DNA from: Chitinophaga pinensis DSM 2588
GTDB taxonomy: Bacteria > Bacteroidota > Bacteroidia > Chitinophagales > Chitinophagaceae
Assembly: GCF_000024005.1 (NCBI RefSeq)
Contig: NC_013132.1
Location: forward strand, 1,612,001 to 1,676,000
Length of the DNA: 64,000 nt
Direction: 5' to 3'
Both the position numbers and the translations under genes were made by a program. Below the pieces are notes generated by a model, which was given only the letters and a program-made list of their open reading frames with translations, did not search any database and was not told the DNA's origin. Below, one piece after another: positions 1 through 64,000 of this stretch (positions are counted from its first letter, which is position 1; every line of letters starts with the position of its first letter).

Positions 1-777
1 AACTGTGCGGCCATGCCCGCAGAACTGATTGAGTCCCTCTTATTCGGGCATGAGAAAGGGGCCTTCTCCGGTGCATTGGAACGGCACATTGGTAAATTTG
101 AACAAGCCAGTGGTGGTTCCATCTTCCTGGATGAAATAGGAGAGATGCCGGTGGATATGCAGGTCAAGCTGCTGCGGGTGCTCCAGGAAAAGGAAATTGA
201 ACGTATCGGCGCGATGCACTCACAGAAAGTGGACGTCCGGATTATCTCTGCTACCAGCAGGAACCTGGAAAAAGAGGTAGCTGATGGCCGGTTCCGTATG
301 GATTTCTATTACCGGCTGAATGTATTTCCCCTGCACCTGCCGCCCCTGAGAGAAAGACGGGAAGATATTCCGGCCTTGGTAGATTATTTCCTGGAAATGC
401 ACTGCCGGAATATAGGACGTCCCCTGGTGACGGTGACGCGGAGGGTCATGGATTCCCTGATATTGTATTCCTGGCCGGGGAATATCCGGGAACTGGAACA
501 CCTGATCGAACGGTCGGTATTATTGTGTGAGGGACCGGTGATCACCCAGATTACCTTGCCGGAAAAAATAGAATATGTACCTGTTGCGCAGGAAGAACGG
601 GTCAAAACCATGCAGGAAAATGAAAGAGAACATATCATCGACGTACTGAGACGTTGCAGGGGGAAGATCTTTGGCAAAGGAGGAGCGGCAGAATTGCTTT
701 CCATGAATGTTTCCACCCTGAATTACCGGATCAGAAAGCTGGGGATCAACAAGGATGAACTGCGGATGCCCGGGTAA
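1..777 (+). CDS. Sigma-54-dependent transcriptional activator, C-terminal part (5' truncated by window edge)
   Basis: The frame is open from the first base, so the true start, the N-terminal sensory domain and Walker A lie outside the window. About 258 residues are visible. They begin in the AAA+ domain with ESLLFGHEKGAFSGA, the sigma-54 contact loop; the usual GAFTGA reads GAFSGA here. Walker B (GGSIFLDEIGEM) follows, then the arginine-rich FRMDFYYRLNVFPLHLPPLR segment. The C terminus carries a Fis-type helix-turn-helix (AAELLSMNVSTLNYRIRKLGI). Proteins of this family hydrolyse ATP to remodel closed RNA polymerase-sigma-54 complexes at -24/-12 promoters. The signal sensed cannot be told from this fragment. 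The family assignment is secure. Confidence 0.93.
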   Translation, partial: NCAAMPAELIESLLFGHEKGAFSGALERHIGKFEQASGGSIFLDEIGEMPVDMQVKLLRVLQEKEIERIGAMHSQKVDVRIISATSRNLEKEVADGRFRMDFYYRLNVFPLHLPPLRERREDIPALVDYFLEMHCRNIGRPLVTVTRRVMDSLILYSWPGNIRELEHLIERSVLLCEGPVITQITLPEKIEYVPVAQEERVKTMQENEREHIIDVLRRCRGKIFGKGGAAELLSMNVSTLNYRIRKLGINKDELRMPG

Positions 778-805
778 AATATACAGATGAATCACCTGAT
801 TTTAC

Positions 806-837
806 ATTGATACAGCTCCGGCGCTAAGGTAGCTTTG
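806..837 (+). promoter_or_regulatory. Bacteroidetes-type promoter of the alpha/beta hydrolase gene
   Basis: ATTG at 806-809, a 20-nt spacer, then an exact TAnnTTTG -7 element (TAGCTTTG, 830-837). The -7 box covers the alternative TTG start at 835, which argues for translation from ATG 862 with a leader of about 18 nt. Confidence 0.6.
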
Positions 838-861
838 GTAGACCTTAAATTATCAACCGCT

Positions 862-1638
862 ATGGAAAAGATCAAATCAAAAACCATTGTATTCATCACC
901 GGAGCATACGTTAGTAACCGCTGTTGGGACGACTGGAACCGCTATTTTCAGCGTCAGGGCTATACTACAGTCGCTCCCTCCTGGCCACAGAAAGAAGGAG
1001 ATCCCGCTGCTCTTCGTGGTCGTCAGCCCAATATGGCACTGGCAGCAGTCGATCTGCCGCAGGTACTGGACAGCTATATCAGCGCTATCAAAAAGTTGCC
1101 GGAAAAGCCTATCCTGATCGGACATTCATTTGGCGGAATGATAACCCAGGTGCTCCTGAACAAAGGATACGGCGTTGCCGGAGTGGCTATACACGCCGTG
1201 CCGCCTAAAGGAGTTTTCCCTTACGAAATCAATTTCCTCAAATCCAATACGGCTGCTTTAGGTTTCTTTTCTACGGTCAATACCACTTACCTGATGCCGT
1301 TCAAAACATGGCAGTTCGCTTTCACCAATGGTATGTCACTGGCTGAGCAGCAAACCAGCTACGAGCAGCTGACTATTCCTGAATCCAGAAGGGCAATCAG
1401 GGGCGCTTTGAGCAATGAAGCGAAGGTGGACTTTAAAAAGCCACAGGGACCTTTACTGATACTGGCAGGGTCGGAAGACCAGTGTATCCCGCCAGGCTTA
1501 TGCGAGCGGGTATATGCACGTTACAATAACTCGTCTGTAGTCGATTTTAAGCTGAAAAAGCGTAACCACTATGTATTGGGGCTGCCCACCTGGAAAGAAG
1601 ATGCGGACGAGATCCTGCAATGGATAACACAGCATTGA
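862..1638 (+). CDS. Alpha/beta hydrolase fold protein
   Basis: A 258-residue cytoplasmic alpha/beta hydrolase with no signal peptide. The nucleophile elbow is GHSFGG (Ser about residue 89). A likely acidic residue lies in GSEDQCIPP and the catalytic His in RNHYVLG near the C terminus, in the usual order. The beginning TIVFITGAYVSNRCWDDW is typical of small-molecule esterases and lipases. A longer frame starts at TTG 835, but a -7 promoter box overlaps that codon, so ATG 862 is chosen. The OsmC-like gene follows 24 nt downstream and may be co-transcribed. The substrate is unknown. Confidence 0.88.
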   Translation: MEKIKSKTIVFITGAYVSNRCWDDWNRYFQRQGYTTVAPSWPQKEGDPAALRGRQPNMALAAVDLPQVLDSYISAIKKLPEKPILIGHSFGGMITQVLLNKGYGVAGVAIHAVPPKGVFPYEINFLKSNTAALGFFSTVNTTYLMPFKTWQFAFTNGMSLAEQQTSYEQLTIPESRRAIRGALSNEAKVDFKKPQGPLLILAGSEDQCIPPGLCERVYARYNNSSVVDFKLKKRNHYVLGLPTWKEDADEILQWITQH

Positions 1639-1662
1639 TAGATACTTAAAGTGACCCGATCC

Positions 1663-2079
1663 ATGAAACGATATGCGAAAGCCATATGGCATGGTGCCGG
1701 GAAAGATGGCAGAGGACATATGACGACAGAAAGTGAAGCACTTGATAAGCAGGTCTATTCTTTTAGCAGCAGATTTACCAGCGAAGAAGGCACCAATCCT
1801 GAAGAATTGCTGGCAGCTGCACATGCAGGCTGTTTTACCATGAAGCTGAGCTTTGTACTCGATGAAGCGGGCTACTTTCCTGAAGCGTTGGAAACCACCG
1901 CCTACGTAAACTTTGAAAATGGCGTCATCACAGCATCCCGGTTGGTCGTGACAGGAAAGGTGTGGGGGATAAGTCCGGACGATTTTGACGTATGTGTCCG
2001 GGAAGCTAAAAGGAACTGTCCGGTGAGTATGGCATTGAATATTATGATTACAACAGAAGCTAATCTGCAAAACTGGTGA
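1663..2079 (+). CDS. OsmC/Ohr family peroxidase
   Basis: A 138-residue OsmC-fold protein. The two cysteines that define the peroxidatic centre are present: Cys57 in AAHAGCFTMKL and Cys119 in AKRNCPVSMAL. The conserved TNPEELLAAAHAGC block precedes the first. These proteins reduce organic or inorganic hydroperoxides in the cytoplasm using thiol donors. A GTG start at 1651 is possible, but ATG 1663 gives the usual OsmC beginning (MKRYAKAIWHG). The gene lies close behind the hydrolase on the same strand and ends in a strong hairpin. The overall look (GHMTTESEALDKQVYSF) is OsmC-like rather than Ohr-like. Confidence 0.88.
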   Translation: MKRYAKAIWHGAGKDGRGHMTTESEALDKQVYSFSSRFTSEEGTNPEELLAAAHAGCFTMKLSFVLDEAGYFPEALETTAYVNFENGVITASRLVVTGKVWGISPDDFDVCVREAKRNCPVSMALNIMITTEANLQNW

Positions 2080-2080
2080 G

Positions 2081-2122
2081 GCGGTAGCCGTCCCGCCTTT
2101 TGTGGACGGCTACCGCTGTTTT
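2081..2122. terminator. Bidirectional terminator between osmC-like and araC-like genes
   Basis: A perfect 13-bp stem (2081-2093 with 2104-2116) is followed on the plus strand by TGTTTTA. It sits between two convergent genes and touches the stop codon of the AraC gene. Confidence 0.8.
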
Positions 2123-3005
2123 ACGCCGGTTCAAAAATGTTATTCCCCTCTTTCTTGAATGTAGAGAAACACATACCACTTGAATTCTTGAAGTATTTAC
2201 TGAAGTGCGCCGTATTGTCAAACCCCAGTGAATAAGCGATTTCCTTCATGCTCTCATTAGAATAGATGGCCTTTCGCTTGGCCTCCAGGATGATCCTGTT
2301 ACGGATGTAATGGCTGGCAGGATATCCCAGAATACTTTTGACGGCCTCATTCAGGTAATTGGGTGAGATCCGGAGGCGTGAGGCATACTGGGTTACCAGT
2401 TTCAGGTCCCGGAACTTACTATCTACCAGCATACTGAATTCCCTTACCAGTTTTGATTTTCCTGATAAATGAGTGGTTCTGAAAGAACCCAGTTGCCGGG
2501 ATACGTACAGCAGGATAATGTCAAGGTAACGCTGAATAATAGGCATACTGGACTCCTGCTGATGGTCGTACTCCCTGGAGATCTGCGCCATGACGGTGCG
2601 AAAGTTGTGGGCAAAGGGCTCTTCTGCCTCCATTACCGGACAAACAGCCAGCAGGTGTACCAGGTTGCCTACCCAGGTCATTTCCCAGCCATTCATGTTG
2701 TTTCTGGGGTCCACGTCCGCCAGGAAGATCAGTAGCCCCTGGCAGGGACTTGTAGGATGTAGTTTCCATTGCTGTCCGGGCTGTACGCAGATAAGCGCAT
2801 TGTTGCTGATAGCGTATCTTTTCTGGTCAATCTGGCAATATCCTGCACCTTTTTCCACCCAGATGATCTCAAAACCGTTTGTTTGACCGGCAGCCTGGAC
2901 AGGATGGCTGACAACAGTTGTGGTTTGTTCAAATTTTGTGATAGTCAAGGATGTCAAAAAAGCGTCGTTGGTCATAAAATAGTATTTAATGGTTCCAGAA
3001 GACAT
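2121..3005 (-). CDS. AraC family transcriptional regulator
   Basis: A 294-residue regulator. The N-terminal half looks like an AraC cupin-type sensor domain (HPVQAAGQTNGFEIIWVEKGAG, then PGQQWKLHP). The C-terminal ~100 residues are an AraC double helix-turn-helix: LVTQYASRLRISPNYLNEAVKSI and SMKEIAYSLGFDNTAHFSKYFK. ATG 2975 (MTNDAFLTSLT) is an equally good start. It faces the hydrolase/OsmC pair and lies next to a decayed sigma-factor remnant. The target and effector are unknown. Confidence 0.9.
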   Translation of the reverse strand: MSSGTIKYYFMTNDAFLTSLTITKFEQTTTVVSHPVQAAGQTNGFEIIWVEKGAGYCQIDQKRYAISNNALICVQPGQQWKLHPTSPCQGLLIFLADVDPRNNMNGWEMTWVGNLVHLLAVCPVMEAEEPFAHNFRTVMAQISREYDHQQESSMPIIQRYLDIILLYVSRQLGSFRTTHLSGKSKLVREFSMLVDSKFRDLKLVTQYASRLRISPNYLNEAVKSILGYPASHYIRNRIILEAKRKAIYSNESMKEIAYSLGFDNTAHFSKYFKNSSGMCFSTFKKEGNNIFEPA

Positions 3006-3109
3006 GTCTATAGGGGCGTAATTCTTCTACCCGAACTCTCTGTATGGTCATGAATGTTGTAGTCGTTAATATGGAACAGTGCTAAGCTGGCAATGGGGAC
3101 GTATTCTTA

Positions 3110-3292
3110 TCTTAACAGCATATGGTAACAAATGTTCGGTGCCGGTTTCCAATAAATAGAGGCATATTGCTCAAATGCCCTGTCAGTGAGATAAAATGAC
3201 TGTCTGGACTGCACAACGTCATTGGCCTCCTCGCTGCCTTAGTAAGGTATAGGCATAACGGTGCAATCCTTCATAGCTGGTATGATGGTCAC
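3110..3292 (-). pseudogene. Remnant of an ECF sigma-70 factor (region 2)
   Basis: Minus-strand translation between the AraC and oxidoreductase genes gives TSYEGLHRYAYTLLRQ in one frame and, after a frameshift near 3230-3240, SEEANDVVQSRQSFYL in another. Together they match the region-2 pattern of Bacteroidetes ECF sigma factors (LHRYAYTLL..SEEANDVVQ..F..LW). There is no start codon, no region 4, and a stop lies directly before each piece. This is read by eye; an alignment with intact sigma factors would confirm it. Confidence 0.5.
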
Positions 3293-3331
3293 CTTATACA
3301 CTTATGTGGTTTAAAAAATATTTGTGAACGC

Positions 3332-4669
3332 TTAGATTTTTGGCGCCCAGCCTTTTTCATATTCTCTTTTCCAGAGTTTCGTGGCTTCCGGATTATTGAG
3401 AATATGTCCGTTGGACGGGTCTGTGTGCAGGATAGTGCCGGTACGTTGTGCGATATTGCCCAGCAGCGGCAATAAGGTACTACGATAACCAATATTGATC
3501 TCTGCATTGAGGGTAGCGTTTCCACGGATGCTTTCCAGGAAGTTATTGATATGGATAGCATCATAGTATTCACCTGCCGGACTTACCACATTGGTCGCTT
3601 TTTGTTCGGTAGGAGCAGCCTGTTTTACCTCTTTGACCGTTTTACCCTGGTTATCGATGATTTTATAGCTGTCATTGCCGGGAACGTACAGGGTGCCGTT
3701 TTCTCCGAATATGGCGAAACCTCGGTCACTGCCTTCTACTTTATAGTTACTGCAGCTTCTGCCTTCCCAGGAAATGGCTTTACCTCCCTCAAATTCAAAA
3801 TTCAGTGTCTGGGTATCTGGTGTTTCCCAGTCATCTTTTGGATAGGCGTAGCGGCCGCCGGCGGAGGTGACTTTCGTTGGGAATTCCAGGTCCATGAACC
3901 AACGGAGGCAATCCAGTTCGTGTGTGGCGTTATTACAGGTTTCAGAAGTACCCCAATGCCAGCGCCAGTGCCAGTCATAGTGTACGATATTGTTCAGGTA
4001 GTCGCGACGGGGAGCAGGTCCCTGCCAGAGGTCCCAGTTGAGGGTATCCGGCACAGGTATTTTTTTACCGATACCAATCGGCTTACGGTTATTCAGATAC
4101 CAGCTTTTGCCATAATAGATCTTACCTAATACCTGTTGTTCTTTTATTTCCAGGACAGCCTGTTGCATATTGGGCCAGGAGCGGCGCTGACTACCCATCT
4201 GTACCAGGCGGTTGAATTTCTTTGCGGCAGCTACGAGCATTTCCCCTTCCGCCGGATTGTGGGCACAGGGTTTTTCTACATAGACATGTTTACCTGCAGC
4301 GGTGGCCATAATCGCCGCAGGTGCGTGCCAGTGATCTGGTGTAGCCACGAACAGGGCATCCAGGTCTTTCTTTTCCAGCAACTGCCGGATATCTTTGATG
4401 ACGGTTGGTTTCTTCTCCTGCGCACCGGAAATGGCCTTCAATCCCCTGGCGATAGCACCGTCTTCCACATCACATACATAACCGATTTCTGCACCAGGCA
4501 GCTTCGCCGCGCATTGTGCCAGCCAGTTACCCCTGGAATTGATGCCCATAACACCTAATACCAGTTTGTTACTGGGCGCATTTTTACCGAATACGGGGAA
4601 ATTGAGTATCGTCAGACCAGCTCCCAGGCCGGCCAAACCGCCTGTTTTAATAAAGTCTCTTCTTTCCAT
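3332..4669 (-). CDS. Gfo/Idh/MocA family oxidoreductase, Tat-exported
   Basis: A 445-residue NAD(P)-dependent sugar or polyol dehydrogenase family protein. It begins MERRDFIKTGGLAGLGAG, a twin-arginine signal with a hydrophobic stretch, so it is probably exported folded to the periplasm. A Rossmann domain follows (VLGVMGINSRGNWLAQ) with the family EKP motif in GKHVYVEKPCAHN, and then the C-terminal beta-sheet domain (HYDWHWRWHWGTSETCNN, DTQTLNFEFEGG). The family oxidises or epimerises sugars and their derivatives. It lies 173 nt downstream of SusD, beyond a terminator, so it is probably transcribed separately although functionally linked to sugar uptake. Confidence 0.9.
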   Translation of the reverse strand: MERRDFIKTGGLAGLGAGLTILNFPVFGKNAPSNKLVLGVMGINSRGNWLAQCAAKLPGAEIGYVCDVEDGAIARGLKAISGAQEKKPTVIKDIRQLLEKKDLDALFVATPDHWHAPAAIMATAAGKHVYVEKPCAHNPAEGEMLVAAAKKFNRLVQMGSQRRSWPNMQQAVLEIKEQQVLGKIYYGKSWYLNNRKPIGIGKKIPVPDTLNWDLWQGPAPRRDYLNNIVHYDWHWRWHWGTSETCNNATHELDCLRWFMDLEFPTKVTSAGGRYAYPKDDWETPDTQTLNFEFEGGKAISWEGRSCSNYKVEGSDRGFAIFGENGTLYVPGNDSYKIIDNQGKTVKEVKQAAPTEQKATNVVSPAGEYYDAIHINNFLESIRGNATLNAEINIGYRSTLLPLLGNIAQRTGTILHTDPSNGHILNNPEATKLWKREYEKGWAPKI

Positions 4670-4781
4670 AACGTTGAACCTGTTTTCTGTTTAAAATGGA
4701 TTTTATGATAGGTGATCTAATGTATAAAAATTTAAATGGGAGCGGGGCATTTTTTGATGAAAGGAAGGGGAGTGTCATTCT

Positions 4782-4819
4782 GAAAGAAAAAGCCCCGGTT
4801 CGCTAGTGCTGACCGGGGC
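4782..4819 (-). terminator. Terminator of the SusCD operon
   Basis: On the minus strand an 8-bp GC-rich stem (4812-4819 with 4792-4799) is followed by TTTTTCTTTC, directly after the SusD stop. Confidence 0.8.
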
Positions 4820-4842
4820 GGGCTTGGGTGGTTTTTGATTCC

Positions 4843-6207
4843 CTATCTTGGATTTTGGGGTAATTGTGAATTTGTGATGACCTCCTGGGGGATCAGCAGC
4901 GTAAACCTGCTATCCCCTGGGGCTAACGTAAAAGTTGTACCATCTACCATGCGGGTCAGGGTTTCATCCTGTAACCTGCGGAGATCTGTCCAACGTAAAC
5001 CTCGCATGACCAGCTCCTTTCTTCGCTCTTTTAGCACTATCTGCAACGCCTGAGCGCCATTGGCTGCCATCTGGTTTGTATAGGTCCCTGCCTTCCATCT
5101 GCTACGTAATAAGGTATTGATATCTTCCATGGCTGCGGCTGCGTTATTGGCTCTGGCATATCCTTCTGCCCTGATCAGATACATTTCATCTACAGACAGG
5201 CCGTTGAACTGGGCCGATGATACCGCAGGATCATAGTTGCCCGTAAAACGAAAGGTACCCAGCGGCGTTGTATAATCCACATCGCTCAGATTCTCTTTAA
5301 AGAAAATGGACTTCCGCAGGTCGTTTGCTGCATAACTATTGATCAGTTCCGGAACAATGATCGCACTGTTGCCTTCTCCATATCCAGGATCCAGTGCATC
5401 TTCCCTGGTTTTTACTGACTGGAAGATCACCTCTTTGTTAAACCGTACGAAAGGAGTTAAGGTATTCGGGTCTGCCGTGTTATAATCCAGCAATTCATGG
5501 CGTAGTGCCAGTGCCTTATCCGCATTAATCCTTGCATTGGGATAATCCTGCATAGAGAGATATACCCGGGCCAGCATCGCATAAGCGGCCGCTTTATTGG
5601 GTCTGGAAGCAATGGAAGAGGTGGTGTTTAAAAGGTCTGCCGCTTCCTGTAAAGTGTTTACAATATGATCGTATGTTTCCTTTACCGTACCCCTGCCCGG
5701 TACATCATTGATATCTGATTTCAGGTGAATGGGAAGCCCTGGCGCCTGCAAGGTAGCGCTGCTGTAAGGTTGAATGTACAATTGCGCTAGTGCCCATAAG
5801 GCATATGCCCGCAGAAAAAGGGCACTGCCTTTCAGATGACCGATCTCCGTACCGGATAATGTAGCCAGTGTTTCCAGCACAAGATTGGCATGGTAGATCT
5901 TGTTGTACTGTTTCACCCAGGCATCAGCAGAAGCGCGGATGGCATTGGGCTGCCAGGTATAAAGGGTTCTGGCTTCAATGGTGACCCGGTCAAGATGATA
6001 GCCTGCATCGTCAAGATAATAGTCATTGGCTGATAATTCTCCATCAGCGGGATAATTGGTATTGAAAAGCTCATAATTGTCCATCAGTAACTGGCAATCA
6101 TTCGCAGTTTCTACAAAAGATTGGGCACTGCTCTTTTTAATATCCACAAATTTTCTGCAGGAGGCAAACCCCATACAAACCAGCAATATTATCGGAAATG
6201 TTTTCAT
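4843..6207 (-). CDS. SusD/RagB family nutrient-binding outer-membrane lipoprotein
   Basis: A 454-residue protein with a lipoprotein signal (MKTFPIILLVCMGFASC, lipobox Cys17), then the alpha-helical tetratricopeptide-like SusD fold. Recognisable pieces are ALFLRAYALWALAQLY, AAAYAMLARVYLSMQDYPNA and the C-terminal LVMRGLRWTDLRRL that closes many SusD proteins. SusD is the surface lid that binds ligand over its SusC barrel. It lies 11 nt downstream of the SusC gene, as expected for an obligate pair. The ligand cannot be inferred; no glycoside hydrolase lies in the same operon. Confidence 0.94.
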   Translation of the reverse strand: MKTFPIILLVCMGFASCRKFVDIKKSSAQSFVETANDCQLLMDNYELFNTNYPADGELSANDYYLDDAGYHLDRVTIEARTLYTWQPNAIRASADAWVKQYNKIYHANLVLETLATLSGTEIGHLKGSALFLRAYALWALAQLYIQPYSSATLQAPGLPIHLKSDINDVPGRGTVKETYDHIVNTLQEAADLLNTTSSIASRPNKAAAYAMLARVYLSMQDYPNARINADKALALRHELLDYNTADPNTLTPFVRFNKEVIFQSVKTREDALDPGYGEGNSAIIVPELINSYAANDLRKSIFFKENLSDVDYTTPLGTFRFTGNYDPAVSSAQFNGLSVDEMYLIRAEGYARANNAAAAMEDINTLLRSRWKAGTYTNQMAANGAQALQIVLKERRKELVMRGLRWTDLRRLQDETLTRMVDGTTFTLAPGDSRFTLLIPQEVITNSQLPQNPR

Positions 6208-6218
6208 CGTCGTAAGAT

Positions 6219-9200
6219 TTAAAAGTTTGCAGAAAAGCCAAGGCTGTAGGACTTTGGATTGGGATAGTCGAATACTTCCGGATCGATCCCTTTGTTATTG
6301 GCCCGCCAGATAATCCCCAGATTACTGATGTTGGCATATATCCTTGGATTCCTGATAAACTTGCTTTTGGCAGCGGGTATCAGGTAGGAGAGATTAATCT
6401 CCTGTAAGCGGATATGATCGCCCTTCAGGACATTTATCTCCGAGTAATAATAGAAGTTATCGCGGTTCTGATTAGTGGCGGTATAAACAGCAGATGGCAC
6501 ATTCGTATGTGATTCATCTCCGGCTTGTTTCCACCTGTCCTGGTACTCTATACCCTGTATTGTGGCGTTGGTACTATACAGCTGACTGTAGTTTAATACC
6601 TGCGATTGAGGTCTTCTTACATAATAACCCATTTTGTACAGGATGCCTGCCGTTGCAGAGAAGGGGCCATAATTAAAGGTATTACGCAGGGAACCATACC
6701 ATACCGGTACTGCTGAACCGAAATATCTTAATGAAGAAATAGGAGCGGTCTGCAAACTGTTATAGGCGCTGTTGCCGTCAGGAGTATTGGAGATAGTGAC
6801 AATATGCCCATCTGCATATCCACGTGGATCGCCGGTTGCCGGGTCCAGTCCTGCCCATCTGTATCCGAATAAGCGGGAAAGATCGTAGCCTTCATTGTAA
6901 GAGCCGGAGCTGTTGGATACTACCTGGCCGGCGGCACTTGCTGCCGTCGCATACAGTTTTGTCACTTTTACACGGTTATAGCTGAAGAGGAAATTGGTGT
7001 TCCATCTGAATTTCCCCCGCTGAATATTCAGCGAGTTGAGGGATATGTCAATACCATGGCCCAGTAAGTTGCCTGTATTGTAAGTGATGTTTGTATAGCC
7101 TGTACTCGGATCTAATGCCCCACCTGCAATCAGATCGGATGTTTTCTTGATAAAGTATTGTACGCTACCCGAAAGACGGTTGCCTTTCATCGCGAAATCA
7201 ACACCTATATTCAGAATACCTGTCTTCTCCGGACGCAGTTTACTGTTGGTGATACCGGTACCAAAGCTGGTATATGCATATGGCAGGCCGTTGACGCCAT
7301 CGAAAATAGAATATGTAACAAGCGGGCGGGCCAGTACAGAAGGGTTTACGTTACCGTTGTAGCCAAACGTCGTTCTGAACGTAAGTGTTGGGAATAGTGT
7401 TGAATGATAGAATTTCTCATGGTGGATATTCCATGCGCCGCCAACAGAGTAATAAGGCGCTCCTTTACGGTTTGTGCCGCGTCCGAATTCACTGGAAAGA
7501 TCTGACCGGAAGCTGGCAGATAAGGTATAACGACTGTCGAAGGTATATGCCATATTGGTATACCAGCTGAAAGTTCTCACTTTATTGTCGATAAACCCTG
7601 CGTCAAGATTGGGAATATATTCGCCATTGTAGCCGCTGAAGTCTTCAGAGAAGACAATAGGAAGCATGGTCTTATAATCGAGGCGGTTATTGCTTTGCAG
7701 TGTATTTTCGTCGTATCCGTAGAAACCATTGCTGGTAACGATACTGTAGTTCTGTGCCACGTCCAGACCGGCAATAGCAGAAATCTGGTGTTTAGCCTTC
7801 CATGTCCTGTCAAAGTTCAGCTGTCCTCTCATCGTCTGATTGCTGGACCGGGTCAGACTGGTATTGTACTGTCCTCCCAATGGCAGCTGTCTTACAAACG
7901 GAGTGACGGGATCGCCCGTCATGGGGTTAGCAGAGGCGAGCGAAGTAGTGAAATAATTGATCAGGTTGCGCATGAAAAAAGACTGCTGTCTGTACAGGGT
8001 GTTATCATTACTACGGCCGGTGTTGTAGTTGTAGGTAGCCTGAAGGGACAGTCCTTCCACGATCCTGTAATTAGCGCTGAAATTCATATTAAGGCTTTGT
8101 GCTTTTAATTTGTTATACCCCTCATTGATATCTTCAAGGGGTGTATAGCGCCAGCTCAGGAACTGTGTGGGGTATGTTTTCTCAAACATCTCTACGAAAC
8201 CAGGTCTGTACATCTTCGTCAGTTCCAGCGGACGACCTTCATCGTCGGCCAGGCGGCTGTATGGATAAAAAGGGGCACTGGATACACCGGTGATCCTGTT
8301 ATCTGGAGCCTGTTCGTTATTCTGTTGCACATTATAAGCGATGTTACCCTGTAGTTCCAGGTGTTTCAGCGGACGGAAAGCAGCGTTGAGCGTCAGTGCC
8401 ACATGATCCTGGCTTGAATTGCGTGTATTGTTGATGCCTCTGTCATAACCGGCAGATAGCCGGTAGTTGGAGTGTTCGGTACCTCCATCTACGGCAAGTG
8501 AATAGCTTTGAGTGATAGGGTTGCGCAGGAAGTATTTTGTATAATCTCTTCTGATATCGTTTTGTCTGAGCACATCCAGTTGTGCCATGGCTGCTGCCTC
8601 AGTGAGTGTGCCTTTATTTTTCCAGGCATCCATGATCTCCGCAACCGGTGAAACAGGCTCCTGACCATAAAGGCTGCTGATACTGATAGAAGGTAAAGAC
8701 CTGTCGGCATTGATGAACTGTAACATCTGTGCGTCTATCAGATCAGAAACAGACATGGTCTTGTTATAGAACAGATCTACTTTACCGGAAGTAGCAACAT
8801 TGCTGTTGAATGATACCCGGAGTGCCCGGTTGTATGCACCGCGCTTGGTCTTTACAACGATTACCCCGTTTGCGGCCCGTGATCCCCATATAGAAGCTGC
8901 TGCTGCGTCTTTGAGAATGGTAATGCTTTCTACATCATTCGGATTGATCTTATCAATGGAATAGGGGCTGGCGATACCGTCTATCACTACCAGCGGCTGA
9001 CCACTATAGTTGCCATTCAGATCGGCATTGACAGATTCATTTAATGTATTCTTTCCCCTGATGGTCAGATTCGCCAGTGGAGAGCGTTGTGCATTGGGGT
9101 TGCTGGAATTGACCGGACGTAGATCATTCCTGAAATCCATTGAGTTAGTGATCCCTTCCAGCCGTCTGACAAGATTGATATCCGTACTATGCTGCAGCTG

Positions 9201-9911
9201 TTCTTTAGATACGACTTCGAATGAGCCGGTAGCGCGTTCTCTGGGTAGCTCCTGGTAACCGGTTGATACAATGCTGATCTCCTGTATAGCTTTCGCCTGT
9301 GGATCAAGTTGGATAATGAATGTTGTTTTCCCCCTGATGGCAATGGTATCTGTCCGGTAACCAATATATGAGACAATGAACTTTCCCTGCTTAAGTACAT
9401 CTGTAAAGAAAAACTTTCCGTCAATGTCGGTCAACTGCTGTTGCCGGGTACCAATTATCCTTACGGTGGCAGACTGCAAAGGCAATCCTTTTTCATTCAG
9501 TACCTGTCCCTGTATATCAAAAGGATCGGGCGCTTCAGGGGGGAAGACGATATCCCTGTCTTTGACAACAATTGTCTTATCGTCGATAATATACGTTAAA
9601 GGCTGATCTTTGAAAATAAGGCGTAATACATCGCTGAGCTCCATGCCGGCGACATGGATATTGACCGGCTTTGCCGTTTGCAGCTGTTGCCGGGTATAAA
9701 CAAAATCGTAGTCACTCTGCTCCTGTATTTTTGTGAACAGTTGTTTCAGCTCGGCATTGCGCTCCGATAAGGTGATCTTTTGTGCATATACAGCTGCACT
9801 TACCTGCATGAAACCTACCAGCAAGAGGATGGTTGATAATTTCATTATTCGCAATAGTTGCTGGACATGCCTCACCGGCACGCCAATTTTGATGGCATAA
9901 TTTCGATACAT
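6219..9911 (-). CDS. SusC/RagA family TonB-linked outer-membrane transporter with STN domain
   Basis: About 1230 residues. After the signal (MKLSTILLLVGFMQVSAAVYAQ near residue 23) comes an STN domain (KITLSERNAELKQLFTKIQ...), a carboxypeptidase-like regulatory domain (FDIQGQVLNEKGLPLQSATV), the plug (QPLVVIDGIASPYSIDKINP, DVESITILKDAAAASIWGSR, ANGVIVVKTKRG) and a 22-strand-type barrel ending YPNPKSYSLGFSANF. An in-frame start at 9992 exists, but M at 9911 gives the family-like MYRNYAIKIGVPVRHVQQLL leader and is preferred. The STN domain marks a transducer that can signal through the FecR anti-sigma factor encoded next to it. Substrate unknown. Confidence 0.94.
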   Translation of the reverse strand: MYRNYAIKIGVPVRHVQQLLRIMKLSTILLLVGFMQVSAAVYAQKITLSERNAELKQLFTKIQEQSDYDFVYTRQQLQTAKPVNIHVAGMELSDVLRLIFKDQPLTYIIDDKTIVVKDRDIVFPPEAPDPFDIQGQVLNEKGLPLQSATVRIIGTRQQQLTDIDGKFFFTDVLKQGKFIVSYIGYRTDTIAIRGKTTFIIQLDPQAKAIQEISIVSTGYQELPRERATGSFEVVSKEQLQHSTDINLVRRLEGITNSMDFRNDLRPVNSSNPNAQRSPLANLTIRGKNTLNESVNADLNGNYSGQPLVVIDGIASPYSIDKINPNDVESITILKDAAAASIWGSRAANGVIVVKTKRGAYNRALRVSFNSNVATSGKVDLFYNKTMSVSDLIDAQMLQFINADRSLPSISISSLYGQEPVSPVAEIMDAWKNKGTLTEAAAMAQLDVLRQNDIRRDYTKYFLRNPITQSYSLAVDGGTEHSNYRLSAGYDRGINNTRNSSQDHVALTLNAAFRPLKHLELQGNIAYNVQQNNEQAPDNRITGVSSAPFYPYSRLADDEGRPLELTKMYRPGFVEMFEKTYPTQFLSWRYTPLEDINEGYNKLKAQSLNMNFSANYRIVEGLSLQATYNYNTGRSNDNTLYRQQSFFMRNLINYFTTSLASANPMTGDPVTPFVRQLPLGGQYNTSLTRSSNQTMRGQLNFDRTWKAKHQISAIAGLDVAQNYSIVTSNGFYGYDENTLQSNNRLDYKTMLPIVFSEDFSGYNGEYIPNLDAGFIDNKVRTFSWYTNMAYTFDSRYTLSASFRSDLSSEFGRGTNRKGAPYYSVGGAWNIHHEKFYHSTLFPTLTFRTTFGYNGNVNPSVLARPLVTYSIFDGVNGLPYAYTSFGTGITNSKLRPEKTGILNIGVDFAMKGNRLSGSVQYFIKKTSDLIAGGALDPSTGYTNITYNTGNLLGHGIDISLNSLNIQRGKFRWNTNFLFSYNRVKVTKLYATAASAAGQVVSNSSGSYNEGYDLSRLFGYRWAGLDPATGDPRGYADGHIVTISNTPDGNSAYNSLQTAPISSLRYFGSAVPVWYGSLRNTFNYGPFSATAGILYKMGYYVRRPQSQVLNYSQLYSTNATIQGIEYQDRWKQAGDESHTNVPSAVYTATNQNRDNFYYYSEINVLKGDHIRLQEINLSYLIPAAKSKFIRNPRIYANISNLGIIWRANNKGIDPEVFDYPNPKSYSLGFSANF

Positions 9912-10023
9912 TTGCTTGTCTGGTTTTTGGTTGATATAATCCCCGATTCTACTACTGAGCGCCAGGCATCTGGCCAGTTGTGTCGCGAGCACGGCTGGCT
10001 TTCTGCTGAATGGTCGCTTGCTT

Positions 10024-11088
10024 TTACTTTGTTACTGTAATTGTCCTCCCGTTTATGTTAAAATGAACTTTATTAGTTAGCTCAAGCTTTCTCAATACCT
10101 GTGACAAATTACTGGACCGGCTGACTCTTCCCCCGAATTCATCTGTAGGGATCTCTCCGTTAAACCGGACATCCACATCATACCATCTGGCAATTTTGCG
10201 CATAACGGAAGGCAGTTGTTCGTTCTCAAAAACAAAGTATCCGTTTTTCCAGCCCATGATTTCATCCACATTGACAGCTGTTATTTTCAAGGCGCCTGCA
10301 GCCTGTTCCCCCGGTTTTAGTAATATCTGTCCTACTCGGATACTACCTTCCAGTAGCGTCGTTCTGGGCGTCTCTTCTTCTTCGTAGGCATTGATATTAA
10401 AATGTGTACCTAATACCTGTATCTGTTGAGTGCCTGCATCTACCAGGAATGGTTGTCTGGCTGCAGGAGCCACTTCAAAATAGGCTTCTCCGGTCAGCGC
10501 GATCTTTCTTTCCTGCTGATTAGCGAAGCTGGCAGGGAACTTCAAGGTAGAGGCTGCATTCAGCCATACCTTTGTTCCGTCAGGTAAAACGATTTGATAA
10601 GTACCCCCTCTCGGCGTATGCAATACCATCAGCTGTGGGGAGCGGGTATCATTATCACCGGCTATAGGCGTCCCATCGTCATAAGCCAATGCAGTTGTAT
10701 TGATCACAACCCCTGTCTTCTGACTGCTCAGATCGATCGTCTTACCATTTGTGAGGGTCAATATAGCTTTGTTGGATCCCGGCACAATATCCTGATGTAC
10801 TATTTTAGGTTGTTGACGGCCCGTATAATATAGACTCACAAAAAGTATGACCAATACAGCGGCAGCCGCTACTGCTATCCGGGGCCATAACCTGCGGGTG
10901 CGGGCAGGCTGTCCGCCTAGCTTTTGCCATACTTCGTCTACAGCAGCCAAACGTTTCTCCATAGAGAGTGTTGACGGTCCTTCTTCCTCATAGTCTGAAT
11001 ACCAGCTTTCCAGCAGGGCCAGTTCTTCTTCGGATGCGGCTCCTGCTTTGTATTTCTCCAGGAGTGCTTTTATTGCCTGTTCATCCAT
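10024..11088 (-). CDS. FecR family anti-sigma factor
   Basis: A 354-residue inner-membrane regulator. An N-terminal cytoplasmic part (residues 1-69, sigma binding) precedes one transmembrane helix (about 70-89). Periplasmic FecR follows (HTPRGGTYQIVLPDGTKVWL, GEAYFEVAPAARQPFLVDAG, LGTHFNINAY), and then a DUF4974-like C terminus (LPSVMRKIARWYDVDVRFNG). It transmits the SusC/STN signal to the ECF sigma factor. It normally follows the sigma gene directly; here an ABC transporter pair intervenes, and only 6 nt separate it from the permease stop, which suggests one transcript. Confidence 0.94.
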   Translation of the reverse strand: MDEQAIKALLEKYKAGAASEEELALLESWYSDYEEEGPSTLSMEKRLAAVDEVWQKLGGQPARTRRLWPRIAVAAAAVLVILFVSLYYTGRQQPKIVHQDIVPGSNKAILTLTNGKTIDLSSQKTGVVINTTALAYDDGTPIAGDNDTRSPQLMVLHTPRGGTYQIVLPDGTKVWLNAASTLKFPASFANQQERKIALTGEAYFEVAPAARQPFLVDAGTQQIQVLGTHFNINAYEEEETPRTTLLEGSIRVGQILLKPGEQAAGALKITAVNVDEIMGWKNGYFVFENEQLPSVMRKIARWYDVDVRFNGEIPTDEFGGRVSRSSNLSQVLRKLELTNKVHFNINGRTITVTK

Positions 11089-11094
11089 ATGGGA

Positions 11095-13341
11095 TCAGTT
11101 TCTTTTTCTTCTGATGAGAATAATGGCGGCGATTGCGATCAGCAGGGCAGGTATGATACCGAGGAAGACCAGTTTCAGTTTGGAGATCTGTTTTCTGTTC
11201 ACCGAAAGCTGATCATCTGTCATAACAGGTCTGCCTATTTCAAGTGGAAATGCGCCGTTACTGAACCATTGAAAGATATTATTCACAAGCAGCTGGTTCG
11301 CTCCTTTAGGATGATCCAGTGCTGCATTGCTCATGAAATCAGCATCGCCCGATACCATAATTCGCTGTTCTTTATTATTTATTGTTCTCGTCAGCGCCAA
11401 TACGATAGGGAAGCGCCCCTTCTCATCGCCGGCCTGATAGATCAGTGTGCCAGACGGGTCTACGTTTGTAAGTGTATTCCATCCGGTTGGGCCACTCATG
11501 ACAACCGTATCCGTTTTAAACCTGCCGCGGTCAGTATACGTAATGGCGGCAGCGCTTTCCATGGCAACAGCTGTTCGTGCATCCAGCTGACCATAGATCA
11601 GGTCCGGAGCGTCATCTTTGCTCGGTCTCACCAGTATACCTTCTTTCATACTGATATCCAATTGTGCCAGTAGCGGATTCAGTAGTGATTGTCTGCCTGG
11701 TTCACCGGTGATCAGCAGATTCCCGCCCTGGTTAATATAAGCAGTGAGCTTACGCATTTCAGTACTATCCGGTTGGATGGCAGGATCTCCTATGACCAGT
11801 ACGCTCAGACTGTCAGGTATTTCCTGTGTGTGAAGATCTGTTTCCATGACATCAAATCCCTGGTTGACCAGTGCAATTCTGTTCCGTTTCATCGTAGCCA
11901 TCATATGATAATTCCTATCCCCCTTTTTCTTGATGCTTCTTTCATTGTCTCCGCTTACAAATACTACTTTTTGTGCGGGTATCAGTAGTTGTTTGATGGC
12001 CGTGCTGATTTCCCTTTCAGAGGGAAACTGGTCGAATCCATTGTATAGTCTGAGTATGCTTGTCCGGCCTTTATATTCAACGGTTCGTATAATGTTATTG
12101 TTCTCTGGCGCCAGGTTGGTTCGTTTCCGGATCTCAGCAGGAGGCAGGAACATCCCCATATCCAATCCCATATTTTCTGCCACTTTCTCTGCTTTCTGCT
12201 GTGTATTCAAGCCATTCAGATCGAGCTGATAGCTGGTCATTCCTGCTTCATAATCTTCTTTTACCGGATCATCATAGTAATACACATAGTCGAATGTCAT
12301 GCCGGGAATAAATCTCCTGAATTGTTCAAATCGCTGGAGGTCAGTGTTCCTGGCTGCCGGTAATCCGAAATATACGTTATCATCCAGAAGATTTACGTAG
12401 GTCGTTATTTTCAGTGGCCCCTGTACCTGTTTGACGATGGCCTGGCTTTCCAGCGTAAGCGTACGTTTTTTGGTAGCTGTCATATCGAGGTATGCGGTAA
12501 GAGAAGGTCTTGCACTGAGATAGCCAGCGAAAAGTATGACTGCGCACAGGGCTAGATATTTACCTGATTGTACTGGCAGAGAATCATGTTTCCTGTCATT
12601 TTGCAGGCGCATGATACAGAGGGACAGGAATAAAAGGATGATCAGCAGAAAATAAATGACATCTTTTGTACTGATTAGTCCTTTCAGCATCTCGTCGGCT
12701 CGTCCTGAGATAGAGAGGAAATAGGTGAGGTCGCGGAGAAAGTCAGTTTCCTGACCCACAGATCCGATAAATCTGAGTCCGGCAAATACAGCCAGGGTGC
12801 TGATAGCAGCTACCACCTGATAAGACGTCAGACTGGACATAAAAAGTCCGATCGCCGCATAGGTGGCCGTCAGCAGAAATAATCCGGTTAATCCGGAGAT
12901 AATCAGGCCGGTGTCTGCATCTTTGATAGTCAGCACAGCGATGACAGCATAGATGCAAAGAATGAGCATCAGTAGCAGACTGTAAACGGCGATAGCCAGA
13001 TATTTTCCCAGTATGATCTCCCGTATTTTCACCGGAGAGGAGAGTAATAGTTTTATAGAGCCACTGCTGGTTTCACGGCTCATGAGGCCCATGGTGAGCA
13101 GCGGAATATAGAGATAAAGGTGCTGCAGTACTTCTGTGAATAATCCGGGTTGATCCGGAAAAACGGCGTAGGTAATATTATTGATATTGATACCGGCGGA
13201 TAGACCTTCCCGTATGCCCTGGTACAGATTGAAAAAGTGCATACTGCACTGTACCATGAAAATAACGAGTACCAGCCAGGCTACAGGCGCATAAAAGAGG
13301 ATACTCAACTCCAGTTTTGCTATTTTTAATATCTTCTTCAT
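11095..13341 (-). CDS. Fused ABC-2 permease / GldG-like periplasmic subunit
   Basis: A 748-residue membrane protein in two parts. Residues 1-250 are an ABC-2 type permease of the GldF kind (MKKILKIAKLELSILFYAPVAWL..., about six helices). From about 300 on it resembles the GldG-type ABC-associated domain (LTLESQAIVKQVQGPLKIT, VLVIGDPAIQPDSTEMRKL, GGNLLITGEPGR), closing with one C-terminal helix (LVFLGIIPALLIAIAAIILI). Such proteins pair with a GldA-like ATPase. Its start overlaps the ATPase stop by 4 nt. The transported substrate is unknown, and such genes occur in non-gliding species too. Confidence 0.87.
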   Translation of the reverse strand: MKKILKIAKLELSILFYAPVAWLVLVIFMVQCSMHFFNLYQGIREGLSAGININNITYAVFPDQPGLFTEVLQHLYLYIPLLTMGLMSRETSSGSIKLLLSSPVKIREIILGKYLAIAVYSLLLMLILCIYAVIAVLTIKDADTGLIISGLTGLFLLTATYAAIGLFMSSLTSYQVVAAISTLAVFAGLRFIGSVGQETDFLRDLTYFLSISGRADEMLKGLISTKDVIYFLLIILLFLSLCIMRLQNDRKHDSLPVQSGKYLALCAVILFAGYLSARPSLTAYLDMTATKKRTLTLESQAIVKQVQGPLKITTYVNLLDDNVYFGLPAARNTDLQRFEQFRRFIPGMTFDYVYYYDDPVKEDYEAGMTSYQLDLNGLNTQQKAEKVAENMGLDMGMFLPPAEIRKRTNLAPENNNIIRTVEYKGRTSILRLYNGFDQFPSEREISTAIKQLLIPAQKVVFVSGDNERSIKKKGDRNYHMMATMKRNRIALVNQGFDVMETDLHTQEIPDSLSVLVIGDPAIQPDSTEMRKLTAYINQGGNLLITGEPGRQSLLNPLLAQLDISMKEGILVRPSKDDAPDLIYGQLDARTAVAMESAAAITYTDRGRFKTDTVVMSGPTGWNTLTNVDPSGTLIYQAGDEKGRFPIVLALTRTINNKEQRIMVSGDADFMSNAALDHPKGANQLLVNNIFQWFSNGAFPLEIGRPVMTDDQLSVNRKQISKLKLVFLGIIPALLIAIAAIILIRRKRN

Positions 13342-14267
13342 TTAAAATTCCGGTTAGAGAGCTGAGCAAATATTTCGTCCAGTGAGCTTTTTTCGGGTGT
13401 TACTTCATTGAGCTGCCAGTCGTGTGCGACACTCATATGTACGATCTGCTGAGAGATAGTGGAGGAACCGCTGAAATGTATACGGATCCGCTGGTCGTGC
13501 AGTAGTTCCACCTTATTGACGCCTGGTATGATGGCCAGTTCTTCCATTGCAGGGGGATTGTCCATCGCAACGATCATGGAGTTAGGTAGAATGTAATTAT
13601 TAAATGCCTCCATAGTATCGGAAAATACGATCTGCCCGCCTTCTATCATGCGGATTTCATTACAGGTAGCCTGCACTTCAGACAGAATATGAGAGGAGAA
13701 AATGACTGCCCGTTCTTCTGCAATCTCTCTTATCAGATGACGTACTTCCTTGATCTGAATAGGATCAAGTCCGTTGGTAGGTTCATCGAGTACAACAAGT
13801 TTGGGCTTGTGAATGATGGCCTGAGCGATGCCTACCCGCTGCCGGTAACCACCGGAAAGATTACTCAGCAGACGTTTACCGAAAGCTGTGACGCCGCATT
13901 TATCTTTTACAGCTGCCACGGCCGATTTAACTGCTTTTGCAGGAATATCCCTGATATGTGCGCAATAGGTAAGGTATTCGTCCACTGTCAGGTCCAGATG
14001 TAGTGGTGCGTGTTGAGGGAGGAACCCCAGCAATCTTTTAGCCTTTTCCGGGTACTCCTGCAGATCGGTATCATCTATATAGACTTTCCCCGTTGTCTGG
14101 TTCAGTACGCCGCATAAGATGTTCATGGTGGTGGATTTTCCCGCACCATTTGAACCTAACAGTCCCAGTACGCCGGTATGACCGATAGAAATATTAATAT
14201 CCTGTATAGCCCATTGCCTGTTATATCTGTGATATAAATGAGCTGTTCTTACGATGTATTGTCCCAA
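13338..14267 (-). CDS. ABC transporter ATP-binding protein (GldA-like)
   Basis: A 309-residue ATPase: Walker A GLLGSNGAGKST, Q-loop LPQHAPLH, signature LSGGYRQR, Walker B LVVLDEPTNGLDP and the switch His in FSSHILSEV. It energises the downstream permease, with which it overlaps by 4 nt (ATGA type). The C-terminal ~80 residues resemble the extra domain of ABC-2 exporter ATPases. It starts 105 nt after the ECF sigma gene on the same strand. Confidence 0.93.
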   Translation of the reverse strand: MGQYIVRTAHLYHRYNRQWAIQDINISIGHTGVLGLLGSNGAGKSTTMNILCGVLNQTTGKVYIDDTDLQEYPEKAKRLLGFLPQHAPLHLDLTVDEYLTYCAHIRDIPAKAVKSAVAAVKDKCGVTAFGKRLLSNLSGGYRQRVGIAQAIIHKPKLVVLDEPTNGLDPIQIKEVRHLIREIAEERAVIFSSHILSEVQATCNEIRMIEGGQIVFSDTMEAFNNYILPNSMIVAMDNPPAMEELAIIPGVNKVELLHDQRIRIHFSGSSTISQQIVHMSVAHDWQLNEVTPEKSSLDEIFAQLSNRNFK

Positions 14268-14372
14268 TGTCTGATTTGTGGTTGATAACAGTAAGACAGG
14301 GAGCTACCTGCGAAGGAGGTATAGGTGATGAAAATATTTTTTTAAGGGAGATAAAGTGGTGATACGTAATGC

Positions 14373-14954
14373 TTACCGGTAGAAGAAATAGAGCAACACC
14401 CAGGTCATTACCCCGAATTTCCTGCGTAGTGCCTTTAGGGCGACGGTCATTTGCTTTTTGACAGTCTGCTCTGTTGTTCCCATGATCTGAGCGATCTCTT
14501 TGTGGCTCAGGTGGTGTTTGCGGCTCAGTTCAAATACCTCCCGCATCCGCGGAGGTAAAGCCGCTATTTCCTTTTCTATGAGCGCTGTAAAAAGGTTTTC
14601 CCGTACCCGGTGGTCTGTAATAACTGTTTGTTCTTCCGTGAACCGCCTGATGGAGGTAAGATATTTGTCCTGTACTTCTTTATGTGCAATGTTGTTCAGG
14701 ATGTGATTACGGACGCTGGCGTACAGGTATCCCGCCAGATTACTGCCGACGTTGATCGTGTCTCTCTTCGCCCATAAGGAGGTAAAAACCTCCTGGATAG
14801 CATCTTTGGCTTCTTCTTCATCCCTGGTTTTCTGCCAGGCATGGTTATGTAGAATGAACTTAAAACGATGGTAGATTTCTTCAAATGCGGATCTGTCGCC
14901 AGACCTGAGAAGGTCCGCCAATGCTGCATCCGACATATTACCATAAGTGTTCAT
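14373..14954 (-). CDS. ECF RNA polymerase sigma factor
   Basis: A 193-residue sigma-70 factor with only regions 2 and 4. Region 2: FEEIYHRFKFILHNHAW and EEEAKDAIQEVFTSLWAKRD. Region 4: LPPRMREVFELSRKHHLSHK and EIAQIMGTTEQTVKKQMTVA. It heads the minus-strand island and is expected to direct RNA polymerase to the SusCD promoter when FecR releases it. The C terminus (MTWVLLYFFYR) is short and hydrophobic, as often seen in Bacteroidetes FecI-like factors. Confidence 0.94.
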   Translation of the reverse strand: MNTYGNMSDAALADLLRSGDRSAFEEIYHRFKFILHNHAWQKTRDEEEAKDAIQEVFTSLWAKRDTINVGSNLAGYLYASVRNHILNNIAHKEVQDKYLTSIRRFTEEQTVITDHRVRENLFTALIEKEIAALPPRMREVFELSRKHHLSHKEIAQIMGTTEQTVKKQMTVALKALRRKFGVMTWVLLYFFYR

Positions 14955-14979
14955 CGGTTATAAATCTACAAAAAAATAA

Positions 14980-15353
14980 GGTAAAGGTGCGTCAGTCTTA
15001 CAAGGTAATGCGGAGAACTTCTTACTGGACAATGCCTCACAGGATAGCATACGTCGCGGACTGCCATTGCATCCGGCTACCTTACGTTATCTCGGTGAGT
15101 TGTCTGGCAATGCTCCGTTGGCGAAACGCTTATCTGCACTCAATAGTAATCTGACCCGTTCCATGAGTAATGCTATGCCGGATAAAGCAACACTGCTGGC
15201 TGCCGGTGCCGATACGAGTGCTGACATCCTGCAACAGCGAGCTTCCCCAGGTATCTGTTGATAGATAAGAACGGAACCATTACGCATGTCAATGCGCCGA
15301 GGCCAACTAACACAAAGGAGCTGGCGACGGCTATTAACAGGTTATTGAATTAA
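14980..15353 (+). pseudogene. Remnant of a TlpA/thioredoxin-like protein
   Basis: Two plus-strand reading pieces meet here. The frame at 14980-15261 gives about 90 residues I do not recognise (LLDNASQDSIRRGLPLHPAT and so on). From about 15240 another frame reads SFPRYLLIDKNGTITHVNAP followed by RPTNTKELATAINRLLN and a stop at 15353. That is the usual C terminus of a TlpA-family thiol-disulfide protein (P-RYLLIDK-G-I---NAPRP). The catalytic CxxC part is absent and the frames are broken, so this is a decayed gene. Confidence 0.5.
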
Positions 15354-15370
15354 GAAGTGTAGATGATAAG

Positions 15371-15928
15371 CTATCCGGCGATGAAGGTGGTAATAAAGGT
15401 CAGTTGACCATTGATGACCCTGAACTTATACTGGTAACTATATTCGCCGCCATCTTCACCTTCTACTGTCGAGCGTCCTCTTATGGTGAGTGATAAATCG
15501 CCTGTGGCAGCATCGTATTTTGCTATCATAAGGTAGAAATGTTCACTATCGTCTTCTATATCAGGTGTTTGCGTTTGCCCTTTCTCATATAGTTCGCTTG
15601 TCTTCAATTTCAGGAAGGAGGTAACGAATTGCTTATGAAAGATCTGATCAAAATAAAGCACAAACAGCTTCTCTGTCAGCGGTGCTTCTTTTTGGGCTAG
15701 TGCAGTCAGTTTTTTACCAGTTTCTTCATCATTGTACCCGCTGCAGGCGCTCCAGAAACTAGCTCCCGGATTGGCCACAGGGAATTTAAAGAATTGTTTT
15801 GCTTTTTCTTTGTCCCGCTGGTATACAGCGCTTCTGAATTCTTTTAGCTGGTCTATCCATGTTGCAGTTTGTGCATGAGTGGTAATGGCAAACAGCAAAA
15901 GCAGTAGTAAAGGGATTACTTTTTTCAT
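15371..15928 (-). CDS. Secreted protein of unknown function
   Basis: 185 residues with a clear signal peptide (MKKVIPLLLLLLFAITTHAQ, cleavage after about residue 19) and no further membrane segment, so it is periplasmic or exported. I do not recognise the mature domain. It has a helical first half (WIDQLKEFRSAVYQRDKEKA) and a strand-rich second half (DLSLTIRGRSTVEGEDGGEY, QYKFRVINGQLTFITTFIAG). It stands alone under a consensus promoter and next to a decayed thioredoxin gene. Confidence 0.75.
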   Translation of the reverse strand: MKKVIPLLLLLLFAITTHAQTATWIDQLKEFRSAVYQRDKEKAKQFFKFPVANPGASFWSACSGYNDEETGKKLTALAQKEAPLTEKLFVLYFDQIFHKQFVTSFLKLKTSELYEKGQTQTPDIEDDSEHFYLMIAKYDAATGDLSLTIRGRSTVEGEDGGEYSYQYKFRVINGQLTFITTFIAG

Positions 15929-15953
15929 ATTGGGTAGGGATTGTATTGCAGGG

Positions 15954-15984
15954 CAAATTTAAGTCTGCCGGCAATAGTACCAAA
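15954..15984 (-). promoter_or_regulatory. Consensus Bacteroidetes promoter of the secreted protein gene
   Basis: On the minus strand TTTG (15981-15984), exactly 19 nt, then TAAATTTG (15954-15961), an exact TTTG-N19-TAnnTTTG arrangement. The start codon at 15928 lies 25 nt beyond the -7 element. Confidence 0.75.
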
Positions 15985-16346
15985 CCCTGCCGCACCTTAT
16001 CCAAGTAGAAAGAAGATAATGGAGTATTATCGCTGCATTTTTTCCATTGGTAAAATTGAAATGCATCTCAGTTGCAAAAAAAACAGAATGATATTTTATC
16101 ATGTAAGGCTGAGCTTCCTATGTGAGATTGTAAAATATATTGAATTACAGTTAGTTGTAGCTATGTTTGAAGGGGCTGTACGGAGTGGAGAATGCTTTCC
16201 TCAAACGGTATTATAGCGAATCTTAATTAAATGAAAATGCAAAATATTTGGGATACATGTAAAAATAGGTTATAAATTCGCTTGTCCTGGCGACATTATA
16301 AGTATCGTCAGGTAGCTGTAATTATTAAATTATAAACGAAAAAGTT
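15985..16346. other. Intergenic stretch without a convincing gene
   Basis: A divergent AT-rich spacer between the secreted protein gene and the MaoC gene. A 91-codon frame at 15941-16216 overlaps the promoter described above and has a low-complexity, Cys/Lys-rich translation. I see no RNA gene or repeat. Confidence 0.4.
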
Positions 16347-16802
16347 GTGGTAATCGTCAATAGTTTCGCAGAATATCAAGCATTCGAGGGCAAAGAAATT
16401 GGGGTTTCTCAATGGCATACAATTGATCAGGCACAGATCAATAAATTTGCAGATGCAACCCTGGACCATCAATGGATCCATTGTGATGAGGAAAAGGCAA
16501 AAAATGAAGGCCCTTTCAAATCAACCATTGCGCATGGTTATCTGACCTTGTCATTAATTCCTTATCTGTGGAAGCAAATTGCAGATATCCGCAATGTTAA
16601 GATGGAAATTAATTACGGTATAGAACAATTTAAGTTTGGTCAGGCGGTGTTGGTGAACGACGAGGTACAGCTGAGTGCTAAGCTGAAATCTATCGTTGAT
16701 TTGAGAGGCGTTACAAAAGTGGTGATTGCTGCGACCCTTAATATTAAAGGGAAGACAAAACCAGCTTATACAGGCGATGTAGTATTCCTGTATCATTTCT
16801 AG
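16347..16802 (+). CDS. MaoC-like (R)-specific enoyl-CoA hydratase
   Basis: A 151-residue hotdog-fold protein. The hydratase-2 motif is intact: FADATLDHQWIHCDEEKA carries the catalytic Asp and His, and STIAHGYLTLSLIPYLW is the following conserved helix. This family hydrates trans-2-enoyl-CoA to (R)-3-hydroxyacyl-CoA. No ATG occurs before residue 90, so translation probably starts at GTG 16347. It stands alone and ends in a strong terminator. The closest look is to single-domain NodN/MaoC proteins. Confidence 0.88.
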   Translation: MVIVNSFAEYQAFEGKEIGVSQWHTIDQAQINKFADATLDHQWIHCDEEKAKNEGPFKSTIAHGYLTLSLIPYLWKQIADIRNVKMEINYGIEQFKFGQAVLVNDEVQLSAKLKSIVDLRGVTKVVIAATLNIKGKTKPAYTGDVVFLYHF

Positions 16803-16826
16803 GGCATGTAAACCGTTTTGAATATC

Positions 16827-16864
16827 AAAGGCGCTTCAGTTGAATATTGAAGCGCCTTTTTTTC
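16827..16864 (+). terminator. Rho-independent terminator of the MaoC gene
   Basis: A perfect stem GGCGCTTCA/TGAAGCGCC with a short loop is followed by a run of eight T. Confidence 0.88.
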
Positions 16865-17186
16865 TTTGCAACCATTTAGCTTTGGTCGTATTACCTCGAG
16901 CGCCGAAAGGGCTGGCGATAGTAATTCGGGCATGTATATCCTATCGTTGAAAGACGGTAGCGCATTCAATTTATCAATACATGCTTATTTTTAAGAACAT
17001 GGGCGACTCATTTAATTGAACTCCTGATACTGAACTTTTGACCTCAAACATTGGCATTCCGTCGCCCATCATCAGGGCAATCTCCATTTTGCCGAACTAA
17101 CCCAAGTTCGTTTTCCAGCCTGCTGATTAAAGCACTTATCTAATATTTATTGTTCCGGATCCTTTGTGGGTATGCTTTTAAAGGGA
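16865..17186. other. Intergenic stretch without a convincing gene
   Basis: Nothing firm here. A 37-codon minus-strand frame (16974-17087, MEIALMMGDGMPMFEVKSSV...) is open but has no recognisable family. The stretch lies just outside the left arm of the 34-bp inverted repeat. Confidence 0.35.
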
Positions 17187-17220
17187 TGCCCGCTTTAGCC
17201 GGTTATTTGCCCGCTTCCCG
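17187..17220 (+). repeat. Left arm of a perfect 34-bp inverted repeat, candidate operator
   Basis: 34 bases identical to the reverse complement of 21142-21175. Inside it the 9-mer TGCCCGCTT occurs twice (17188-17196 and 17209-17217), 21 bp apart start to start. Beyond the perfect core the similarity continues more weakly for about 50 bp towards the gene. The arm lies about 150 bp upstream of the GMC gene, and the same element in the same orientation lies upstream of the convergent flippase gene. Confidence 0.85.
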
Positions 17221-17370
17221 CTGATTTTTACATTAACCCCTGATGATTGCGGCTTCATTTGCAACATAAACCTGATAAATGAAGTCTTACCTGAAACACT
17301 TTACTACCTCCGCCGAAGATCTTTCTCGCCCATGTAATGCTGGCGCTGCACGCTTACCAAACACTGGTAT

Positions 17371-18906
17371 ATGAATAGCTACGATGTTATTATCATTGGC
17401 AGTGGTTTTGGAGGCTCGATGGCTGCTAAACCACTCGTTGATGCCGGGATGAAAGTGCTCATGCTGGAGCGCGGTGACTGGGTAAAGCGCAGTGTTGAAG
17501 AAAACTGGGGGCCAAAGGGTTCTATTGATCTTTCTCCTTTTTATGATAAATCTTCCCTGTTGCATGTGCCCGTTGGCGGTAATAAACCAACCATGGGCTT
17601 GTATTCCTGCGTAGGCGGACCATCGGCTTTTTATGGCGGTGTATCTTTTCGTTTTCGCGAGGCCGACTTTGAAAAGAATGAGCAAATCGAGGGTAAGGAT
17701 GCGCAAGGCTGGCCCATTACATATGACGACCTGGAAAGCTATTACACACAAGCCGAGGGCATATTAAACATATCGGGCGAAACGGATATTGATCCAACCG
17801 AACCACGCCGCAGTGCGCCATTGCCGCAACATGCACCTGCTTTGGCCAATATATCCCAAAAGGTGAAATCCAGCGCGCAAAAATTAGGGCTGCATCCTTT
17901 TCAGCTGCCTTTGGCGATTAATTACGAAGATACAAGCCGCCAAACCTGTCTTAGCTGCAAGACCTGCGATACTTTTGCCTGTGCCGTAAGCGCGAAGAAC
18001 GACCTGGCTACCATCCTGATCCCTCAGCTGACGGCAAACGGTATGGAGCTACAGCACAATATGGTAGTGACAAGATTAAACGTACTAAATCGTCGTATTG
18101 TAAGCATCGAGTGCGTATCGAAAACATCCAAACAGTCGTATACATTTAAGGCCGATAAATTTATACTGGCTGCCGGTGCATTAGGTACACCGCATATCCT
18201 GTTATCATCGGGTCTGCAACACTACAACCCCGGCGGCGATGTAGTGGGCCGCTACCTGATGCGGCATTTAAATGCTATCATATTTGGTATTTTCCCCGGC
18301 GTTGCCGATAAGGAAGGCCGTTTTCATAAACAGCTGGCTATACTGGATTATTATTTTGGTCACCCCCAAGCCCCCGGATTTAATAAACTGGGTAGTTTAC
18401 AGCAAATGCCAACCCCTCCCGCAAGTGTAGTTGAAAATGAATTAAAGGGCGTATTAGGGAAGGTACTTAGTCCGGCGGTAAAGTTATTAAGTGGCTTGCT
18501 GGCCATTGTTGAAGACCAACCGCAATACAATAATGCGCTAACGATTGATGCCGCTTTTTCCGATGAATTTGGTTTGCCCCGAGTTGTTATCAACCACAGC
18601 TATAGCGACAGGGATAACGCCGCAATGAAAATTTTAACCGAAGAGGGTAAAAAGATCATGAAAGGGGCGGGGGCGCTCACCCATTATATACATAATATTC
18701 GTACGTTTTCACACGCGGTGGGTACAGTACGTATGGGTTTGAACGAGAAGACATCAGCCCTTGACGAGCATTGCCATTTCAGGGGAATAGATAATTTATA
18801 TGTTACCGATGGTAGCGTAATGCCAACATCGGCAGCGTTAAACCCAAGCCTAACCATTGCCGCAAATGCACTACGGGTAGGCGAATTTATTACCAGATTA
18901 AATTGA
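17371..18906 (+). CDS. GMC family FAD-dependent oxidoreductase
   Basis: 511 residues. N-terminal FAD-binding Rossmann motif DVIIIGSGFGGSMAAKPLVD with the acidic end LMLERG. A cysteine cluster CLSCKTCDTFACAVSAK sits at about residues 193-209, as in sterol-oxidase-like GMC members. The C-terminal domain carries SHAVGTVRMG and the FAD/active-site block NLYVTDGSVMPTSAALNPSL. These enzymes oxidise alcohols, sugars or sterols. The cluster with a Gfo/Idh oxidoreductase 6 nt downstream suggests oxidation of a sugar or polyol. Codon use looks different from the neighbours, with more TTA and GCC, which hints at a separate origin; I have not measured it. Confidence 0.9.
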   Translation: MNSYDVIIIGSGFGGSMAAKPLVDAGMKVLMLERGDWVKRSVEENWGPKGSIDLSPFYDKSSLLHVPVGGNKPTMGLYSCVGGPSAFYGGVSFRFREADFEKNEQIEGKDAQGWPITYDDLESYYTQAEGILNISGETDIDPTEPRRSAPLPQHAPALANISQKVKSSAQKLGLHPFQLPLAINYEDTSRQTCLSCKTCDTFACAVSAKNDLATILIPQLTANGMELQHNMVVTRLNVLNRRIVSIECVSKTSKQSYTFKADKFILAAGALGTPHILLSSGLQHYNPGGDVVGRYLMRHLNAIIFGIFPGVADKEGRFHKQLAILDYYFGHPQAPGFNKLGSLQQMPTPPASVVENELKGVLGKVLSPAVKLLSGLLAIVEDQPQYNNALTIDAAFSDEFGLPRVVINHSYSDRDNAAMKILTEEGKKIMKGAGALTHYIHNIRTFSHAVGTVRMGLNEKTSALDEHCHFRGIDNLYVTDGSVMPTSAALNPSLTIAANALRVGEFITRLN

Positions 18907-18912
18907 CAGTTT

Positions 18913-19905
18913 ATGTCGACCTACAAAAGGGTAGAAGGCCAGGTACGCATAGCCTTTTTAGGCTGCGGAGCAATAGCCGGTAAACATGCGAAAAGGCTCA
19001 AGGGTTTTGCAGGTGTAGAGCTGTACTTTGCCAGCCGTGCCGAAAGCAAGGCCAGGAAATATGCTGATCAATACAAGGGCAAAGGTTTCTTTTCTTCATA
19101 TACCGCGGCCATCCAATCGCCGGATGTATCCGTAGTGTTTATCTGCACTCCACCGGATAGCCACCTGGCATTATCGATGGAAGCAATGACCGCAGGTAAA
19201 CATGTTATATGTGAAAAACCGTCGTTTTTCCATTCAACAGATTTTGATATCATTGATAAGCTTCGCCAGGAAAAAGGCGTTCAGCTGTTGGTGGCTGAAA
19301 ATTACTTTTATAAACCGGCGTTAAAAAAGCTGCGTGAAGTGTTGGCTATGAACCTGATAGGTGATATCAGGTTCTTATTTTTTAACGCCACCAAAAGTCA
19401 ACAAGTAAGCGATTGGCGTGCCGATGGGGGGATAGCAGGCGGCGCATTATTCGAAGGGGGGATCCACTGGATCAACTATATATCAAACCTGGGCTTAACC
19501 GTACAATCTGTAACGGGGTTTCTGGCGTCAAATACCGGCAAGCCTGAACGCAGTATGCAGGTGGTAGCGAAATATGCAGAGGGGCCTGTTGGCACATTGC
19601 TTTATTCCTGGGAAGTGAACGCCTTGTTCAGAGGCTTACGCAATTCCCGTATTTTCGGTAGTAAAGGATCTATAAAATTTGAATCGAACGGTTTATACAT
19701 ATTTGTCCGCGGTGAAAAATGGCGGCTGATATTCCCTGGTATCAGAGACATCGGCGGAACAAAAGGCATGCTGGCCGATTTTGTAAATGCCTTGCGTACT
19801 GGTGAAGATGCCGCCTTTAATCTGCAAATGGCCAGGCACGATATTGAGTTAATTGAGCAGGCTTACCAAACGAGCGGCATATTATTAACACACAATTGCA
19901 GATAA
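18913..19905 (+). CDS. Gfo/Idh/MocA family oxidoreductase
   Basis: 330 residues, cytoplasmic. The NAD(P)-binding start RIAFLGCGAIAGKHAKRLKG is followed by VVFICTPPDSH, the family EKP motif in GKHVICEKPSFF, and the C-terminal domain (GGALFEGGIHWINYISNLG). It starts 6 nt after the GMC gene and is clearly in the same transcript. Its stop is 8 nt from the stop of the convergent flippase-like gene. The substrate is not evident; it is clearly different from the Tat-exported relative at 3332-4669. Confidence 0.9.
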   Translation: MSTYKRVEGQVRIAFLGCGAIAGKHAKRLKGFAGVELYFASRAESKARKYADQYKGKGFFSSYTAAIQSPDVSVVFICTPPDSHLALSMEAMTAGKHVICEKPSFFHSTDFDIIDKLRQEKGVQLLVAENYFYKPALKKLREVLAMNLIGDIRFLFFNATKSQQVSDWRADGGIAGGALFEGGIHWINYISNLGLTVQSVTGFLASNTGKPERSMQVVAKYAEGPVGTLLYSWEVNALFRGLRNSRIFGSKGSIKFESNGLYIFVRGEKWRLIFPGIRDIGGTKGMLADFVNALRTGEDAAFNLQMARHDIELIEQAYQTSGILLTHNCR

Positions 19906-19913
19906 GTATTATT

Positions 19914-21038
19914 TTATCCATGATTGTCGTCTTGCACCGATATGGTATGGGTTTTAAGTAGATTTAATATTACAAATGCGCCTATCAGCGCCGGAAAAAA
20001 GAGCAGAAAAGATCGCTGTAATAATGTAAAGACCGGCAATATGGATGTAGGGACAATCCTTGAAAACAAGACAGCAATGCTGGCTTCGGCAAATCCACTC
20101 CCACCAGGGCTTGGTGCGAAATAGATCATAAACTGGATGAGGATCTGAATGCTTATCACCTGTAACATATCGGCATGAATGCCCAGGCCCAATAATATCA
20201 CATACTGCATACAATATTTATTCAGGTAAAGCAGCGTCGTCATCAGCAGACTCAGAGGAAACAGCAAGGGATGATGTTGTAATAATTTTTTACAAATTTG
20301 CTGGTAATGAAGAATGTTAGCATAAGACGTGTTAGCCCATTTCGTTATCCGCTCTTTCTTCGCAGGCCAGATCCGGCTACACAGCGCAGCGATTTTGATC
20401 AAAGCAGCTCCGATCCATAGCGGCTTCCAGAAAGCAAGCATGAAAACAACCCCAAAAGTGAAAAATACCGAGAAGCCATATTTGAGTAAAATCTTTATAA
20501 GGCCGCTTTCCAGTTGGTTATTCATTACCCATATAGCTAATAAGCCGGCCAATGGCATAAAGAGCAGCGTTGCACCCATGTTAATCAGGCTGACAATAAA
20601 TCCGTCCAGTACTTTTACGCCATGGCGGTTGTATACATATAACTGAGCTGGGCCTGCACCACTATGGAATGGCGTTATTGCTCCCATAAACATATTAGCA
20701 ACATTGGCCTTAAAACTTACCCAGTGTGACACGCCCGGTTTAAATTTTTGTATAAAAATATGGTTACGCCAGCTGCCCAGCATCAGGTCGATAAAAACCA
20801 TACCGAAGCATATCAGTATATATTTAAGTTTAATGCTGCTTAGCGCTATGATGGTATCACCAGTATGTGAATAAAAAAACACGACAGCGACTGATGCGAT
20901 GGTTAACAAACCAAGCCACATAGCCCCTTTAAGGATCATTCTTTTATTAAAAAGTTGTTTATCGGGATTTTCATTTGCTGTTGGTGCTTGAATTGATACT
21001 GTCTTTTCTGCTGTCTCCACTTTTTCTTCTAACAACAT
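19914..21038 (-). CDS. Flippase-like integral membrane protein (LPG synthase TM family)
   Basis: 374 residues with about eight hydrophobic helices (for example LGLLTIASVAVVFFYSH, YILICFGMVFIDLMLGSW, FMGAITPFHSGAGPAQLYVY). FMGAITPFHSGAGPAQ and FAPSPGGSGFAEA are hallmark loops of the lysylphosphatidylglycerol synthase transmembrane family (UPF0104/YbhN), thought to move lipids or lipid-linked compounds. No synthase domain is attached. It converges with the GMC/Gfo pair and carries the same 34-bp element upstream, so the three genes probably respond to one signal. Confidence 0.85.
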   Translation of the reverse strand: MLLEEKVETAEKTVSIQAPTANENPDKQLFNKRMILKGAMWLGLLTIASVAVVFFYSHTGDTIIALSSIKLKYILICFGMVFIDLMLGSWRNHIFIQKFKPGVSHWVSFKANVANMFMGAITPFHSGAGPAQLYVYNRHGVKVLDGFIVSLINMGATLLFMPLAGLLAIWVMNNQLESGLIKILLKYGFSVFFTFGVVFMLAFWKPLWIGAALIKIAALCSRIWPAKKERITKWANTSYANILHYQQICKKLLQHHPLLFPLSLLMTTLLYLNKYCMQYVILLGLGIHADMLQVISIQILIQFMIYFAPSPGGSGFAEASIAVLFSRIVPTSILPVFTLLQRSFLLFFPALIGAFVILNLLKTHTISVQDDNHG

Positions 21039-21141
21039 ATGTATACTGGTTTATTCAGCTATTTTAGGATGGCTGGAAAAATAATTGCTATTTGTGATGC
21101 AAATAAAGCTGCAGTGATCAAGGTTTGATGATGAAAATAGG

Positions 21142-21175
21142 GGGAAGCGGGCAAATAACCGGCTAAAGCGGGCAT
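21142..21175 (-). repeat. Right arm of the perfect 34-bp inverted repeat, candidate operator
   Basis: Exact reverse complement of 17187-17220, about 104 bp upstream of the flippase-like gene and read in the same direction relative to it. It has the same twin TGCCCGCTT half-sites 21 bp apart. Confidence 0.85.
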
Positions 21176-21238
21176 AATAAATCAATGATCAGAAAGATAT
21201 ATTTTTTGGGATAACTTCACCAGGCCAGGAATAGAAAA

Positions 21239-21844
21239 ATGAAAAAGAAGCCAGATATCAATCGTAGATATCCACTTATACCTAAAGTGATACTGACGCC
21301 AGTAAGCGGCTGGACGACTTTTTTCATGAATGTTCTTTATTCGATCATTGTTCTCTTATGTATCTGGGGTATTGTAAAAGTAATTGGGTGGCAAGACGAT
21401 CGCAGGACTGAAAGGATTGCGGCAAGTAATACTAAAACGATCGGCACTATTGTCAAGGTGGGATCTATGAAAGGGAGTTATGCTTACTTTACATATGTTG
21501 TCGATGGTAAGACATATAAGGAAAGGACTGGCACTCCTTCCAGTTATATGTACCTGGGAGAGCATTATGAGGTCATTTACAGTAAAGACGACCCGTCAGA
21601 ATGTGTGATAATGTTTGCCGCACCTGTCTTTCTGAAAGGAGAATTGACAAGAGAAACCGATGCTACCATCATCCATGTGGAATCAGACCTTATCGGATTC
21701 AAATACAATCTCCGTACCGGTGATGGTGAGATAAAACGTTTCCAGCGATTGCCTAAAGGAAAGAAATTGAATGTGAAGAAAGGTGATAGTTATGGGATAG
21801 AATACCGGGAAGCCGATCCGAGGATAGCTTATCTCAAATTCTGA
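21239..21844 (+). CDS. Membrane-anchored protein of unknown function
   Basis: 201 residues with one transmembrane helix (about 24-46, FFMNVLYSIIVLLCIWGIVKV), a charged juxtamembrane segment, and a strand-rich soluble part resembling DUF3592-type domains (TIGTIVKVGSMKGSYAYFTY, VDGKTYKERTG, LGEHYEVIYSKDDPSECVI). A second small domain ends the protein. Its function is not known. It stands outside the inverted repeat and precedes the tRNA on the opposite strand. Confidence 0.7.
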   Translation: MKKKPDINRRYPLIPKVILTPVSGWTTFFMNVLYSIIVLLCIWGIVKVIGWQDDRRTERIAASNTKTIGTIVKVGSMKGSYAYFTYVVDGKTYKERTGTPSSYMYLGEHYEVIYSKDDPSECVIMFAAPVFLKGELTRETDATIIHVESDLIGFKYNLRTGDGEIKRFQRLPKGKKLNVKKGDSYGIEYREADPRIAYLKF

Positions 21845-21908
21845 GGTGTGAACCACACGCATAAATGAAGTCTTCCTCGACATCGCCCGATCACCACACG
21901 AATTACCA

Positions 21909-21949
21909 CAAAAGAAAAACGGCAACAATACTTTAGTATTGTTGCCGTT
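21909..21949 (-). terminator. Terminator of tRNA-Glu copy 1
   Basis: On the minus strand a perfect 13-bp stem (21936-21948 with 21919-21931, 4-nt loop) is followed by TTTTTCTTTT, directly after the tRNA 3' end. Confidence 0.85.
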
Positions 21950-21956
21950 ATCTTCG

Positions 21957-22028
21957 TACCGCGTACGGGAGTCGAACCCGTCATTCCTCCGTGAAAGGGA
22001 GGCGTCTTAGCCGATTGACCAACGCGGC
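21957..22028 (-). tRNA. tRNA-Glu (anticodon TTC)
   Basis: A 72-nt cloverleaf on the minus strand. Acceptor stem GCCGCGT/ACGCGGT with a G-U first pair, anticodon arm CCTCC-CTTTCAC-GGAGG with TTC at plus positions 21993-21995, and T-arm GGGTTCGACTCCC. No CCA is encoded. An identical copy is at 53584-53655. Confidence 0.95.
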
Positions 22029-22129
22029 GTGTCGCGTTTGGGATTGCAAAGGTAGACAAAAACTTCAATCCACAAAATCTTTTTTAAAATATTTTCAAAA
22101 AGGTCAGAAAATATCACCTTTGTACAACT

Positions 22130-22516
22130 ATGGGAAAATTAAACATACTTATAGCAGAAAACGATGCAGATGGTAAGGTACTGATCCAGGAATCCTTTGC
22201 AGATACCGGTTTGTTCAACGTATTAGCCATCGCAGAAGACGGCCAGATCCTTAAAACGATCATGGAAGAATCAGATATCCTGTTCCCGGATGTAATTCTG
22301 TCTGCGGCAGGACATGGGTATGATATCCTGTACTATCTGAAAACGAGTGACGCGTTCAGGGAAATCCCTGTCGTGACCTTTTCCGCCTCTGCAACCGGGA
22401 ATGACGAGAAGAAGTGCGCACAAATGGGAGCACTGAAACACTTCATTAAACCTGATAGCGCTCCTGGCTATCAGAAAATGGCAAAAGAACTGTACGATCT
22501 CCTGCTTGGAGAATAA
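22130..22516 (+). CDS. Degenerate response-regulator receiver domain protein
   Basis: 128 residues, a stand-alone CheY-like fold. The N-terminal acidic cluster reads AENDAD (Glu10, Asp12) and the conserved Lys is present in FIKPD (Lys107). The phospho-acceptor strand reads PDVILSAAGHG, where the usual LLD-x-x-MPG has Asp; the aligned position is Ala59. It therefore cannot be phosphorylated in the usual way and may act as a pseudo-receiver or partner-binding module. It is a single gene with its own terminator. Confidence 0.82.
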   Translation: MGKLNILIAENDADGKVLIQESFADTGLFNVLAIAEDGQILKTIMEESDILFPDVILSAAGHGYDILYYLKTSDAFREIPVVTFSASATGNDEKKCAQMGALKHFIKPDSAPGYQKMAKELYDLLLGE

Positions 22517-22540
22517 AATCCGTCCAACGCATGATATTAG

Positions 22541-22571
22541 AAAGGCATGGCCATCGGTCATGCCTTTTTTA
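22541..22571 (+). terminator. Terminator of the pseudo-receiver gene
   Basis: Stem AAGGCATG/CATGCCTT with a 9-nt loop is followed by a T-run. Confidence 0.8.
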
Positions 22572-22617
22572 TGTCTTTACAATTGTTGAAAAGGCACGGT
22601 AATCCATATGTTTCCCG

Positions 22618-22650
22618 TAGATAACCCATAGATAAGCCATAGATAACCCG
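22618..22650 (+). repeat. Three tandem 11-bp repeats
   Basis: TAGATAACCCA, TAGATAAGCCA and TAGATAACCCG lie head to tail, followed by the partly inverted TATCTATA. They lie about 150 bp upstream of the membrane protein gene at 22799. One unit per helical turn suggests a protein-binding array, but this is inference. Confidence 0.7.
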
Positions 22651-22798
22651 TATCTATAAGAATGGATTATATACGACTTATCTATGAATTACCTTCCTGA
22701 TTCATTGCCGTTTTCACCGATCTCCTGACTTCTCTCACGGCAACAATTGAGAAAGTTGTGTAATTTGGCCCCTCCGCAACTACAACAAACAACTAATT

Positions 22799-24097
22799 AT
22801 GAATAGGAAACAGCTGTTTCTGCTCCTGCTTGCACTATTTGTCTTTCGCGTGATTTATGGATTATGCTCAGAATTCTGGTTCGCCGACGAACTACAGATC
22901 TATCTGATCGGCCTGAAATCTTATACCACCGGTACCTGGCCAACCTACGGTCCGGATGTGGTGTATACCAATACCCAGATTCCGGGGGCGCTTCAGGGAC
23001 TGCTGGTAAGTATCGGCTTCTATATCGCTAAACTGCCGGAAATGCCGGCCATCGTCCTGAACGTTTTCTCTTTTGCCAGCCTTTCTCTGCTGGCTTACTA
23101 TATTACCCGCCGTATCAAGGGCGTACCTGCCTGGATTATCTGGGTACTCTGTATGACTACTCCCTGGACACTGTACTACAGTACCAGGGTGGTAAATCCA
23201 TCTTATGCGATTGCGCTGGCCATTCCTTTCTTTATTTGTCTTTTGGAGGTATTACCTATCACAAAGGATAAATTCATCGCTCCATGGGTCTCTTTTGGCG
23301 TAATGGGACTGGTCACTACCCTGATCATGCAGTTACATATGTCCTGGATCCTCCTGCTGCCATATGCAGGGATAGGTTTCCTGTTTTATCTGCGCACAGA
23401 AGGATTTAAGAAAACTGCGTTATGTCTTTTTCCCTATATCGGCGGACTGCTCATAGGTACCCTCACGTTGATACCTACCTGGTTACATCCGGATCCGCAG
23501 GCAGGCAATGTGGGCGCTAATATTGTATTTAACTGGAAAAATATAGGCAATGCAGTGACCATCCTGACGAGGTACTGGTCGTTTGCAGCATTCGAAATAC
23601 CTTATGTAGTAGGTAATTCAGAAGAGAAATGGCAGCTGCTGAAAGAACAGATGTGGATTGCGCCGTTTTTCCTGTTCCTCCTGCTGGTAGGATTTGTACA
23701 GGTAGGCGTGTTTATCCTGTCTTATTTCGTTAAAACCGACAACGAAGAATGGAAAAAAATGAGATGGCTGAATCTCTTTACCTATCTGCTGGTATTCGCG
23801 AGTTTCTTCTTTTCTATCAAAGGTCCGTCATCGCATACCTTCTGTATGCTGCTGCCGTTGCCGATGATATACTCGTTCTATTGCTATGAATGGCTGATCG
23901 CCAGGAAAGGATTTGTATTGAAATTGCTGAAGATCATCGTCATCAGTGGCGTGTTATTTCACGTAGGACTGGGCGTATTTAACTACCAGCACAGGTCCCT
24001 GTACAAAGACAGGGCAAAAGTGGTGAAAGCGCTCGATGATATGAATTATAAAATACTCGGTACCAGACGTTCCGATGATCTCGGATACGGTTACTGA
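22799..24097 (+). CDS. Polytopic membrane protein, GT-C glycosyltransferase-like
   Basis: 432 residues with about ten hydrophobic helices. The first loop reads FWFADELQIYLIGLKSYTTG, with the acidic Asp-Glu pair that marks the catalytic loop of GT-C enzymes (GT39/PMT/ArnT type), which transfer sugars from lipid carriers in the periplasm. No other family motif is clear, so the assignment rests on topology and the acidic pair. Its 3' end overlaps the convergent CLC gene by 7 nt. Confidence 0.6.
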   Translation: MNRKQLFLLLLALFVFRVIYGLCSEFWFADELQIYLIGLKSYTTGTWPTYGPDVVYTNTQIPGALQGLLVSIGFYIAKLPEMPAIVLNVFSFASLSLLAYYITRRIKGVPAWIIWVLCMTTPWTLYYSTRVVNPSYAIALAIPFFICLLEVLPITKDKFIAPWVSFGVMGLVTTLIMQLHMSWILLLPYAGIGFLFYLRTEGFKKTALCLFPYIGGLLIGTLTLIPTWLHPDPQAGNVGANIVFNWKNIGNAVTILTRYWSFAAFEIPYVVGNSEEKWQLLKEQMWIAPFFLFLLLVGFVQVGVFILSYFVKTDNEEWKKMRWLNLFTYLLVFASFFFSIKGPSSHTFCMLLPLPMIYSFYCYEWLIARKGFVLKLLKIIVISGVLFHVGLGVFNYQHRSLYKDRAKVVKALDDMNYKILGTRRSDDLGYGY

Positions 24098-25353
24098 GCC
24101 GGCTGGTCTTTATAACTGTACACTGTATAAGGATAGATCTTTTTGGCAGTATACCTGGCCACTGTACTGGCGATCAGTACCGGCACGGCAAGAATGAAGC
24201 CGCCGGATAAACGGCAGGCCAGTGAAGTTGATGTCAGTGGTGCATGTATACTGCCACTCAATACCGCAGCAATACCCATGATGATGAAATTGGCTACAAT
24301 CAGCTGACTATCGAAGTAATGATTGCAGACTGTTGCCAGTAATAACCCCAACAGAGCGCCCATTACAATGCTTGGCGCAAATACACCTCCATCACCTCCT
24401 GCACCCAGGGTCACAGAAGAAATGATTGGTTTCAGTAACACGATTGCCAGCAGGGTAATACCGAAAGGAATGGTAAATGCCTCATGCTGGGAACGTCCAA
24501 CCATTTCAGTAACTGCGCTATAGCTATCTCCAAATAATGCTGGCAGGATGAATATACCTGTACCGATAATAGCTGCCCCGGCAATAATACGTGTAGAATC
24601 TTTTTTTATCGTCCCAAACCGGTGTTTTATACCAATGACTGTTTTGGTAAAGAATACAGAGATGATACCAGCTATCACACTCAATCCGATAATGTAAGGG
24701 ATCGCACTTACTTGCCAATGCGTAATGCTGAGCTTTAAGAAGGGCTCTTCATGAAGCAGTTGCAGCAAACCCCATGCGGCCAGTACAGCAGAGATACTGC
24801 TGAGCAGGATGGTTTTAGTCACTTTGCGGGCAATGACTTCAACGGCGAATAGTAAACCTACCAGTGGACTGCCAAACAGCGTTGTCAGACCACCAGCTAC
24901 ACCAGCACAGATCAGTTCCGTTTTATAGCTGTTGGCGATGGATGCCTTTTGCCTGGTCATAGCCCCGATAGTAGCAGTAGACACAACTGTAGAAACCTCT
25001 ACGCCGGTCGAGCCACCGAAGATAACTGTCAGAAAACCATTGATAAAGTGAGAAGGTATTTTATAGCTGGGTAATTCATTGCGGCGGGTGTCCAGGGTCA
25101 GATAGATCTCTTTAATACCCTTGTTGGGTTTCTTCCGGAAAGCATATTTACGGAGTACATGTATCAGTACCAGACCGATCAGCGGGAATATGAGGAAAAG
25201 GTAGGAGGAAGCGGAGATAGTCTTAAAAAAATGCTCTTCGTAATGTTCAGTAATATGCTTCAGTACGCTTGCGAGGAGGGCTGATAATAAACCCGCCATA
25301 ACAGAAGCAACAAAAAGTTTTATATAATTGAACTGAATAATCTTCTTACGCAT
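24091..25353 (-). CDS. CLC family chloride channel/transporter
   Basis: 420 residues, about ten or more helices. The family signatures are GGSTGVEVSTVVSTATIGA (equivalent to GREGP; the gating Glu is kept), GGLTTLFGSPLVGLLFAVEV and GAGGDGGVFAPSIVMGALLG. The residue matching the proton-pathway Glu203 of the E. coli exchanger is Val in LFAVEV, as in CLC channels. The N-terminal GSGIP motif is altered to NKGIKE. A longer frame starts at 25380, but a -7 box (25378-25385) overlaps that codon, so ATG 25353 is used. There is no CBS domain. Confidence 0.9.
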   Translation of the reverse strand: MRKKIIQFNYIKLFVASVMAGLLSALLASVLKHITEHYEEHFFKTISASSYLFLIFPLIGLVLIHVLRKYAFRKKPNKGIKEIYLTLDTRRNELPSYKIPSHFINGFLTVIFGGSTGVEVSTVVSTATIGAMTRQKASIANSYKTELICAGVAGGLTTLFGSPLVGLLFAVEVIARKVTKTILLSSISAVLAAWGLLQLLHEEPFLKLSITHWQVSAIPYIIGLSVIAGIISVFFTKTVIGIKHRFGTIKKDSTRIIAGAAIIGTGIFILPALFGDSYSAVTEMVGRSQHEAFTIPFGITLLAIVLLKPIISSVTLGAGGDGGVFAPSIVMGALLGLLLATVCNHYFDSQLIVANFIIMGIAAVLSGSIHAPLTSTSLACRLSGGFILAVPVLIASTVARYTAKKIYPYTVYSYKDQPAQ

Positions 25354-25377
25354 AGCATTCCCTTGTTTTTGACGCTG

Positions 25378-25385
25378 CAAAGTTA
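25378..25385 (-). promoter_or_regulatory. -7 element of the CLC gene promoter
   Basis: Exact TAACTTTG on the minus strand, 24 nt before ATG 25353. No good TTTG is seen 19-21 nt upstream. Confidence 0.5.
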
Positions 25386-25390
25386 GGGCA

Positions 25391-25430
25391 TGAAAAACAA
25401 ATGGAGCGTCTATTTTGTAGACGCTCCATT
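25391..25430 (-). terminator. Terminator of the dienelactone hydrolase gene
   Basis: A perfect 13-bp stem (25418-25430 with 25400-25412), then TTGTTTTTCA on the minus strand. Confidence 0.8.
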
Positions 25431-25449
25431 AAAATGTGCTTAAATACGC

Positions 25450-26292
25450 TTATTTAAAGATTACTCCAAAGAAGGTACGCATGTCATTCCAGGAAGCGGT
25501 ATCAGCAGCAGCATTGTATTCAATAGGCATATTGAATTTCTTGCCGTTAGCAGTAGACGCAGGGTTGGTAAATGCATGGGTAGCACCTGCATATTCCTTA
25601 AATGTATAAGGGATGCTCAGGGAATCCAGTTGTTTTTTGAAAGTAGCTACGTCCTGAGCTGGTACAAATGGATCAGCTGCGCCATGACATACCAGGATCT
25701 GCGCTTTTGTCAGTCCCTGCTGTGGAGGAACGGTCTGCAGACCACCATGGAAGCTCACTACGCCATTTACCGGAAGACCCAGTTTCGCGCCATTCAGAAC
25801 CATAGAACCACCGAAGCAATAACCGATCGCAGCAATACGGGTAGTATCAGCCTGTGGGAAGGTTTTTGCCTTTGCCAGCGCTGCCTGTAATCTGCTGAAA
25901 CCCAGCTGTGGGTTCATATAAAATGGGGTAGCGTATGCTTTAGCCTGGTCAGGGTTTTCTGCATGTTTTCCACCACCATAAAAATCAATACCGATTGCTA
26001 GGTAGCCCAGCTCAGCCAGTTGTTTAGCACGGCCTTTTACGTAATCATCCAATCCCCACCACTCAGGTACGATCAGTACAATTGGTTTTTTAACGGTAGT
26101 ATCGCTGCTGAAAGCGACAATGCTGTTAAGGGTAACGCTGTCAGCCTGGATAGTAACAGCTTCTTCTGTAATTGTTGGTTTGGTAACGGTGCTGTCAGCA
26201 GTATGTTCTGCACCTGCCTGCTGATTGTTACATGCAGCCATGCAGAATGCAAGTGCTGCGGGAGCGATCATTGTTGCAATGTTGAATCTCAT
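25450..26292 (-). CDS. Dienelactone hydrolase family lipoprotein
   Basis: 280 residues. Lipoprotein signal MRFNIATMIAPAALAFCMAAC (lipobox Cys21). The alpha/beta hydrolase core has the family's nucleophile elbow AIGYCFGGS, where Cys replaces the usual Ser, then Asp in GAADPFVPAQD and His in AGATHAF: a complete Cys-Asp-His triad. Dienelactone hydrolases open lactone rings in aromatic degradation, but membrane-anchored members usually have unknown substrates. The gene is monocistronic, with a terminator close behind. Confidence 0.9.
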   Translation of the reverse strand: MRFNIATMIAPAALAFCMAACNNQQAGAEHTADSTVTKPTITEEAVTIQADSVTLNSIVAFSSDTTVKKPIVLIVPEWWGLDDYVKGRAKQLAELGYLAIGIDFYGGGKHAENPDQAKAYATPFYMNPQLGFSRLQAALAKAKTFPQADTTRIAAIGYCFGGSMVLNGAKLGLPVNGVVSFHGGLQTVPPQQGLTKAQILVCHGAADPFVPAQDVATFKKQLDSLSIPYTFKEYAGATHAFTNPASTANGKKFNMPIEYNAAADTASWNDMRTFFGVIFK

Positions 26293-26336
26293 GTGATAGT
26301 ATTTGAGTATTTGTGTTTTATATGGAAAAAACGGCG

Positions 26337-26344
26337 CAAAGTTA
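26337..26344 (-). promoter_or_regulatory. -7 element upstream of the dienelactone hydrolase gene
   Basis: Exact TAACTTTG on the minus strand, giving a leader of about 40 nt. The -33 box is unclear. Confidence 0.45.
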
Positions 26345-26441
26345 AAGATTAATACTGATAGGGCTGCTTGCTGTTTATTTAAATAGGTACTGTTCTACCT
26401 GACACAGCTAAAATTAGCATAGGATTGTATAATTTCAAGAC

Positions 26442-27992
26442 ATGGAACAAGGATTTAACACTGCAATGGCAAATACACTGCTAGGTGAAGCGGGCATCTC
26501 GTCTGCCGGACTACTGGAGCAATTGCCGGTGGCAGCTTATATATGTGATGTGAATGGCGGCATCATATGTTGCAATGCGCGCGCTGTAAAATTGTGGGGA
26601 AGAACACCCTCTGCGGGGGAAACCATATTTCATGACAGTACGGTGATCGCTGCTGTATTAGAGGAGGGATTACCCTTAGAAGATTGGCAATCAACGATTA
26701 GTCATGCTGATGATACTTCAGTGATCGTCAGGGGGAGTATTACGCCGCTAAAAGACGGGGATGGGAGCGTGATCGGACTGATACATTGTTTTGAGAAAGT
26801 GGCCGTAACCATTGTTCCGGGTACAGAAATACGGGCCGGTCATCTCGCAGAACTGAATGAGCAGCTTCAACAGAGTGAGGAGAGATATTATAAGATGATC
26901 GAAGAGGTGGAAGATTACGCCATACTCTCCATGGATAGATCAGGGATTATTCAGAACTGGAACAAAGGCGCTGAAAAGATTAAGGGATACCATGAATCTG
27001 AAATTGTCGGCCGGCACTTTAGTGTGTTTTATCTACCGGAAGACCGTAAACGACAATTACCGGAACAATTGATTTCGGAAGCGATGAAGACCGGAAAAGC
27101 GGCACATGAAGGCTGGCGGATGCGTAAAGACGGGACCCGTTTCTGGGGCAGTATTGTTATTACAGCTTTACATGACGCAGACCGGCAGGTGATCGGCTTT
27201 TCAAAAGTCACCCGCGACCTTACAGAAAGAAAGCTGGCGGAAGACAGGATCCGACAGTATGCAAGCGACCTGGAATTTCAGAACAGGGAGCTGGAACAAT
27301 TCGCTTATGCAGCGGCTCATGATATGAAAGAACCACTTCGGAAAGTACAGTTCTACAATAACTATATCAATGACAATGCAGCAGATGCATTACCGGAAAA
27401 GGCGCGGGAATACCTGCACCGTTCCATTAATGCAGCCTCCCGGATGCAGGGACTCATTGACGATCTGCTGATGTATTCGCAGGCATCAGCCTTTTCTAAA
27501 GAACCCGAAGACGTAGATCTGACTACCATTGTAAATGAGGTATTGGAGGCTCACCAGCCTACAATAGACAAATTGAAGGCGGTCGTCCATCTGGACCCCT
27601 TGCCGGTGATGCGTGTCATTCCGTTCCAGTTTAGTCAACTATTTGATAACCTGATCAGTAATGCACTCAAATACCATCACCCTGAACGCCATCCCCATAT
27701 CAACATTACTATTACAAAAACGCAGTTGCCTGCAGAGGATATCCTTCTTAACAATGCGGAGCTGAATGGATATAAATTATCTGTATCCGATAATGGGATC
27801 GGTTTTGAATCTGACCATGCAGAAAAGATATTCGATGTATTCCAGCGTTTGCATACCCTGCCGGATATTGCCGGTACGGGTATCGGACTGGCCATCTGTA
27901 AAAAGATCGTGCTGAATCATCGCGGGCAAATTAAGGCATATGGCATACCGGGTATCGGCGCTACCTTCGATATCTTCATTCCGATTGAATAG
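26442..27992 (+). CDS. PAS-domain sensor histidine kinase
   Basis: 516 residues, no transmembrane segment, so a cytoplasmic kinase. PAS 1 about residues 22-120, PAS 2 about 145-268 (ERYYKMIEEVEDYAILSMDR ... VIGFSKVTRDLTERK), a short coiled coil, HisKA with the phospho-acceptor His293 in AAAHDMKEPLRKV, and HATPase from about 390 (N-box LFDNLISNALKYHHP, G boxes DNGIGF and GTGIGLAI). It converges with the response regulator gene only 3 nt away, a likely partner although on the opposite strand. Confidence 0.94.
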   Translation: MEQGFNTAMANTLLGEAGISSAGLLEQLPVAAYICDVNGGIICCNARAVKLWGRTPSAGETIFHDSTVIAAVLEEGLPLEDWQSTISHADDTSVIVRGSITPLKDGDGSVIGLIHCFEKVAVTIVPGTEIRAGHLAELNEQLQQSEERYYKMIEEVEDYAILSMDRSGIIQNWNKGAEKIKGYHESEIVGRHFSVFYLPEDRKRQLPEQLISEAMKTGKAAHEGWRMRKDGTRFWGSIVITALHDADRQVIGFSKVTRDLTERKLAEDRIRQYASDLEFQNRELEQFAYAAAHDMKEPLRKVQFYNNYINDNAADALPEKAREYLHRSINAASRMQGLIDDLLMYSQASAFSKEPEDVDLTTIVNEVLEAHQPTIDKLKAVVHLDPLPVMRVIPFQFSQLFDNLISNALKYHHPERHPHINITITKTQLPAEDILLNNAELNGYKLSVSDNGIGFESDHAEKIFDVFQRLHTLPDIAGTGIGLAICKKIVLNHRGQIKAYGIPGIGATFDIFIPIE

Positions 27993-27995
27993 CAA

Positions 27996-28400
27996 CTAGT
28001 CTTTGCTGATATCCAGCATCTGGCGGGCCATGTTATTCAGGTCTTCCGTTTTGGTGGGTTTTACAAAATAGAGATCCGCACCATTGTCCAGGCAATGTCT
28101 TACATGGTCGGCCTGGCTGGATGTGCTCCATACAACTTTAGGGATCGCCTGTAGCTGCGGGACGCCGGCTATCTTTTCCAATATTTCTACTGCATTGAAA
28201 ATCGGCATTTTATAATCGAGTATAAGCAATGAGGGCAAACAGTTCTCTGGACAGTTGACCAGATAGTCAATCGCCTGTTGCCCATTCATGACAGAATAGA
28301 TATTTGCAGCCGGATCCTGTTTTAAAATTGCGTCTTTCAGGATTTCCTGGTCTTCCGGGTCATCATCTGCTAAAAAAATAATTTTAGCCTTGCCATCCAT
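27996..28400 (-). CDS. Single-domain response regulator
   Basis: 134 residues, receiver only (CheY/Rcp1-like). Acidic pocket LADDDPED, phospho-acceptor Asp62 in LLILDYKMP, Ser/Thr switch in VVWSTSS and Lys114 in YFVKPTK. The frame extends upstream to 28451, but ATG 28400 gives the usual start MDGKAKIIFLADDD. The convergent kinase gene ends 3 nt away. Small receivers of this type often pair with bacteriophytochrome-like HWE or HisKA kinases. Confidence 0.93.
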   Translation of the reverse strand: MDGKAKIIFLADDDPEDQEILKDAILKQDPAANIYSVMNGQQAIDYLVNCPENCLPSLLILDYKMPIFNAVEILEKIAGVPQLQAIPKVVWSTSSQADHVRHCLDNGADLYFVKPTKTEDLNNMARQMLDISKD

Positions 28401-28508
28401 AAGTAAGATATAAATTTGTAAACTTCCGTATTGAGGGCTTAAATTATACAATCTTTCGAAAATTTCAATAGCATGTGTTGCCAGGCCGGGATAGTAGTAC
28501 TAACTATA

Positions 28509-29309
28509 TTATGGCTGTAGTGCGGGCTGAGCAGACACACGGATATAAGCTCTTTTGGCCGCATAAAGTGCCTGTATGATCCGGCGGGGGCTTCTCCATT
28601 CAAAAAGACGGATGATCCAGACGGTAAATTTGATCAGCTTTCCGGCTGGTTGTAATAATCCCACTGCAAGTTTCCCGATACCGGCATCTCTGGCTGCAAT
28701 ACAGGCCGTGTAATCAGCTCCCTTTTTCTCCGATAGTTCTTCGGCAAAACGCCAGGCGCCGTCCCGGGCATTGGTAAGACTGAATTGTATCAGAATAGAT
28801 TCATTATTGCCGGCGTTCAGGCCAAGCAGGGACAGAAAAGGGGAGATGCGGTTGATTTCTGTAAGGACTTCTCCTGTCAGAGAACCCAGAATATCATTAA
28901 TGGTATTGAAATCTCTTCGAATAAAGCGGATGTCCTGATCACCGGATGTTTCCACAGCAGCAATACCCAGGTCCAGGTTAATATGGGCATTCATGCCCAG
29001 CAACAGATGCTGTAAAACCAATACGGATGATTTTTCGGCGCCTTCAAATGCGACCAGCCAGGAGCCGGTAGGCGGCTGACCATTTTTATACTGGCGAACG
29101 GCTTCTATATACCTGTTGGCAAATGTGACGTCCAGTTTTTCCATCCTGGGGCCATCTTCAAATTCATGATTGAGAATGCCTTCCTGTACCCTGACGGTTA
29201 CTTTGTGATAGAGGGCGGCAAAGAAGCCAAGTCTGCTGTTGGTATCTGCGGAGGTAGTAATAATGTCTTCCAGTTGCTGAATGACTTCATTAATAGTGTG
29301 GGCGGCCAT
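28509..29309 (-). CDS. DUF5995 family protein
   Basis: 266 residues, no signal peptide. It carries features I associate with DUF5995: GFFAALYHKVTVRVQEGI, then RMEKLDVTFANRYIEAV and the block VLQHLLLGMNAHINLDLGIA, where conserved His residues and an Asn suggest a metal site. The biochemical role is unknown. It stands alone between the response regulator and the GH16 gene. Confidence 0.78.
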   Translation of the reverse strand: MAAHTINEVIQQLEDIITTSADTNSRLGFFAALYHKVTVRVQEGILNHEFEDGPRMEKLDVTFANRYIEAVRQYKNGQPPTGSWLVAFEGAEKSSVLVLQHLLLGMNAHINLDLGIAAVETSGDQDIRFIRRDFNTINDILGSLTGEVLTEINRISPFLSLLGLNAGNNESILIQFSLTNARDGAWRFAEELSEKKGADYTACIAARDAGIGKLAVGLLQPAGKLIKFTVWIIRLFEWRSPRRIIQALYAAKRAYIRVSAQPALQP

Positions 29310-29361
29310 AATGTGGTGTTTTGGGGGTAAACTTTGCTGGCCGTAAATCTAACTTAATTTA

Positions 29362-29409
29362 ATAAGAAAAGGGTTAACCAGAAGGTGGAAACCTTCCAGG
29401 CGTAACCCT
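29362..29409 (-). terminator. Terminator of the GH16-like gene
   Basis: A two-part stem (29371-29376 with 29403-29408, inner 29381-29386 with 29391-29396) is followed by TTTTCTTATT on the minus strand. Confidence 0.65.
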
Positions 29410-29432
29410 CTCCATTACAAAACTTAAAACAC

Positions 29433-30209
29433 TTACGCTGCCGTAAATGTGAATGAGTGTATAATGATTTCTACTTCCTGGTTATTGGAAGGCGCACTAC
29501 CCTCAAACAACCAGAGGTTCATGTGCACCGGCAGGGCTAATGTGCTCACATTATATCCTGCAGGAGTCGTCCATGGGAAGAAGGAATTTGCTTCAGTAAG
29601 GTTGTGTCCATGGTAACCTTTGTAGGCTACGGACGTCGCAGTCCTGGTGAACTTATACGAAGAGTAGGTGCCATTCAGGGCCAGCTCATAAGTCTGGGAT
29701 ACGTTGCCTGAACCGGTGGCAGGATACACAGTATAGTTATAATTAGGCCATGCGTTATTGCCCCAGCGAGCAAATTCGATGTCTACTTCATGATGACCAT
29801 TATCGCCGGATTTGTAATTGAACAGACCCAGTACAATGTTTCTATCCAGTTTATCTACAGCGCCTTCTACTTTCCATACATAAGTGCCATAGCCGAAAGA
29901 CTGCGTAGTGGTTACTTCAGGGCAATACCATCTGCCGGTGGCAGCGTCTTTCCTTATTTTCAGGTGCAGGTGACCAGCGCCATCCACCCATACATTGCTG
30001 GATGAGTTGCTCCAATAGTTGGGACCTGGACCGGAAGTGCCTGCTTCATTTCTTACCTCCCAGGTATATCCGCTGAAACTGACATAAGTAGCTTCTGCAG
30101 CAGGCTTACGGCCTCCGTTGGCCTGATCTGTACCAGTCGTGGATGCCGCGTCTTTGGCGCAGCTGCTGAATATAGCCAGGATAGCAATCAGCATTGTGAA
30201 CTTTTGCAT
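29433..30209 (-). CDS. GH16-like secreted glycoside hydrolase, lipoprotein
   Basis: 258 residues. Lipoprotein signal MQKFTMLIAILAIFSSC. The mature part has a beta-jelly-roll look (SFSGYTWEVRNEAGTSGPGP, HLHLKIRKDAATGRWYCPEV, QSFGYGTYVWKVEG) and the GH16 catalytic pattern E-x-D-x-E in HHEVDIEFARWG. GH16 enzymes cut beta-1,3/1,4-glucans, galactans or xyloglucans. No carbohydrate-binding module or Sus genes are adjacent. The E-V-D-I-E-F motif is good, but the flanking similarity is modest; a lectin-like relative without activity remains possible. Confidence 0.8.
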   Translation of the reverse strand: MQKFTMLIAILAIFSSCAKDAASTTGTDQANGGRKPAAEATYVSFSGYTWEVRNEAGTSGPGPNYWSNSSSNVWVDGAGHLHLKIRKDAATGRWYCPEVTTTQSFGYGTYVWKVEGAVDKLDRNIVLGLFNYKSGDNGHHEVDIEFARWGNNAWPNYNYTVYPATGSGNVSQTYELALNGTYSSYKFTRTATSVAYKGYHGHNLTEANSFFPWTTPAGYNVSTLALPVHMNLWLFEGSAPSNNQEVEIIIHSFTFTAA

Positions 30210-30317
30210 AGTTAATGGTTTACTTTAGGGAAAATGAGGGTTTTGCTATTATGACAATTGGGGTGGAGGTATACTTTGATGTGACCGCAAGAAATTTTTT
30301 AAATAGATAGGAAGGGC

Positions 30318-30348
30318 AATAAAAAAGGCCCTCCAACGGGAGGACCTT
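30318..30348 (-). terminator. Terminator of the Rrf2 gene
   Basis: Stem AAGGTCCTCC/GGAGGGCCTT (one G-U pair on the minus strand), then a run of six T. Confidence 0.85.
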
Positions 30349-30363
30349 CTATAATAAGTAAAC

Positions 30364-30861
30364 TTACTTTCTGAGTTTCTGGAGATTAAACCAGTTTTCT
30401 GCTTCGGCTCTTGTTTCATCTGGGATGATATCCAGGAGTGTTGTATGCAGCCAGCGGAGGTTTCTTGTTTTCAGGAAAGCTTCCAGTTTCTGACTGGCTT
30501 CCAGGAAAACGGCATGTACAGTACATACGCCTGTCTGCCCTCCATTTGTCATACCGATTACGCAACCGGAGCGTACATCATGACATTCGAAGAGAGAGAC
30601 CCTGCCTTCCACTGCCACGGCTATATCCCAGAATGAGATTTCCTCGGCCGGTCTGGCCAGGACATATCCTCCTTTCACTCCCAGGGCCGAACGTACAAGT
30701 CCGCCCTTTTGCAAACGGGTAAAGATCTTTGCGAGATAGCTTTCTGAGATATTCTGAAATGTAGCCATATCCGCAATCGTCATGGCACTATCCCTGGACA
30801 CGTCCACCAGATAATACATTGAGTGAATCGCGTATTCAACACCTTTTCCCAGTAATGGCAT
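30364..30861 (-). CDS. Rrf2 family transcriptional regulator with three cysteines
   Basis: 165 residues. The N-terminal winged helix reads EYAIHSMYYL, TIADMATFQNISESYLAKIF and LVRSALGVKGGYVLARP, typical of Rrf2. Three cysteines (about Cys93, Cys100, Cys113, in LFECHDVRSGCVIGM and QTGVCTVH) lie where IscR and NsrR bind an iron-sulphur cluster, although the spacing (7, 13) is wider than in IscR. Probably a redox or NO/iron sensor. It lies 32 nt after the NDH-2 gene and may be in its transcript; a -7 box at 30885-30892 allows separate transcription. Confidence 0.9.
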   Translation of the reverse strand: MPLLGKGVEYAIHSMYYLVDVSRDSAMTIADMATFQNISESYLAKIFTRLQKGGLVRSALGVKGGYVLARPAEEISFWDIAVAVEGRVSLFECHDVRSGCVIGMTNGGQTGVCTVHAVFLEASQKLEAFLKTRNLRWLHTTLLDIIPDETRAEAENWFNLQKLRK

Positions 30862-30884
30862 ACAATTTTAAGCTGGTTATCCCC

Positions 30885-30892
30885 CAAAGATA
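30885..30892 (-). promoter_or_regulatory. -7 element upstream of the Rrf2 gene
   Basis: Exact TATCTTTG on the minus strand between the NDH-2 stop and the Rrf2 start. No good -33 box. Confidence 0.4.
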
Positions 30893-30893
30893 G

Positions 30894-32081
30894 CTAAAAA
30901 GCAGGATCTGCCGGGATTGCAGCCGCAACGTTTGCCTCTGGGTCTGGAGATGGTACGATCCATACAGTGTTAATTTCTGTCTTGATCTGTTTGCCCACTG
31001 CTTCATTCGCTTCCATTTTCCGCTCAAATCCTCTGGTGAATAATGCCTTTTCAGGCCCAAGGTCGACGCAGGTAACATAAGTGGATTGCACATACGGTAG
31101 TTTCTCTCCGCCAAAGAGATCGGCCACAGCATTGTGACCTGACCACTTACCCTGGAACAGGGAATACTGACAGGACATCAGCGCATGGTTTACGCCATCT
31201 GGTTTGGAGAGGGCCGCATCTCCGGTGACCATAATATTGCTATAACCAGGTAATTTGAAATACTCGTCAACGGCCAGTCTGTTCATATTGTCTTTGTCGC
31301 CGGTGAAGAAAGCATGTAGCGGATTAGCCTCCAGACCGGCCGTCCATACAACGGTGCCGGCAGGGATCTGTTCTCCGTTAGCCAGGTAGACCAGGTTTTC
31401 TTCAATTTTTACCGGAAGGGTGCCCAGACGTAATTCAATATGCTGGTTCAGCAACACTTCATTAATATAGGTACGGGCTTCAGGGGAATAGGCGCCGCCT
31501 ACATTACCCTGCCGGTCGATCAATACTACCTTTATCTGCCGGTCCGCATATTTATTAACAATCTCCTGTACACCCGTCACGATCTCCAGTCCTGTCAATC
31601 CACCGCCGACTACCACTACCGTATCAGCGCCATTTTCTTTAAAACCGCCGGCTGCCAGCTGGGCAATATGTGCGTGCAACTGCGTAGCGCCCTGGAAATC
31701 GTCGATATGATGGATCTTTTCTGCCCCGGGAATATCAGGACGTTTTAATCTGCTGCCTGCTGCAACAATCAGATAATCATATGTTAAGGTTGTTTGCTGG
31801 CCATCCTGGTCCATGATCAGGCGATGTTCCGCTGGCTGAATGTCTGTGACCAGACCGGTCAACAGGGATACGCCCAGCGGTTCCAGTAATGGCTGGATAT
31901 TGGTCCGCACGGTATCAAGGTGTGCTTCATACAGCCTTGGACGGTTGGTTAAGTAGTTGTCTTTATTGATCACGGTGATCTTCAGTTCAGCCGTTTTTCC
32001 CATTTCCCGGCTCTGTCTTACAGCGCTCACAGCACTCCAGAACCCGGAGAAACCGCCGCCTATAATGATGAGATGTTTCAT
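30894..32081 (-). CDS. Type II NADH dehydrogenase-like FAD/NAD oxidoreductase
   Basis: 395 residues, two-dinucleotide-binding-fold flavoprotein. FAD site IIIGGGFSGFWSA, ATG-like motif LIVAAGSRLKRPD, NAD site VVVVGGGLTGLEIVTGVQE and the second FAD contact NIMVTGDAAL. NDH-2 enzymes pass electrons from NADH to quinone without pumping protons. No C-terminal membrane helix is evident, so a soluble oxidoreductase with a quinone or other acceptor is also possible. The adjacent Rrf2 gene suggests redox control. Confidence 0.86.
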   Translation of the reverse strand: MKHLIIIGGGFSGFWSAVSAVRQSREMGKTAELKITVINKDNYLTNRPRLYEAHLDTVRTNIQPLLEPLGVSLLTGLVTDIQPAEHRLIMDQDGQQTTLTYDYLIVAAGSRLKRPDIPGAEKIHHIDDFQGATQLHAHIAQLAAGGFKENGADTVVVVGGGLTGLEIVTGVQEIVNKYADRQIKVVLIDRQGNVGGAYSPEARTYINEVLLNQHIELRLGTLPVKIEENLVYLANGEQIPAGTVVWTAGLEANPLHAFFTGDKDNMNRLAVDEYFKLPGYSNIMVTGDAALSKPDGVNHALMSCQYSLFQGKWSGHNAVADLFGGEKLPYVQSTYVTCVDLGPEKALFTRGFERKMEANEAVGKQIKTEINTVWIVPSPDPEANVAAAIPADPAF

Positions 32082-32118
32082 AAAGAGTTAATTTAGATAA
32101 TTCGGATACATGTTGTCG

Positions 32119-32150
32119 CAAATATAGTTTTGTTTGGAATAAAACGGGAA
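32119..32150 (-). promoter_or_regulatory. Promoter of the NDH-2/Rrf2 transcript
   Basis: Exact -7 TATATTTG (32119-32126) on the minus strand with TTTC 21 nt upstream. The leader to ATG 32081 is about 30 nt. Confidence 0.6.
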
Positions 32151-32250
32151 ATTATTTTTGTAAAGGGGAGTCAGAAAAGGGGCTTTATCAGGTTATAGTG
32201 GACAGGGAAAATTATTGTATTTAATTGTGGAACAGTGCTTTAAGTGGGTG

Positions 32251-32283
32251 TTTGCTCCTTTGCAGGAAAAACCCTTATATTTG
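32251..32283 (+). promoter_or_regulatory. Promoter touching a start codon (possible leaderless gene)
   Basis: TTTG (32251-32254), 21 nt, TATATTTG (32276-32283), with ATG 32290 only 6 nt beyond the -7 box. Confidence 0.55.
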
Positions 32284-32289
32284 GGTATC

Positions 32290-32484
32290 ATGAAAGCAAA
32301 AATTAGCAAAAAGGGTACTGCCTTCTTAAAGAGTACACAGGCTTCTAATGCATTAATTGCAGCTGTTGTGAATAATTTCAAACAATTATCCAATGGGGTT
32401 GCTATTCCTTTTCATGTAGCCATCAATGACGGAAGATCTTTGCGTGACCTGGAAGTCAGGGTCCGTAAAGTGACTTCTATGTAA
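32290..32484 (+). CDS. Small protein of unknown function (64 residues)
   Basis: MKAKISKKGTAFLKSTQASN starts a basic, soluble 64-residue product ending DLEVRVRKVTSM. I do not recognise a family. The frame continues upstream to 32215, but the promoter lies inside that extension, so ATG 32290 is chosen. It precedes the membrane protein gene at 32520 by 35 nt and may share its transcript. Confidence 0.6.
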   Translation: MKAKISKKGTAFLKSTQASNALIAAVVNNFKQLSNGVAIPFHVAINDGRSLRDLEVRVRKVTSM

Positions 32485-32519
32485 CCCGGTATCCATATTT
32501 AGCCATATCTGCCTCAAAG

Positions 32520-33320
32520 ATGAATTTAGCATTAGGTGCTTTTATCCTCACGCTGTTATTTCTTCCTGCAATATCCTTCAGACTGGCTGTTAACCGCCTG
32601 GAAAATCTGAAAGGGCTGTTGTCTACTTTATCGATCACTGACTCTATATGGGTATTTACAGTGGTCCCTATTTTTATCCATATCATTATCCTGCTCTGCT
32701 TCTGCCTGTTCAATGTGACAGTAAAGTTTGACCTTATCCTGAATATTATTTATTCCAACGCAAGATTTACCCTGAACAATGCTGTATTAGGTCCGGACAT
32801 CATTAAATTTCTGGGGTATAACCTGCTGGCTATTTTTCTGGGTGGCGTACTGGGGTTTGTGATTAATAAGCTGGAAATGGGCTGGAAGCTGGTATCCCGT
32901 TTATTTGGTCTGGGAAATGAATGGTACGAAGCATTTGAAGGCGATATCCTGAATATATCAGGAGAACAAAGCAATGTGTCTAACATAGACCTGGTCTACC
33001 TGGACGTGCTGGCCAATACCAAGGAAGCCAGTATCCTGTATTCGGGTATCCTGGTGAAATATTACTATAAACCTAAGTCGACCGAGCTGGATTATATCGT
33101 GCTGCAACGTGCTGTAAAAAGGGATCTGCGAAAGGAGTTCAGATCAGATAAACCGCATGTGGAAGCAGGTAAGGCCAGCTTTTACGATCAGCATACGGGC
33201 GACTCCATGCCTGTAAAGGGGGATTACCTGATCATCCCGATGAAAGAAGTGCTGAACATCAATATTACCTACCTGTATTTTGACATCCCGGAAGACGCGA
33301 TTGATCAGCTGGCAGAATAG
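32520..33320 (+). CDS. Membrane protein of unknown function
   Basis: 266 residues. Three hydrophobic helices near the N terminus (residues 2-20, 43-66, 98-118) are followed by a soluble C-terminal domain (ISNVDLVYLDVLANTKEASI-like region, KYYYKPKSTELDYIVLQRAV, VKGDYLIIPMKEVLNINITY). The strand pattern of the tail resembles domains in DUF6338-type proteins, but I cannot name a family with confidence. It probably shares a transcript with the 64-residue protein before it. Confidence 0.65.
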   Translation: MNLALGAFILTLLFLPAISFRLAVNRLENLKGLLSTLSITDSIWVFTVVPIFIHIIILLCFCLFNVTVKFDLILNIIYSNARFTLNNAVLGPDIIKFLGYNLLAIFLGGVLGFVINKLEMGWKLVSRLFGLGNEWYEAFEGDILNISGEQSNVSNIDLVYLDVLANTKEASILYSGILVKYYYKPKSTELDYIVLQRAVKRDLRKEFRSDKPHVEAGKASFYDQHTGDSMPVKGDYLIIPMKEVLNINITYLYFDIPEDAIDQLAE

Positions 33321-33327
33321 TCAGTGA

Positions 33328-33909
33328 TCAGACCTGTAATCTGCTCAGGGTCTCCCTGCTGACGCCCAGATATGCGGCGATCATCGCTTTGGGTACCCGC
33401 TGAAATAAAGTAGGATACTGGTGTAATAACTGCTGATATCTGGACTGCGCATCATTCTTCAGCAATGCCATAACCCTGTTCTGCATACTGATAAAGCCGG
33501 AGGTGACTTTCAACCGGCAGAAACGTTCATATTGATGTATTTCGTCACACAGCCTTTTACGGTCATCATAAGACATGTATAACAGCTCGACATCTTCCAG
33601 GCATTGAATAATAAAGGAAGAGGGAGCACCGGTATGCATGGCCTGATAATCTGATACCCACCAGTTCTCCATAGAGAATTGCAGAATATGCTCTTTGCCG
33701 TTATTGTCTACCAGGAAGGTTTTCAATAAGCCTTTCAGCACAAAATATTCATGATTGACGGGATCGCCCTGATGAAGAATGATGGCATGTTTTTTAAACC
33801 GTTTCTCTTTAAAGCAGGAAACTATGCGCTCATATTCGGCATCAGTCAGATCAGCTAATTCCGCAAAATGTTTTCTCAGCGCCGGGTACATAAGTTCAGT
33901 TGAACGCAA
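33328..33909 (-). CDS. Crp/Fnr family transcriptional regulator
   Basis: 193 residues. N-terminal cyclic-nucleotide-binding-like barrel (HAIILHQGDPVNHEYFVLKG, LLKTFLVDNNGKEHILQFS) and C-terminal HTH (RVPKAMIAAYLGVSRETLSR). No Fnr-type cysteine cluster is present. A 30-bp palindrome with TGTGA-N6-TCACA half-sites begins 9 nt before its start, so it probably controls itself and the divergent DJ-1 gene. Confidence 0.92.
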   Translation of the reverse strand: MRSTELMYPALRKHFAELADLTDAEYERIVSCFKEKRFKKHAIILHQGDPVNHEYFVLKGLLKTFLVDNNGKEHILQFSMENWWVSDYQAMHTGAPSSFIIQCLEDVELLYMSYDDRKRLCDEIHQYERFCRLKVTSGFISMQNRVMALLKNDAQSRYQQLLHQYPTLFQRVPKAMIAAYLGVSRETLSRLQV

Positions 33910-33917
33910 AGGTGAAT

Positions 33918-33947
33918 GATTTGATGTGACCTACATCACATCAAATC
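33918..33947. promoter_or_regulatory. CRP-like palindromic operator
   Basis: Perfect 12-bp arms around a 6-bp centre (33930-33935). The core reads TGTGACCTACATCACA, the classic TGTGA-N6-TCACA of CRP-type regulators. It lies between a Crp/Fnr gene (start 33909) and the divergent DJ-1 gene (start 34009). Confidence 0.8.
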
Positions 33948-33960
33948 TGTGATACAGGTC

Positions 33961-33993
33961 CTTGTCGCAAGGTAGCACCTAAAGGTAGCTTTG
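33961..33993 (+). promoter_or_regulatory. Promoter of the DJ-1/PfpI gene
   Basis: CTTG (33961-33964), 21 nt, exact -7 TAGCTTTG (33986-33993). ATG 34009 lies 16 nt further. The palindrome at 33918-33947 sits just upstream, an activator position. Confidence 0.6.
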
Positions 33994-34008
33994 TGAAAAA
34001 ATAAATAT

Positions 34009-34782
34009 ATGAAGACGAAGATAAAATATGTCTCAGCATTAATGGCCCTGATCTCCGTACTGGCATTGCATACAACAAGCGTATCCGCGCAGCAGAAAAA
34101 GAAGGTACTCATTGTAGTGACTTCCTTTTCCGCATTGAAAGATGGTACTAAAATGGGCCTCTGGCTGGAAGAGTTCACCACTCCTTACTACCTGTTAAAA
34201 GAAAACAATATCGAACTGACGATCGCTTCTCCTGAAGGCGGTAAAGCACCTGTTGATCCGAGAAGTATATTACCTGATTTCCTGACGCCGTCTGCAAAAC
34301 AATTTCTGGGGGATGGGCAGGCACAGAAGGTGCTGAATAATACCGTAAAACTGAGTACGGTTAAGGCAAAAGATTATGACGCAGTATTCTACCCCGGTGG
34401 ACATGCACCTATGTGGGACCTGCCTGAAAATGCAAAATCAGTTGCCCTGATCCAGGCATTCATCGAACAGCAAAAGCCTGTTGCCTTCGTTTGTCATGGT
34501 CCTGCTGCTTTAAAGAATATTAAGACAAAAAGCGGGGCTTACTTCACCAGTGGTAAGACAGTTACCGGCTACTCTAATAATGAAGAACAGACCGGTCAGA
34601 CGACACACCTGATACCTTTCTCCCTGGAGGATATGTTGAAAGAGCGTGGCGCTAAATATGAAAAAAGTGAAACGCCATGGGGGCCATTTGCAGTACAGGA
34701 CGGTTTGCTGATCACAGGACAGAATCCTGCTTCTGCAGCACCAACGGCACAGAAATTACTGGTGGCTTTATCCGCAAAATAA
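34009..34782 (+). CDS. DJ-1/PfpI family protein, exported
   Basis: 257 residues with a signal peptide (MKTKIKYVSALMALISVLALHTTSVSAQ region, cleavage near residue 28). The class I glutamine amidotransferase-like core carries the nucleophile elbow AFVCHGPAAL (Cys), an acidic residue in MGLWLEEFTTPYY and the motif YDAVFYPGGHAPMWD. These are features of Hsp31/PfpI-like proteins: chaperone, glyoxalase or deglycase. Export to the periplasm is common in Bacteroidetes members. It is divergent from a Crp/Fnr gene with a shared operator. Confidence 0.88.
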   Translation: MKTKIKYVSALMALISVLALHTTSVSAQQKKKVLIVVTSFSALKDGTKMGLWLEEFTTPYYLLKENNIELTIASPEGGKAPVDPRSILPDFLTPSAKQFLGDGQAQKVLNNTVKLSTVKAKDYDAVFYPGGHAPMWDLPENAKSVALIQAFIEQQKPVAFVCHGPAALKNIKTKSGAYFTSGKTVTGYSNNEEQTGQTTHLIPFSLEDMLKERGAKYEKSETPWGPFAVQDGLLITGQNPASAAPTAQKLLVALSAK

Positions 34783-34789
34783 AAGTATG

Positions 34790-34815
34790 ATCCGGGATGC
34801 ATAGCGCATTCCGGA
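34790..34815. terminator. Bidirectional hairpin between convergent genes
   Basis: Stem ATCCGGGATGC/GCATTCCGGAT (one G-U pair). It lies between the DJ-1 stop and the stop of the convergent membrane protein; the T-run is weak. Confidence 0.55.
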
Positions 34816-35373
34816 TTAATGCTTTCTATATTTGTGACGTATGCCAGTTAATAAAAGTGTAAGTACGATAAACGCGAATGTATATGATGCATACCACAGG
34901 CCATATTGGTAGCAGGGCAATGGTTTGGTAGACCAGTTAGTATGCAGGTAGTCGGGGAGAAAACTAGTGATGAATAGCCAGATATTTTCTATATAAAAGG
35001 AAAGATTACAGAGTATAACCATTGTAATGGTCCAGATAATACTATAGCGCCTTCCTGGTGATAGCGATAAGAGGATATTGATAACCAGTAATAATATCGG
35101 AATTGATAATGCCCGCAACCGGAATAAGAAAAAGCCATGTCCTGCATCGTCCTCGTAATGATAGGCAATAAGTAGTTCAAGCAGCCATAAGAATAACAAA
35201 AAGCAGGCGACAGCAGCAGCTGTTATATTGGCTGAAACAAGCAGATTTTTCTTATGTAGATGAATGAACGTGAAAATTGGTGATAATACCATTAGCAGGA
35301 GAATAGTAAATGCATAGCCGGGAAACAGTGCCCACATATGGTTAGAGAAATATAATAAAACGTCACTCATCAT
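34816..35373 (-). CDS. Membrane protein of unknown function
   Basis: 185 residues with about five hydrophobic helices (FPGYAFTILLLMVLSPIFTF, ITAAAVACFLLFLWLLELLI, LRALSIPILLLVINILLSL, IIWTITMVILCNLSFYIENI, SYTFAFIVLTLLLTGI). No family recognised. The frame extends upstream to 35499 but would overlap the divergent sterol-desaturase gene, and MMSDVLLYF at 35373 is a better start. Confidence 0.55.
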   Translation of the reverse strand: MMSDVLLYFSNHMWALFPGYAFTILLLMVLSPIFTFIHLHKKNLLVSANITAAAVACFLLFLWLLELLIAYHYEDDAGHGFFLFRLRALSIPILLLVINILLSLSPGRRYSIIWTITMVILCNLSFYIENIWLFITSFLPDYLHTNWSTKPLPCYQYGLWYASYTFAFIVLTLLLTGIRHKYRKH

Positions 35374-35483
35374 GTAGAAATACAGGTTATAGGAATGCGA
35401 TGTATAAAGATAGTATCCTTTTTCATTTAGTATGTATTCAGCCAATAGCAGCGATAAGGAGAATTGTTTAGATTTACACTGCT

Positions 35484-36167
35484 TTGAATATCGAAACACT
35501 CCTCAACTATCTGTTGCAGCTACCCGTAGGGTACGTCTGGCTCATTTTCCTGCTGGAAAACGTGCTGATTACCTGTGTCGTCTTATTAATAGGCCGTTTT
35601 TACTATAAAGGCCCTTATACGCCAAAAGAATGGACCATTTGCATCATTACTAATATCATCAATACTATTGTTACTTATGCCGGTTTCTGGCTTTGGAAAC
35701 ATGGAATTGTTAAGATTACGATGGGTGTTTCATGGAATCTCCTGCTGGATTTTCTGCTCCTGTTCCTGGCGATGGACCTGCTGATGTACGTTTTTCATAT
35801 TGCTATCCATAAAACCTTCCTGTATAAAGCGGTACATCGGCTGCATCACGAAGCCGTCGATCCGAAGCCGATAGATCTGTTCGTCCTGCATCCTGTTGAA
35901 GCATTTGGTTTTGGTAGTTTGTGGCTGTTGCTGCTGGTTGTATATCCATTCAACGTCTACGCCATTGTGATCTATCTGATGATCAATGTCATCTTCGGAT
36001 TAGCAGGGCATCTGGGGATAGAGCCTATACCGGAAAAGATCCTGCGCTTACCGCTGATTAAATACCTGGGGACGTCTACTTTTCACCATAATCATCACCA
36101 GGACATAACTCACAATTTTGGTTTCTACACGAGTATATGGGACCGCTTGTTTAAGACTTATAAATAA
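35484..36167 (+). CDS. Sterol desaturase / fatty acid hydroxylase superfamily protein
   Basis: 227 residues, four helices. Eight or more histidines lie in the diiron pattern: HIAIHKTFLYKAVHRLHHEA, LHPVEAF, GHLGIEPI and STFHHNHHQDITHNFGFYTS. These di-iron membrane enzymes hydroxylate or desaturate lipids and sterols using oxygen. The start is probably TTG 35484, because an in-frame stop lies just upstream and there is no early ATG. Its exact substrate is unknown. Confidence 0.85.
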   Translation: MNIETLLNYLLQLPVGYVWLIFLLENVLITCVVLLIGRFYYKGPYTPKEWTICIITNIINTIVTYAGFWLWKHGIVKITMGVSWNLLLDFLLLFLAMDLLMYVFHIAIHKTFLYKAVHRLHHEAVDPKPIDLFVLHPVEAFGFGSLWLLLLVVYPFNVYAIVIYLMINVIFGLAGHLGIEPIPEKILRLPLIKYLGTSTFHHNHHQDITHNFGFYTSIWDRLFKTYK

Positions 36168-36181
36168 GCTGGTGTTACGAC

Positions 36182-36484
36182 CTATGAAATGATATTAAAG
36201 GAGACCAATACGATGGTCACACTTACGCAGATCAACGCAATCAGGAATACATAATCAGCCATTTTCTCCATCCGTTCGCTGCTACGGCTACCTTCTGCGC
36301 GCATAGACAGGAAAGAAAGAAAACAACTGGCCATTAAGAGTAATGCTGCAATGCCGGTACTGTCATCGATCAATGTACTATGATTAAAGTGCATGACTTT
36401 GATAGAGGTCAGCACAATTAAACAAAAGCCCAGGAGGTTAGTGGACGTATTGAGGATGTGTGGTGATTTACTGCCGTGTGTCAT
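36182..36484 (-). CDS. Small membrane protein (100 residues)
   Basis: Three predicted helices (LLGFCLIVLTSIKVMHF, IAALLLMASCFLSFLSM, VFLIALICVSVTIVLVSF) with a short charged loop RAEGSRSSERMEKMAD. I do not recognise a family. It converges with the sterol-desaturase-like gene, 14 nt from its stop. Confidence 0.6.
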   Translation of the reverse strand: MTHGSKSPHILNTSTNLLGFCLIVLTSIKVMHFNHSTLIDDSTGIAALLLMASCFLSFLSMRAEGSRSSERMEKMADYVFLIALICVSVTIVLVSFNIIS

Positions 36485-36806
36485 AATACTGGATTACTAA
36501 AGTGAAAAGTACATAAAACCCGATTCCCCCGGCCAGATCATGAAAATTATAAGGAATTTTTAAGACCATTGATCGCTGCAGGCTTTATTGTACTGTCCGG
36601 TTTCCCCGTTCTTTTGCGTGGTTTTAATGCAGATATCAGTGGTCATGTGGGCGTAGCGAAGGGGAGTGTATTTATTGAAGGTGGCGGCAATTATGGATTC
36701 ATCGATATTCGGAAGGATAGAAAGAACGGCGCCAATAAAACAGGTGCTGCTGTGGTGGTAGTTGGATAAGCATTTAGTTTGTAAATGCCTTTGATCGCTT
36801 TAAACG

Positions 36807-36840
36807 CAAAGAGGTCGACAGGAACAGGTCGACCTCTTTG
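36807..36840. terminator. Strong hairpin, possible bidirectional terminator
   Basis: A perfect 13-bp stem CAAAGAGGTCGAC/GTCGACCTCTTTG with an 8-nt loop. No long T-run follows on either side. It lies just past the end of the gene at 36861-37202 on the minus strand. Confidence 0.5.
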
Positions 36841-36860
36841 TGTGCAGGAAGGAATCTCTA

Positions 36861-37202
36861 TCAACGCGGATTCTTCCTTCTGTATGCAAATATCTTAGTG
36901 AGCGAGACCAGGACACTGATAAGCATCAGCCCGATCATAAACAGAAAAGTCGATTTATCCATGCCCAGGAGGAACACGATCATAATTGCCACAGGCAGCA
37001 ATAACATGCCGTATCCTCTCCAGCCGAACAGACGTTGAAAGAGAGAGACCATAACGCCCCAGATCAGGCTATAAAACGCGCAGCTGGTAAATAATGATAA
37101 TATGGCCTGACCGTCTTTTACCGGAGTCATGAATTGATAGAACAATATACACCACGCGGCAACCAGTATGATATACAAAAGAATATAAGGGACTCTCTTC
37201 AT
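36861..37202 (-). CDS. Small membrane protein of unknown function
   Basis: 113 residues with four helices (MKRVPYILLYIILVAAWCIL, AILSLFTSCAFYSLIWGVM, YGMLLLPVAIMIVFLLGM, TFLFMIGLMLISVLVSLT). The frame runs on upstream to 37310, but ATG 37202 begins a normal membrane protein N terminus. Function unknown. Confidence 0.58.
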   Translation of the reverse strand: MKRVPYILLYIILVAAWCILFYQFMTPVKDGQAILSLFTSCAFYSLIWGVMVSLFQRLFGWRGYGMLLLPVAIMIVFLLGMDKSTFLFMIGLMLISVLVSLTKIFAYRRKNPR

Positions 37203-37447
37203 TGAATTTGTAATAACTATCTGTAAAAATAATAAAAAGGAGGAATCTGCATAGTCAATGCCCTGCGAACAAGCCCCTGATCTTTTAGTGAATGTATCAA
37301 AGAATGCCACGATTGTAAAACAGGGGTGGCCTGATGCTTATGCCGTGTAGACACAACTAGAAGTGCCTGGATCAGCCGGAAGAGACATTTCCTGGATAGG
37401 GAATGTAACTTTTACAATTATTCCCCCGTTCTATCTGAAAACCTATA

Positions 37448-37969
37448 TTGTTTATGAAGCTCAATGTTTACCCTGTTATCCTCGTGTTAATCGCCTCGCT
37501 GTTGATATCGTGTAAGAAGGACATGGAGTTTGGAGATGATTATTCCAAAAGTGAAAAAGCCTGGAACGGCTTTAAGGCTTATTCCGGTAATTCCTATCGT
37601 TATATGGTGGCTACGGCCAGCTGGGCGGGTACTGCATCTGAAACTATTATGACTGTGAAGGATGGGCATGTCATAGCACGTTCATATGTACAGAAAGAGC
37701 GAATACCTGGCAGTCCCGATTTTGTAACACGCACACAGTGGGAAGAAGATGCGGCCAGTCTGGGCTCGCATACAGCAGGCGCCGGATTGTTCACACTGGA
37801 TGATATCTATAGTAGTGCAAAGAATGATTGGTTGAAAAAGCGAGATAATGCGAAGACGTATTTTGAAGCAAATAATCATGGGATGATCTCCAGTTGTGGG
37901 TATGTGGAAGATGGATGCGCGGATGATTGTTTCAGAGGAATCAGTATTGGGTTTATTGAGACGTTATAA
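37448..37969 (+). CDS. Lipoprotein of unknown function
   Basis: 173 residues. Signal MFMKLNVYPVILVLIASLLISC with lipobox Cys22, so it is anchored in the envelope. The mature part is soluble, about 150 residues (YRYMVATASWAGTASETIMT, VKDGHVIARSYV) and ends with a Cys-rich tail SCGYVEDGCADDCFRG that could form disulfides. It resembles secreted proteins of unknown role found singly in Bacteroidetes. A terminator follows. Confidence 0.7.
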   Translation: MFMKLNVYPVILVLIASLLISCKKDMEFGDDYSKSEKAWNGFKAYSGNSYRYMVATASWAGTASETIMTVKDGHVIARSYVQKERIPGSPDFVTRTQWEEDAASLGSHTAGAGLFTLDDIYSSAKNDWLKKRDNAKTYFEANNHGMISSCGYVEDGCADDCFRGISIGFIETL

Positions 37970-37990
37970 TAGCATTTATCTGTGAATAGG

Positions 37991-38022
37991 AAAAAGGCAG
38001 CCTGAGGGCTGCTTTTTGTTTT
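37991..38022 (+). terminator. Terminator of the lipoprotein gene
   Basis: A six-base stem GCAGCC/GGCTGC is followed by TTTTTGTTTT. Confidence 0.75.
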
Positions 38023-38071
38023 ATAAGTGGCTTTATTATATCATTGCGATAGTGTAATAATTGCAACAGAT

Positions 38072-39439
38072 ATGGTATTGTTTGATGAACAGATACGAAG
38101 AATAAAAGATAAACTTTCCCAGGCCCGGAATGTTGATAAATACTTAACGGTATTAGGCGCAAAAAATCATAAATACCAGGTGAATGAGCCTGTTGCTGCG
38201 GAGGATATCCTTAAACTGGAAGAACAATACGGGGTTAGCTTCCCTGATTGTTACAGGTCTTTCTTATTACAGGTTGGGAATGGTGGTACCGGGTATGAAG
38301 ATTCGGCAGCCGGCCCTTATTATGGTATTTATCCATTGGGGAGAAATATAAAAGAGCTCATTGGTGATAAAGCAGAAGAATATCTGAAGAATGATTGTGT
38401 CATTTATCCGGACATGTCAGCGGAATATTGGCAATCATTAAATGCAAAGATTGATGACGATGAAGAGCTTTCGGATGAGGAGCTTTATAGAGAACTGGGT
38501 AAAATATGGGGAGGTGTTATTCCTATCGGATCCCAGGGTTGTGCGTATATTCATGGGCTTATTATAAATGGTGCATATAAGGGACGTGTTGTGAATATCT
38601 CTATGGATGGCCCAAAACCACAATTCACTTTTGAAGTCAATTTCCTGGATTGGTATGAACGCTGGCTGGATGAAGTCATTTCTGGTCAACTATTACAGGA
38701 TGGTGTAAATTGGTTTGGTTATGCAATGGGAGGCCCAGACACGACAATGATCCACCTGTTCTTAGAAACGGGTAGTATCAAGGAAAAAGAAGAATGTTTA
38801 AAGGGCATTTTATGTAAACACAAATTAGAAGCGGAGACAATAGAAATTGTTGAAGAACAATTGTTAAACGGCAGCAAGGAGTTTAAACAAGATCTGCTTC
38901 ACATACTTACCAAATTTGATTATGGAAGAGCAAAACCTTATCTGGTTGACCTGGCCCGAACGGATATAGGAAGTGTTTGCAGTATGATTCGTTGGTATGC
39001 AAAAAGCACCAGTGTTGAATGGGTACCGCTTATTCGCAAATACATAGCCGATGTTGATGATGCGGAGAAATTCAGGTTTTGCACATATTTACTGGCTGAT
39101 GCAACAGCTGACTTTGGTGACCTGATTGTTCCATTTGCAGAAAGAGAACATGAAGAAATGCAAGTGACAGCATTTTATACATTGGGGAAATTGAAAAATA
39201 AAAGCGACTTTTTAGAGACCTTTATAAAAGGACTAAATGCCTCTTCTAACAGGGTTATTCATAGCGCATTGCAGGCACTTTCTGATGTGTACGATATAAG
39301 GCTATTACAACATTATAAAAGAATCGCAGAAAAATTCCCTGAAGAAAAGGACTATATCTTATCAAATCTGAATCATAGGTTAGCAGCGTATGGCTTGAAC
39401 AATAAGACCATTCTGCTGAAAAACGACTTGGGTGAATAA
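38072..39439 (+). CDS. SMI1/KNR4 (SUKH) protein with HEAT-like C-terminal repeats
   Basis: 455 residues. The N-terminal ~170 residues match the SUKH fold: KLEEQYGVSFPDCYRSFLLQ, VGNGGTG and WGGVIPIGSQGCAYIHGLII, then WYERWLDEV. SUKH proteins are common immunity proteins against contact-delivered toxins. From about residue 230 helical HEAT-like repeats follow (RAKPYLVDLARTDIGSVCSM, VTAFYTLGKLKNKSDFLETF, VIHSALQALSDVYDIRLL). The frame extends to 38027; ATG 38072 is the likely start. No cognate toxin is adjacent; the nearest RHS proteins begin 6 kb downstream. Confidence 0.82.
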   Translation: MVLFDEQIRRIKDKLSQARNVDKYLTVLGAKNHKYQVNEPVAAEDILKLEEQYGVSFPDCYRSFLLQVGNGGTGYEDSAAGPYYGIYPLGRNIKELIGDKAEEYLKNDCVIYPDMSAEYWQSLNAKIDDDEELSDEELYRELGKIWGGVIPIGSQGCAYIHGLIINGAYKGRVVNISMDGPKPQFTFEVNFLDWYERWLDEVISGQLLQDGVNWFGYAMGGPDTTMIHLFLETGSIKEKEECLKGILCKHKLEAETIEIVEEQLLNGSKEFKQDLLHILTKFDYGRAKPYLVDLARTDIGSVCSMIRWYAKSTSVEWVPLIRKYIADVDDAEKFRFCTYLLADATADFGDLIVPFAEREHEEMQVTAFYTLGKLKNKSDFLETFIKGLNASSNRVIHSALQALSDVYDIRLLQHYKRIAEKFPEEKDYILSNLNHRLAAYGLNNKTILLKNDLGE

Positions 39440-39475
39440 GTTTTTAAAGACATTCTATTATTAAAGCCCATATCA

Positions 39476-39523
39476 ACCTTCAAAAAATAAGCTGTCAGTA
39501 ATGACAGGTTATTTTTTGAAGGT
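39476..39523. terminator. Long bidirectional terminator hairpin
   Basis: About 22 paired bases with one internal mismatch and a short loop. The lower stem carries A6/T6 runs on both sides, so it can work for both convergent genes. Confidence 0.88.
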
Positions 39524-39550
39524 AAAAGGTTGAATTCGTTTGTGATATTG

Positions 39551-40411
39551 TTACTGCACCAGTCCATTCAGCTCCTTTATATCATCGGCAGTCAGTTCAA
39601 TAGTCGCCGCCTTTATATTCTCCTCCAGGTGAGCCACGCTGGAAGTACCAGGTATCAACAGAATATTATCTGCACGATGTAATAACCAGGCCAATGCCAG
39701 CTGATGCATGGTCACTTGCTTACGGGTAGCTATTTCCTGGAGCTTTTCTTCTAACTGCACCATGCCGCCGCCTATCGGGAACCAGGGAATGAAGGCGATG
39801 TTTTCAGATTTGCAATATTCCAGTACGGACTCCCATTGACGATCCAGTACGCTATAGCGGTTCTGCACTGAAACGACCTTAAAGTGTTTTTGCGCGAGTT
39901 TAATATCCTCTACAGATACCTCAGATAAGCCCAGGTGTCTTATTTTGCCTTGTTGCTGTGCTTTCGCCAGGAAATCAAAGCTGATTTCTGCCGGAACTTT
40001 AGGATCGATGCGGTGTAATTGATAAAGTGCTATCTGTTCCAGTTTAAGTCTGCGCAGACTGCCGTCAAGTGCATCCTGTAAGTGCTGTGGACTGGCGTCG
40101 TTATTAATATCTGCCCAGGGGCCAAAGCGTACAAGGCCGCCTTTGGTGCCTACAATGACATTATCCTTATAAGGATATAACGCATCTGCAATTAATTGCT
40201 CGGAGGTAAATGGGCCGTACTGATCGGCTGTATCAATAAAGTTTACGCCTAATTCAACAGCTCGTTGTAGAACATCTATTGAGTTCTGCGGATTTTCAGG
40301 CATCCCCCAGATCTTTGGGCCGGTAATACGCATAGCTCCATAGCCCATACGATTGATCTCTATATCGCCACCTAATAAAAAGGTCGGTTTAAAACTTGAT
40401 GATGTCTCCAT
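39551..40411 (-). CDS. Aldo/keto reductase
   Basis: 286 residues, (beta/alpha)8 barrel. The tetrad and family motifs are visible: NFIDTADQYGP (Asp, Tyr), VGTKGGLVRFG (Lys), YQLHRIDP (His), then IRHLGLSEVSVEDI and the NADPH-binding end LLIPGTSSVAHLEENI. It reduces aldehydes or ketones with NADPH. An AraC regulator lies 65 nt upstream on the same strand, and paired operator-like repeats sit between them. Confidence 0.93.
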   Translation of the reverse strand: METSSSFKPTFLLGGDIEINRMGYGAMRITGPKIWGMPENPQNSIDVLQRAVELGVNFIDTADQYGPFTSEQLIADALYPYKDNVIVGTKGGLVRFGPWADINNDASPQHLQDALDGSLRRLKLEQIALYQLHRIDPKVPAEISFDFLAKAQQQGKIRHLGLSEVSVEDIKLAQKHFKVVSVQNRYSVLDRQWESVLEYCKSENIAFIPWFPIGGGMVQLEEKLQEIATRKQVTMHQLALAWLLHRADNILLIPGTSSVAHLEENIKAATIELTADDIKELNGLVQ

Positions 40412-40430
40412 ACCAGAAATTTTATGAAAG

Positions 40431-40438
40431 CAAAGCTA
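40431..40438 (-). promoter_or_regulatory. -7 element of the aldo/keto reductase promoter
   Basis: Exact TAGCTTTG on the minus strand, 19 nt before ATG 40411, with TTCG about 20 nt upstream. Confidence 0.55.
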
Positions 40439-40463
40439 TGGCGACCAGCCTTTCCTACCGAAG

Positions 40464-40496
40464 ACTTTTCAAAGTACTATTTATACTTTTCAAAGT
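40464..40496. promoter_or_regulatory. Paired direct repeats, candidate AraC operator
   Basis: ACTTTTCAAAGT occurs at 40464-40475 and again at 40485-40496, 21 bp apart. It covers the 3' end of the AraC gene and lies just upstream of the aldo/keto reductase promoter, the layout of AraC-type activator sites. Confidence 0.6.
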
Positions 40497-41346
40497 TTTT
40501 GCGATAGTCGGAGGGTGTGACGCCTGCATACTTCTTAAAAAACCGGTTGAAATAGCTCTGGTATTCGAAGCCGAGGCCAGCTGCAATGTCCGCCAGGGTG
40601 TATTCTGTATAGCTCAGTAATGATTTTGCTTCAGCAAATAAGCGCTCGCTGATGTGCATAGTGGTGGACTTCCCTGTTGCTTTCTGTACCGCCATATTTA
40701 AATGGTTTACGTGTACAGCGATACGGTCCGCATAATCGGATGCCTTTTTAAGGGAGATCGGCTGTAAAGGCATGTCTATGGGGAACTGATGGTTTAACAG
40801 GCGGATGAATTCGGCAGCAACACGGGGAATCCCGTTCTCCGCTGTATCTGTTGTACGTCGCATTTTGATGGCCTCATGGAATATCAGGCTGAGATGGCTA
40901 CGGTATAACTCGTCCTTATCTGTGTAATCCATGTCAGCGTCGGAACGCATCCGGATAAATAACCCTGTTAAGAACTGTTGCGTAACGGCGTCCGGGAAGT
41001 AAACGGGAGACTCCTGGGTGGTGAACAGGCGATCCATAAGACCGGAAAGTTGTGCGCTGGCGCGGATAAATTCGTCGTTAAATACACAAAAATACCCATC
41101 AGCAGGAATGAGCCTTTCCGGAACCGTCCAATTATAAGGCACAATCGGATTGACCAGCATCAGGGCCGGTTTGTCAACGTAAATGTCTGGTAATGACCCA
41201 TAACGTAGGCTGCATGGAGATCCCTCTGTAACGAGACTGATTTTATAAAAGTCCCTGCGATTATAGGAATCCAGGGTGCACTTGCCTTCATTAATACCGG
41301 CTACCCTGAATTGCCCTTTAGCCTTTTTCATCATTATCGTCGCCAT
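40477..41346 (-). CDS. AraC family transcriptional regulator
   Basis: 289 residues. N-terminal cupin-like region (ISLVTEGSPCSLRYGSLPDI, MLVNPIVPYNWTVP) and C-terminal AraC HTH (YADRIAVHVNHLNMAVQKAT, YTLADIAAGLGFEYQSYFNR, FFKKYAGVTPSDYRKNF). ATG 41346 or the MMKK codons at 41334/41331 could be the start. It precedes the aldo/keto reductase gene on the same strand and probably controls it. The effector is unknown. Confidence 0.92.
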   Translation of the reverse strand: MATIMMKKAKGQFRVAGINEGKCTLDSYNRRDFYKISLVTEGSPCSLRYGSLPDIYVDKPALMLVNPIVPYNWTVPERLIPADGYFCVFNDEFIRASAQLSGLMDRLFTTQESPVYFPDAVTQQFLTGLFIRMRSDADMDYTDKDELYRSHLSLIFHEAIKMRRTTDTAENGIPRVAAEFIRLLNHQFPIDMPLQPISLKKASDYADRIAVHVNHLNMAVQKATGKSTTMHISERLFAEAKSLLSYTEYTLADIAAGLGFEYQSYFNRFFKKYAGVTPSDYRKNFEKYK

Positions 41347-41487
41347 TCTTCAAATTTATACAATTCAAAGAAATTTAACTCCCGATTTTTATGAATTGTC
41401 ATATTATATACCCAAGGGTGGTATGTTGGTCAAATCTTTCCTCTGCCGCAAATGAAACTGCTAAGGATTCGTTAAATTCAGGTCAAC

Positions 41488-41507
41488 TTTTCACTTAAGT
41501 TAAAATG
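41488..41507. promoter_or_regulatory. Operator-like 20-mer, copy 1
   Basis: TTTTCACTTAAGTTAAAATG, a near-palindrome around ACTTAAGT. It is identical to 42491-42510 and lies about 80 bp upstream of the Crp/Fnr gene. Confidence 0.65.
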
Positions 41508-41586
41508 CAGAGATATCCAGTTGCGGAAATTTGGATACTTTGCCTGATACCTGTGAATGTATCAGGAGGAATTTATATCCTTTAAT

Positions 41587-42183
41587 ATGACGATCATGAC
41601 TGAAAACAACGAGATCCTCGCGCAGCATCTAAAGAATTTCGCGGCTTTGACAGAAAAAGACATCGCAGAGAGCGAGACATTCTGGAAAACACGGAAGATC
41701 AATAAAGGCGACTTTTTTAATATGCAGAGTATGGTCTGCAACGATCTCGGACTAGTCGTAAAAGGTATTTTCCGTATTTACTATCATGATCCTAAAACGG
41801 AGACGGATAAAAATATCTTCTTTTTTTCTGAGAATCAGTTCGTCGTTTCTTTCAGAAGTTTTATCTCTCAAAACCCTTGTTGGTACTATATAGAGGCGAT
41901 GGAAGATGCGGAAATTATCTTTATATCCTACAGGGATCTCCATAGCCTTTATGCGAAGAATACCAACTGGCTGCATTTCGGAAAACTGCTGGCGGAATTG
42001 TTCTTTGCTTATGCACAGACACGTGCAGAAGAATTCATGTTTTTCTCCCATGAAGAACGATACCTGCGCTTGTTAGATGAACATCCGAATATCATCGAAA
42101 GGATTCCTGCTTATCATATTTCATCTTTTCTGGGAATCACGAATCCTTCATTAAGCAGGATCAGAAAACGGGTGAAACGCTAA
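41587..42183 (+). CDS. Crp/Fnr family transcriptional regulator
   Basis: 198 residues from ATG 41587 (ATG 41596 and 41557 are alternatives). The effector barrel reads KINKGDFFNMQSMVCNDLGL and VKGIFRIYYHDPKTETDKNI; the C-terminal HTH is IERIPAYHISSFLGITNPSL followed by SRIRKRVKR. No cysteine cluster of the Fnr kind is present. Two identical near-palindromes flank the gene, probably its own binding sites. Confidence 0.9.
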   Translation: MTIMTENNEILAQHLKNFAALTEKDIAESETFWKTRKINKGDFFNMQSMVCNDLGLVVKGIFRIYYHDPKTETDKNIFFFSENQFVVSFRSFISQNPCWYYIEAMEDAEIIFISYRDLHSLYAKNTNWLHFGKLLAELFFAYAQTRAEEFMFFSHEERYLRLLDEHPNIIERIPAYHISSFLGITNPSLSRIRKRVKR

Positions 42184-42221
42184 TAGGATAAACTGCCCTG
42201 AACCGGCGATTTTTCATACAC

Positions 42222-42460
42222 TTATATGGCGCTTTTCATATCAGCCGTTCTGGACAGGTGAAATGCGGCAAGCAGGTAATAAAAGACGCCAAATGCGGCA
42301 TATCCCGGCCAGGCTGTTTATACCCATGGTAGGTACGTTGGCCATCACAATAAAGGGAATACCGCCAATTACTGATTGACCACCGCTAATGATCATCCTG
42401 ACTGTATGTTGTTGTATGATAGTATGACGTTGACATGATGTTGTATTTGTTGTTTCTCAT
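42222..42460 (-). pseudogene. Decayed small membrane protein gene
   Basis: The minus strand carries ATG at 42460 (MRNNKYNIMSTSYYH...), then after frameshifts GGQSVIGGIPFIVMANVPTM in one frame and WPGYAAFGVFYYLLAAFHLS (followed by RTADMKSAI) ending in a stop at 42222 in another. The pieces read as one hydrophobic protein broken by two frame changes. Family unknown. Confidence 0.45.
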
Positions 42461-42490
42461 GTCAAAGGTCCGCAGTACCGGTCAATCCAT

Positions 42491-42510
42491 TTTTCACTTA
42501 AGTTAAAATG
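42491..42510. promoter_or_regulatory. Operator-like 20-mer, copy 2
   Basis: Identical to 41488-41507, including a GGTCAA hexamer a few bases before each copy. It lies just upstream of the decayed membrane protein gene (minus strand). Confidence 0.65.
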
Positions 42511-42533
42511 ATGACCTGAATCGTGTGCAGGTC

Positions 42534-43271
42534 TCAGTGTTTGATAAGTTCCACCAGGATCCCTAAAAGTCCCAGTGAAAGCAAAAATGTAAGCATCCCC
42601 AGCAGATAGGCGGCGAAGGCTTTTAGGTAACTGGTCACTTTCTTTTGGTCAAAGAATTGCCCGATTGCCCATGTACAATATAGTATGGATAATATCCCTG
42701 AAATCTGCATCAGCGATAACTTTGTTAATCCTTCGAAAAACGCAAAGACAGCATAGATCAGCATCGCTATTCCCATGACGAAACATATCAGGATCAGTAT
42801 CTCGAAAAAATTGTAATCATACTTTCTGAAAAAGAGTTTGGTCCAAAAGGCAATACCTAATCCCATTAAGATATTAGCATAACCATAGTGATGTTGTACC
42901 CATGCGAAAATTAAATTCATTGCAGCGTGTTCTGTTTGCTCCGTTCCATGATAGGATATATATTCTTTTTCGATGTGGAATAGGTTAATGATAATTGTAT
43001 AAATGAGTGAGGTGACGATGATGAAGATGATTGGTTTTACCAGTCTGCTCCTGTTTTCTACAATAAACTCCTTTACATTTTTTCCGGGTCTGACGAGCAT
43101 TTCTTTGATAGTATAAAATATGCCTTTTTCAAAATGCAGGATGTGCCATATTTCATGTAAAATATAGTCTTTATCAACTCTTTTAAGCTGCATCGGTTGA
43201 CCACAATTGCCACAAAATTTATTGTCAATTGTAATATTGCAGTGTTTGCAGATCGCTATATTGTTATGCAT
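42534..43271 (-). CDS. DUF3667-type membrane protein with N-terminal zinc ribbon
   Basis: 245 residues. A CxxC...CxxC zinc ribbon opens the protein (ICKHCNITIDNKFCGNCGQP) and about five helices follow (LVKPIIFIIVTSLIYTIIIN, IAMLIYAVFAFFEGLTKL, LLGMLTFLLSLGLLGILVEL). This matches the DUF3667 layout. Function unknown. It stands alone, just outside the IS element. Confidence 0.85.
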   Translation of the reverse strand: MHNNIAICKHCNITIDNKFCGNCGQPMQLKRVDKDYILHEIWHILHFEKGIFYTIKEMLVRPGKNVKEFIVENRSRLVKPIIFIIVTSLIYTIIINLFHIEKEYISYHGTEQTEHAAMNLIFAWVQHHYGYANILMGLGIAFWTKLFFRKYDYNFFEILILICFVMGIAMLIYAVFAFFEGLTKLSLMQISGILSILYCTWAIGQFFDQKKVTSYLKAFAAYLLGMLTFLLSLGLLGILVELIKH

Positions 43272-43806
43272 AGAGGGTGTAGTTTATGGCTTGGATGTCT
43301 TCTTATATCTGTAAAAGGTTTTTGCAAACGTCAGTAGATTTATTTTTTTCTCTGCTACACTTTGGTGTAGAATAGTACGCAGATTACTTGCGTAGTGATG
43401 AATTATTTTGCATTATTTCGACTTACAGTGTTTCGTGTATTCATATACAACTAATGTGGTATAGTGACTATCAGTAGCTTTACGAAACTTCACGTTTCAT
43501 TTGAATTATTTACTGCCAATATTTTGAATGACTATTAGAATTGTTCAACCTATACAAATGAGATATTGTCAAAAATTGTTCGTAGCTATAAATTGTCCAT
43601 CTAAATATTGGGGTCATCCCTGGGTATACTGATCGTTCAAACCTGTTATGTTCTCAAAATACTTATAATCTACCCCTTAGCTTTTGCTAGTGTTGTTATA
43701 AGTGTCAGGGCTCTTCGCATAAGAAGATTAAACTACATGTAATTAATCAACAAGTTGTATGAAAATGTTATCCTATATCTTGCTATTAATATAATAGCCA
43801 TTGTAG
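43272..43806. other. AT-rich intergenic stretch before the IS element
   Basis: 535 bp with no open frame of note and no obvious RNA gene. Short frames here are not supported. It is the left flank of the IS insertion and ends in the target duplication GTAG (43803-43806). Confidence 0.5.
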
Positions 43807-43820
43807 TGTAAGTACCCCGT

Positions 43821-44609
43821 TTAGCAAACAGTATTCTTCTGGAGAATCGTTTCTTCAAGAACCATGTTTTTCCACTCTTCTGGGGTAAGATTATTTAATG
43901 CTTCATGTGGTCTACGCTGATTGTATTCTTCCAGCCACTCCTCTGTTAACTCTCGTACCTGGTTAAGGTCAAAAAATAAGTATGCATCAAGAACAGCCTC
44001 ACGATATAGACGGTTAAACCTTTCTATATATCCGTTTTGCATTGGCTTACCTGGCTGGATGTATTGAACGATGATATTATTCGTTTTGCACCATAGGCAA
44101 AACTTTGTAGAAGTGAACTCCGGTCCATTATCTACTCGTATACTATTCGGCTTACCACGTGTTGTCAATATTCGGTCCAGTACCCGCGTAACCCTCTTGG
44201 CAGATAGGGATGTATCGATCTCAATAGCCAATGCTTCTCTTGAACAGTCATCCATTACATTAAAAGTCCGGAAGCGTCTATTACCAGTCATACTATCACT
44301 CATAAAATCCATACTCCAACTAACGTTAATCATTTGTTGCCTGATCAGTGGTTGCTTTATCCGGGCGGGTAATCGTCTTTTCCCTTTCCTACGTTTGTTG
44401 AGTTTTAATAGCCTATAAACACGGTAAATCCGTTTATGATTCCATTTATGGCCTGCCCTCCGCAAATAAGAGGATAGCTTCCTGAAGCCGTAATTAGGAT
44501 GCTTAAAAGCCAATTCCTGCAATGCAATAATAACTGCATTATCATTCTTACGGCTATTGTAATAGAATTGAGATCGTGGAAAGGATACAAGTCTACAGGC
44601 CCTACTCAC
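43821..44609 (-). CDS. IS3-family transposase OrfB (DDE integrase domain)
   Basis: 262 residues from the GTG at 44609. HTH_21-like segment (ALQELAFKHPNYGFRKLSSY) and rve integrase core with catalytic Asp in SWSMDFMSDSMT, Asp in IRVDNGPEFTS and Glu in NGYIERFNRLYREAV. In practice it is made as an OrfAB fusion by -1 frameshifting, so its frame continues upstream (IAHELVSEEGISVSRACR) to the slippery site at 44672-44678. Intact DDE triad. Confidence 0.94.
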   Translation of the reverse strand: MSRACRLVSFPRSQFYYNSRKNDNAVIIALQELAFKHPNYGFRKLSSYLRRAGHKWNHKRIYRVYRLLKLNKRRKGKRRLPARIKQPLIRQQMINVSWSMDFMSDSMTGNRRFRTFNVMDDCSREALAIEIDTSLSAKRVTRVLDRILTTRGKPNSIRVDNGPEFTSTKFCLWCKTNNIIVQYIQPGKPMQNGYIERFNRLYREAVLDAYLFFDLNQVRELTEEWLEEYNQRRPHEALNNLTPEEWKNMVLEETILQKNTVC

Positions 44610-44641
44610 AGAAATACCTTCTTCACTAACCAGCTCATGCG

Positions 44642-44932
44642 CTATTTGTCTTTGGGTGGCAGGGCCCAGCCTTTTTTTGTGAAGAGATCTTTAAGAAGTT
44701 GATTATCCAGGGATACATCAGCATACATCCTTTTCAGACGCGCATTTTCTTCTTCTAGATCTTTCAAACGCCTTACATCTGAGGCTTCCATACCTCCATA
44801 ACGACTCTTCCAATTATAGAAAGTCGCTTCTGAAATGCCGTGTTGTCGGCAGATCTCTTTGGTCGGTATCCCGGATTCTTGTTGTTTAAGGATAGAAACA
44901 ATCTGGGATTCTGTAAATCTTGTTTTTTTCAT
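44642..44932 (-). CDS. IS3-family transposase OrfA
   Basis: 96 residues. Helix-turn-helix (RFTESQIVSILKQQESGIPT, KEICRQHGISEATFYNWKSR) followed by a leucine-zipper-like coiled coil (RRLKDLEEENARLKRMYADV). A run of seven A at 44672-44678 in the coding strand (ACA AAA AAA GGC) is a standard A-AAA-AAG slippery site that would move ribosomes into OrfB. Confidence 0.93.
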   Translation of the reverse strand: MKKTRFTESQIVSILKQQESGIPTKEICRQHGISEATFYNWKSRYGGMEASDVRRLKDLEEENARLKRMYADVSLDNQLLKDLFTKKGWALPPKDK

Positions 44933-45054
44933 GATGAACAGATTAGTTTAAAATTAACACTTTTATCTAATTTTAAACTGTCTGCCGTTAAGGGGTACTT
45001 ACAGTAGCTGTTGGGTAATCCCCGAGATCCTTATCTAAATATTATTCACCTCAA

Positions 45055-45180
45055 ATGATAATTATAGAAAGAGACGTGTCTCTTAAATTGTTTAACGTGC
45101 CACTAAAAAAACAATCTTTCAATAACATTAAACTGGATGCCGAGCTAATGTCTGATGACAGGAGTTCTCTAATACAATAG
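45055..45180 (+). CDS. Short open frame (41 codons) ahead of the RHS gene
   Basis: ATG at 45055 gives MIIIERDVSLKLFNVPLKKQ and so on to DDRSSLIQ. The stop is 3 nt before the start of the RHS gene. There is no recognisable family and no strong proof of translation. The close coupling makes a leader peptide or a small real gene possible. Confidence 0.3.
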   Translation: MIIIERDVSLKLFNVPLKKQSFNNIKLDAELMSDDRSSLIQ

Positions 45181-45183
45181 GCT

Positions 45184-48100
45184 ATGAAGACTAAAATAAC
45201 AATATTATTATTTGCACTTGTATCGCCATTCATACGTGTTATGGCGCAGGCGCAAGGAGGGCTGGAAATACCCAATTATACGGCGCACTCTCCCAATGTG
45301 GCGGCGCTCGGTCAGTATGGAGAATATAAGGTAGAGCAATCAACGGGTGTACCCTCTATATCAATACCGTTATATACAATAAAGGGAGGGAAATTGGAAC
45401 TGCCAATATCTTTATCTTATCATGCCAGTGGGATAAAGTTAGATCAGGAATCCTCGTTTGTGGGACTTGGATGGACACTGAACGCAGGAGGAGCTATTGC
45501 AAGAGTTGTCAGAGATAAGGCCGATGAGGGAAGCTGGGGATTTTTAATAACCGGTAAATCTATTCCCAATTATAATTCAATTGATGAACTGGACGCCGCG
45601 GGAAAAATTGGTAATAATGCGTATTTGGCTTCCGCTGTAAATCTGGATAAGGAACCGGATAATTTTTCAGTAAACACCAATTTATTTCGTGATGAGTTCT
45701 GCTTGGATAGTACAGGAAGGCTTATAAGTATGAATCTAGATTCAAATAAGTATACCGCCGATTTTGTAAATAATATAATTATTGCAAAGGATAAAGTTGG
45801 TAATACCTACAGATTTGGCAAGGCGCTGGATGGGACGGCTACTGTTGAAACCAGTATTACAAATTATTCCTCTGTTGACGATGGTGTTGCTAACGGAACA
45901 GTTGAAAGCGGGAGATATATATCTGGCTACTATTTATCGGAAATTATTTCTGCAGATAATTCGGATACTATATTTTTTAAGTACAAAAAAGGCCATTATT
46001 TAGAAACGAAGGTAGTAAATACCACCCGTTATATTTTGGATGATGGAGGTCAGCTTTCTACAATTGATGCCAATGGACAAAACTTTGATGCGACAAGCAT
46101 AACATCTATGACCACGACAATTCCAGATGTCCAGGTTCTGGATAAAGTTCTTTTTAGGAATGGTTCACTAGAGTTTACCAGCGCTGATGACAGATTGGAC
46201 TATCCTGGTAATCCCGGTTCCCGTTTTAGAATAACCGGATTTAATGTTTTTGATAGCAAAAGGAATTTGATACAGACGGTAGCGTTTCTGAATAATAGTT
46301 ATTTTGAAAGAACCGCATGGGGGAAGCCATTAATTAACATAGATATCCCTGAGGTTAAGAAAAAGAGTCTGAAATTAAATGGAGTCGCTTTTTATGATAA
46401 AAAAGGAATGTTCATTAATGATTTCAAGTTTGAATATGATGCTACACCATTGCCTCCTAGGAATACAACCCCACAGGACTTCTGGGGGTATTATAATGGA
46501 AAGACCAATGAAACCTTAATTCCTCGTACATTTTATACTAAACTATATGACGGATCCCCGGTTTATGTTGGTTCAAATCGTGACGCTGATTTCAACTATA
46601 TGAAGGCAGGTAGTTTGAAAAAAATTACATACCCGACCGGAGGATATACAGTCTACGATTTCGAGCCTAATTATTACCTTAATAAGCAACAGCAGGAGAA
46701 CAAGGTTGAACGTTTGAAATCTGTCAGTTTGTATGCAATAAACCGTTTACCAAGTTGTGACCTGGTTGATTTTCTTAATGGCGTACCTGCTAATAATAGC
46801 TTAGAATTTACGATCACTGAGGATATTGGATCATCATCAACAAGTGCTAATCTGACTGTAAGTTTCAGTGGATATAAATATACACAGAACGCACAATCCA
46901 TGACCTTCAAGCTGACAAATCTGTCCAATAATTCAGTCTACAACTTTGAGCAGTCGCCAAGTGAAAAGGGACAACGAAAAACAGTAAATCAGCAAATTAC
47001 AATTCATCCGGGAGATAGATTCAGATTAGAGGCCCGGACTAACGGCGTTACAGAATCAGACTTTAGTATATGCAACAGCCCATATATTGAATCTTTGTTG
47101 ACATACAAATATTGGGAGGTCTCAACAATAGAAAATGTACAGCCGATACAGGCGGGTGGTTTAAGAGTAAAAAGGATCTCGAACTACGAATCTAACGATT
47201 CAATTATTACAAGAAAGATGTACGAATATGGTGATACAAAATATAATGTAGGAGTTGGGGAACTTATTACGACGCCAGGAAATAATTTTTATCGTTATCC
47301 CAAATTGTATACTGGTATCAATGCTAGTTCTGATTTGGTGAAAATGATGTGGTTTTCTTCAGAAAGCCAGGTTGAACTTGGATATAATAAAGGTTGTCCG
47401 GTAAACTATACAATGGTACAAGAGAAACTTATTGCACCGGATGGCACCCCCAATGGCAAAACAGAGTACTATTATAATCGCGCCGTAGGAGATTATGAGC
47501 CTAAATCAAGCTGGAAATATCCTTACAATACTATTATTTATCCGAGCTGGCGTAGCAATGACCTTTTGAAGGTGAAGAATTACAAGTATGAGAATAATAA
47601 TTTTGTACCTGTTAGTGCTGTGGAATATGAGTATAATGAATTACCGGTAAGGAAGGTTAAAATCTTAAAATTAATAGAATATGAACCCGATTTATATCAT
47701 GCATTCAATGGGGTACTTTTTATTAATAATCCCAGTCGATTCTATTACTATAACTATTATGTATCATGTGGGAAAATATTGAGGAAGAAGGAAATATCCA
47801 AGGAGTATGTTGGAACAGACTCAATAGTTGTTGAAACAAGCTATGAGTATAATAAATATCATGATATTAACCGGGTATTATCGGTAAATAGTAAACAGGA
47901 ATCTACAGAAACTATAACAAAGTATACAGGTGATATCAATTACAATAACCTCATATCAAAAAACATCCTTGCTTTACCGATACAACAGGAACGGAGGGTA
48001 AATGGGAACGTGACATTTGGTAATATATTAACCTACAATGAAGCAGGAAATGTTGAAGGCCGGGCAATATTTTACTCATCTGCCCCGGTAGCTCCTGTTG

Positions 48101-48573
48101 CATATACTTCCTACACAGTATTACCTCCGCTTTATAAAAAAATGCAGTCACTGGTTTACAATTCTACAACGCAAAATGTGCGGGAAATAATAGATGAAAG
48201 TACGTTTAATACAATTTATTTGTGGAGCTATTCGCGTCAATTTCCTATTGCAGAGATAAAAAATGCCAGCAGTGCAACTATTTCAGCAATATTGGGAAGT
48301 GCAAATATTGCAGCATTCGAGACCAAATCTCCTACTGATGAAGAGGTAAACTTATTCCTTGCGCCTTTAAGGAGTGATGCAAGATTAAAAACCGCTAAAA
48401 TCATTACTTATACATATTCTCCACTTGTTGGAATGACAAGTATGACAGATATCAGAAGATACACAAGTTATTATGAATATGATGGTTTAGGTAGGTTGAG
48501 GGCGGTGAAGGATGGTGATGGTGCAATCCTTAAACTGTATGAATATAAATATGGCGCTTCAATAACTCAATGA
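45184..48573 (+). CDS. Secreted RHS/YD-repeat protein, first of a pair
   Basis: 1129 residues with a signal peptide (MKTKITILLFALVSPFIRVMAQA). The N-terminal part (NVAALGQYGEYKVEQSTGVP, IKLDQESSFVGLGWTLNAGG, AIARVVRDKADEG) resembles the entry region of RHS/SpvB-like shells. YD-type motifs recur near the end (YYEYDGLGRLRAVKDGDG). There is no toxin tail; the protein ends right after LKLYEYKYGAS. It probably forms a shell or partner with the next protein, 45 nt downstream. Base composition is AT-richer than the chromosome around it. Confidence 0.85.
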   Translation: MKTKITILLFALVSPFIRVMAQAQGGLEIPNYTAHSPNVAALGQYGEYKVEQSTGVPSISIPLYTIKGGKLELPISLSYHASGIKLDQESSFVGLGWTLNAGGAIARVVRDKADEGSWGFLITGKSIPNYNSIDELDAAGKIGNNAYLASAVNLDKEPDNFSVNTNLFRDEFCLDSTGRLISMNLDSNKYTADFVNNIIIAKDKVGNTYRFGKALDGTATVETSITNYSSVDDGVANGTVESGRYISGYYLSEIISADNSDTIFFKYKKGHYLETKVVNTTRYILDDGGQLSTIDANGQNFDATSITSMTTTIPDVQVLDKVLFRNGSLEFTSADDRLDYPGNPGSRFRITGFNVFDSKRNLIQTVAFLNNSYFERTAWGKPLINIDIPEVKKKSLKLNGVAFYDKKGMFINDFKFEYDATPLPPRNTTPQDFWGYYNGKTNETLIPRTFYTKLYDGSPVYVGSNRDADFNYMKAGSLKKITYPTGGYTVYDFEPNYYLNKQQQENKVERLKSVSLYAINRLPSCDLVDFLNGVPANNSLEFTITEDIGSSSTSANLTVSFSGYKYTQNAQSMTFKLTNLSNNSVYNFEQSPSEKGQRKTVNQQITIHPGDRFRLEARTNGVTESDFSICNSPYIESLLTYKYWEVSTIENVQPIQAGGLRVKRISNYESNDSIITRKMYEYGDTKYNVGVGELITTPGNNFYRYPKLYTGINASSDLVKMMWFSSESQVELGYNKGCPVNYTMVQEKLIAPDGTPNGKTEYYYNRAVGDYEPKSSWKYPYNTIIYPSWRSNDLLKVKNYKYENNNFVPVSAVEYEYNELPVRKVKILKLIEYEPDLYHAFNGVLFINNPSRFYYYNYYVSCGKILRKKEISKEYVGTDSIVVETSYEYNKYHDINRVLSVNSKQESTETITKYTGDINYNNLISKNILALPIQQERRVNGNVTFGNILTYNEAGNVEGRAIFYSSAPVAPVAYTSYTVLPPLYKKMQSLVYNSTTQNVREIIDESTFNTIYLWSYSRQFPIAEIKNASSATISAILGSANIAAFETKSPTDEEVNLFLAPLRSDARLKTAKIITYTYSPLVGMTSMTDIRRYTSYYEYDGLGRLRAVKDGDGAILKLYEYKYGASITQ

Positions 48574-48618
48574 TTGAACAAACCCGATTTAAGCAATTAA
48601 GATACATTGTAAAGTATT

Positions 48619-51600
48619 ATGAGTATTAATCAGTATATCATAAATATTAAACTATTGGCTGTCGCCATTATTCTGCCGGCAAGTTTATTCGCGCAGAAGC
48701 CAGGTGGAAGCCTGGGAGCCGCAACGCCTGTAACTACTCCTTCTCCATATACACATACCACCATTAATTATGTAAGAACCTGGGAGCCGGAGGCGCCGCT
48801 GAAGGATACGAATGCAATTACCTCTCCAACGAGGTTAGTCAGGGAGGTTAAACAAACTACTGAATATCTCGACGGTTTAGGACGTGCTATACAGAGGGTC
48901 GCGAAGGGAGTAAGTCCCAATGGAAGAGACCTGGTACAAATGTTTATATACGATCCATATGGTCGCGAACAGTATAGTTATCTTCAATATACTCATCAGG
49001 CATCAGGAGATGGTAAATTTAAGCGGGATCCTTTTTCTGCGCAAAACTCTTTTTATAAAAATGGTATTTTAAATCCAGGACTTTCAGGAGAGAATATTTT
49101 TTATACTAAGAAGGAAATTGAATTATCTCCCTTGGATCGGGAATTAAAAATGTATGCTCCGGGGAATAGTTGGATAAATAGACCCGTGGAGACACGTTAT
49201 CTGGTAAATGGAATAGGTGATTCCGTAAGAATCTGGACGATGGGATCCACATTTCCTGTCAGTACTAGTAGTTATGCGAATGGGCAATTGAGCAAAATTG
49301 TTTCAATAAATGAGCACGGAAATCAGACGGTTGAATATAAGGATAAAGATAGCAGGATTATTCTAAAAAAAATACAGATCAGTGACGTTCCCTCTACAGG
49401 TGCATTTGGTTGGCTTTGTACTTACTATGTATATGATGATATGGGAAATCTGCGATATGTAATTCCTCCTTCTGGGGTAGAAGCAATCAAAGGTAACTGG
49501 ACCATAACAGCGGCTGTAGATACTGGCTTATGCTATCACTATCAGTATGACGCTCGTCAGAGGATGATCGTTAAGCGAGCGCCAGGAGCTGGTCGTACTT
49601 TATTGGTTTACGATAGCCGTGACAGAGTTGTATTTGCGCAAGATTCAATACAGCGGTCCAAGGTGCCAATGGAGTGGATAGCAACGTTTTATGATGATCT
49701 GAATCGTCCGACGATGACTGCTATTTATAAAAATACCATCTCGCTTGAGGATTTACAGAAGAGTGTCGATGCCGCAGTTGCTTCAGCAACGATTTCTTAT
49801 GTAGCTCCGGCAAAAGCAGATTTAGCTGTTTATGAACATGACGGGAGGTCTTTATACACGGCAACAAATAGTATTACAGTATTTGAAGACTTTGACTCAG
49901 GTAACGGTGAAATGGTTATGGAAACTAAACCATCTACAGGTGATACAATTTCTTTACTGGCAAACAATCCACTTCCCAATATATCTCCTTCTTTATTAAC
50001 GCCATTGGCTTATACTTTTTATGATAACTATAACTATCCAGGGAAGCTCGCTTTTGTTGGTCTGGATACTGCTCAATTGCAGGTCGCAGATACATTATTC
50101 CCGGATAGAAGACCTGTAACCAATCTTACAGATGGTCTGGTTACAGGTGGTAGAGTGAGAGTGTTGGGAACGGATAATTGGCTTACGACGACAAATTATT
50201 ACGATGATAAGGGAAGGGTGCTGCAGCTTATTAGTGAAAATAATCTTGGAGGTAAAGATGTCATTTCAACTCGTTACAGCTTCAAGGGTGTTATTCTCGC
50301 CAGCTATCTACGTCATCAGAATCCGAAAAGTGTAGTTCCTCAGACGACGGTTCTGACAAGTATGACTTATGATAATGGAGGGCGTCTATTAAATATTACA
50401 AAGAGATTGAATGATGATGTCAGTAAGGAGAAAATAATTGTCTCTAACAGTTACGATGAGTTGGGACGTATGCGTCTTAAACGCTTAGGTGTTTCATCAT
50501 CAGGAGCCTTGCTTGATACTTTGAACTATACTTATAATATACAGGGATGGCCACTAGGAATTAATCGGAATTTTGTTAACAGTGGAAATCTTACATCTAA
50601 CTGGTTTGGTCAGGAGATAAGTTATGATTACGGTTTTACAAACAACCAATATAATGGCAATATTGCAGGTGTAAAGTGGAAAACAAGGGCAGATAGCACC
50701 TATGCTTATGGTTATAGCTATGATAGAGCAAATCGCCTGCTGAGTGCCTTTTTTACGCAAAGAAATGGCGTGAATTGGTCTCAGGGAACGAAAGATTTTT
50801 CTGTCAGTAATTTGAGTTACGATGCCAATGGAAACATTAAAACCATGTTACAGAAAGGATTGGTAGGTACAACTAGCAAAACAATAGATAGCCTCGTATA
50901 TACCTACTCCGCTAACAGTAACAGGCTGCTAGGTGTAAAGGATGTAGATTCATCAATTACAAAGTCTGCAAAGCTGGGTGACTTCATAGATCTTAATACT
51001 GGTGTTCAGGACTATTACTATGATAACAATGGAAACATGGTTGCCGACCAGAACAAAAGAATAACTTCAATTACTTATAATCATCTGAATTTACCGACTG
51101 TAATTACGATGGTGGGAAAAGGAACGATTACCTATACATATGATGCCGCAGGTCGTAAATTGTCGAAAACAGTGATTGATAATACAGGTAACTCTCCTAA
51201 GACTACTGTCACAGACTATGTTGGAGCATTTGTATATAAACAAGATAGTCTTGAATTCATAAGTCACGAAGAGGGCAGAATAAGACCTGTTTATAAAACA
51301 GGAGAGTCGGTTCGGTATGCTTATGATTATTTTGAAAAAGATCATCTCGGTAACATCAGGACTGTGCTCACAGACCAGACTGACTTTACTATGTACGCAG
51401 CTTCAATGGAAGTGGATGCAGGGGCGAAAGAAGCCGCTTTATTCAGTAATATAGAAGAAACAAGGGTAGAAACTCCCACCGGTTATCCACAGGATAATAC
51501 AACAGAAAAAAACAAATCAGTTGCCCGGTTAAATGGTAAGACAGGTGGGAAAAAAATTGGTCCATCACTTGTGTTACGGGTAATGGCAGGTGATACTGTA

Positions 51601-53010
51601 CGGGTCAATGCGCGAGCGTTTTACAAGTCCCAGGGGCCTAAGGATGATGATAAACAGGCTCCGGTCGAAGATATGTTGGCTGGACTTCTACAGGCATTTG
51701 GAGGGAATTCTGTGAGAAACGGAGAGCATAATGTTGTAATGGTTTCAAATACAACACCGTTTAATAGTGATTTTTATGGTAACACATATCAGCGATTAAA
51801 GGAAAAAAATAATGACAATGGGCAATCAAATCGTCCCAAGGCATATTTAAATTTTGTACTATTTGATGATGATTTTAAATTGGTAGAACAGAATAGTGGT
51901 GTACGACAGGTAAAGGCTAGTCCGGATGAGTTACAGGAATTGGCGGTAGAGAAGATGAGTGTGGCAAAGAGCGGGTATTTATACGTTTATACAAGTAATG
52001 AAAGTCAGCAGGATGTTTATTTTGACAATGTGATTTTAGGATTAAATAGTGGACCTTTGCTGGAGGAAACACATTATTATCCGTTTGGGTTAGTAATGAA
52101 AGGAATCAGCACAAAGGCCGCTGGATCTCTAGGCAATAGAATGAGGTTTAATGGAAAAGAGGCCCAGATTGATGAATTTATGGATGGTAGTGGTTTGGAG
52201 CAATATGATTATGGAGCTAGAAACTATGACGCCCAATTAGGATTGTGGCATAATATCGATCCTTTGGCAAATCTCAGCAGAAGGTGGTCGCCATATGTTT
52301 ATGCATATAATAATCCTTTACGTTTTATAGATCCAGATGGGATGTTACCAGAAGATAACTTAGACAAAAATAGTGTTGGGATGATGTCAAAGCAATCTAA
52401 AAAAATGAGTTCTGACAACGCAGTGACGTCTGAGTCTAAAAAAGCATTAGAGAATGTCCTTAATGAGGATGCTCTAATAGAACGTAAACAGATGGCAAAA
52501 AAAATGGATGAGAACGGATCTTTTCTCGATATGATCTTGGGGGAACAAGGGCCAGGAAAAGGAGCAAAAAAGACTGGTAGTAAGAAGGAGAACAAAGCTG
52601 ACCCCGCACCTGAACCTCAGATTATTTCTCTCGTTAAAAGAGCACGGGTTGCGCTAACTAATAATACGGTCCTTGTTAAGATAATGTTTAATGAAAAGAC
52701 AAATAAAATTGAAAAATTTGATTTTTCAATAGGAGGTAAGCATGGAGAAATTAAATCTATCGGAGACTTCGACCAACAAATTTTCCAGGGGGTGGTCACC
52801 TATAAGTTGTATTTCGAAGCGACATTAGGAGTAGAAGAATCTGTATCGGCTGAAATGACAAAAGAAGGTGGATCTTTTGGAGCGAAAATTGGGACGGAGA
52901 CTAAACAAACAAGTGGAGAAACACATCACGTGGTTATTTATGGTAATATTTATAAAGGGCAAATAACGTTAAGTGGATCATTTCTGGCACCGGAAGACAT
53001 CGAAGAATAA
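48619..53010 (+). CDS. RHS repeat-associated core protein with variable C-terminal tail
   Basis: 1463 residues; a signal peptide (MSINQYIINIKLLAVAIILP... FAQ) and a DUF6443-like N-terminal part (EVKQTTEYLDGLGRAIQRVA). Many YD repeats follow (YYDDKGRVLQ, SYDRANRLLS, YTYDAAGRKLSK). The RHS core motif is HYYPFGLVMKGIS ... YDYGARNYDAQLGLWHNIDP ... YVYAYNNPLRFIDPDG, near residues 1150-1240. After DPDG comes a 220-residue tail with a Lys-rich stretch and then SVSAEMTKEGGSFGAKIGTE, of no family I recognise. In this architecture the tail is often a toxin or effector. Confidence 0.9.
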   Translation: MSINQYIINIKLLAVAIILPASLFAQKPGGSLGAATPVTTPSPYTHTTINYVRTWEPEAPLKDTNAITSPTRLVREVKQTTEYLDGLGRAIQRVAKGVSPNGRDLVQMFIYDPYGREQYSYLQYTHQASGDGKFKRDPFSAQNSFYKNGILNPGLSGENIFYTKKEIELSPLDRELKMYAPGNSWINRPVETRYLVNGIGDSVRIWTMGSTFPVSTSSYANGQLSKIVSINEHGNQTVEYKDKDSRIILKKIQISDVPSTGAFGWLCTYYVYDDMGNLRYVIPPSGVEAIKGNWTITAAVDTGLCYHYQYDARQRMIVKRAPGAGRTLLVYDSRDRVVFAQDSIQRSKVPMEWIATFYDDLNRPTMTAIYKNTISLEDLQKSVDAAVASATISYVAPAKADLAVYEHDGRSLYTATNSITVFEDFDSGNGEMVMETKPSTGDTISLLANNPLPNISPSLLTPLAYTFYDNYNYPGKLAFVGLDTAQLQVADTLFPDRRPVTNLTDGLVTGGRVRVLGTDNWLTTTNYYDDKGRVLQLISENNLGGKDVISTRYSFKGVILASYLRHQNPKSVVPQTTVLTSMTYDNGGRLLNITKRLNDDVSKEKIIVSNSYDELGRMRLKRLGVSSSGALLDTLNYTYNIQGWPLGINRNFVNSGNLTSNWFGQEISYDYGFTNNQYNGNIAGVKWKTRADSTYAYGYSYDRANRLLSAFFTQRNGVNWSQGTKDFSVSNLSYDANGNIKTMLQKGLVGTTSKTIDSLVYTYSANSNRLLGVKDVDSSITKSAKLGDFIDLNTGVQDYYYDNNGNMVADQNKRITSITYNHLNLPTVITMVGKGTITYTYDAAGRKLSKTVIDNTGNSPKTTVTDYVGAFVYKQDSLEFISHEEGRIRPVYKTGESVRYAYDYFEKDHLGNIRTVLTDQTDFTMYAASMEVDAGAKEAALFSNIEETRVETPTGYPQDNTTEKNKSVARLNGKTGGKKIGPSLVLRVMAGDTVRVNARAFYKSQGPKDDDKQAPVEDMLAGLLQAFGGNSVRNGEHNVVMVSNTTPFNSDFYGNTYQRLKEKNNDNGQSNRPKAYLNFVLFDDDFKLVEQNSGVRQVKASPDELQELAVEKMSVAKSGYLYVYTSNESQQDVYFDNVILGLNSGPLLEETHYYPFGLVMKGISTKAAGSLGNRMRFNGKEAQIDEFMDGSGLEQYDYGARNYDAQLGLWHNIDPLANLSRRWSPYVYAYNNPLRFIDPDGMLPEDNLDKNSVGMMSKQSKKMSSDNAVTSESKKALENVLNEDALIERKQMAKKMDENGSFLDMILGEQGPGKGAKKTGSKKENKADPAPEPQIISLVKRARVALTNNTVLVKIMFNEKTNKIEKFDFSIGGKHGEIKSIGDFDQQIFQGVVTYKLYFEATLGVEESVSAEMTKEGGSFGAKIGTETKQTSGETHHVVIYGNIYKGQITLSGSFLAPEDIEE

Positions 53011-53014
53011 TTTT

Positions 53015-53137
53015 ATGGATACAGAACAACACAGAATCGCTGAAATGCTTGCATATTTAGATAAGTATTTCTTTGCCATCTTCGTGGCAGTATTGGCATA
53101 CATAGTGTTAAGAATGGTGTTTAGGAAACGTCAGTAG
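53015..53137 (+). CDS. Small single-pass membrane protein next to the RHS tail
   Basis: A 40-residue frame starting 4 nt after the RHS stop: MDTEQHRIAEMLAYLDKYFF then AIFVAVLAYIVLRMVFRKRQ. It has one hydrophobic helix ending in a basic tail. The tight spacing suggests translational coupling. An immunity or accessory role is inferred from position only; no family is recognised. Confidence 0.5.
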   Translation: MDTEQHRIAEMLAYLDKYFFAIFVAVLAYIVLRMVFRKRQ

Positions 53138-53204
53138 TCTAGAAATGTTTAACAAACATCCTGGGCAATCTTAGAGGATAATTTGCAAGTATATTCCTCA
53201 AATC

Positions 53205-53264
53205 ACTTTGCCGAAATAGTAAAGGGACTGTCATATGACAGTCCCTTTACTATTTCGGCAAAGT
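53205..53264. terminator. Perfect 60-bp palindrome, probable bidirectional terminator
   Basis: Every base pairs with its mirror around position 53234/53235 (centre CATATG), giving 30 bp with no mismatch. It lies after the RHS operon and past the terminator of the convergent tRNA gene. No long T-run, but strong folding on either strand. Confidence 0.75.
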
Positions 53265-53536
53265 AATTTCAATCAATTAGGCACATAATTGGTTATTAGT
53301 GTTTAACTTCTATAAGGCTCCGTATTGATACCAGGCACTTAGTGCTCATTGAGTAGAAGGGAAATTTATGTCGATCATTTCAGGAAAAAGTTTATCCTGT
53401 GCGGTCGGACCGTAGCATTGGTCTTTTTTAAGGAAATGGAAGGAATGTCCTACAACCGGAAAAACGACGAGTGTCGAACCACGCGCGTAAATGAAGTCTT
53501 CCTGTCTATCGCCCGTCAGGCCCACGAATTACCACA

Positions 53537-53574
53537 AAATAAAAACGGAGATAATACTTTCGTACTATCTCCGT
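53537..53574 (-). terminator. Terminator of tRNA-Glu copy 2
   Basis: A 13-bp stem (one mismatch) with a 4-nt loop is followed by TTTTATTTTG on the minus strand. It is the counterpart of 21909-21949. Confidence 0.78.
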
Positions 53575-53583
53575 CCGTGTTGG

Positions 53584-53655
53584 TACCGCGTACGGGAGTC
53601 GAACCCGTCATTCCTCCGTGAAAGGGAGGCGTCTTAGCCGATTGACCAACGCGGC
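53584..53655 (-). tRNA. tRNA-Glu (anticodon TTC), second copy
   Basis: The 72 nt are identical to the copy at 21957-22028, with the same acceptor, anticodon arm and T-arm. About 70 bp beyond its 3' end also align with the other copy (about 80% by eye). Confidence 0.95.
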
Positions 53656-53825
53656 TGATCTTTTCGCCTCAGACATGATCACCATGTTTAGAGGACTGCA
53701 AAGGTAAGCGGTATTTTCATATTTCCAAAAAAAAGTTGCTTAACTTAAATTTATATTGCTTTATCCCGCTATAGCTTGTAAATTCGCTACTCAATTTTTT
53801 TCAATCTCAACAAACTCAGTGTAAA

Positions 53826-54842
53826 ATGGGAACTACTCTTAAAATCGGTATTAATGGTTTCGGTCGTATTGGCCGCTTAGTATACCGTCAGATCTACAAG
53901 ATGCCAGGCATAGACGTGGTAGCTATTAATGACCTTACAAGTCCCGCTGTATTAGCTCATCTGTTGAAGTACGATTCTGCACAGGGTCGTTTCGATTCAG
54001 AAGTTAAGCATTCTGATAACGCCATCACCGTTGACGGTAATGAGGTAAAAATATACGCACAGAGAGATCCTTCACAAATTCCCTGGAAAGAGCATGGTAT
54101 TGATGTGGTGATTGAATCTACAGGTTTCTTTGCAGATAAAGATAAAGCAGCAGCTCACCTGACCGCAGGCGCTAAAAGAGTAGTAATCTCTGCTCCTGCT
54201 ACCGGCGACCTGAAAACAGTAGTTTTCAACGTAAACCATGATATCCTCGATGGTAGCGAAACTATCATCTCCTGCGCTTCATGTACTACGAACTGTCTGG
54301 CGCCAATGGCGAAAGTACTGGATGATTCCTTCGGTATCGAACTGGGTACTATGACCACCATCCACGCTTACACCAATGACCAGAACACCCTGGACGCTCC
54401 GCATCCAAAAGGTGACCTGCGCCGTGCTCGTGCCGCTGCAGCTAACATCGTTCCAAACAGCACCGGTGCTGCTAAAGCAATCGGCCTGGTACTGCCTTCC
54501 CTGAAAGGTAAACTGGATGGTAACGCACAGCGTGTTCCAACTATCACTGGCTCCCTGACTGAACTGGTTTCCGTTCTGAAGAAGAAAGTAACCGCTGAAG
54601 AAATAAACGCTGCAATGAAAGCTGCCGCTAACGAATCTTTCGGTTATACTGAAGATGAAATCGTAAGCACTGACATCGTTGGTATCAACTACGGTTCACT
54701 GTATGATGCTACTCAGACGAAAGTTATCACTGTTGGCGATAAACAACTGGTGAAAACTGTATCCTGGTACGATAACGAAATGAGCTACGTTTCTCAGCTC
54801 GTTCGTACAGTGAAATACTTCGCTGGTCTGATCAACAAATAA
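53826..54842 (+). CDS. gap: Type I glyceraldehyde-3-phosphate dehydrogenase
   Basis: 338 residues, the usual length for GapA. NAD-binding [16 protein letters not shown], catalytic Cys in [14 protein letters not shown], phosphate-binding region [21 protein letters not shown]-terminal [20 protein letters not shown]. It converts glyceraldehyde-3-phosphate to 1,3-bisphosphoglycerate. The next gene, pgk, follows 117 nt later on the same strand, a common glycolytic pair. Codon use is strongly biased, as in highly expressed genes. Confidence 0.97.
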
Positions 54843-54860
54843 GCTATAAACGCTATATCT

Positions 54861-54915
54861 GTAAATGGTGAATGGTAAATGGACTCACAGAGACCATTCA
54901 CTGTTCACCATTTAC
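54861..54915 (+). other. Hairpin between gap and pgk
   Basis: About 17 of 20 pairs match between the two arms (from AAATGGTGAATGG, and CCATTCACTGTTCACC). No T-run, so it may be an mRNA-processing or partial termination structure. Confidence 0.45.
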
Positions 54916-54959
54916 CTTTTACTCTCGGTATACTTCTCCCACTTTTAAATAATTGCATA

Positions 54960-56156
54960 ATGAGTCAATTCTCCGACTTTAACTTTAGTGGCCATAAAGC
55001 AGTGGTGCGCGTAGATTTCAACGTGCCCCTTAATGATAAATTTGAGATCACGGATGATACCCGTATGACCGCCGCTGTACCAACTATCAGGAAAATCCTG
55101 AAAGATGGTGGTAGCGTAATCCTGATGTCTCACCTGGGCCGCCCGAAAGATGGTCCTACTGACAAATACTCCCTGAAACACCTGGTATATCACCTGGTAA
55201 AATTACTGGATGGCGCCACCGTGAAATTCGCGGAAGATTGCATCGGTCCCGTAGCAGAAGAAGCAGCTGCAAAACTGCAGTCCGGAGAAGTACTCCTGCT
55301 CGAAAACCTGCGCTTCCATAAAGAAGAAGAAAAAGGTGACAAAGCCTTCGCTGAAAAATTATCCAAACTGGGTGATGTATATGTGAATGATGCCTTCGGT
55401 ACCGCTCACCGTGCACATGCTTCTACAGCGGTAATCGCTGAATTCTATGCTGCTGACAAACGTATGTTCGGTCTGCTGATGGAAGCTGAAGTTAGCAATG
55501 GCGAGAAAGTACTGAGCGGTTCCGGTACTCCATTTACCGCTATCCTGGGTGGTGCTAAAGTGAGCGACAAGATCCTGATCATCGAAAACCTGATGGAAAA
55601 AGCAAATAACATCATCATCGGTGGTGGTATGGCTTACACCTTCCTGAAAGCACTGGGTAAAGAGATCGGTAGCTCCCTCTGCGAAAATGATAAACTGGAC
55701 CTGGCACTCGAACTGCTGGCTAAAGCCAAAGCAAAAGGTGTGCAGCTGATCCTGCCTGTTGACTCAGTAGCTGCTGATAAGTTTGCCGCTGATGCCAACA
55801 CCCAGATCGTTAGTAATGACAATATCCCAGCCGGTTGGATGGGGCTGGATATAGGAGAGAAATCCGTTGCGCTGTTCAGCGAAACAATCCAGCAGTCCAA
55901 AACTATCCTCTGGAATGGTCCAATGGGCGTATTCGAAATGAAAGCTTTCCAGAACGGTACCAAAGCGGTTGCCGACGCTATCGTACTGGCTACCGCACAG
56001 GGTGCATTCTCCCTGGTAGGTGGTGGTGACTCCGTAGCTGCTGTAAACCAGTTCGGTCTGGCTGAAAAAGTAAGCTACGTATCTACCGGTGGTGGTGCAC
56101 TGCTCGAATTCTTCGAAGGTAAAACCCTTCCTGGTATCGCTGCTATCAAAGGCTAA
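54960..56156 (+). CDS. pgk: Phosphoglycerate kinase
   Basis: 398 residues. N-terminal substrate loop [12 protein letters not shown], then [30 protein letters not shown] and the PGK signature around [17 protein letters not shown]. The ATP-binding domain follows with [52 protein letters not shown] and the C-terminal [36 protein letters not shown] longer frame begins at 54879, but ATG 54960 ([20 protein letters not shown]) is standard. It transfers phosphate to ADP in glycolysis. Confidence 0.97.
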
Positions 56157-56180
56157 GCGATTCCGTACACTATATTAAAA

Positions 56181-56228
56181 GACGCTTGGCGTTGCATACC
56201 TGCCGTATGCAGCGTTAAGCGTTTTTTT
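56181..56228 (+). terminator. Terminator of the gap-pgk pair
   Basis: A long stem (ACGCTTGGCGTTGCATAC against GTATGCAGCGTTAAGCGT, with G-U pairs) is followed by TTTTTTT. dctA starts 13 nt later, so part of its transcription may read through. Confidence 0.82.
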
Positions 56229-56241
56229 GTATCTTGACTGT

Positions 56242-57498
56242 ATGAGTAAATTGTTTCGCCATCTCTATTTCCAGGTGATTGTAGCTATCTTCCTTGGTAT
56301 TATCACTGGCGCCCTATTCCCTTCTGCCGCTGCTACCGGTAAAATGATGAGCGAGATTTTCATTAATCTGATCAAAATGCTCATCGCCCCGATCATCTTC
56401 CTGACTATCGTCCTCGGTATCGCCCGCATGGGTGATATGAAGAAAGTCGGCCGTGTAGGCGGGAAAGCCCTGCTGTATTTCGAACTGGTGACCACGCTCG
56501 CCATTGTTATCGGACTGATCGTGGCGAATCTCCTGCAACCAGGTACCGGCATGAAACCCAGGAACGTGAACGCGGAACAGGTGGCGAAATACCAGGAACA
56601 GGCAACTCATTTCAGCTGGTCGGAGTTTCTCATGCATATCGTACCCTCTAACGTGGTCGATTCCTTTGCTAAAGGAGATATCATTCAGGTACTGGTATTC
56701 GCAATCCTCTTCGGTTACGGACTGACGAAAATGAAAAGCGTAGGAGACTCCCTGCTGCTGACTTTCGAAAAATTGTCAGAAGTCTTCTTCAACATACTCA
56801 AATTTATCATGAAACTGGCGCCGATAGGCGCCTTTGGGGGAATGGTCTTCACCGTTGGTAGCTTCGGACTGAGCGCCTTATACCCTATGCTGAAGCTAAT
56901 GGGATGCGTCTACCTGACTATGTTCCTGTTCATCTTTGTAATACTGGGACTAATCGCCTATAAATATGAATTCAGTCTCTGGAAATACCTGGTGTTTATC
57001 CGGAATGAACTCCTGATCGTACTGGGTACCTCTTCCTCAGAATCCGCCCTGCCAGGTTTAATGGAAAAATTGGAACGCCTCGGATGCGCCAGACAGGTAG
57101 TCGGACTCGTCGTACCTGCCGGCTATTCCTTCAACCTTGATGGCACCAGCATCTATCTTTCTATGGCAATGATATTTCTGGCTCAGGTTTCTAAAGTACC
57201 TTTAGATATCTGGCAGCAGCTGACGATCATCGGCATATTGATGATCACCTCAAAAGGAGCCGCCGGCATTACCGGCAGCGGATTCATCGTACTGACATCC
57301 ACCCTGACAGCTATAAAAGTGATACCCCTCGAAGGGCTCGGTATCCTGATAGGAGTGGACCGCTTTATGTCTGAAGCCCGTGCTATCACAAACCTTATCG
57401 GAAATGGCGTTGCGACGATTGTTATGGCAAAAAGCGAAGATGCATTTGACATGGAAAAATATATGGCAGCTACCGGTAAGAAGCAAACAACCATTTAA
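56242..57498 (+). CDS. dctA: Dicarboxylate:cation symporter, SDF (DAACS) family
   Basis: 418 residues. The frame extends to 56227; ATG 56242 (MSKLFRHLYFQVIVAIFLGI) is preferred. Family pattern: a serine-rich hairpin (VLGTSSSESALPGLMEKLER), VVGLVVPAGYSFNLDGTSIY and TSKGAAGITGSGFIVLTSTL, all close to DctA. About eight helices and two re-entrant loops. It imports C4-dicarboxylates such as succinate or malate with protons or Na+. A propeller/LytS sensor gene follows 12 nt downstream and may be in the same operon. Confidence 0.92.
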   Translation: MSKLFRHLYFQVIVAIFLGIITGALFPSAAATGKMMSEIFINLIKMLIAPIIFLTIVLGIARMGDMKKVGRVGGKALLYFELVTTLAIVIGLIVANLLQPGTGMKPRNVNAEQVAKYQEQATHFSWSEFLMHIVPSNVVDSFAKGDIIQVLVFAILFGYGLTKMKSVGDSLLLTFEKLSEVFFNILKFIMKLAPIGAFGGMVFTVGSFGLSALYPMLKLMGCVYLTMFLFIFVILGLIAYKYEFSLWKYLVFIRNELLIVLGTSSSESALPGLMEKLERLGCARQVVGLVVPAGYSFNLDGTSIYLSMAMIFLAQVSKVPLDIWQQLTIIGILMITSKGAAGITGSGFIVLTSTLTAIKVIPLEGLGILIGVDRFMSEARAITNLIGNGVATIVMAKSEDAFDMEKYMAATGKKQTTI

Positions 57499-57510
57499 CG
57501 CCTTCACCAC

Positions 57511-60500
57511 TTGACGAAGCTGTACTTATCGAAATATCTGTATGTTTCAGCCGTATTGATCTGGCTGATGATATGGCCTTGTGCACAAGGCCGCGCACAG
57601 GGATCTTCTTATACATTCTCTCACCTTGACAGAACCGACGGACTGGCCAGCAATCACGTATCAGCGATCATGCAGGATAGTAAAGGCTTTATCTGGATCG
57701 CCAGTACCGCCCTGCAACGCTATGACGGGATCAATCTCGTCACCATCGCCAGCTTCGATAAAGTGCCCGGCTCTATCTATTATGACGATATCTGCCTTTG
57801 TGAAGATAATAAAGGCCGTATCTGGATGGGCGCTCCTGACAATATCCGCTATTACGATCCGGCTACTGCTACCGTCTCCGTATTAAAGATCGATATCCCG
57901 CCCTCCATACACGGCAGCCTCAGTTGCAGCCGTATCATACAAGACCACGCTGGCGCCATATGGGCTACCACCCAGGAAGGATTATTGCAATATGATGATG
58001 TGCGAAACCGCTTTGTAAAGCCTGCTAATATTCCGGAAACCATCAGAAGAGACTTATATAGCACCATTGTAGAAGATAAGAAAGGCAACCTCTGGATCAG
58101 TGGTCGCAGTGGTGTGTATAAGTTCGACCCCTCCCGTAAACATCTTTATTACGCTGATAATAACCCGGAACATGATCCGCTGCTGGCCATCAGAACCAGT
58201 GTGAAACGTTTTTATATCGATCGGCAGCAACGCATATGGGTGGCTGCCAGGGGAGGCGACTCCCTCTATCAATACTATCCGGACACCCGGGAAATGCATA
58301 CCTTCTCTTTTTCCATGCCCTTTTCGAATGGGAATATGGTAACGGATATCATTGCAGACCGTGATCTGAACATATGGGTAGCTACGGAAAATGGCGGTAT
58401 CTACCGCTTTAATGAGCCTGCCGGTAAGTTTGACATCAATATCCGGGCGAATAACGAAGACGACCAGGACCTGTACTACGATTTTGAGGTGAACTGCTTC
58501 CTGAGTGACCGTAACGGCCGCTTATGGGTAGGCACCGATCTGGGGGTGAATATCCTGAGTATACCGGACAATTCCTTCCGGATCATGGACCATCGCACCG
58601 TCTTCAAAGGCTCAGAAGCCCGCCTGCCCAAAACAGAAGTAACAGGTCTTTTCCAGGATAGCCATGGGAATATTTATGCCGGTTACTGGGGGAGAGGCTT
58701 TTGCTGGCTGAATCCCTCGCTGGAATTATTAGGGCAATACCTGCATGATGCGAAAAGTCCTGCCTATCAATTGCCGGAGGAACGAAGTCTCGTCTGGAGT
58801 TTTGCGGAAATGAAGAATGGGACGGTACTGATCGGACAGGAAAATGGCAACTTGTCCATATTTGACCCGACCAAAGGGAAATTTCTGAAGCATTACCAGC
58901 CCAACGTTTTTGGTGACCAGACCCTGATGACCATGCTACCGGAAGGGGATACGGCTGTCTGGATCGGTCTGTACAAAAGGGGACTTGTACGCTGGGATAC
59001 CCGTACAGACGCTTTTATTGCTTATCCCGCTTTACTGGAATATGTCAACCGGCCTATAACGATTATGGACATCGCCCGGCGTTCTGACTCCCTGCTGTGG
59101 ATTTCCACCAGCGATGCAGGACTGATCCGCTTTAATACCCAGAAAGGAAGCGTGAGTGCCTCAAAATTATTCCTGCACGATAAACTGACCGTCAGCAATA
59201 TCACCTGTATAGAATTCCTGGATGACAGCACACTGATTGCCGGAACAGATCATGGACTCTGGGTTTACAATACCTTCAGTAATGTAGCCCGTCCACTGAT
59301 GATCAATGGTGCCTTGTTTGACGAATGGGTACTCAATCTGCAGGTAAATGGCTCCGTAGGTACCTGGTTTAGCACCCAGTATGGATTCTATTATTTCAAT
59401 AAACAACAGGGATCAATCGAGACATTCGTACAGAGTGGCGATATCATAGACAATAACAGGAAAGTACGCAGGACAGTCAGTATGCTGCATGATGGCCGCT
59501 TAATGGTCGGCGCTTCTGATCATTTTGTCATCTTTGATCCGGCTGCATTACAGGTAGCGCCACCGCCGCCTGATGTGACGATCCTTGGTTTCCGGGCAAT
59601 GGATAGTGTGATCCATATAGGAGTGGAGAGAGGAAAGTATGCGCCGGTAACATTGACGCACCGGCAGAACTTTATCAGTATAGAGTTTAAAAGTCTGCTG
59701 TATCACCATGAACCTGTAGGTTATCTGTACCAGCTGGAAGGCGTCGATGAAGAATGGGTAAAAGCAGGGGGGCTGCTGGTAGCAAGATATACCAACCTGC
59801 CACCGGGTAGTTATCTGTTCAAAGTACGCAGTGTGGATCCTGCGGGTACTTTTTCATCGGGCGTGACCACCATTACCGTGAATATCTTACCGGCCTTCTG
59901 GCAAACGTCGTTGTTTAGAATATGCTGTGTATTACTGATTATAGTATTAATCTACGTTTACTTCAAACTGCGTGTAAATGCGGTAAAGAAGGAAGCCCGC
60001 AGACGTACGGCTATTCAGCAGCAGATCGCGCAGCTGGAGATGAAGGCGCTCCGTGCACAGATGAACCCTCACTTTATTTTCAATGCGCTGAATTCCATTC
60101 AGACATTTATGATGAAGCGCGAAACGGAGCAGGCATTGTCTTATCTGGGACGTTTTGCAAGGCTGATCAGGAATGTACTGGACAATTCACAGTTGAACAG
60201 TATCCCGATTTCTAATGAACTCCGTATGCTGGAAAACTATCTGGAACTGGAGAAACTGCGTTTCGGAGATCAGTTCAGTTATAAGATTACGGTAGATGAT
60301 GAACTGGATCCCGACTTTACAGATATTCCTACCATGATCTTACAGCCTTTTGTAGAGAATGCGATCTGGCATGGATTGCTGCATAAGAAAGAAGACGGTC
60401 ACCTGTCCATTGCTTTTCACCAGCAGAATGGAAGTCTGTTATGTGTGATAGAAGATAACGGGGTAGGAAGAGAAAGAGCAGTGGCACAACGTCAGCAGGG

Positions 60501-60666
60501 GAATGAGCATCATTCCCGTGGATTGCAGATCACGAGGGACAGGCTGGCCTTATACAACAGACGTTTCAACCTGGATGCTACTTTTGATATAGAAGATTTG
60601 TATGACGACGCAGGACAACCAAGCGGCACACGTGTCAATGTCTGGTTCCCGCTGAGTGAAGTATAA
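57511..60666 (+). CDS. Two-component propeller sensor with LytS-type histidine kinase
   Basis: 1051 residues. Signal-like N terminus (SAVLIWLMIWPCAQGRAQG), then two sets of reg-prop repeats forming propellers (ASNHVSAIMQDSKGFIWIAS, DNKGRIWMGAPDNIRYYDPA, DRNGRLWVGTDLGVNILSIP), a Y_Y_Y domain (YQLEGVDEEWVKAGG, NLPPGSYLFKVRSVDPAG), one transmembrane helix (ICCVLLIIVLIYVYF) and a His_kinase domain (MNPHFIFNALNSIQTFMMKR) with a HATPase (LQPFVENAIWHGL, IEDNGVGRERA). Probably a TTG start at 57511. There is no adjacent LytTR regulator. The ligand could be a sugar or dicarboxylate. Confidence 0.92.
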   Translation: MTKLYLSKYLYVSAVLIWLMIWPCAQGRAQGSSYTFSHLDRTDGLASNHVSAIMQDSKGFIWIASTALQRYDGINLVTIASFDKVPGSIYYDDICLCEDNKGRIWMGAPDNIRYYDPATATVSVLKIDIPPSIHGSLSCSRIIQDHAGAIWATTQEGLLQYDDVRNRFVKPANIPETIRRDLYSTIVEDKKGNLWISGRSGVYKFDPSRKHLYYADNNPEHDPLLAIRTSVKRFYIDRQQRIWVAARGGDSLYQYYPDTREMHTFSFSMPFSNGNMVTDIIADRDLNIWVATENGGIYRFNEPAGKFDINIRANNEDDQDLYYDFEVNCFLSDRNGRLWVGTDLGVNILSIPDNSFRIMDHRTVFKGSEARLPKTEVTGLFQDSHGNIYAGYWGRGFCWLNPSLELLGQYLHDAKSPAYQLPEERSLVWSFAEMKNGTVLIGQENGNLSIFDPTKGKFLKHYQPNVFGDQTLMTMLPEGDTAVWIGLYKRGLVRWDTRTDAFIAYPALLEYVNRPITIMDIARRSDSLLWISTSDAGLIRFNTQKGSVSASKLFLHDKLTVSNITCIEFLDDSTLIAGTDHGLWVYNTFSNVARPLMINGALFDEWVLNLQVNGSVGTWFSTQYGFYYFNKQQGSIETFVQSGDIIDNNRKVRRTVSMLHDGRLMVGASDHFVIFDPAALQVAPPPPDVTILGFRAMDSVIHIGVERGKYAPVTLTHRQNFISIEFKSLLYHHEPVGYLYQLEGVDEEWVKAGGLLVARYTNLPPGSYLFKVRSVDPAGTFSSGVTTITVNILPAFWQTSLFRICCVLLIIVLIYVYFKLRVNAVKKEARRRTAIQQQIAQLEMKALRAQMNPHFIFNALNSIQTFMMKRETEQALSYLGRFARLIRNVLDNSQLNSIPISNELRMLENYLELEKLRFGDQFSYKITVDDELDPDFTDIPTMILQPFVENAIWHGLLHKKEDGHLSIAFHQQNGSLLCVIEDNGVGRERAVAQRQQGNEHHSRGLQITRDRLALYNRRFNLDATFDIEDLYDDAGQPSGTRVNVWFPLSEV

Positions 60667-60697
60667 AAAAACTCCGTCAGGTACACCTGACGGAGTT
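60663..60697 (-). terminator. Terminator of the LemA/TPM operon
   Basis: A perfect 13-bp stem (60685-60697 with 60670-60682, 2-nt loop) is followed on the minus strand by TTTTTTAT. It also lies just after the kinase stop on the plus strand. Confidence 0.82.
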
Positions 60698-60724
60698 GAT
60701 ATGAATGATTGTCTGTAATAAGAG

Positions 60725-61519
60725 TTACCAGTTTCCACTGGCGCCGCCGCCACCGCCGTCGCCACCACCGAAGTCAAAGCCACCGCCACTGTCTCCGCCA
60801 CCCCAGCCGCCGGAGTCGCCTCCACCACCGCCAAAGCCGCCACCAAAGCCTCCTAATCCGCCTATAGGGCCGATCCATCCGCCTGAGCCTCTTCTGCTGA
60901 TAGTGGTGCCGCTACCACCGCCACCGCCACGATTTCTCATGACAAGCAGAATGATGATGATAACAAAAATACCCATGAACAAGGCATTTTTACTATTGCT
61001 GCTACCCTGCTTTTTTGGATCTGCCTTGTACTCGCCTGCTGCTGCCGCGATCAGTTTATCAGTAGCTTCATCAAAACCGCGGTAGTATTGTTCCTTTTTG
61101 AAATTAGGCTCGATTGCTTCGTCTATAATACGATTGGCAATAGCATCCGGAATAACGCCTTCCATTCCATAACCGGTCTCAATACGGACCTTTCTGTCAT
61201 CGATGGCGGCAAGTATAACGATACCATTGTTTTTCCCTTTCGCACCAATACCCCATTCCCGAAGTATCTTAATGGCTACTTCGCTGGTTTCGTAGTCACC
61301 GATGGTTTTCATGGTGACGATTACGATCTGTGAAGAGGTACTGTCATTATAGGCGCGGAGCTTCTGCTCCAGCATGTCGGATTCATTGCCTAACAATACG
61401 CCTGCAAAATCATTGACGGCCCGGGGAGGATTCGGCCTTGGCGGAATATTCTGTGCCTGAACCTTCCATCCGGCGATCAATAATATAAGCAGCCATAACC
61501 AGCATATTTTCCTCATCAT
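60725..61519 (-). CDS. TPM-domain (YgcG-like) membrane protein with Gly-rich tail
   Basis: 264 residues. Signal peptide (MMRKICWLWLLILLIAGWKVQAQ), TPM domain (VNDFAGVLLGNESDMLEQKL, SQIVIVTMKTIGDYETSEVA, GKNNGIVILAAIDDRKVRIE, TGYGMEGVIPDAIANRIIDE), one transmembrane helix (ALFMGIFVIIIILLVM), then a very long Gly/Ser/Asp repeat tail. The domain faces the periplasm. TPM domains are linked to membrane quality control, but function in bacteria is not clear. Last gene of the LemA operon. Confidence 0.9.
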   Translation of the reverse strand: MMRKICWLWLLILLIAGWKVQAQNIPPRPNPPRAVNDFAGVLLGNESDMLEQKLRAYNDSTSSQIVIVTMKTIGDYETSEVAIKILREWGIGAKGKNNGIVILAAIDDRKVRIETGYGMEGVIPDAIANRIIDEAIEPNFKKEQYYRGFDEATDKLIAAAAGEYKADPKKQGSSNSKNALFMGIFVIIIILLVMRNRGGGGGSGTTISRRGSGGWIGPIGGLGGFGGGFGGGGGDSGGWGGGDSGGGFDFGGGDGGGGGASGNW

Positions 61520-61556
61520 ATTAAATTTTACAGTGTGACAGGTGAAAGCCTTTTGC

Positions 61557-62012
61557 TTATCTGCCGATCACTATATCGTCTGGTAATTCATTTTCATCAT
61601 CCCCTTCAAAAGGAAAATGTTGGCAAAGCGATTCGCCTATTTCCCTGATACATGCATCAATACCCGCAACATATTCGTTCCTGGTGAAGTAGCTGACCAG
61701 TAGTTCTGCTTCTTTTACCCAGAATGCGGAGCCTACTTTTTCGTGTATACCTCTGTCGCCCAGGATGGCAAACTGACGGTCTTTCAAAGCGATGTACAGG
61801 ATAACGCCATTTCTGCGTTTGGTTTTTTCCATGCCGAGCTGCCGGAATATTTCCTTCGCGCGTTCCATGGGACTGACATATTTACAACGGCTTTCCACAT
61901 ATAATCTGATCTCCCCACTCGTGAGTCTTTCCGAATCACGTATAGCCTGCACCAGTTGTTGCTTTTCAGCTTCTGTTAGTAATTCTTTCTTACTGAATGG
62001 GAATATGCTCAT
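61557..62012 (-). CDS. Small TPM-domain protein
   Basis: 151 residues, no signal peptide or TM helix. TPM pattern: LTEAEKQQLVQAIRDSERLT, SGEIRLYVESRC, RRNGVILYIALKDRQFAILG, DRGIHEKVGSAFWVKEAELL. It lies 11 nt after LemA and 37 nt before the larger TPM gene, forming a lemA-TPM-TPM operon. Probably cytoplasmic, perhaps membrane associated through LemA. Confidence 0.9.
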   Translation of the reverse strand: MSIFPFSKKELLTEAEKQQLVQAIRDSERLTSGEIRLYVESRCKYVSPMERAKEIFRQLGMEKTKRRNGVILYIALKDRQFAILGDRGIHEKVGSAFWVKEAELLVSYFTRNEYVAGIDACIREIGESLCQHFPFEGDDENELPDDIVIGR

Positions 62013-62023
62013 GCCGGTTGTTT

Positions 62024-62614
62024 TTAGAATTGCACTTTAGGAGCATTCTCAGCACCTGGTTGTGCTTCGAAATATGGTCTCTGCTGGAAGCCGCCAAACC
62101 CGGCAACGATGTTGTTAGGGAAAGTACGGATCGCGCTGTTATACACTCTTGCCTGATCGTTGAAGTCTTTACGGGCAACAGCGATACGGTTTTCAGTACC
62201 TTCTATCTGTGCCTGCAGATCTTTGAAATTCTGATTGGCCTGCAGGGTCGGGTAGCTTTCAGATACCGCCAGTAATCTGCCCAGCGCAGCGCTCAGCTGA
62301 CCCTGTGCAGCCTGGAACTGCTGTACTTTTTCAGGAGTAAGGTCTTCAGCTCTTACCTGGATAGACGTAGCTTTTGCACGTGCTTCTATCACCTGTGTCA
62401 GTGTTTCTTTCTCGAAATTTGCAGCACCTTTTACTGTAGCAACGAGGTTCGGAATCAGGTCAGTTCTGCGTTGATACTGGCTTTGTACAGTACCCCAGGA
62501 CGTTTTTACAGACTCGTCGAGATTCACGATCTTATTGTACTTGGATACACCACAGCCGCCTAATATTACTACTACGGCTATGATAATTACGATTACGAGT
62601 GTGCTTTTTTTCAT
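62024..62614 (-). CDS. LemA family protein
   Basis: 196 residues. The N-terminal hydrophobic helix (TLVIVIIIAVVVILGGCG) may be a lipobox with Cys21 or an anchor, followed by the LemA helical bundle (YNKIVNLDESVKTSWGTVQS, QYQRRTDLIPNLVATVKGAA, FEKETLTQVIEARAKATS). First gene of a three-gene envelope operon with two TPM proteins. LemA-TPM gene sets are widespread; their function is poorly known. Confidence 0.93.
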   Translation of the reverse strand: MKKSTLVIVIIIAVVVILGGCGVSKYNKIVNLDESVKTSWGTVQSQYQRRTDLIPNLVATVKGAANFEKETLTQVIEARAKATSIQVRAEDLTPEKVQQFQAAQGQLSAALGRLLAVSESYPTLQANQNFKDLQAQIEGTENRIAVARKDFNDQARVYNSAIRTFPNNIVAGFGGFQQRPYFEAQPGAENAPKVQF

Positions 62615-63040
62615 CTTATAAAAATTTAAGTTTAAACCAGGTTGTTTTTAGTTTTAAAATGCAACAGTACCATATCACTTTGGTTTGTCGTAACTTAGGA
62701 ATGCAGTTTAGGGGCATCCGATCGAACCTCCATGAACAGTCTGGATAGTAATAGCAAACATAGGAGCTTTTTTTTAATCTGCAAGGGTATTGAGAAATAC
62801 GATAAAACGGTATTATTTCACTTTCACAGAAAAGATAATAGCATTGTCAAAAAAATCAGGCCCCGTATGTACCTTTCTCTATAATTTTACTGGTATTTCA
62901 CGATAGCAAGGGTACGGAACAGCTTGTATTTTAAGATCTTATCCATAAATAGGTTAGTATAAACGCTTGTTTTTCAGTGTCTATCTTTCATTCGTTTGTA
63001 ACGCTTTTATTTTTAATTATTTGAATCTAAGGTTGCGTCA
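62615..63040. other. Intergenic stretch between divergent genes
   Basis: About 426 bp between lemA and the response regulator. AT-rich, no open frame or structured RNA noticed; it should hold both divergent promoters, but I saw no consensus -7 box. Confidence 0.4.
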
Positions 63041-63505
63041 ATGAGTGCACAACACATCCATATCCTGTATATTGATGACGAGGTACATAATTTAAATGCT
63101 TTTAAGGCATCTTTCCGTAGACTTTATACAGTATTTACGGCTACTTCGGCTGAAGAAGCGGAGGAGATACTTGCCAGAGAAGACATACAGATCATCATTT
63201 CAGATCAGCGGATGCCTAAAATTACAGGAATTGAATTTTTTGAATCAATCCTGGGCAAATATCCGGAGCCAATCCGGATGTTGCTGACAGGCTACGCTGA
63301 CATCAACGCCGTTATCGACGCCATTAACAAGGGGCAGGTGTATAAATATTTCTCCAAACCCTGGAATGACGATGAATTACGGCAGAACATAGATAAGGCA
63401 TATGAAGTATATGCCCTCAGAAAAGAGAATAAGGAGTTGACAGCAAAATTGCTGGATGTGAATGAGAAGCTTGAATTTCTGCTCCGGCAGAAGCTGATTT
63501 CTTAA
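63041..63505 (+). CDS. Response regulator with short C-terminal coiled coil
   Basis: 154 residues. Receiver with IDDE (Asp12, Asp13), phospho-acceptor Asp55 in IISDQRMPKITG, Thr83 in LLTGYADI and Lys106 in YFSKPWND. After residue 120 comes a coiled coil (ALRKENKELTAKLLDVNEKL) that ends near the stop, so there is no output domain. This receiver subtype often fronts HD-GYP or adenylate-cyclase-like proteins, so it may signal through a partner. Confidence 0.9.
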   Translation: MSAQHIHILYIDDEVHNLNAFKASFRRLYTVFTATSAEEAEEILAREDIQIIISDQRMPKITGIEFFESILGKYPEPIRMLLTGYADINAVIDAINKGQVYKYFSKPWNDDELRQNIDKAYEVYALRKENKELTAKLLDVNEKLEFLLRQKLIS

Positions 63506-63517
63506 TTTTCAGCCCGG

Positions 63518-64000
63518 TTATCCTTTGGGTTTACTAAAGTGAACAGTGCCGTCATAAATTTTATACTCCAGCCCTTTTTCCCAACAAAGTTCATTCAGGA
63601 AGTCGGAGACAGGTTTATCCTTGTCAAGATCCCCGGAGAAGTGGATGTCGGCAATGCCGGCAGCAGTAAAGGCAACCTTCAGTCCGAACCAGCGCTTCAG
63701 CACAGGAATGACTTCTTCCAGCGGCTTGTTGTGAAAGCGGAAAATACCATCCCGCCAGCCAAGGGTAACGTTCTCGTCAAAACGTTTTACTTTAAAACGC
63801 TCACCTGGTCTGTAAATAGCCTCATACCCCGGCTTCAAAGTTACGTCCAGACTATCGCCTACATCAGTTACCACAGTGCCTGTAACCAGTGAAGTTGTGA
63901 TGGTATTGCCATCATAAGAATTCACATTGAATGCCGTACCCAATGCGATGACGGAGGTCGTACCTGTGTGCACAATAAAAGGTTGCTTTGGATTGTGTGC
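63518..64000 (-). CDS. FecR family anti-sigma factor, C-terminal part (5' truncated by window edge)
   Basis: The frame is open to the window end, so only about 160 C-terminal residues are seen. FecR block (KQPFIVHTGTTSVIALGTAF, NVNSYDGNTITTSLVTGTVV) and then the DUF4974-like end (VIPVLKRWFGLKVAFTAAGI, FLNELCWEKGLEYKIYDG). The partner sigma factor and TonB receptor lie outside the window. It is a second, separate FecR system from that at 10024-11088. Confidence 0.9.
   Translation of the reverse strand, partial: AHNPKQPFIVHTGTTSVIALGTAFNVNSYDGNTITTSLVTGTVVTDVGDSLDVTLKPGYEAIYRPGERFKVKRFDENVTLGWRDGIFRFHNKPLEEVIPVLKRWFGLKVAFTAAGIADIHFSGDLDKDKPVSDFLNELCWEKGLEYKIYDGTVHFSKPKG

Follow-up and report, generated by a model that had tools for sequence, protein, structure and literature searches.

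A candidate LytTR-type operator shared by an apparently mobile oxidoreductase and flippase block and a distant phosphodiesterase gene in Chitinophaga pinensis

A perfect 34-bp inverted repeat brackets two convergent transcription units of Chitinophaga pinensis. Very probably, its arms are tandem LytTR operators of one small regulon, which a distantly encoded pair of histidine kinase and LytTR response regulator would bind and activate, while the cargo block would move with its promoters. Both arms are likely to be the start signals of a gene set under one sensor-regulator pair encoded elsewhere. The mechanism that we infer (binding, activation, promoter, signal and pathway alike) would run as follows. 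A distant locus encodes a LytTR response regulator along with its histidine kinase. Most likely, this regulator would recognize a pair of 9-bp direct repeats with a period of 21 bp and would switch on a weak promoter of the Bacteroidota kind, the -7 box of which begins 35 bp further downstream. In C. pinensis the targets of the regulator would be the genes for a GMC and a Gfo/Idh/MocA (Gfo) oxidoreductase, the gene for a flippase-like protein and, next to the regulator gene, that for a GDPD-like phosphodiesterase. Between genomes, the block would travel with its operators.

The inverted repeat and its promoter-like module

The two arms (Table 1) are exact reverse complements at 34/34 bp. The original prediction had described this perfect repeat correctly, but with the left arm shifted by +1 (17187-17220 instead of 17186-17219). 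It is the only exact inverted repeat of at least 16 bp with separate arms in the window (the whole 64,000-nucleotide stretch that was analysed), and the base composition would let one expect only about 8e-12 inverted repeats of at least 34 bp by chance. Each arm contains TGCCCGCTT twice with a period of 21 bp, as predicted. From the end of the arm to the start codon it is 151 bp on the GMC side and 103 bp on the flippase side, and both arms have the identical orientation relative to their gene, in good agreement with the predicted position 100-150 bp upstream of two convergent units. The weaker similarity expected beyond the core was also found: core and gene-side flank together can be aligned over 85 bp with 82% identity ungapped (85% by BLAST). 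The two arms are best explained as copies of one putative promoter-operator module.

Table 1. Features of the block and its surroundings (positions in the window)
Feature	Position	Strand	Basis
Left arm, TGCCCGCTT-12 bp-TGCCCGCTT, proposed LytTR operator of GMC-Gfo	17186..17219	+	
Remainder of left 85-bp promoter module (predicted)	17220..17270	+	Ungapped alignments, 9 and 10 sites
Left Bacteroidota-type -7-like box TTCATTTG	17254-17261		
GMC oxidoreductase gene	17371..18906	+	Pfam
Gfo/Idh/MocA oxidoreductase gene	18913..19905	+	Pfam
LPG_synthase_TM / TIGR00374 flippase-like membrane protein gene, convergent to GMC-Gfo	19914..21038	-	Pfam
Remainder of right promoter module (predicted)	21091..21141	-	
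Right -7-like box TTTATTTG	21100-21107		
Right arm, same proposed operator, facing the flippase gene	21142..21175	-	
Hairpin adjoining tRNA-Glu	21904..21953	.	

The GMC and Gfo genes are separated by 6 bp and presumably form one transcription unit. The three genes had been predicted to serve sugar/polyol oxidation and lipid-linked transport; Pfam confirmed the families, and the functions stand at family level only. By sequence, the nearest PDB relatives of the GMC protein are glucose and fructose dehydrogenases, those of the Gfo protein are mixed oxidoreductases, and the GDPD-like protein scored below the Pfam cut-off (25 versus 27 bits) and gave no NCBIfam match. For these reasons, we do not claim a substrate or chemical pathway. 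Relatives of the GMC protein are numerous (2276 proteins at E <= 1e-100). An RNA element on the arms was rejected, because Rfam (E <= 1) gave only tRNA and one mir-5897 match, neither of them on the arms. The mir-5897 match (22613-22702) is sub-threshold, with 28.1 versus 90 bits, and was judged to be due to chance.

Over 11 sites, the strongest internal period was 21 bp (mean match 0.57; next 0.42). All 11 contain direct repeats of 9 bp that are spaced by about 12 bp, and the two half-sites of each agree at 6-9 of 9 bases. A palindromic operator (AGCCGG..CCCGCT) was rejected, since the inverted symmetry reached 3-4 of 8 bases in each of the 11 sites. The -7 consensus of the Bacteroidota is TAnnTTTG, and an ungapped alignment placed a TTnnTTTG box at the same position in 11/11 sites, 35 bp downstream of the repeat. 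This -7-like box lies 19 bp before the ATG of the C. pinensis GDPD and the Pedobacter GMC genes, 40 bp before that of the Pedobacter flippase gene and 58-110 bp before those of the Chitinophaga block genes. No clear -33 box was seen at the expected columns (45-48) of this predicted promoter, an absence that would fit an activated promoter.

The half-site geometry, which the original prediction had called typical of LytTR regulators, agrees with the excerpts consulted from two published accounts. According to one, 9-bp repeats with a 12-bp spacer are the LytTR rule, and SilA uses 10-bp repeats with an 11-bp spacer (PMC2766830, in excerpt). The other lists repeats such as ACCACTTAT-12-ACCGCTTAT and CCCGCTTGG-12-ACCGCTTAG, in a table most of which is its authors' prediction; in the same register, the half-sites of the window read CCCGCTTTA-12-CCCGCTTCC (PMC6193735, in excerpt). 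As far as these excerpts go, the sites share with LytTR-family operators (streptococcal HdrR, BrsR and others) the 9-bp direct repeats, the 12-bp spacer, half-sites of the xCCGCTTxx kind, the placement just upstream of a core promoter and the linked LytTR gene (PMC6193735; PMC2766830). In contrast to these, the putative operators described here have variable half-sites, C[CT]G[CGT][CT]T, and a Bacteroidota-type -7 box, and their cargo consists of oxidoreductases and a flippase-like protein. A comparable distance is found in Bacteroides LRS-like operons (B. thetaiotaomicron, B. ovatus), with 34 bp to TATCTTTG there and 35 bp to TTnnTTTG here; the 34 bp from repeat to -7 box are our own sum, 11+4+19, for a B. 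thetaiotaomicron example in Table 3 of the excerpted source (PMC6193735). The LRS-like regulators of Bacteroides are described in the same excerpt with transmembrane segments, 11-bp repeats and 11-bp spacers, whereas here a response regulator is accompanied by a separate histidine kinase. An LRS (LytTR regulatory system, with a membrane inhibitor) was rejected because the partner is a histidine kinase. Judged by its domains, the regulator pair would class as a two-component LytTR system with a PF06580-type kinase, for which we propose the tandem operators.

The regulator pair and its association with the site

A BLAST search of the same 9.13-Mb genome with the arms revealed a third copy of the module (G000:C1:8371258-8371352; 95 bp, 72%, E 5e-7), while the other 10 of 13 matches had E values of 0.96 or worse over 15-20 bp. 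By coordinates, this copy is 6.7 Mb away from the window; on a circular contig, the shorter way round would measure 2.4 Mb. It directly precedes the GDPD-like phosphodiesterase gene and lies 410 bp past the end of a LytTR response regulator gene, which in turn follows a histidine kinase gene (G000:C1, about 8.3718-8.3735 Mb). The regulator contains a LytTR domain (PF04397, 60 bits) and a Response_reg domain, its partner kinase a PF06580 domain (76.2 bits). The three genes had been predicted to form one regulon; the shared module was confirmed, but the putative regulon is larger and includes the GDPD-like gene elsewhere in the genome. A pattern of two half-sites that allows up to 3 mismatches lacks specificity: it occurs at 11 places (9 of them with 3 mismatches) compared to 7 when the pattern is reversed, and it fails to pick up the third copy. 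One narrow pattern gave no half-site-like match in the 320 bp preceding the C. pinensis kinase gene, and the Pedobacter kinase gene is faced by only one half-site.

We compared related loci, seven of which came from searching genome contigs with the GMC protein. Strains YR627 (G115) and YS-16 (G107) possess the block along with both arms. In Pedobacter MC2016-15 (G511, locus L056), sites precede the GMC gene (29/34) and the flippase gene (24/34), both on the + strand and hence direct instead of inverted, and orthologues of the LytTR regulator (70%) and the kinase (66%) are encoded between the Gfo and flippase genes. The direct sites indicate that the arm follows the gene; in the window, the inverted arrangement results solely from the convergence of the block's two transcription units. 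The GDPD gene is preceded by a site in C. pinensis (G000) and in two more Chitinophaga genomes, YR627 and G048. The latter contains the kinase, the LytTR regulator (89%) and the GDPD gene, but none of the block genes within the 18 kb examined; searches of its genome found no match to the flippase, and those to GMC were all partial (26-30%). A regulator with a LytTR domain is thus linked to the site in four genomes (G000, G115, G048, G511).

This association was followed through 224 genomes (79 Chitinophaga and 145 Pedobacter) with a sequence-only profile built from nine sites. Both the site and the regulator searches score the best candidates per genome, and the profile filters are stricter, so that weak sites can be missed. 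In the 79 Chitinophaga genomes, nine sites reached at least 61 bits (three each in C. pinensis and YR627, two in YS-16, one in G048), the next best being 19.4 bits; two of the nine, those before the GDPD genes of YR627 (61.7 bits) and G048 (64.2 bits), had not been part of the profile. Among the 145 Pedobacter genomes, strong sites were found only in MC2016-15, whose two sites (73.0 and 66.3 bits) had both been part of the profile; the next best score was 22.2 bits. In the genome-wide search that the original prediction had proposed for the repeat, carried out here with the profile, strong sites are therefore confined to 5/224 genomes. A LytTR orthologue is present in 4/224, all within those five: 3/79 Chitinophaga (C. 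pinensis, YR627, G048; E <= 1e-90) and 1/145 Pedobacter (MC2016-15; E <= 1e-75). Sites accordingly occur in 4/4 genomes with the regulator and in 1/220 without it. For Chitinophaga alone, all three regulator genomes are among the four site genomes of 79, which would have a chance of 5e-5 for independent genomes; independence does not hold here, and phylogeny makes the association non-independent. The one exception is YS-16, which has kept both block arms and in which no LytTR orthologue was found (best 40% among the matches listed). Its HK-LytTR-GDPD module is missing between contiguous flanks (contig C89: 7622 to 7678), so that its arms are either orphans or used by another regulator.

GMC/Gfo loci without a site were found in Mucilaginibacter pineti (GMC identity 91%), Ferruginibacter (75%), Calditrichia (66%) and Saprospiraceae (57%), where the 17-19 kb examined contained no site of at least 22/34 and none by weight matrix, and in G318 (78%), with no site by weight matrix in its 19 kb. 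Relatives with the genes but lacking the repeat, which the original prediction had counted as evidence against itself, thus exist in part (Mucilaginibacter, Ferruginibacter and three more distant relatives, within 17-19 kb). In four of these five genomes a regulator orthologue was sought and not found. In the Mucilaginibacter locus, the gene set is likewise linked although the site is absent: a GDPD-like gene (45%), the GMC gene and the Gfo gene lie in succession, with a flippase-like gene (61%) 5 kb away. An alternative shared upstream motif was not detected in Mucilaginibacter (three pairs), Ferruginibacter, Saprospiraceae or G318, the last compared with Mucilaginibacter: the observed score was equalled or exceeded in 18 to 150 of 200 mononucleotide shuffles, compared to 0/200 for two positive controls.

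Location and ends of the block

Among the 79 Chitinophaga genomes, the flippase protein is whole or nearly so in four (C. pinensis; YR627, 90%; YS-16, 88%; G047, 64%) and fragmented in a fifth (G024). A GMC search of 60 of the 79, a set without YS-16 and YR627, gave the window's own protein as the only close match. In YR627, the flanks of the window (to 16860 and from 21952) are about 550 bp apart and form an empty site, and the block is located 26 kb beyond it, where a second tRNA-Glu lies at a distance of 1.7 kb. The counterpart of this second tRNA-Glu in the window (53581-53655) stands there without the block. That the arms are carried with the genes as a unit, as originally suggested, is borne out by this different location of block and both arms. 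The 91% GMC identity to Mucilaginibacter, a member of another order, points to horizontal transfer, and the block appears to move between genomes together with its putative operators.

Block homology between the window and YR627 covers 17068-21192, that is, 118 bp past the left and 17 bp past the right arm, and between the window and YS-16 it covers 17176-21174 and stops near the arms. A similar hairpin starts 61 bp (YR627), 40 bp (YS-16) and 743 bp (window) outside the right arm; in the window, a DUF3592 gene lies in between. Because of its closeness to the arm in YR627 and YS-16, the hairpin seems to be part of the right end of the block. With a GC content of 0.447 for the block and 0.440 for the window, a foreign base composition was rejected, and composition gives no sign of a foreign origin. 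Plasmid carriage of the GMC gene was likewise rejected: the 12 plasmid records at E <= 1e-60 all have less than 60% identity (33-35% in the five listed).

Rival readings and meaning of the proposed regulon

As in insertion elements and invertible segments, inverted arms are found here a few kilobases apart, but their orientation follows the gene, solitary copies exist and the block ends differ from the arms. It is very unlikely that the arms are the terminal inverted repeats of a non-autonomous mobile element carrying the three genes, the alternative named in the original prediction. The perfect repeat brackets exactly these genes, YR627 lacks the block where the window has it and carries it at a distance of 26 kb, and the homology with YS-16 stops near the arms, all of which terminal repeats would explain; they would not explain the solitary copies before GDPD genes in three genomes, the direct orientation in Pedobacter, the homology to YR627 beyond both arms, or an alignment that runs on to the -7-like box towards each gene. 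By eye, no target-site duplication was noticed outside the arms. That another regulator binds the shared operator of the same regulon, the nearby LytTR pair being coincidental, we regard as unlikely, though less so. The well-kept arms of YS-16 would suit such a regulator, and candidates are at hand, with 10 LytTR-like matches in C. pinensis at E <= 1e-30 (the orthologue included). Against it stand the LytTR-like geometry of the sites, the linkage of kinase, regulator and site in four genomes of two orders (Chitinophagales, Sphingobacteriales) and in two gene arrangements, and the fact that 0/224 genomes have the regulator orthologue without sites. One regulon with a shared LytTR-type operator, as originally predicted, is thus favoured by the kinase/LytTR pair beside the third copy, its orthologues inside the Pedobacter block and its co-occurrence with the site.

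The identity of the arms could also mean that one promoter was duplicated recently, without any lasting function in regulation. We find this hardly credible: the window arms do agree at 34/34 positions, but the arms are kept in YR627 and YS-16, with related sites in Pedobacter, and downstream of the core the orthologues of window and YR627 (46 and 43 of 51) are more alike than the arms within each genome (36 and 40 of 51), so that the arm copies look older than the split of these two. YS-16 gives a mixed picture in this part, with 39 positions shared within the genome and 37-41 with orthologues. Over the 34-bp core, the arm pairs agree at 34/34 (window), 34/34 (YS-16) and 33/34 (YR627), compared to 31-33/34 between genomes; for five of the six arms, the partner is a closer match than either orthologue, and the YR627 flippase arm ties with that of the window at 33. 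Of the columns that vary among the six arms, 3/4 in the core and 0/23 downstream are shared within genomes (chance 0.0014). In this comparison of three genomes, few as they are, such core likeness above the expectation from orthologues hints at gene conversion. Of the three core columns shared within genomes, the GDPD site has the same base as the arms in 2/3 for the window genome and in 1/3 for YR627; the arms may instead have adapted jointly to the regulator, which weakens the odds for gene conversion. Rather doubtful, accordingly, is the idea of a portable self-maintaining regulatory cassette, in which gene conversion between the inverted arms would keep the operators identical and both units under the same LytTR regulator wherever the block lands, with arms that stay matched even without the regulator, as in YS-16.

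LytTR-like regulators are numerous in the C. pinensis genome, and a literature search for Chitinophaga and LytTR found nothing; nor did titles and abstract openings of related literature contain a description of this regulon. In the present case, a regulator can be read along with its candidate operator and targets, which would offer a directly testable regulon and a candidate half-site. Cargo genes that appear to move with their operators, with the regulator encoded elsewhere, may provide a simple case for how accessory genes join and leave a regulon.

Location of the block near tRNA-Glu genes

Across the window and loci L143, L061, and L062, the block is located near one tRNA-Glu gene in both the window and Chitinophaga strain YS-16, and near the other tRNA-Glu gene in Chitinophaga strain YR627. 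The regions on the 3' side of tRNA-Glu genes appear to be hotspots. Outside the right arm in YS-16, a short stretch resembling the 3' end of the tRNA (GTACCGCG) follows the hairpin, and the tRNA itself lies ∼360 bp further. For the DUF3592 protein gene of the window, no match was found in the YS-16 or YR627 loci. Imperfect inverted repeats were also observed in the window, and in L064 (G024:C20) the flippase-like gene is present in fragments with internal stops, representing a decayed copy.

Coordinates of the features described in this section
Feature	Sequence	Position	Strand	Context
DUF3592 protein gene	window	21239-21844		between right arm and hairpin
tRNA-Glu gene	window	21956-22028
tRNA-Glu gene	window	53581-53655
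Imperfect inverted repeats, CCATAGATAA-like units	window	22608-22705		between response regulator gene and membrane protein gene
HK-LytTR-GDPD module	L060	7416-10525		between tRNA-Ser region and epoxide-hydrolase-like gene
Same flanks without module	YS-16 (G107:C89)	7622-7678
Fatty acid desaturase gene	L056	10534-11622		inside Pedobacter block, after Gfo
Single half-site	L056	about 13390-13405	minus	faces kinase gene

The regulator module as a variable segment

The module encoding the histidine kinase, the LytTR response regulator, and the GDPD-like phosphodiesterase is missing in YS-16 between the flanks that border it in locus L060 (the epoxide-hydrolase-like gene was named by eye). Therefore, the regulator itself is a variable segment.

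The Pedobacter block

The block of Pedobacter MC2016-15 (locus L056) carries the kinase and LytTR genes inside it. Here, the half-site (CCCGCTTCA) starts 55 bp upstream of the kinase ATG and its left half is absent; autoregulation is possible. The desaturase gene within this block hints at a lipid-related role.
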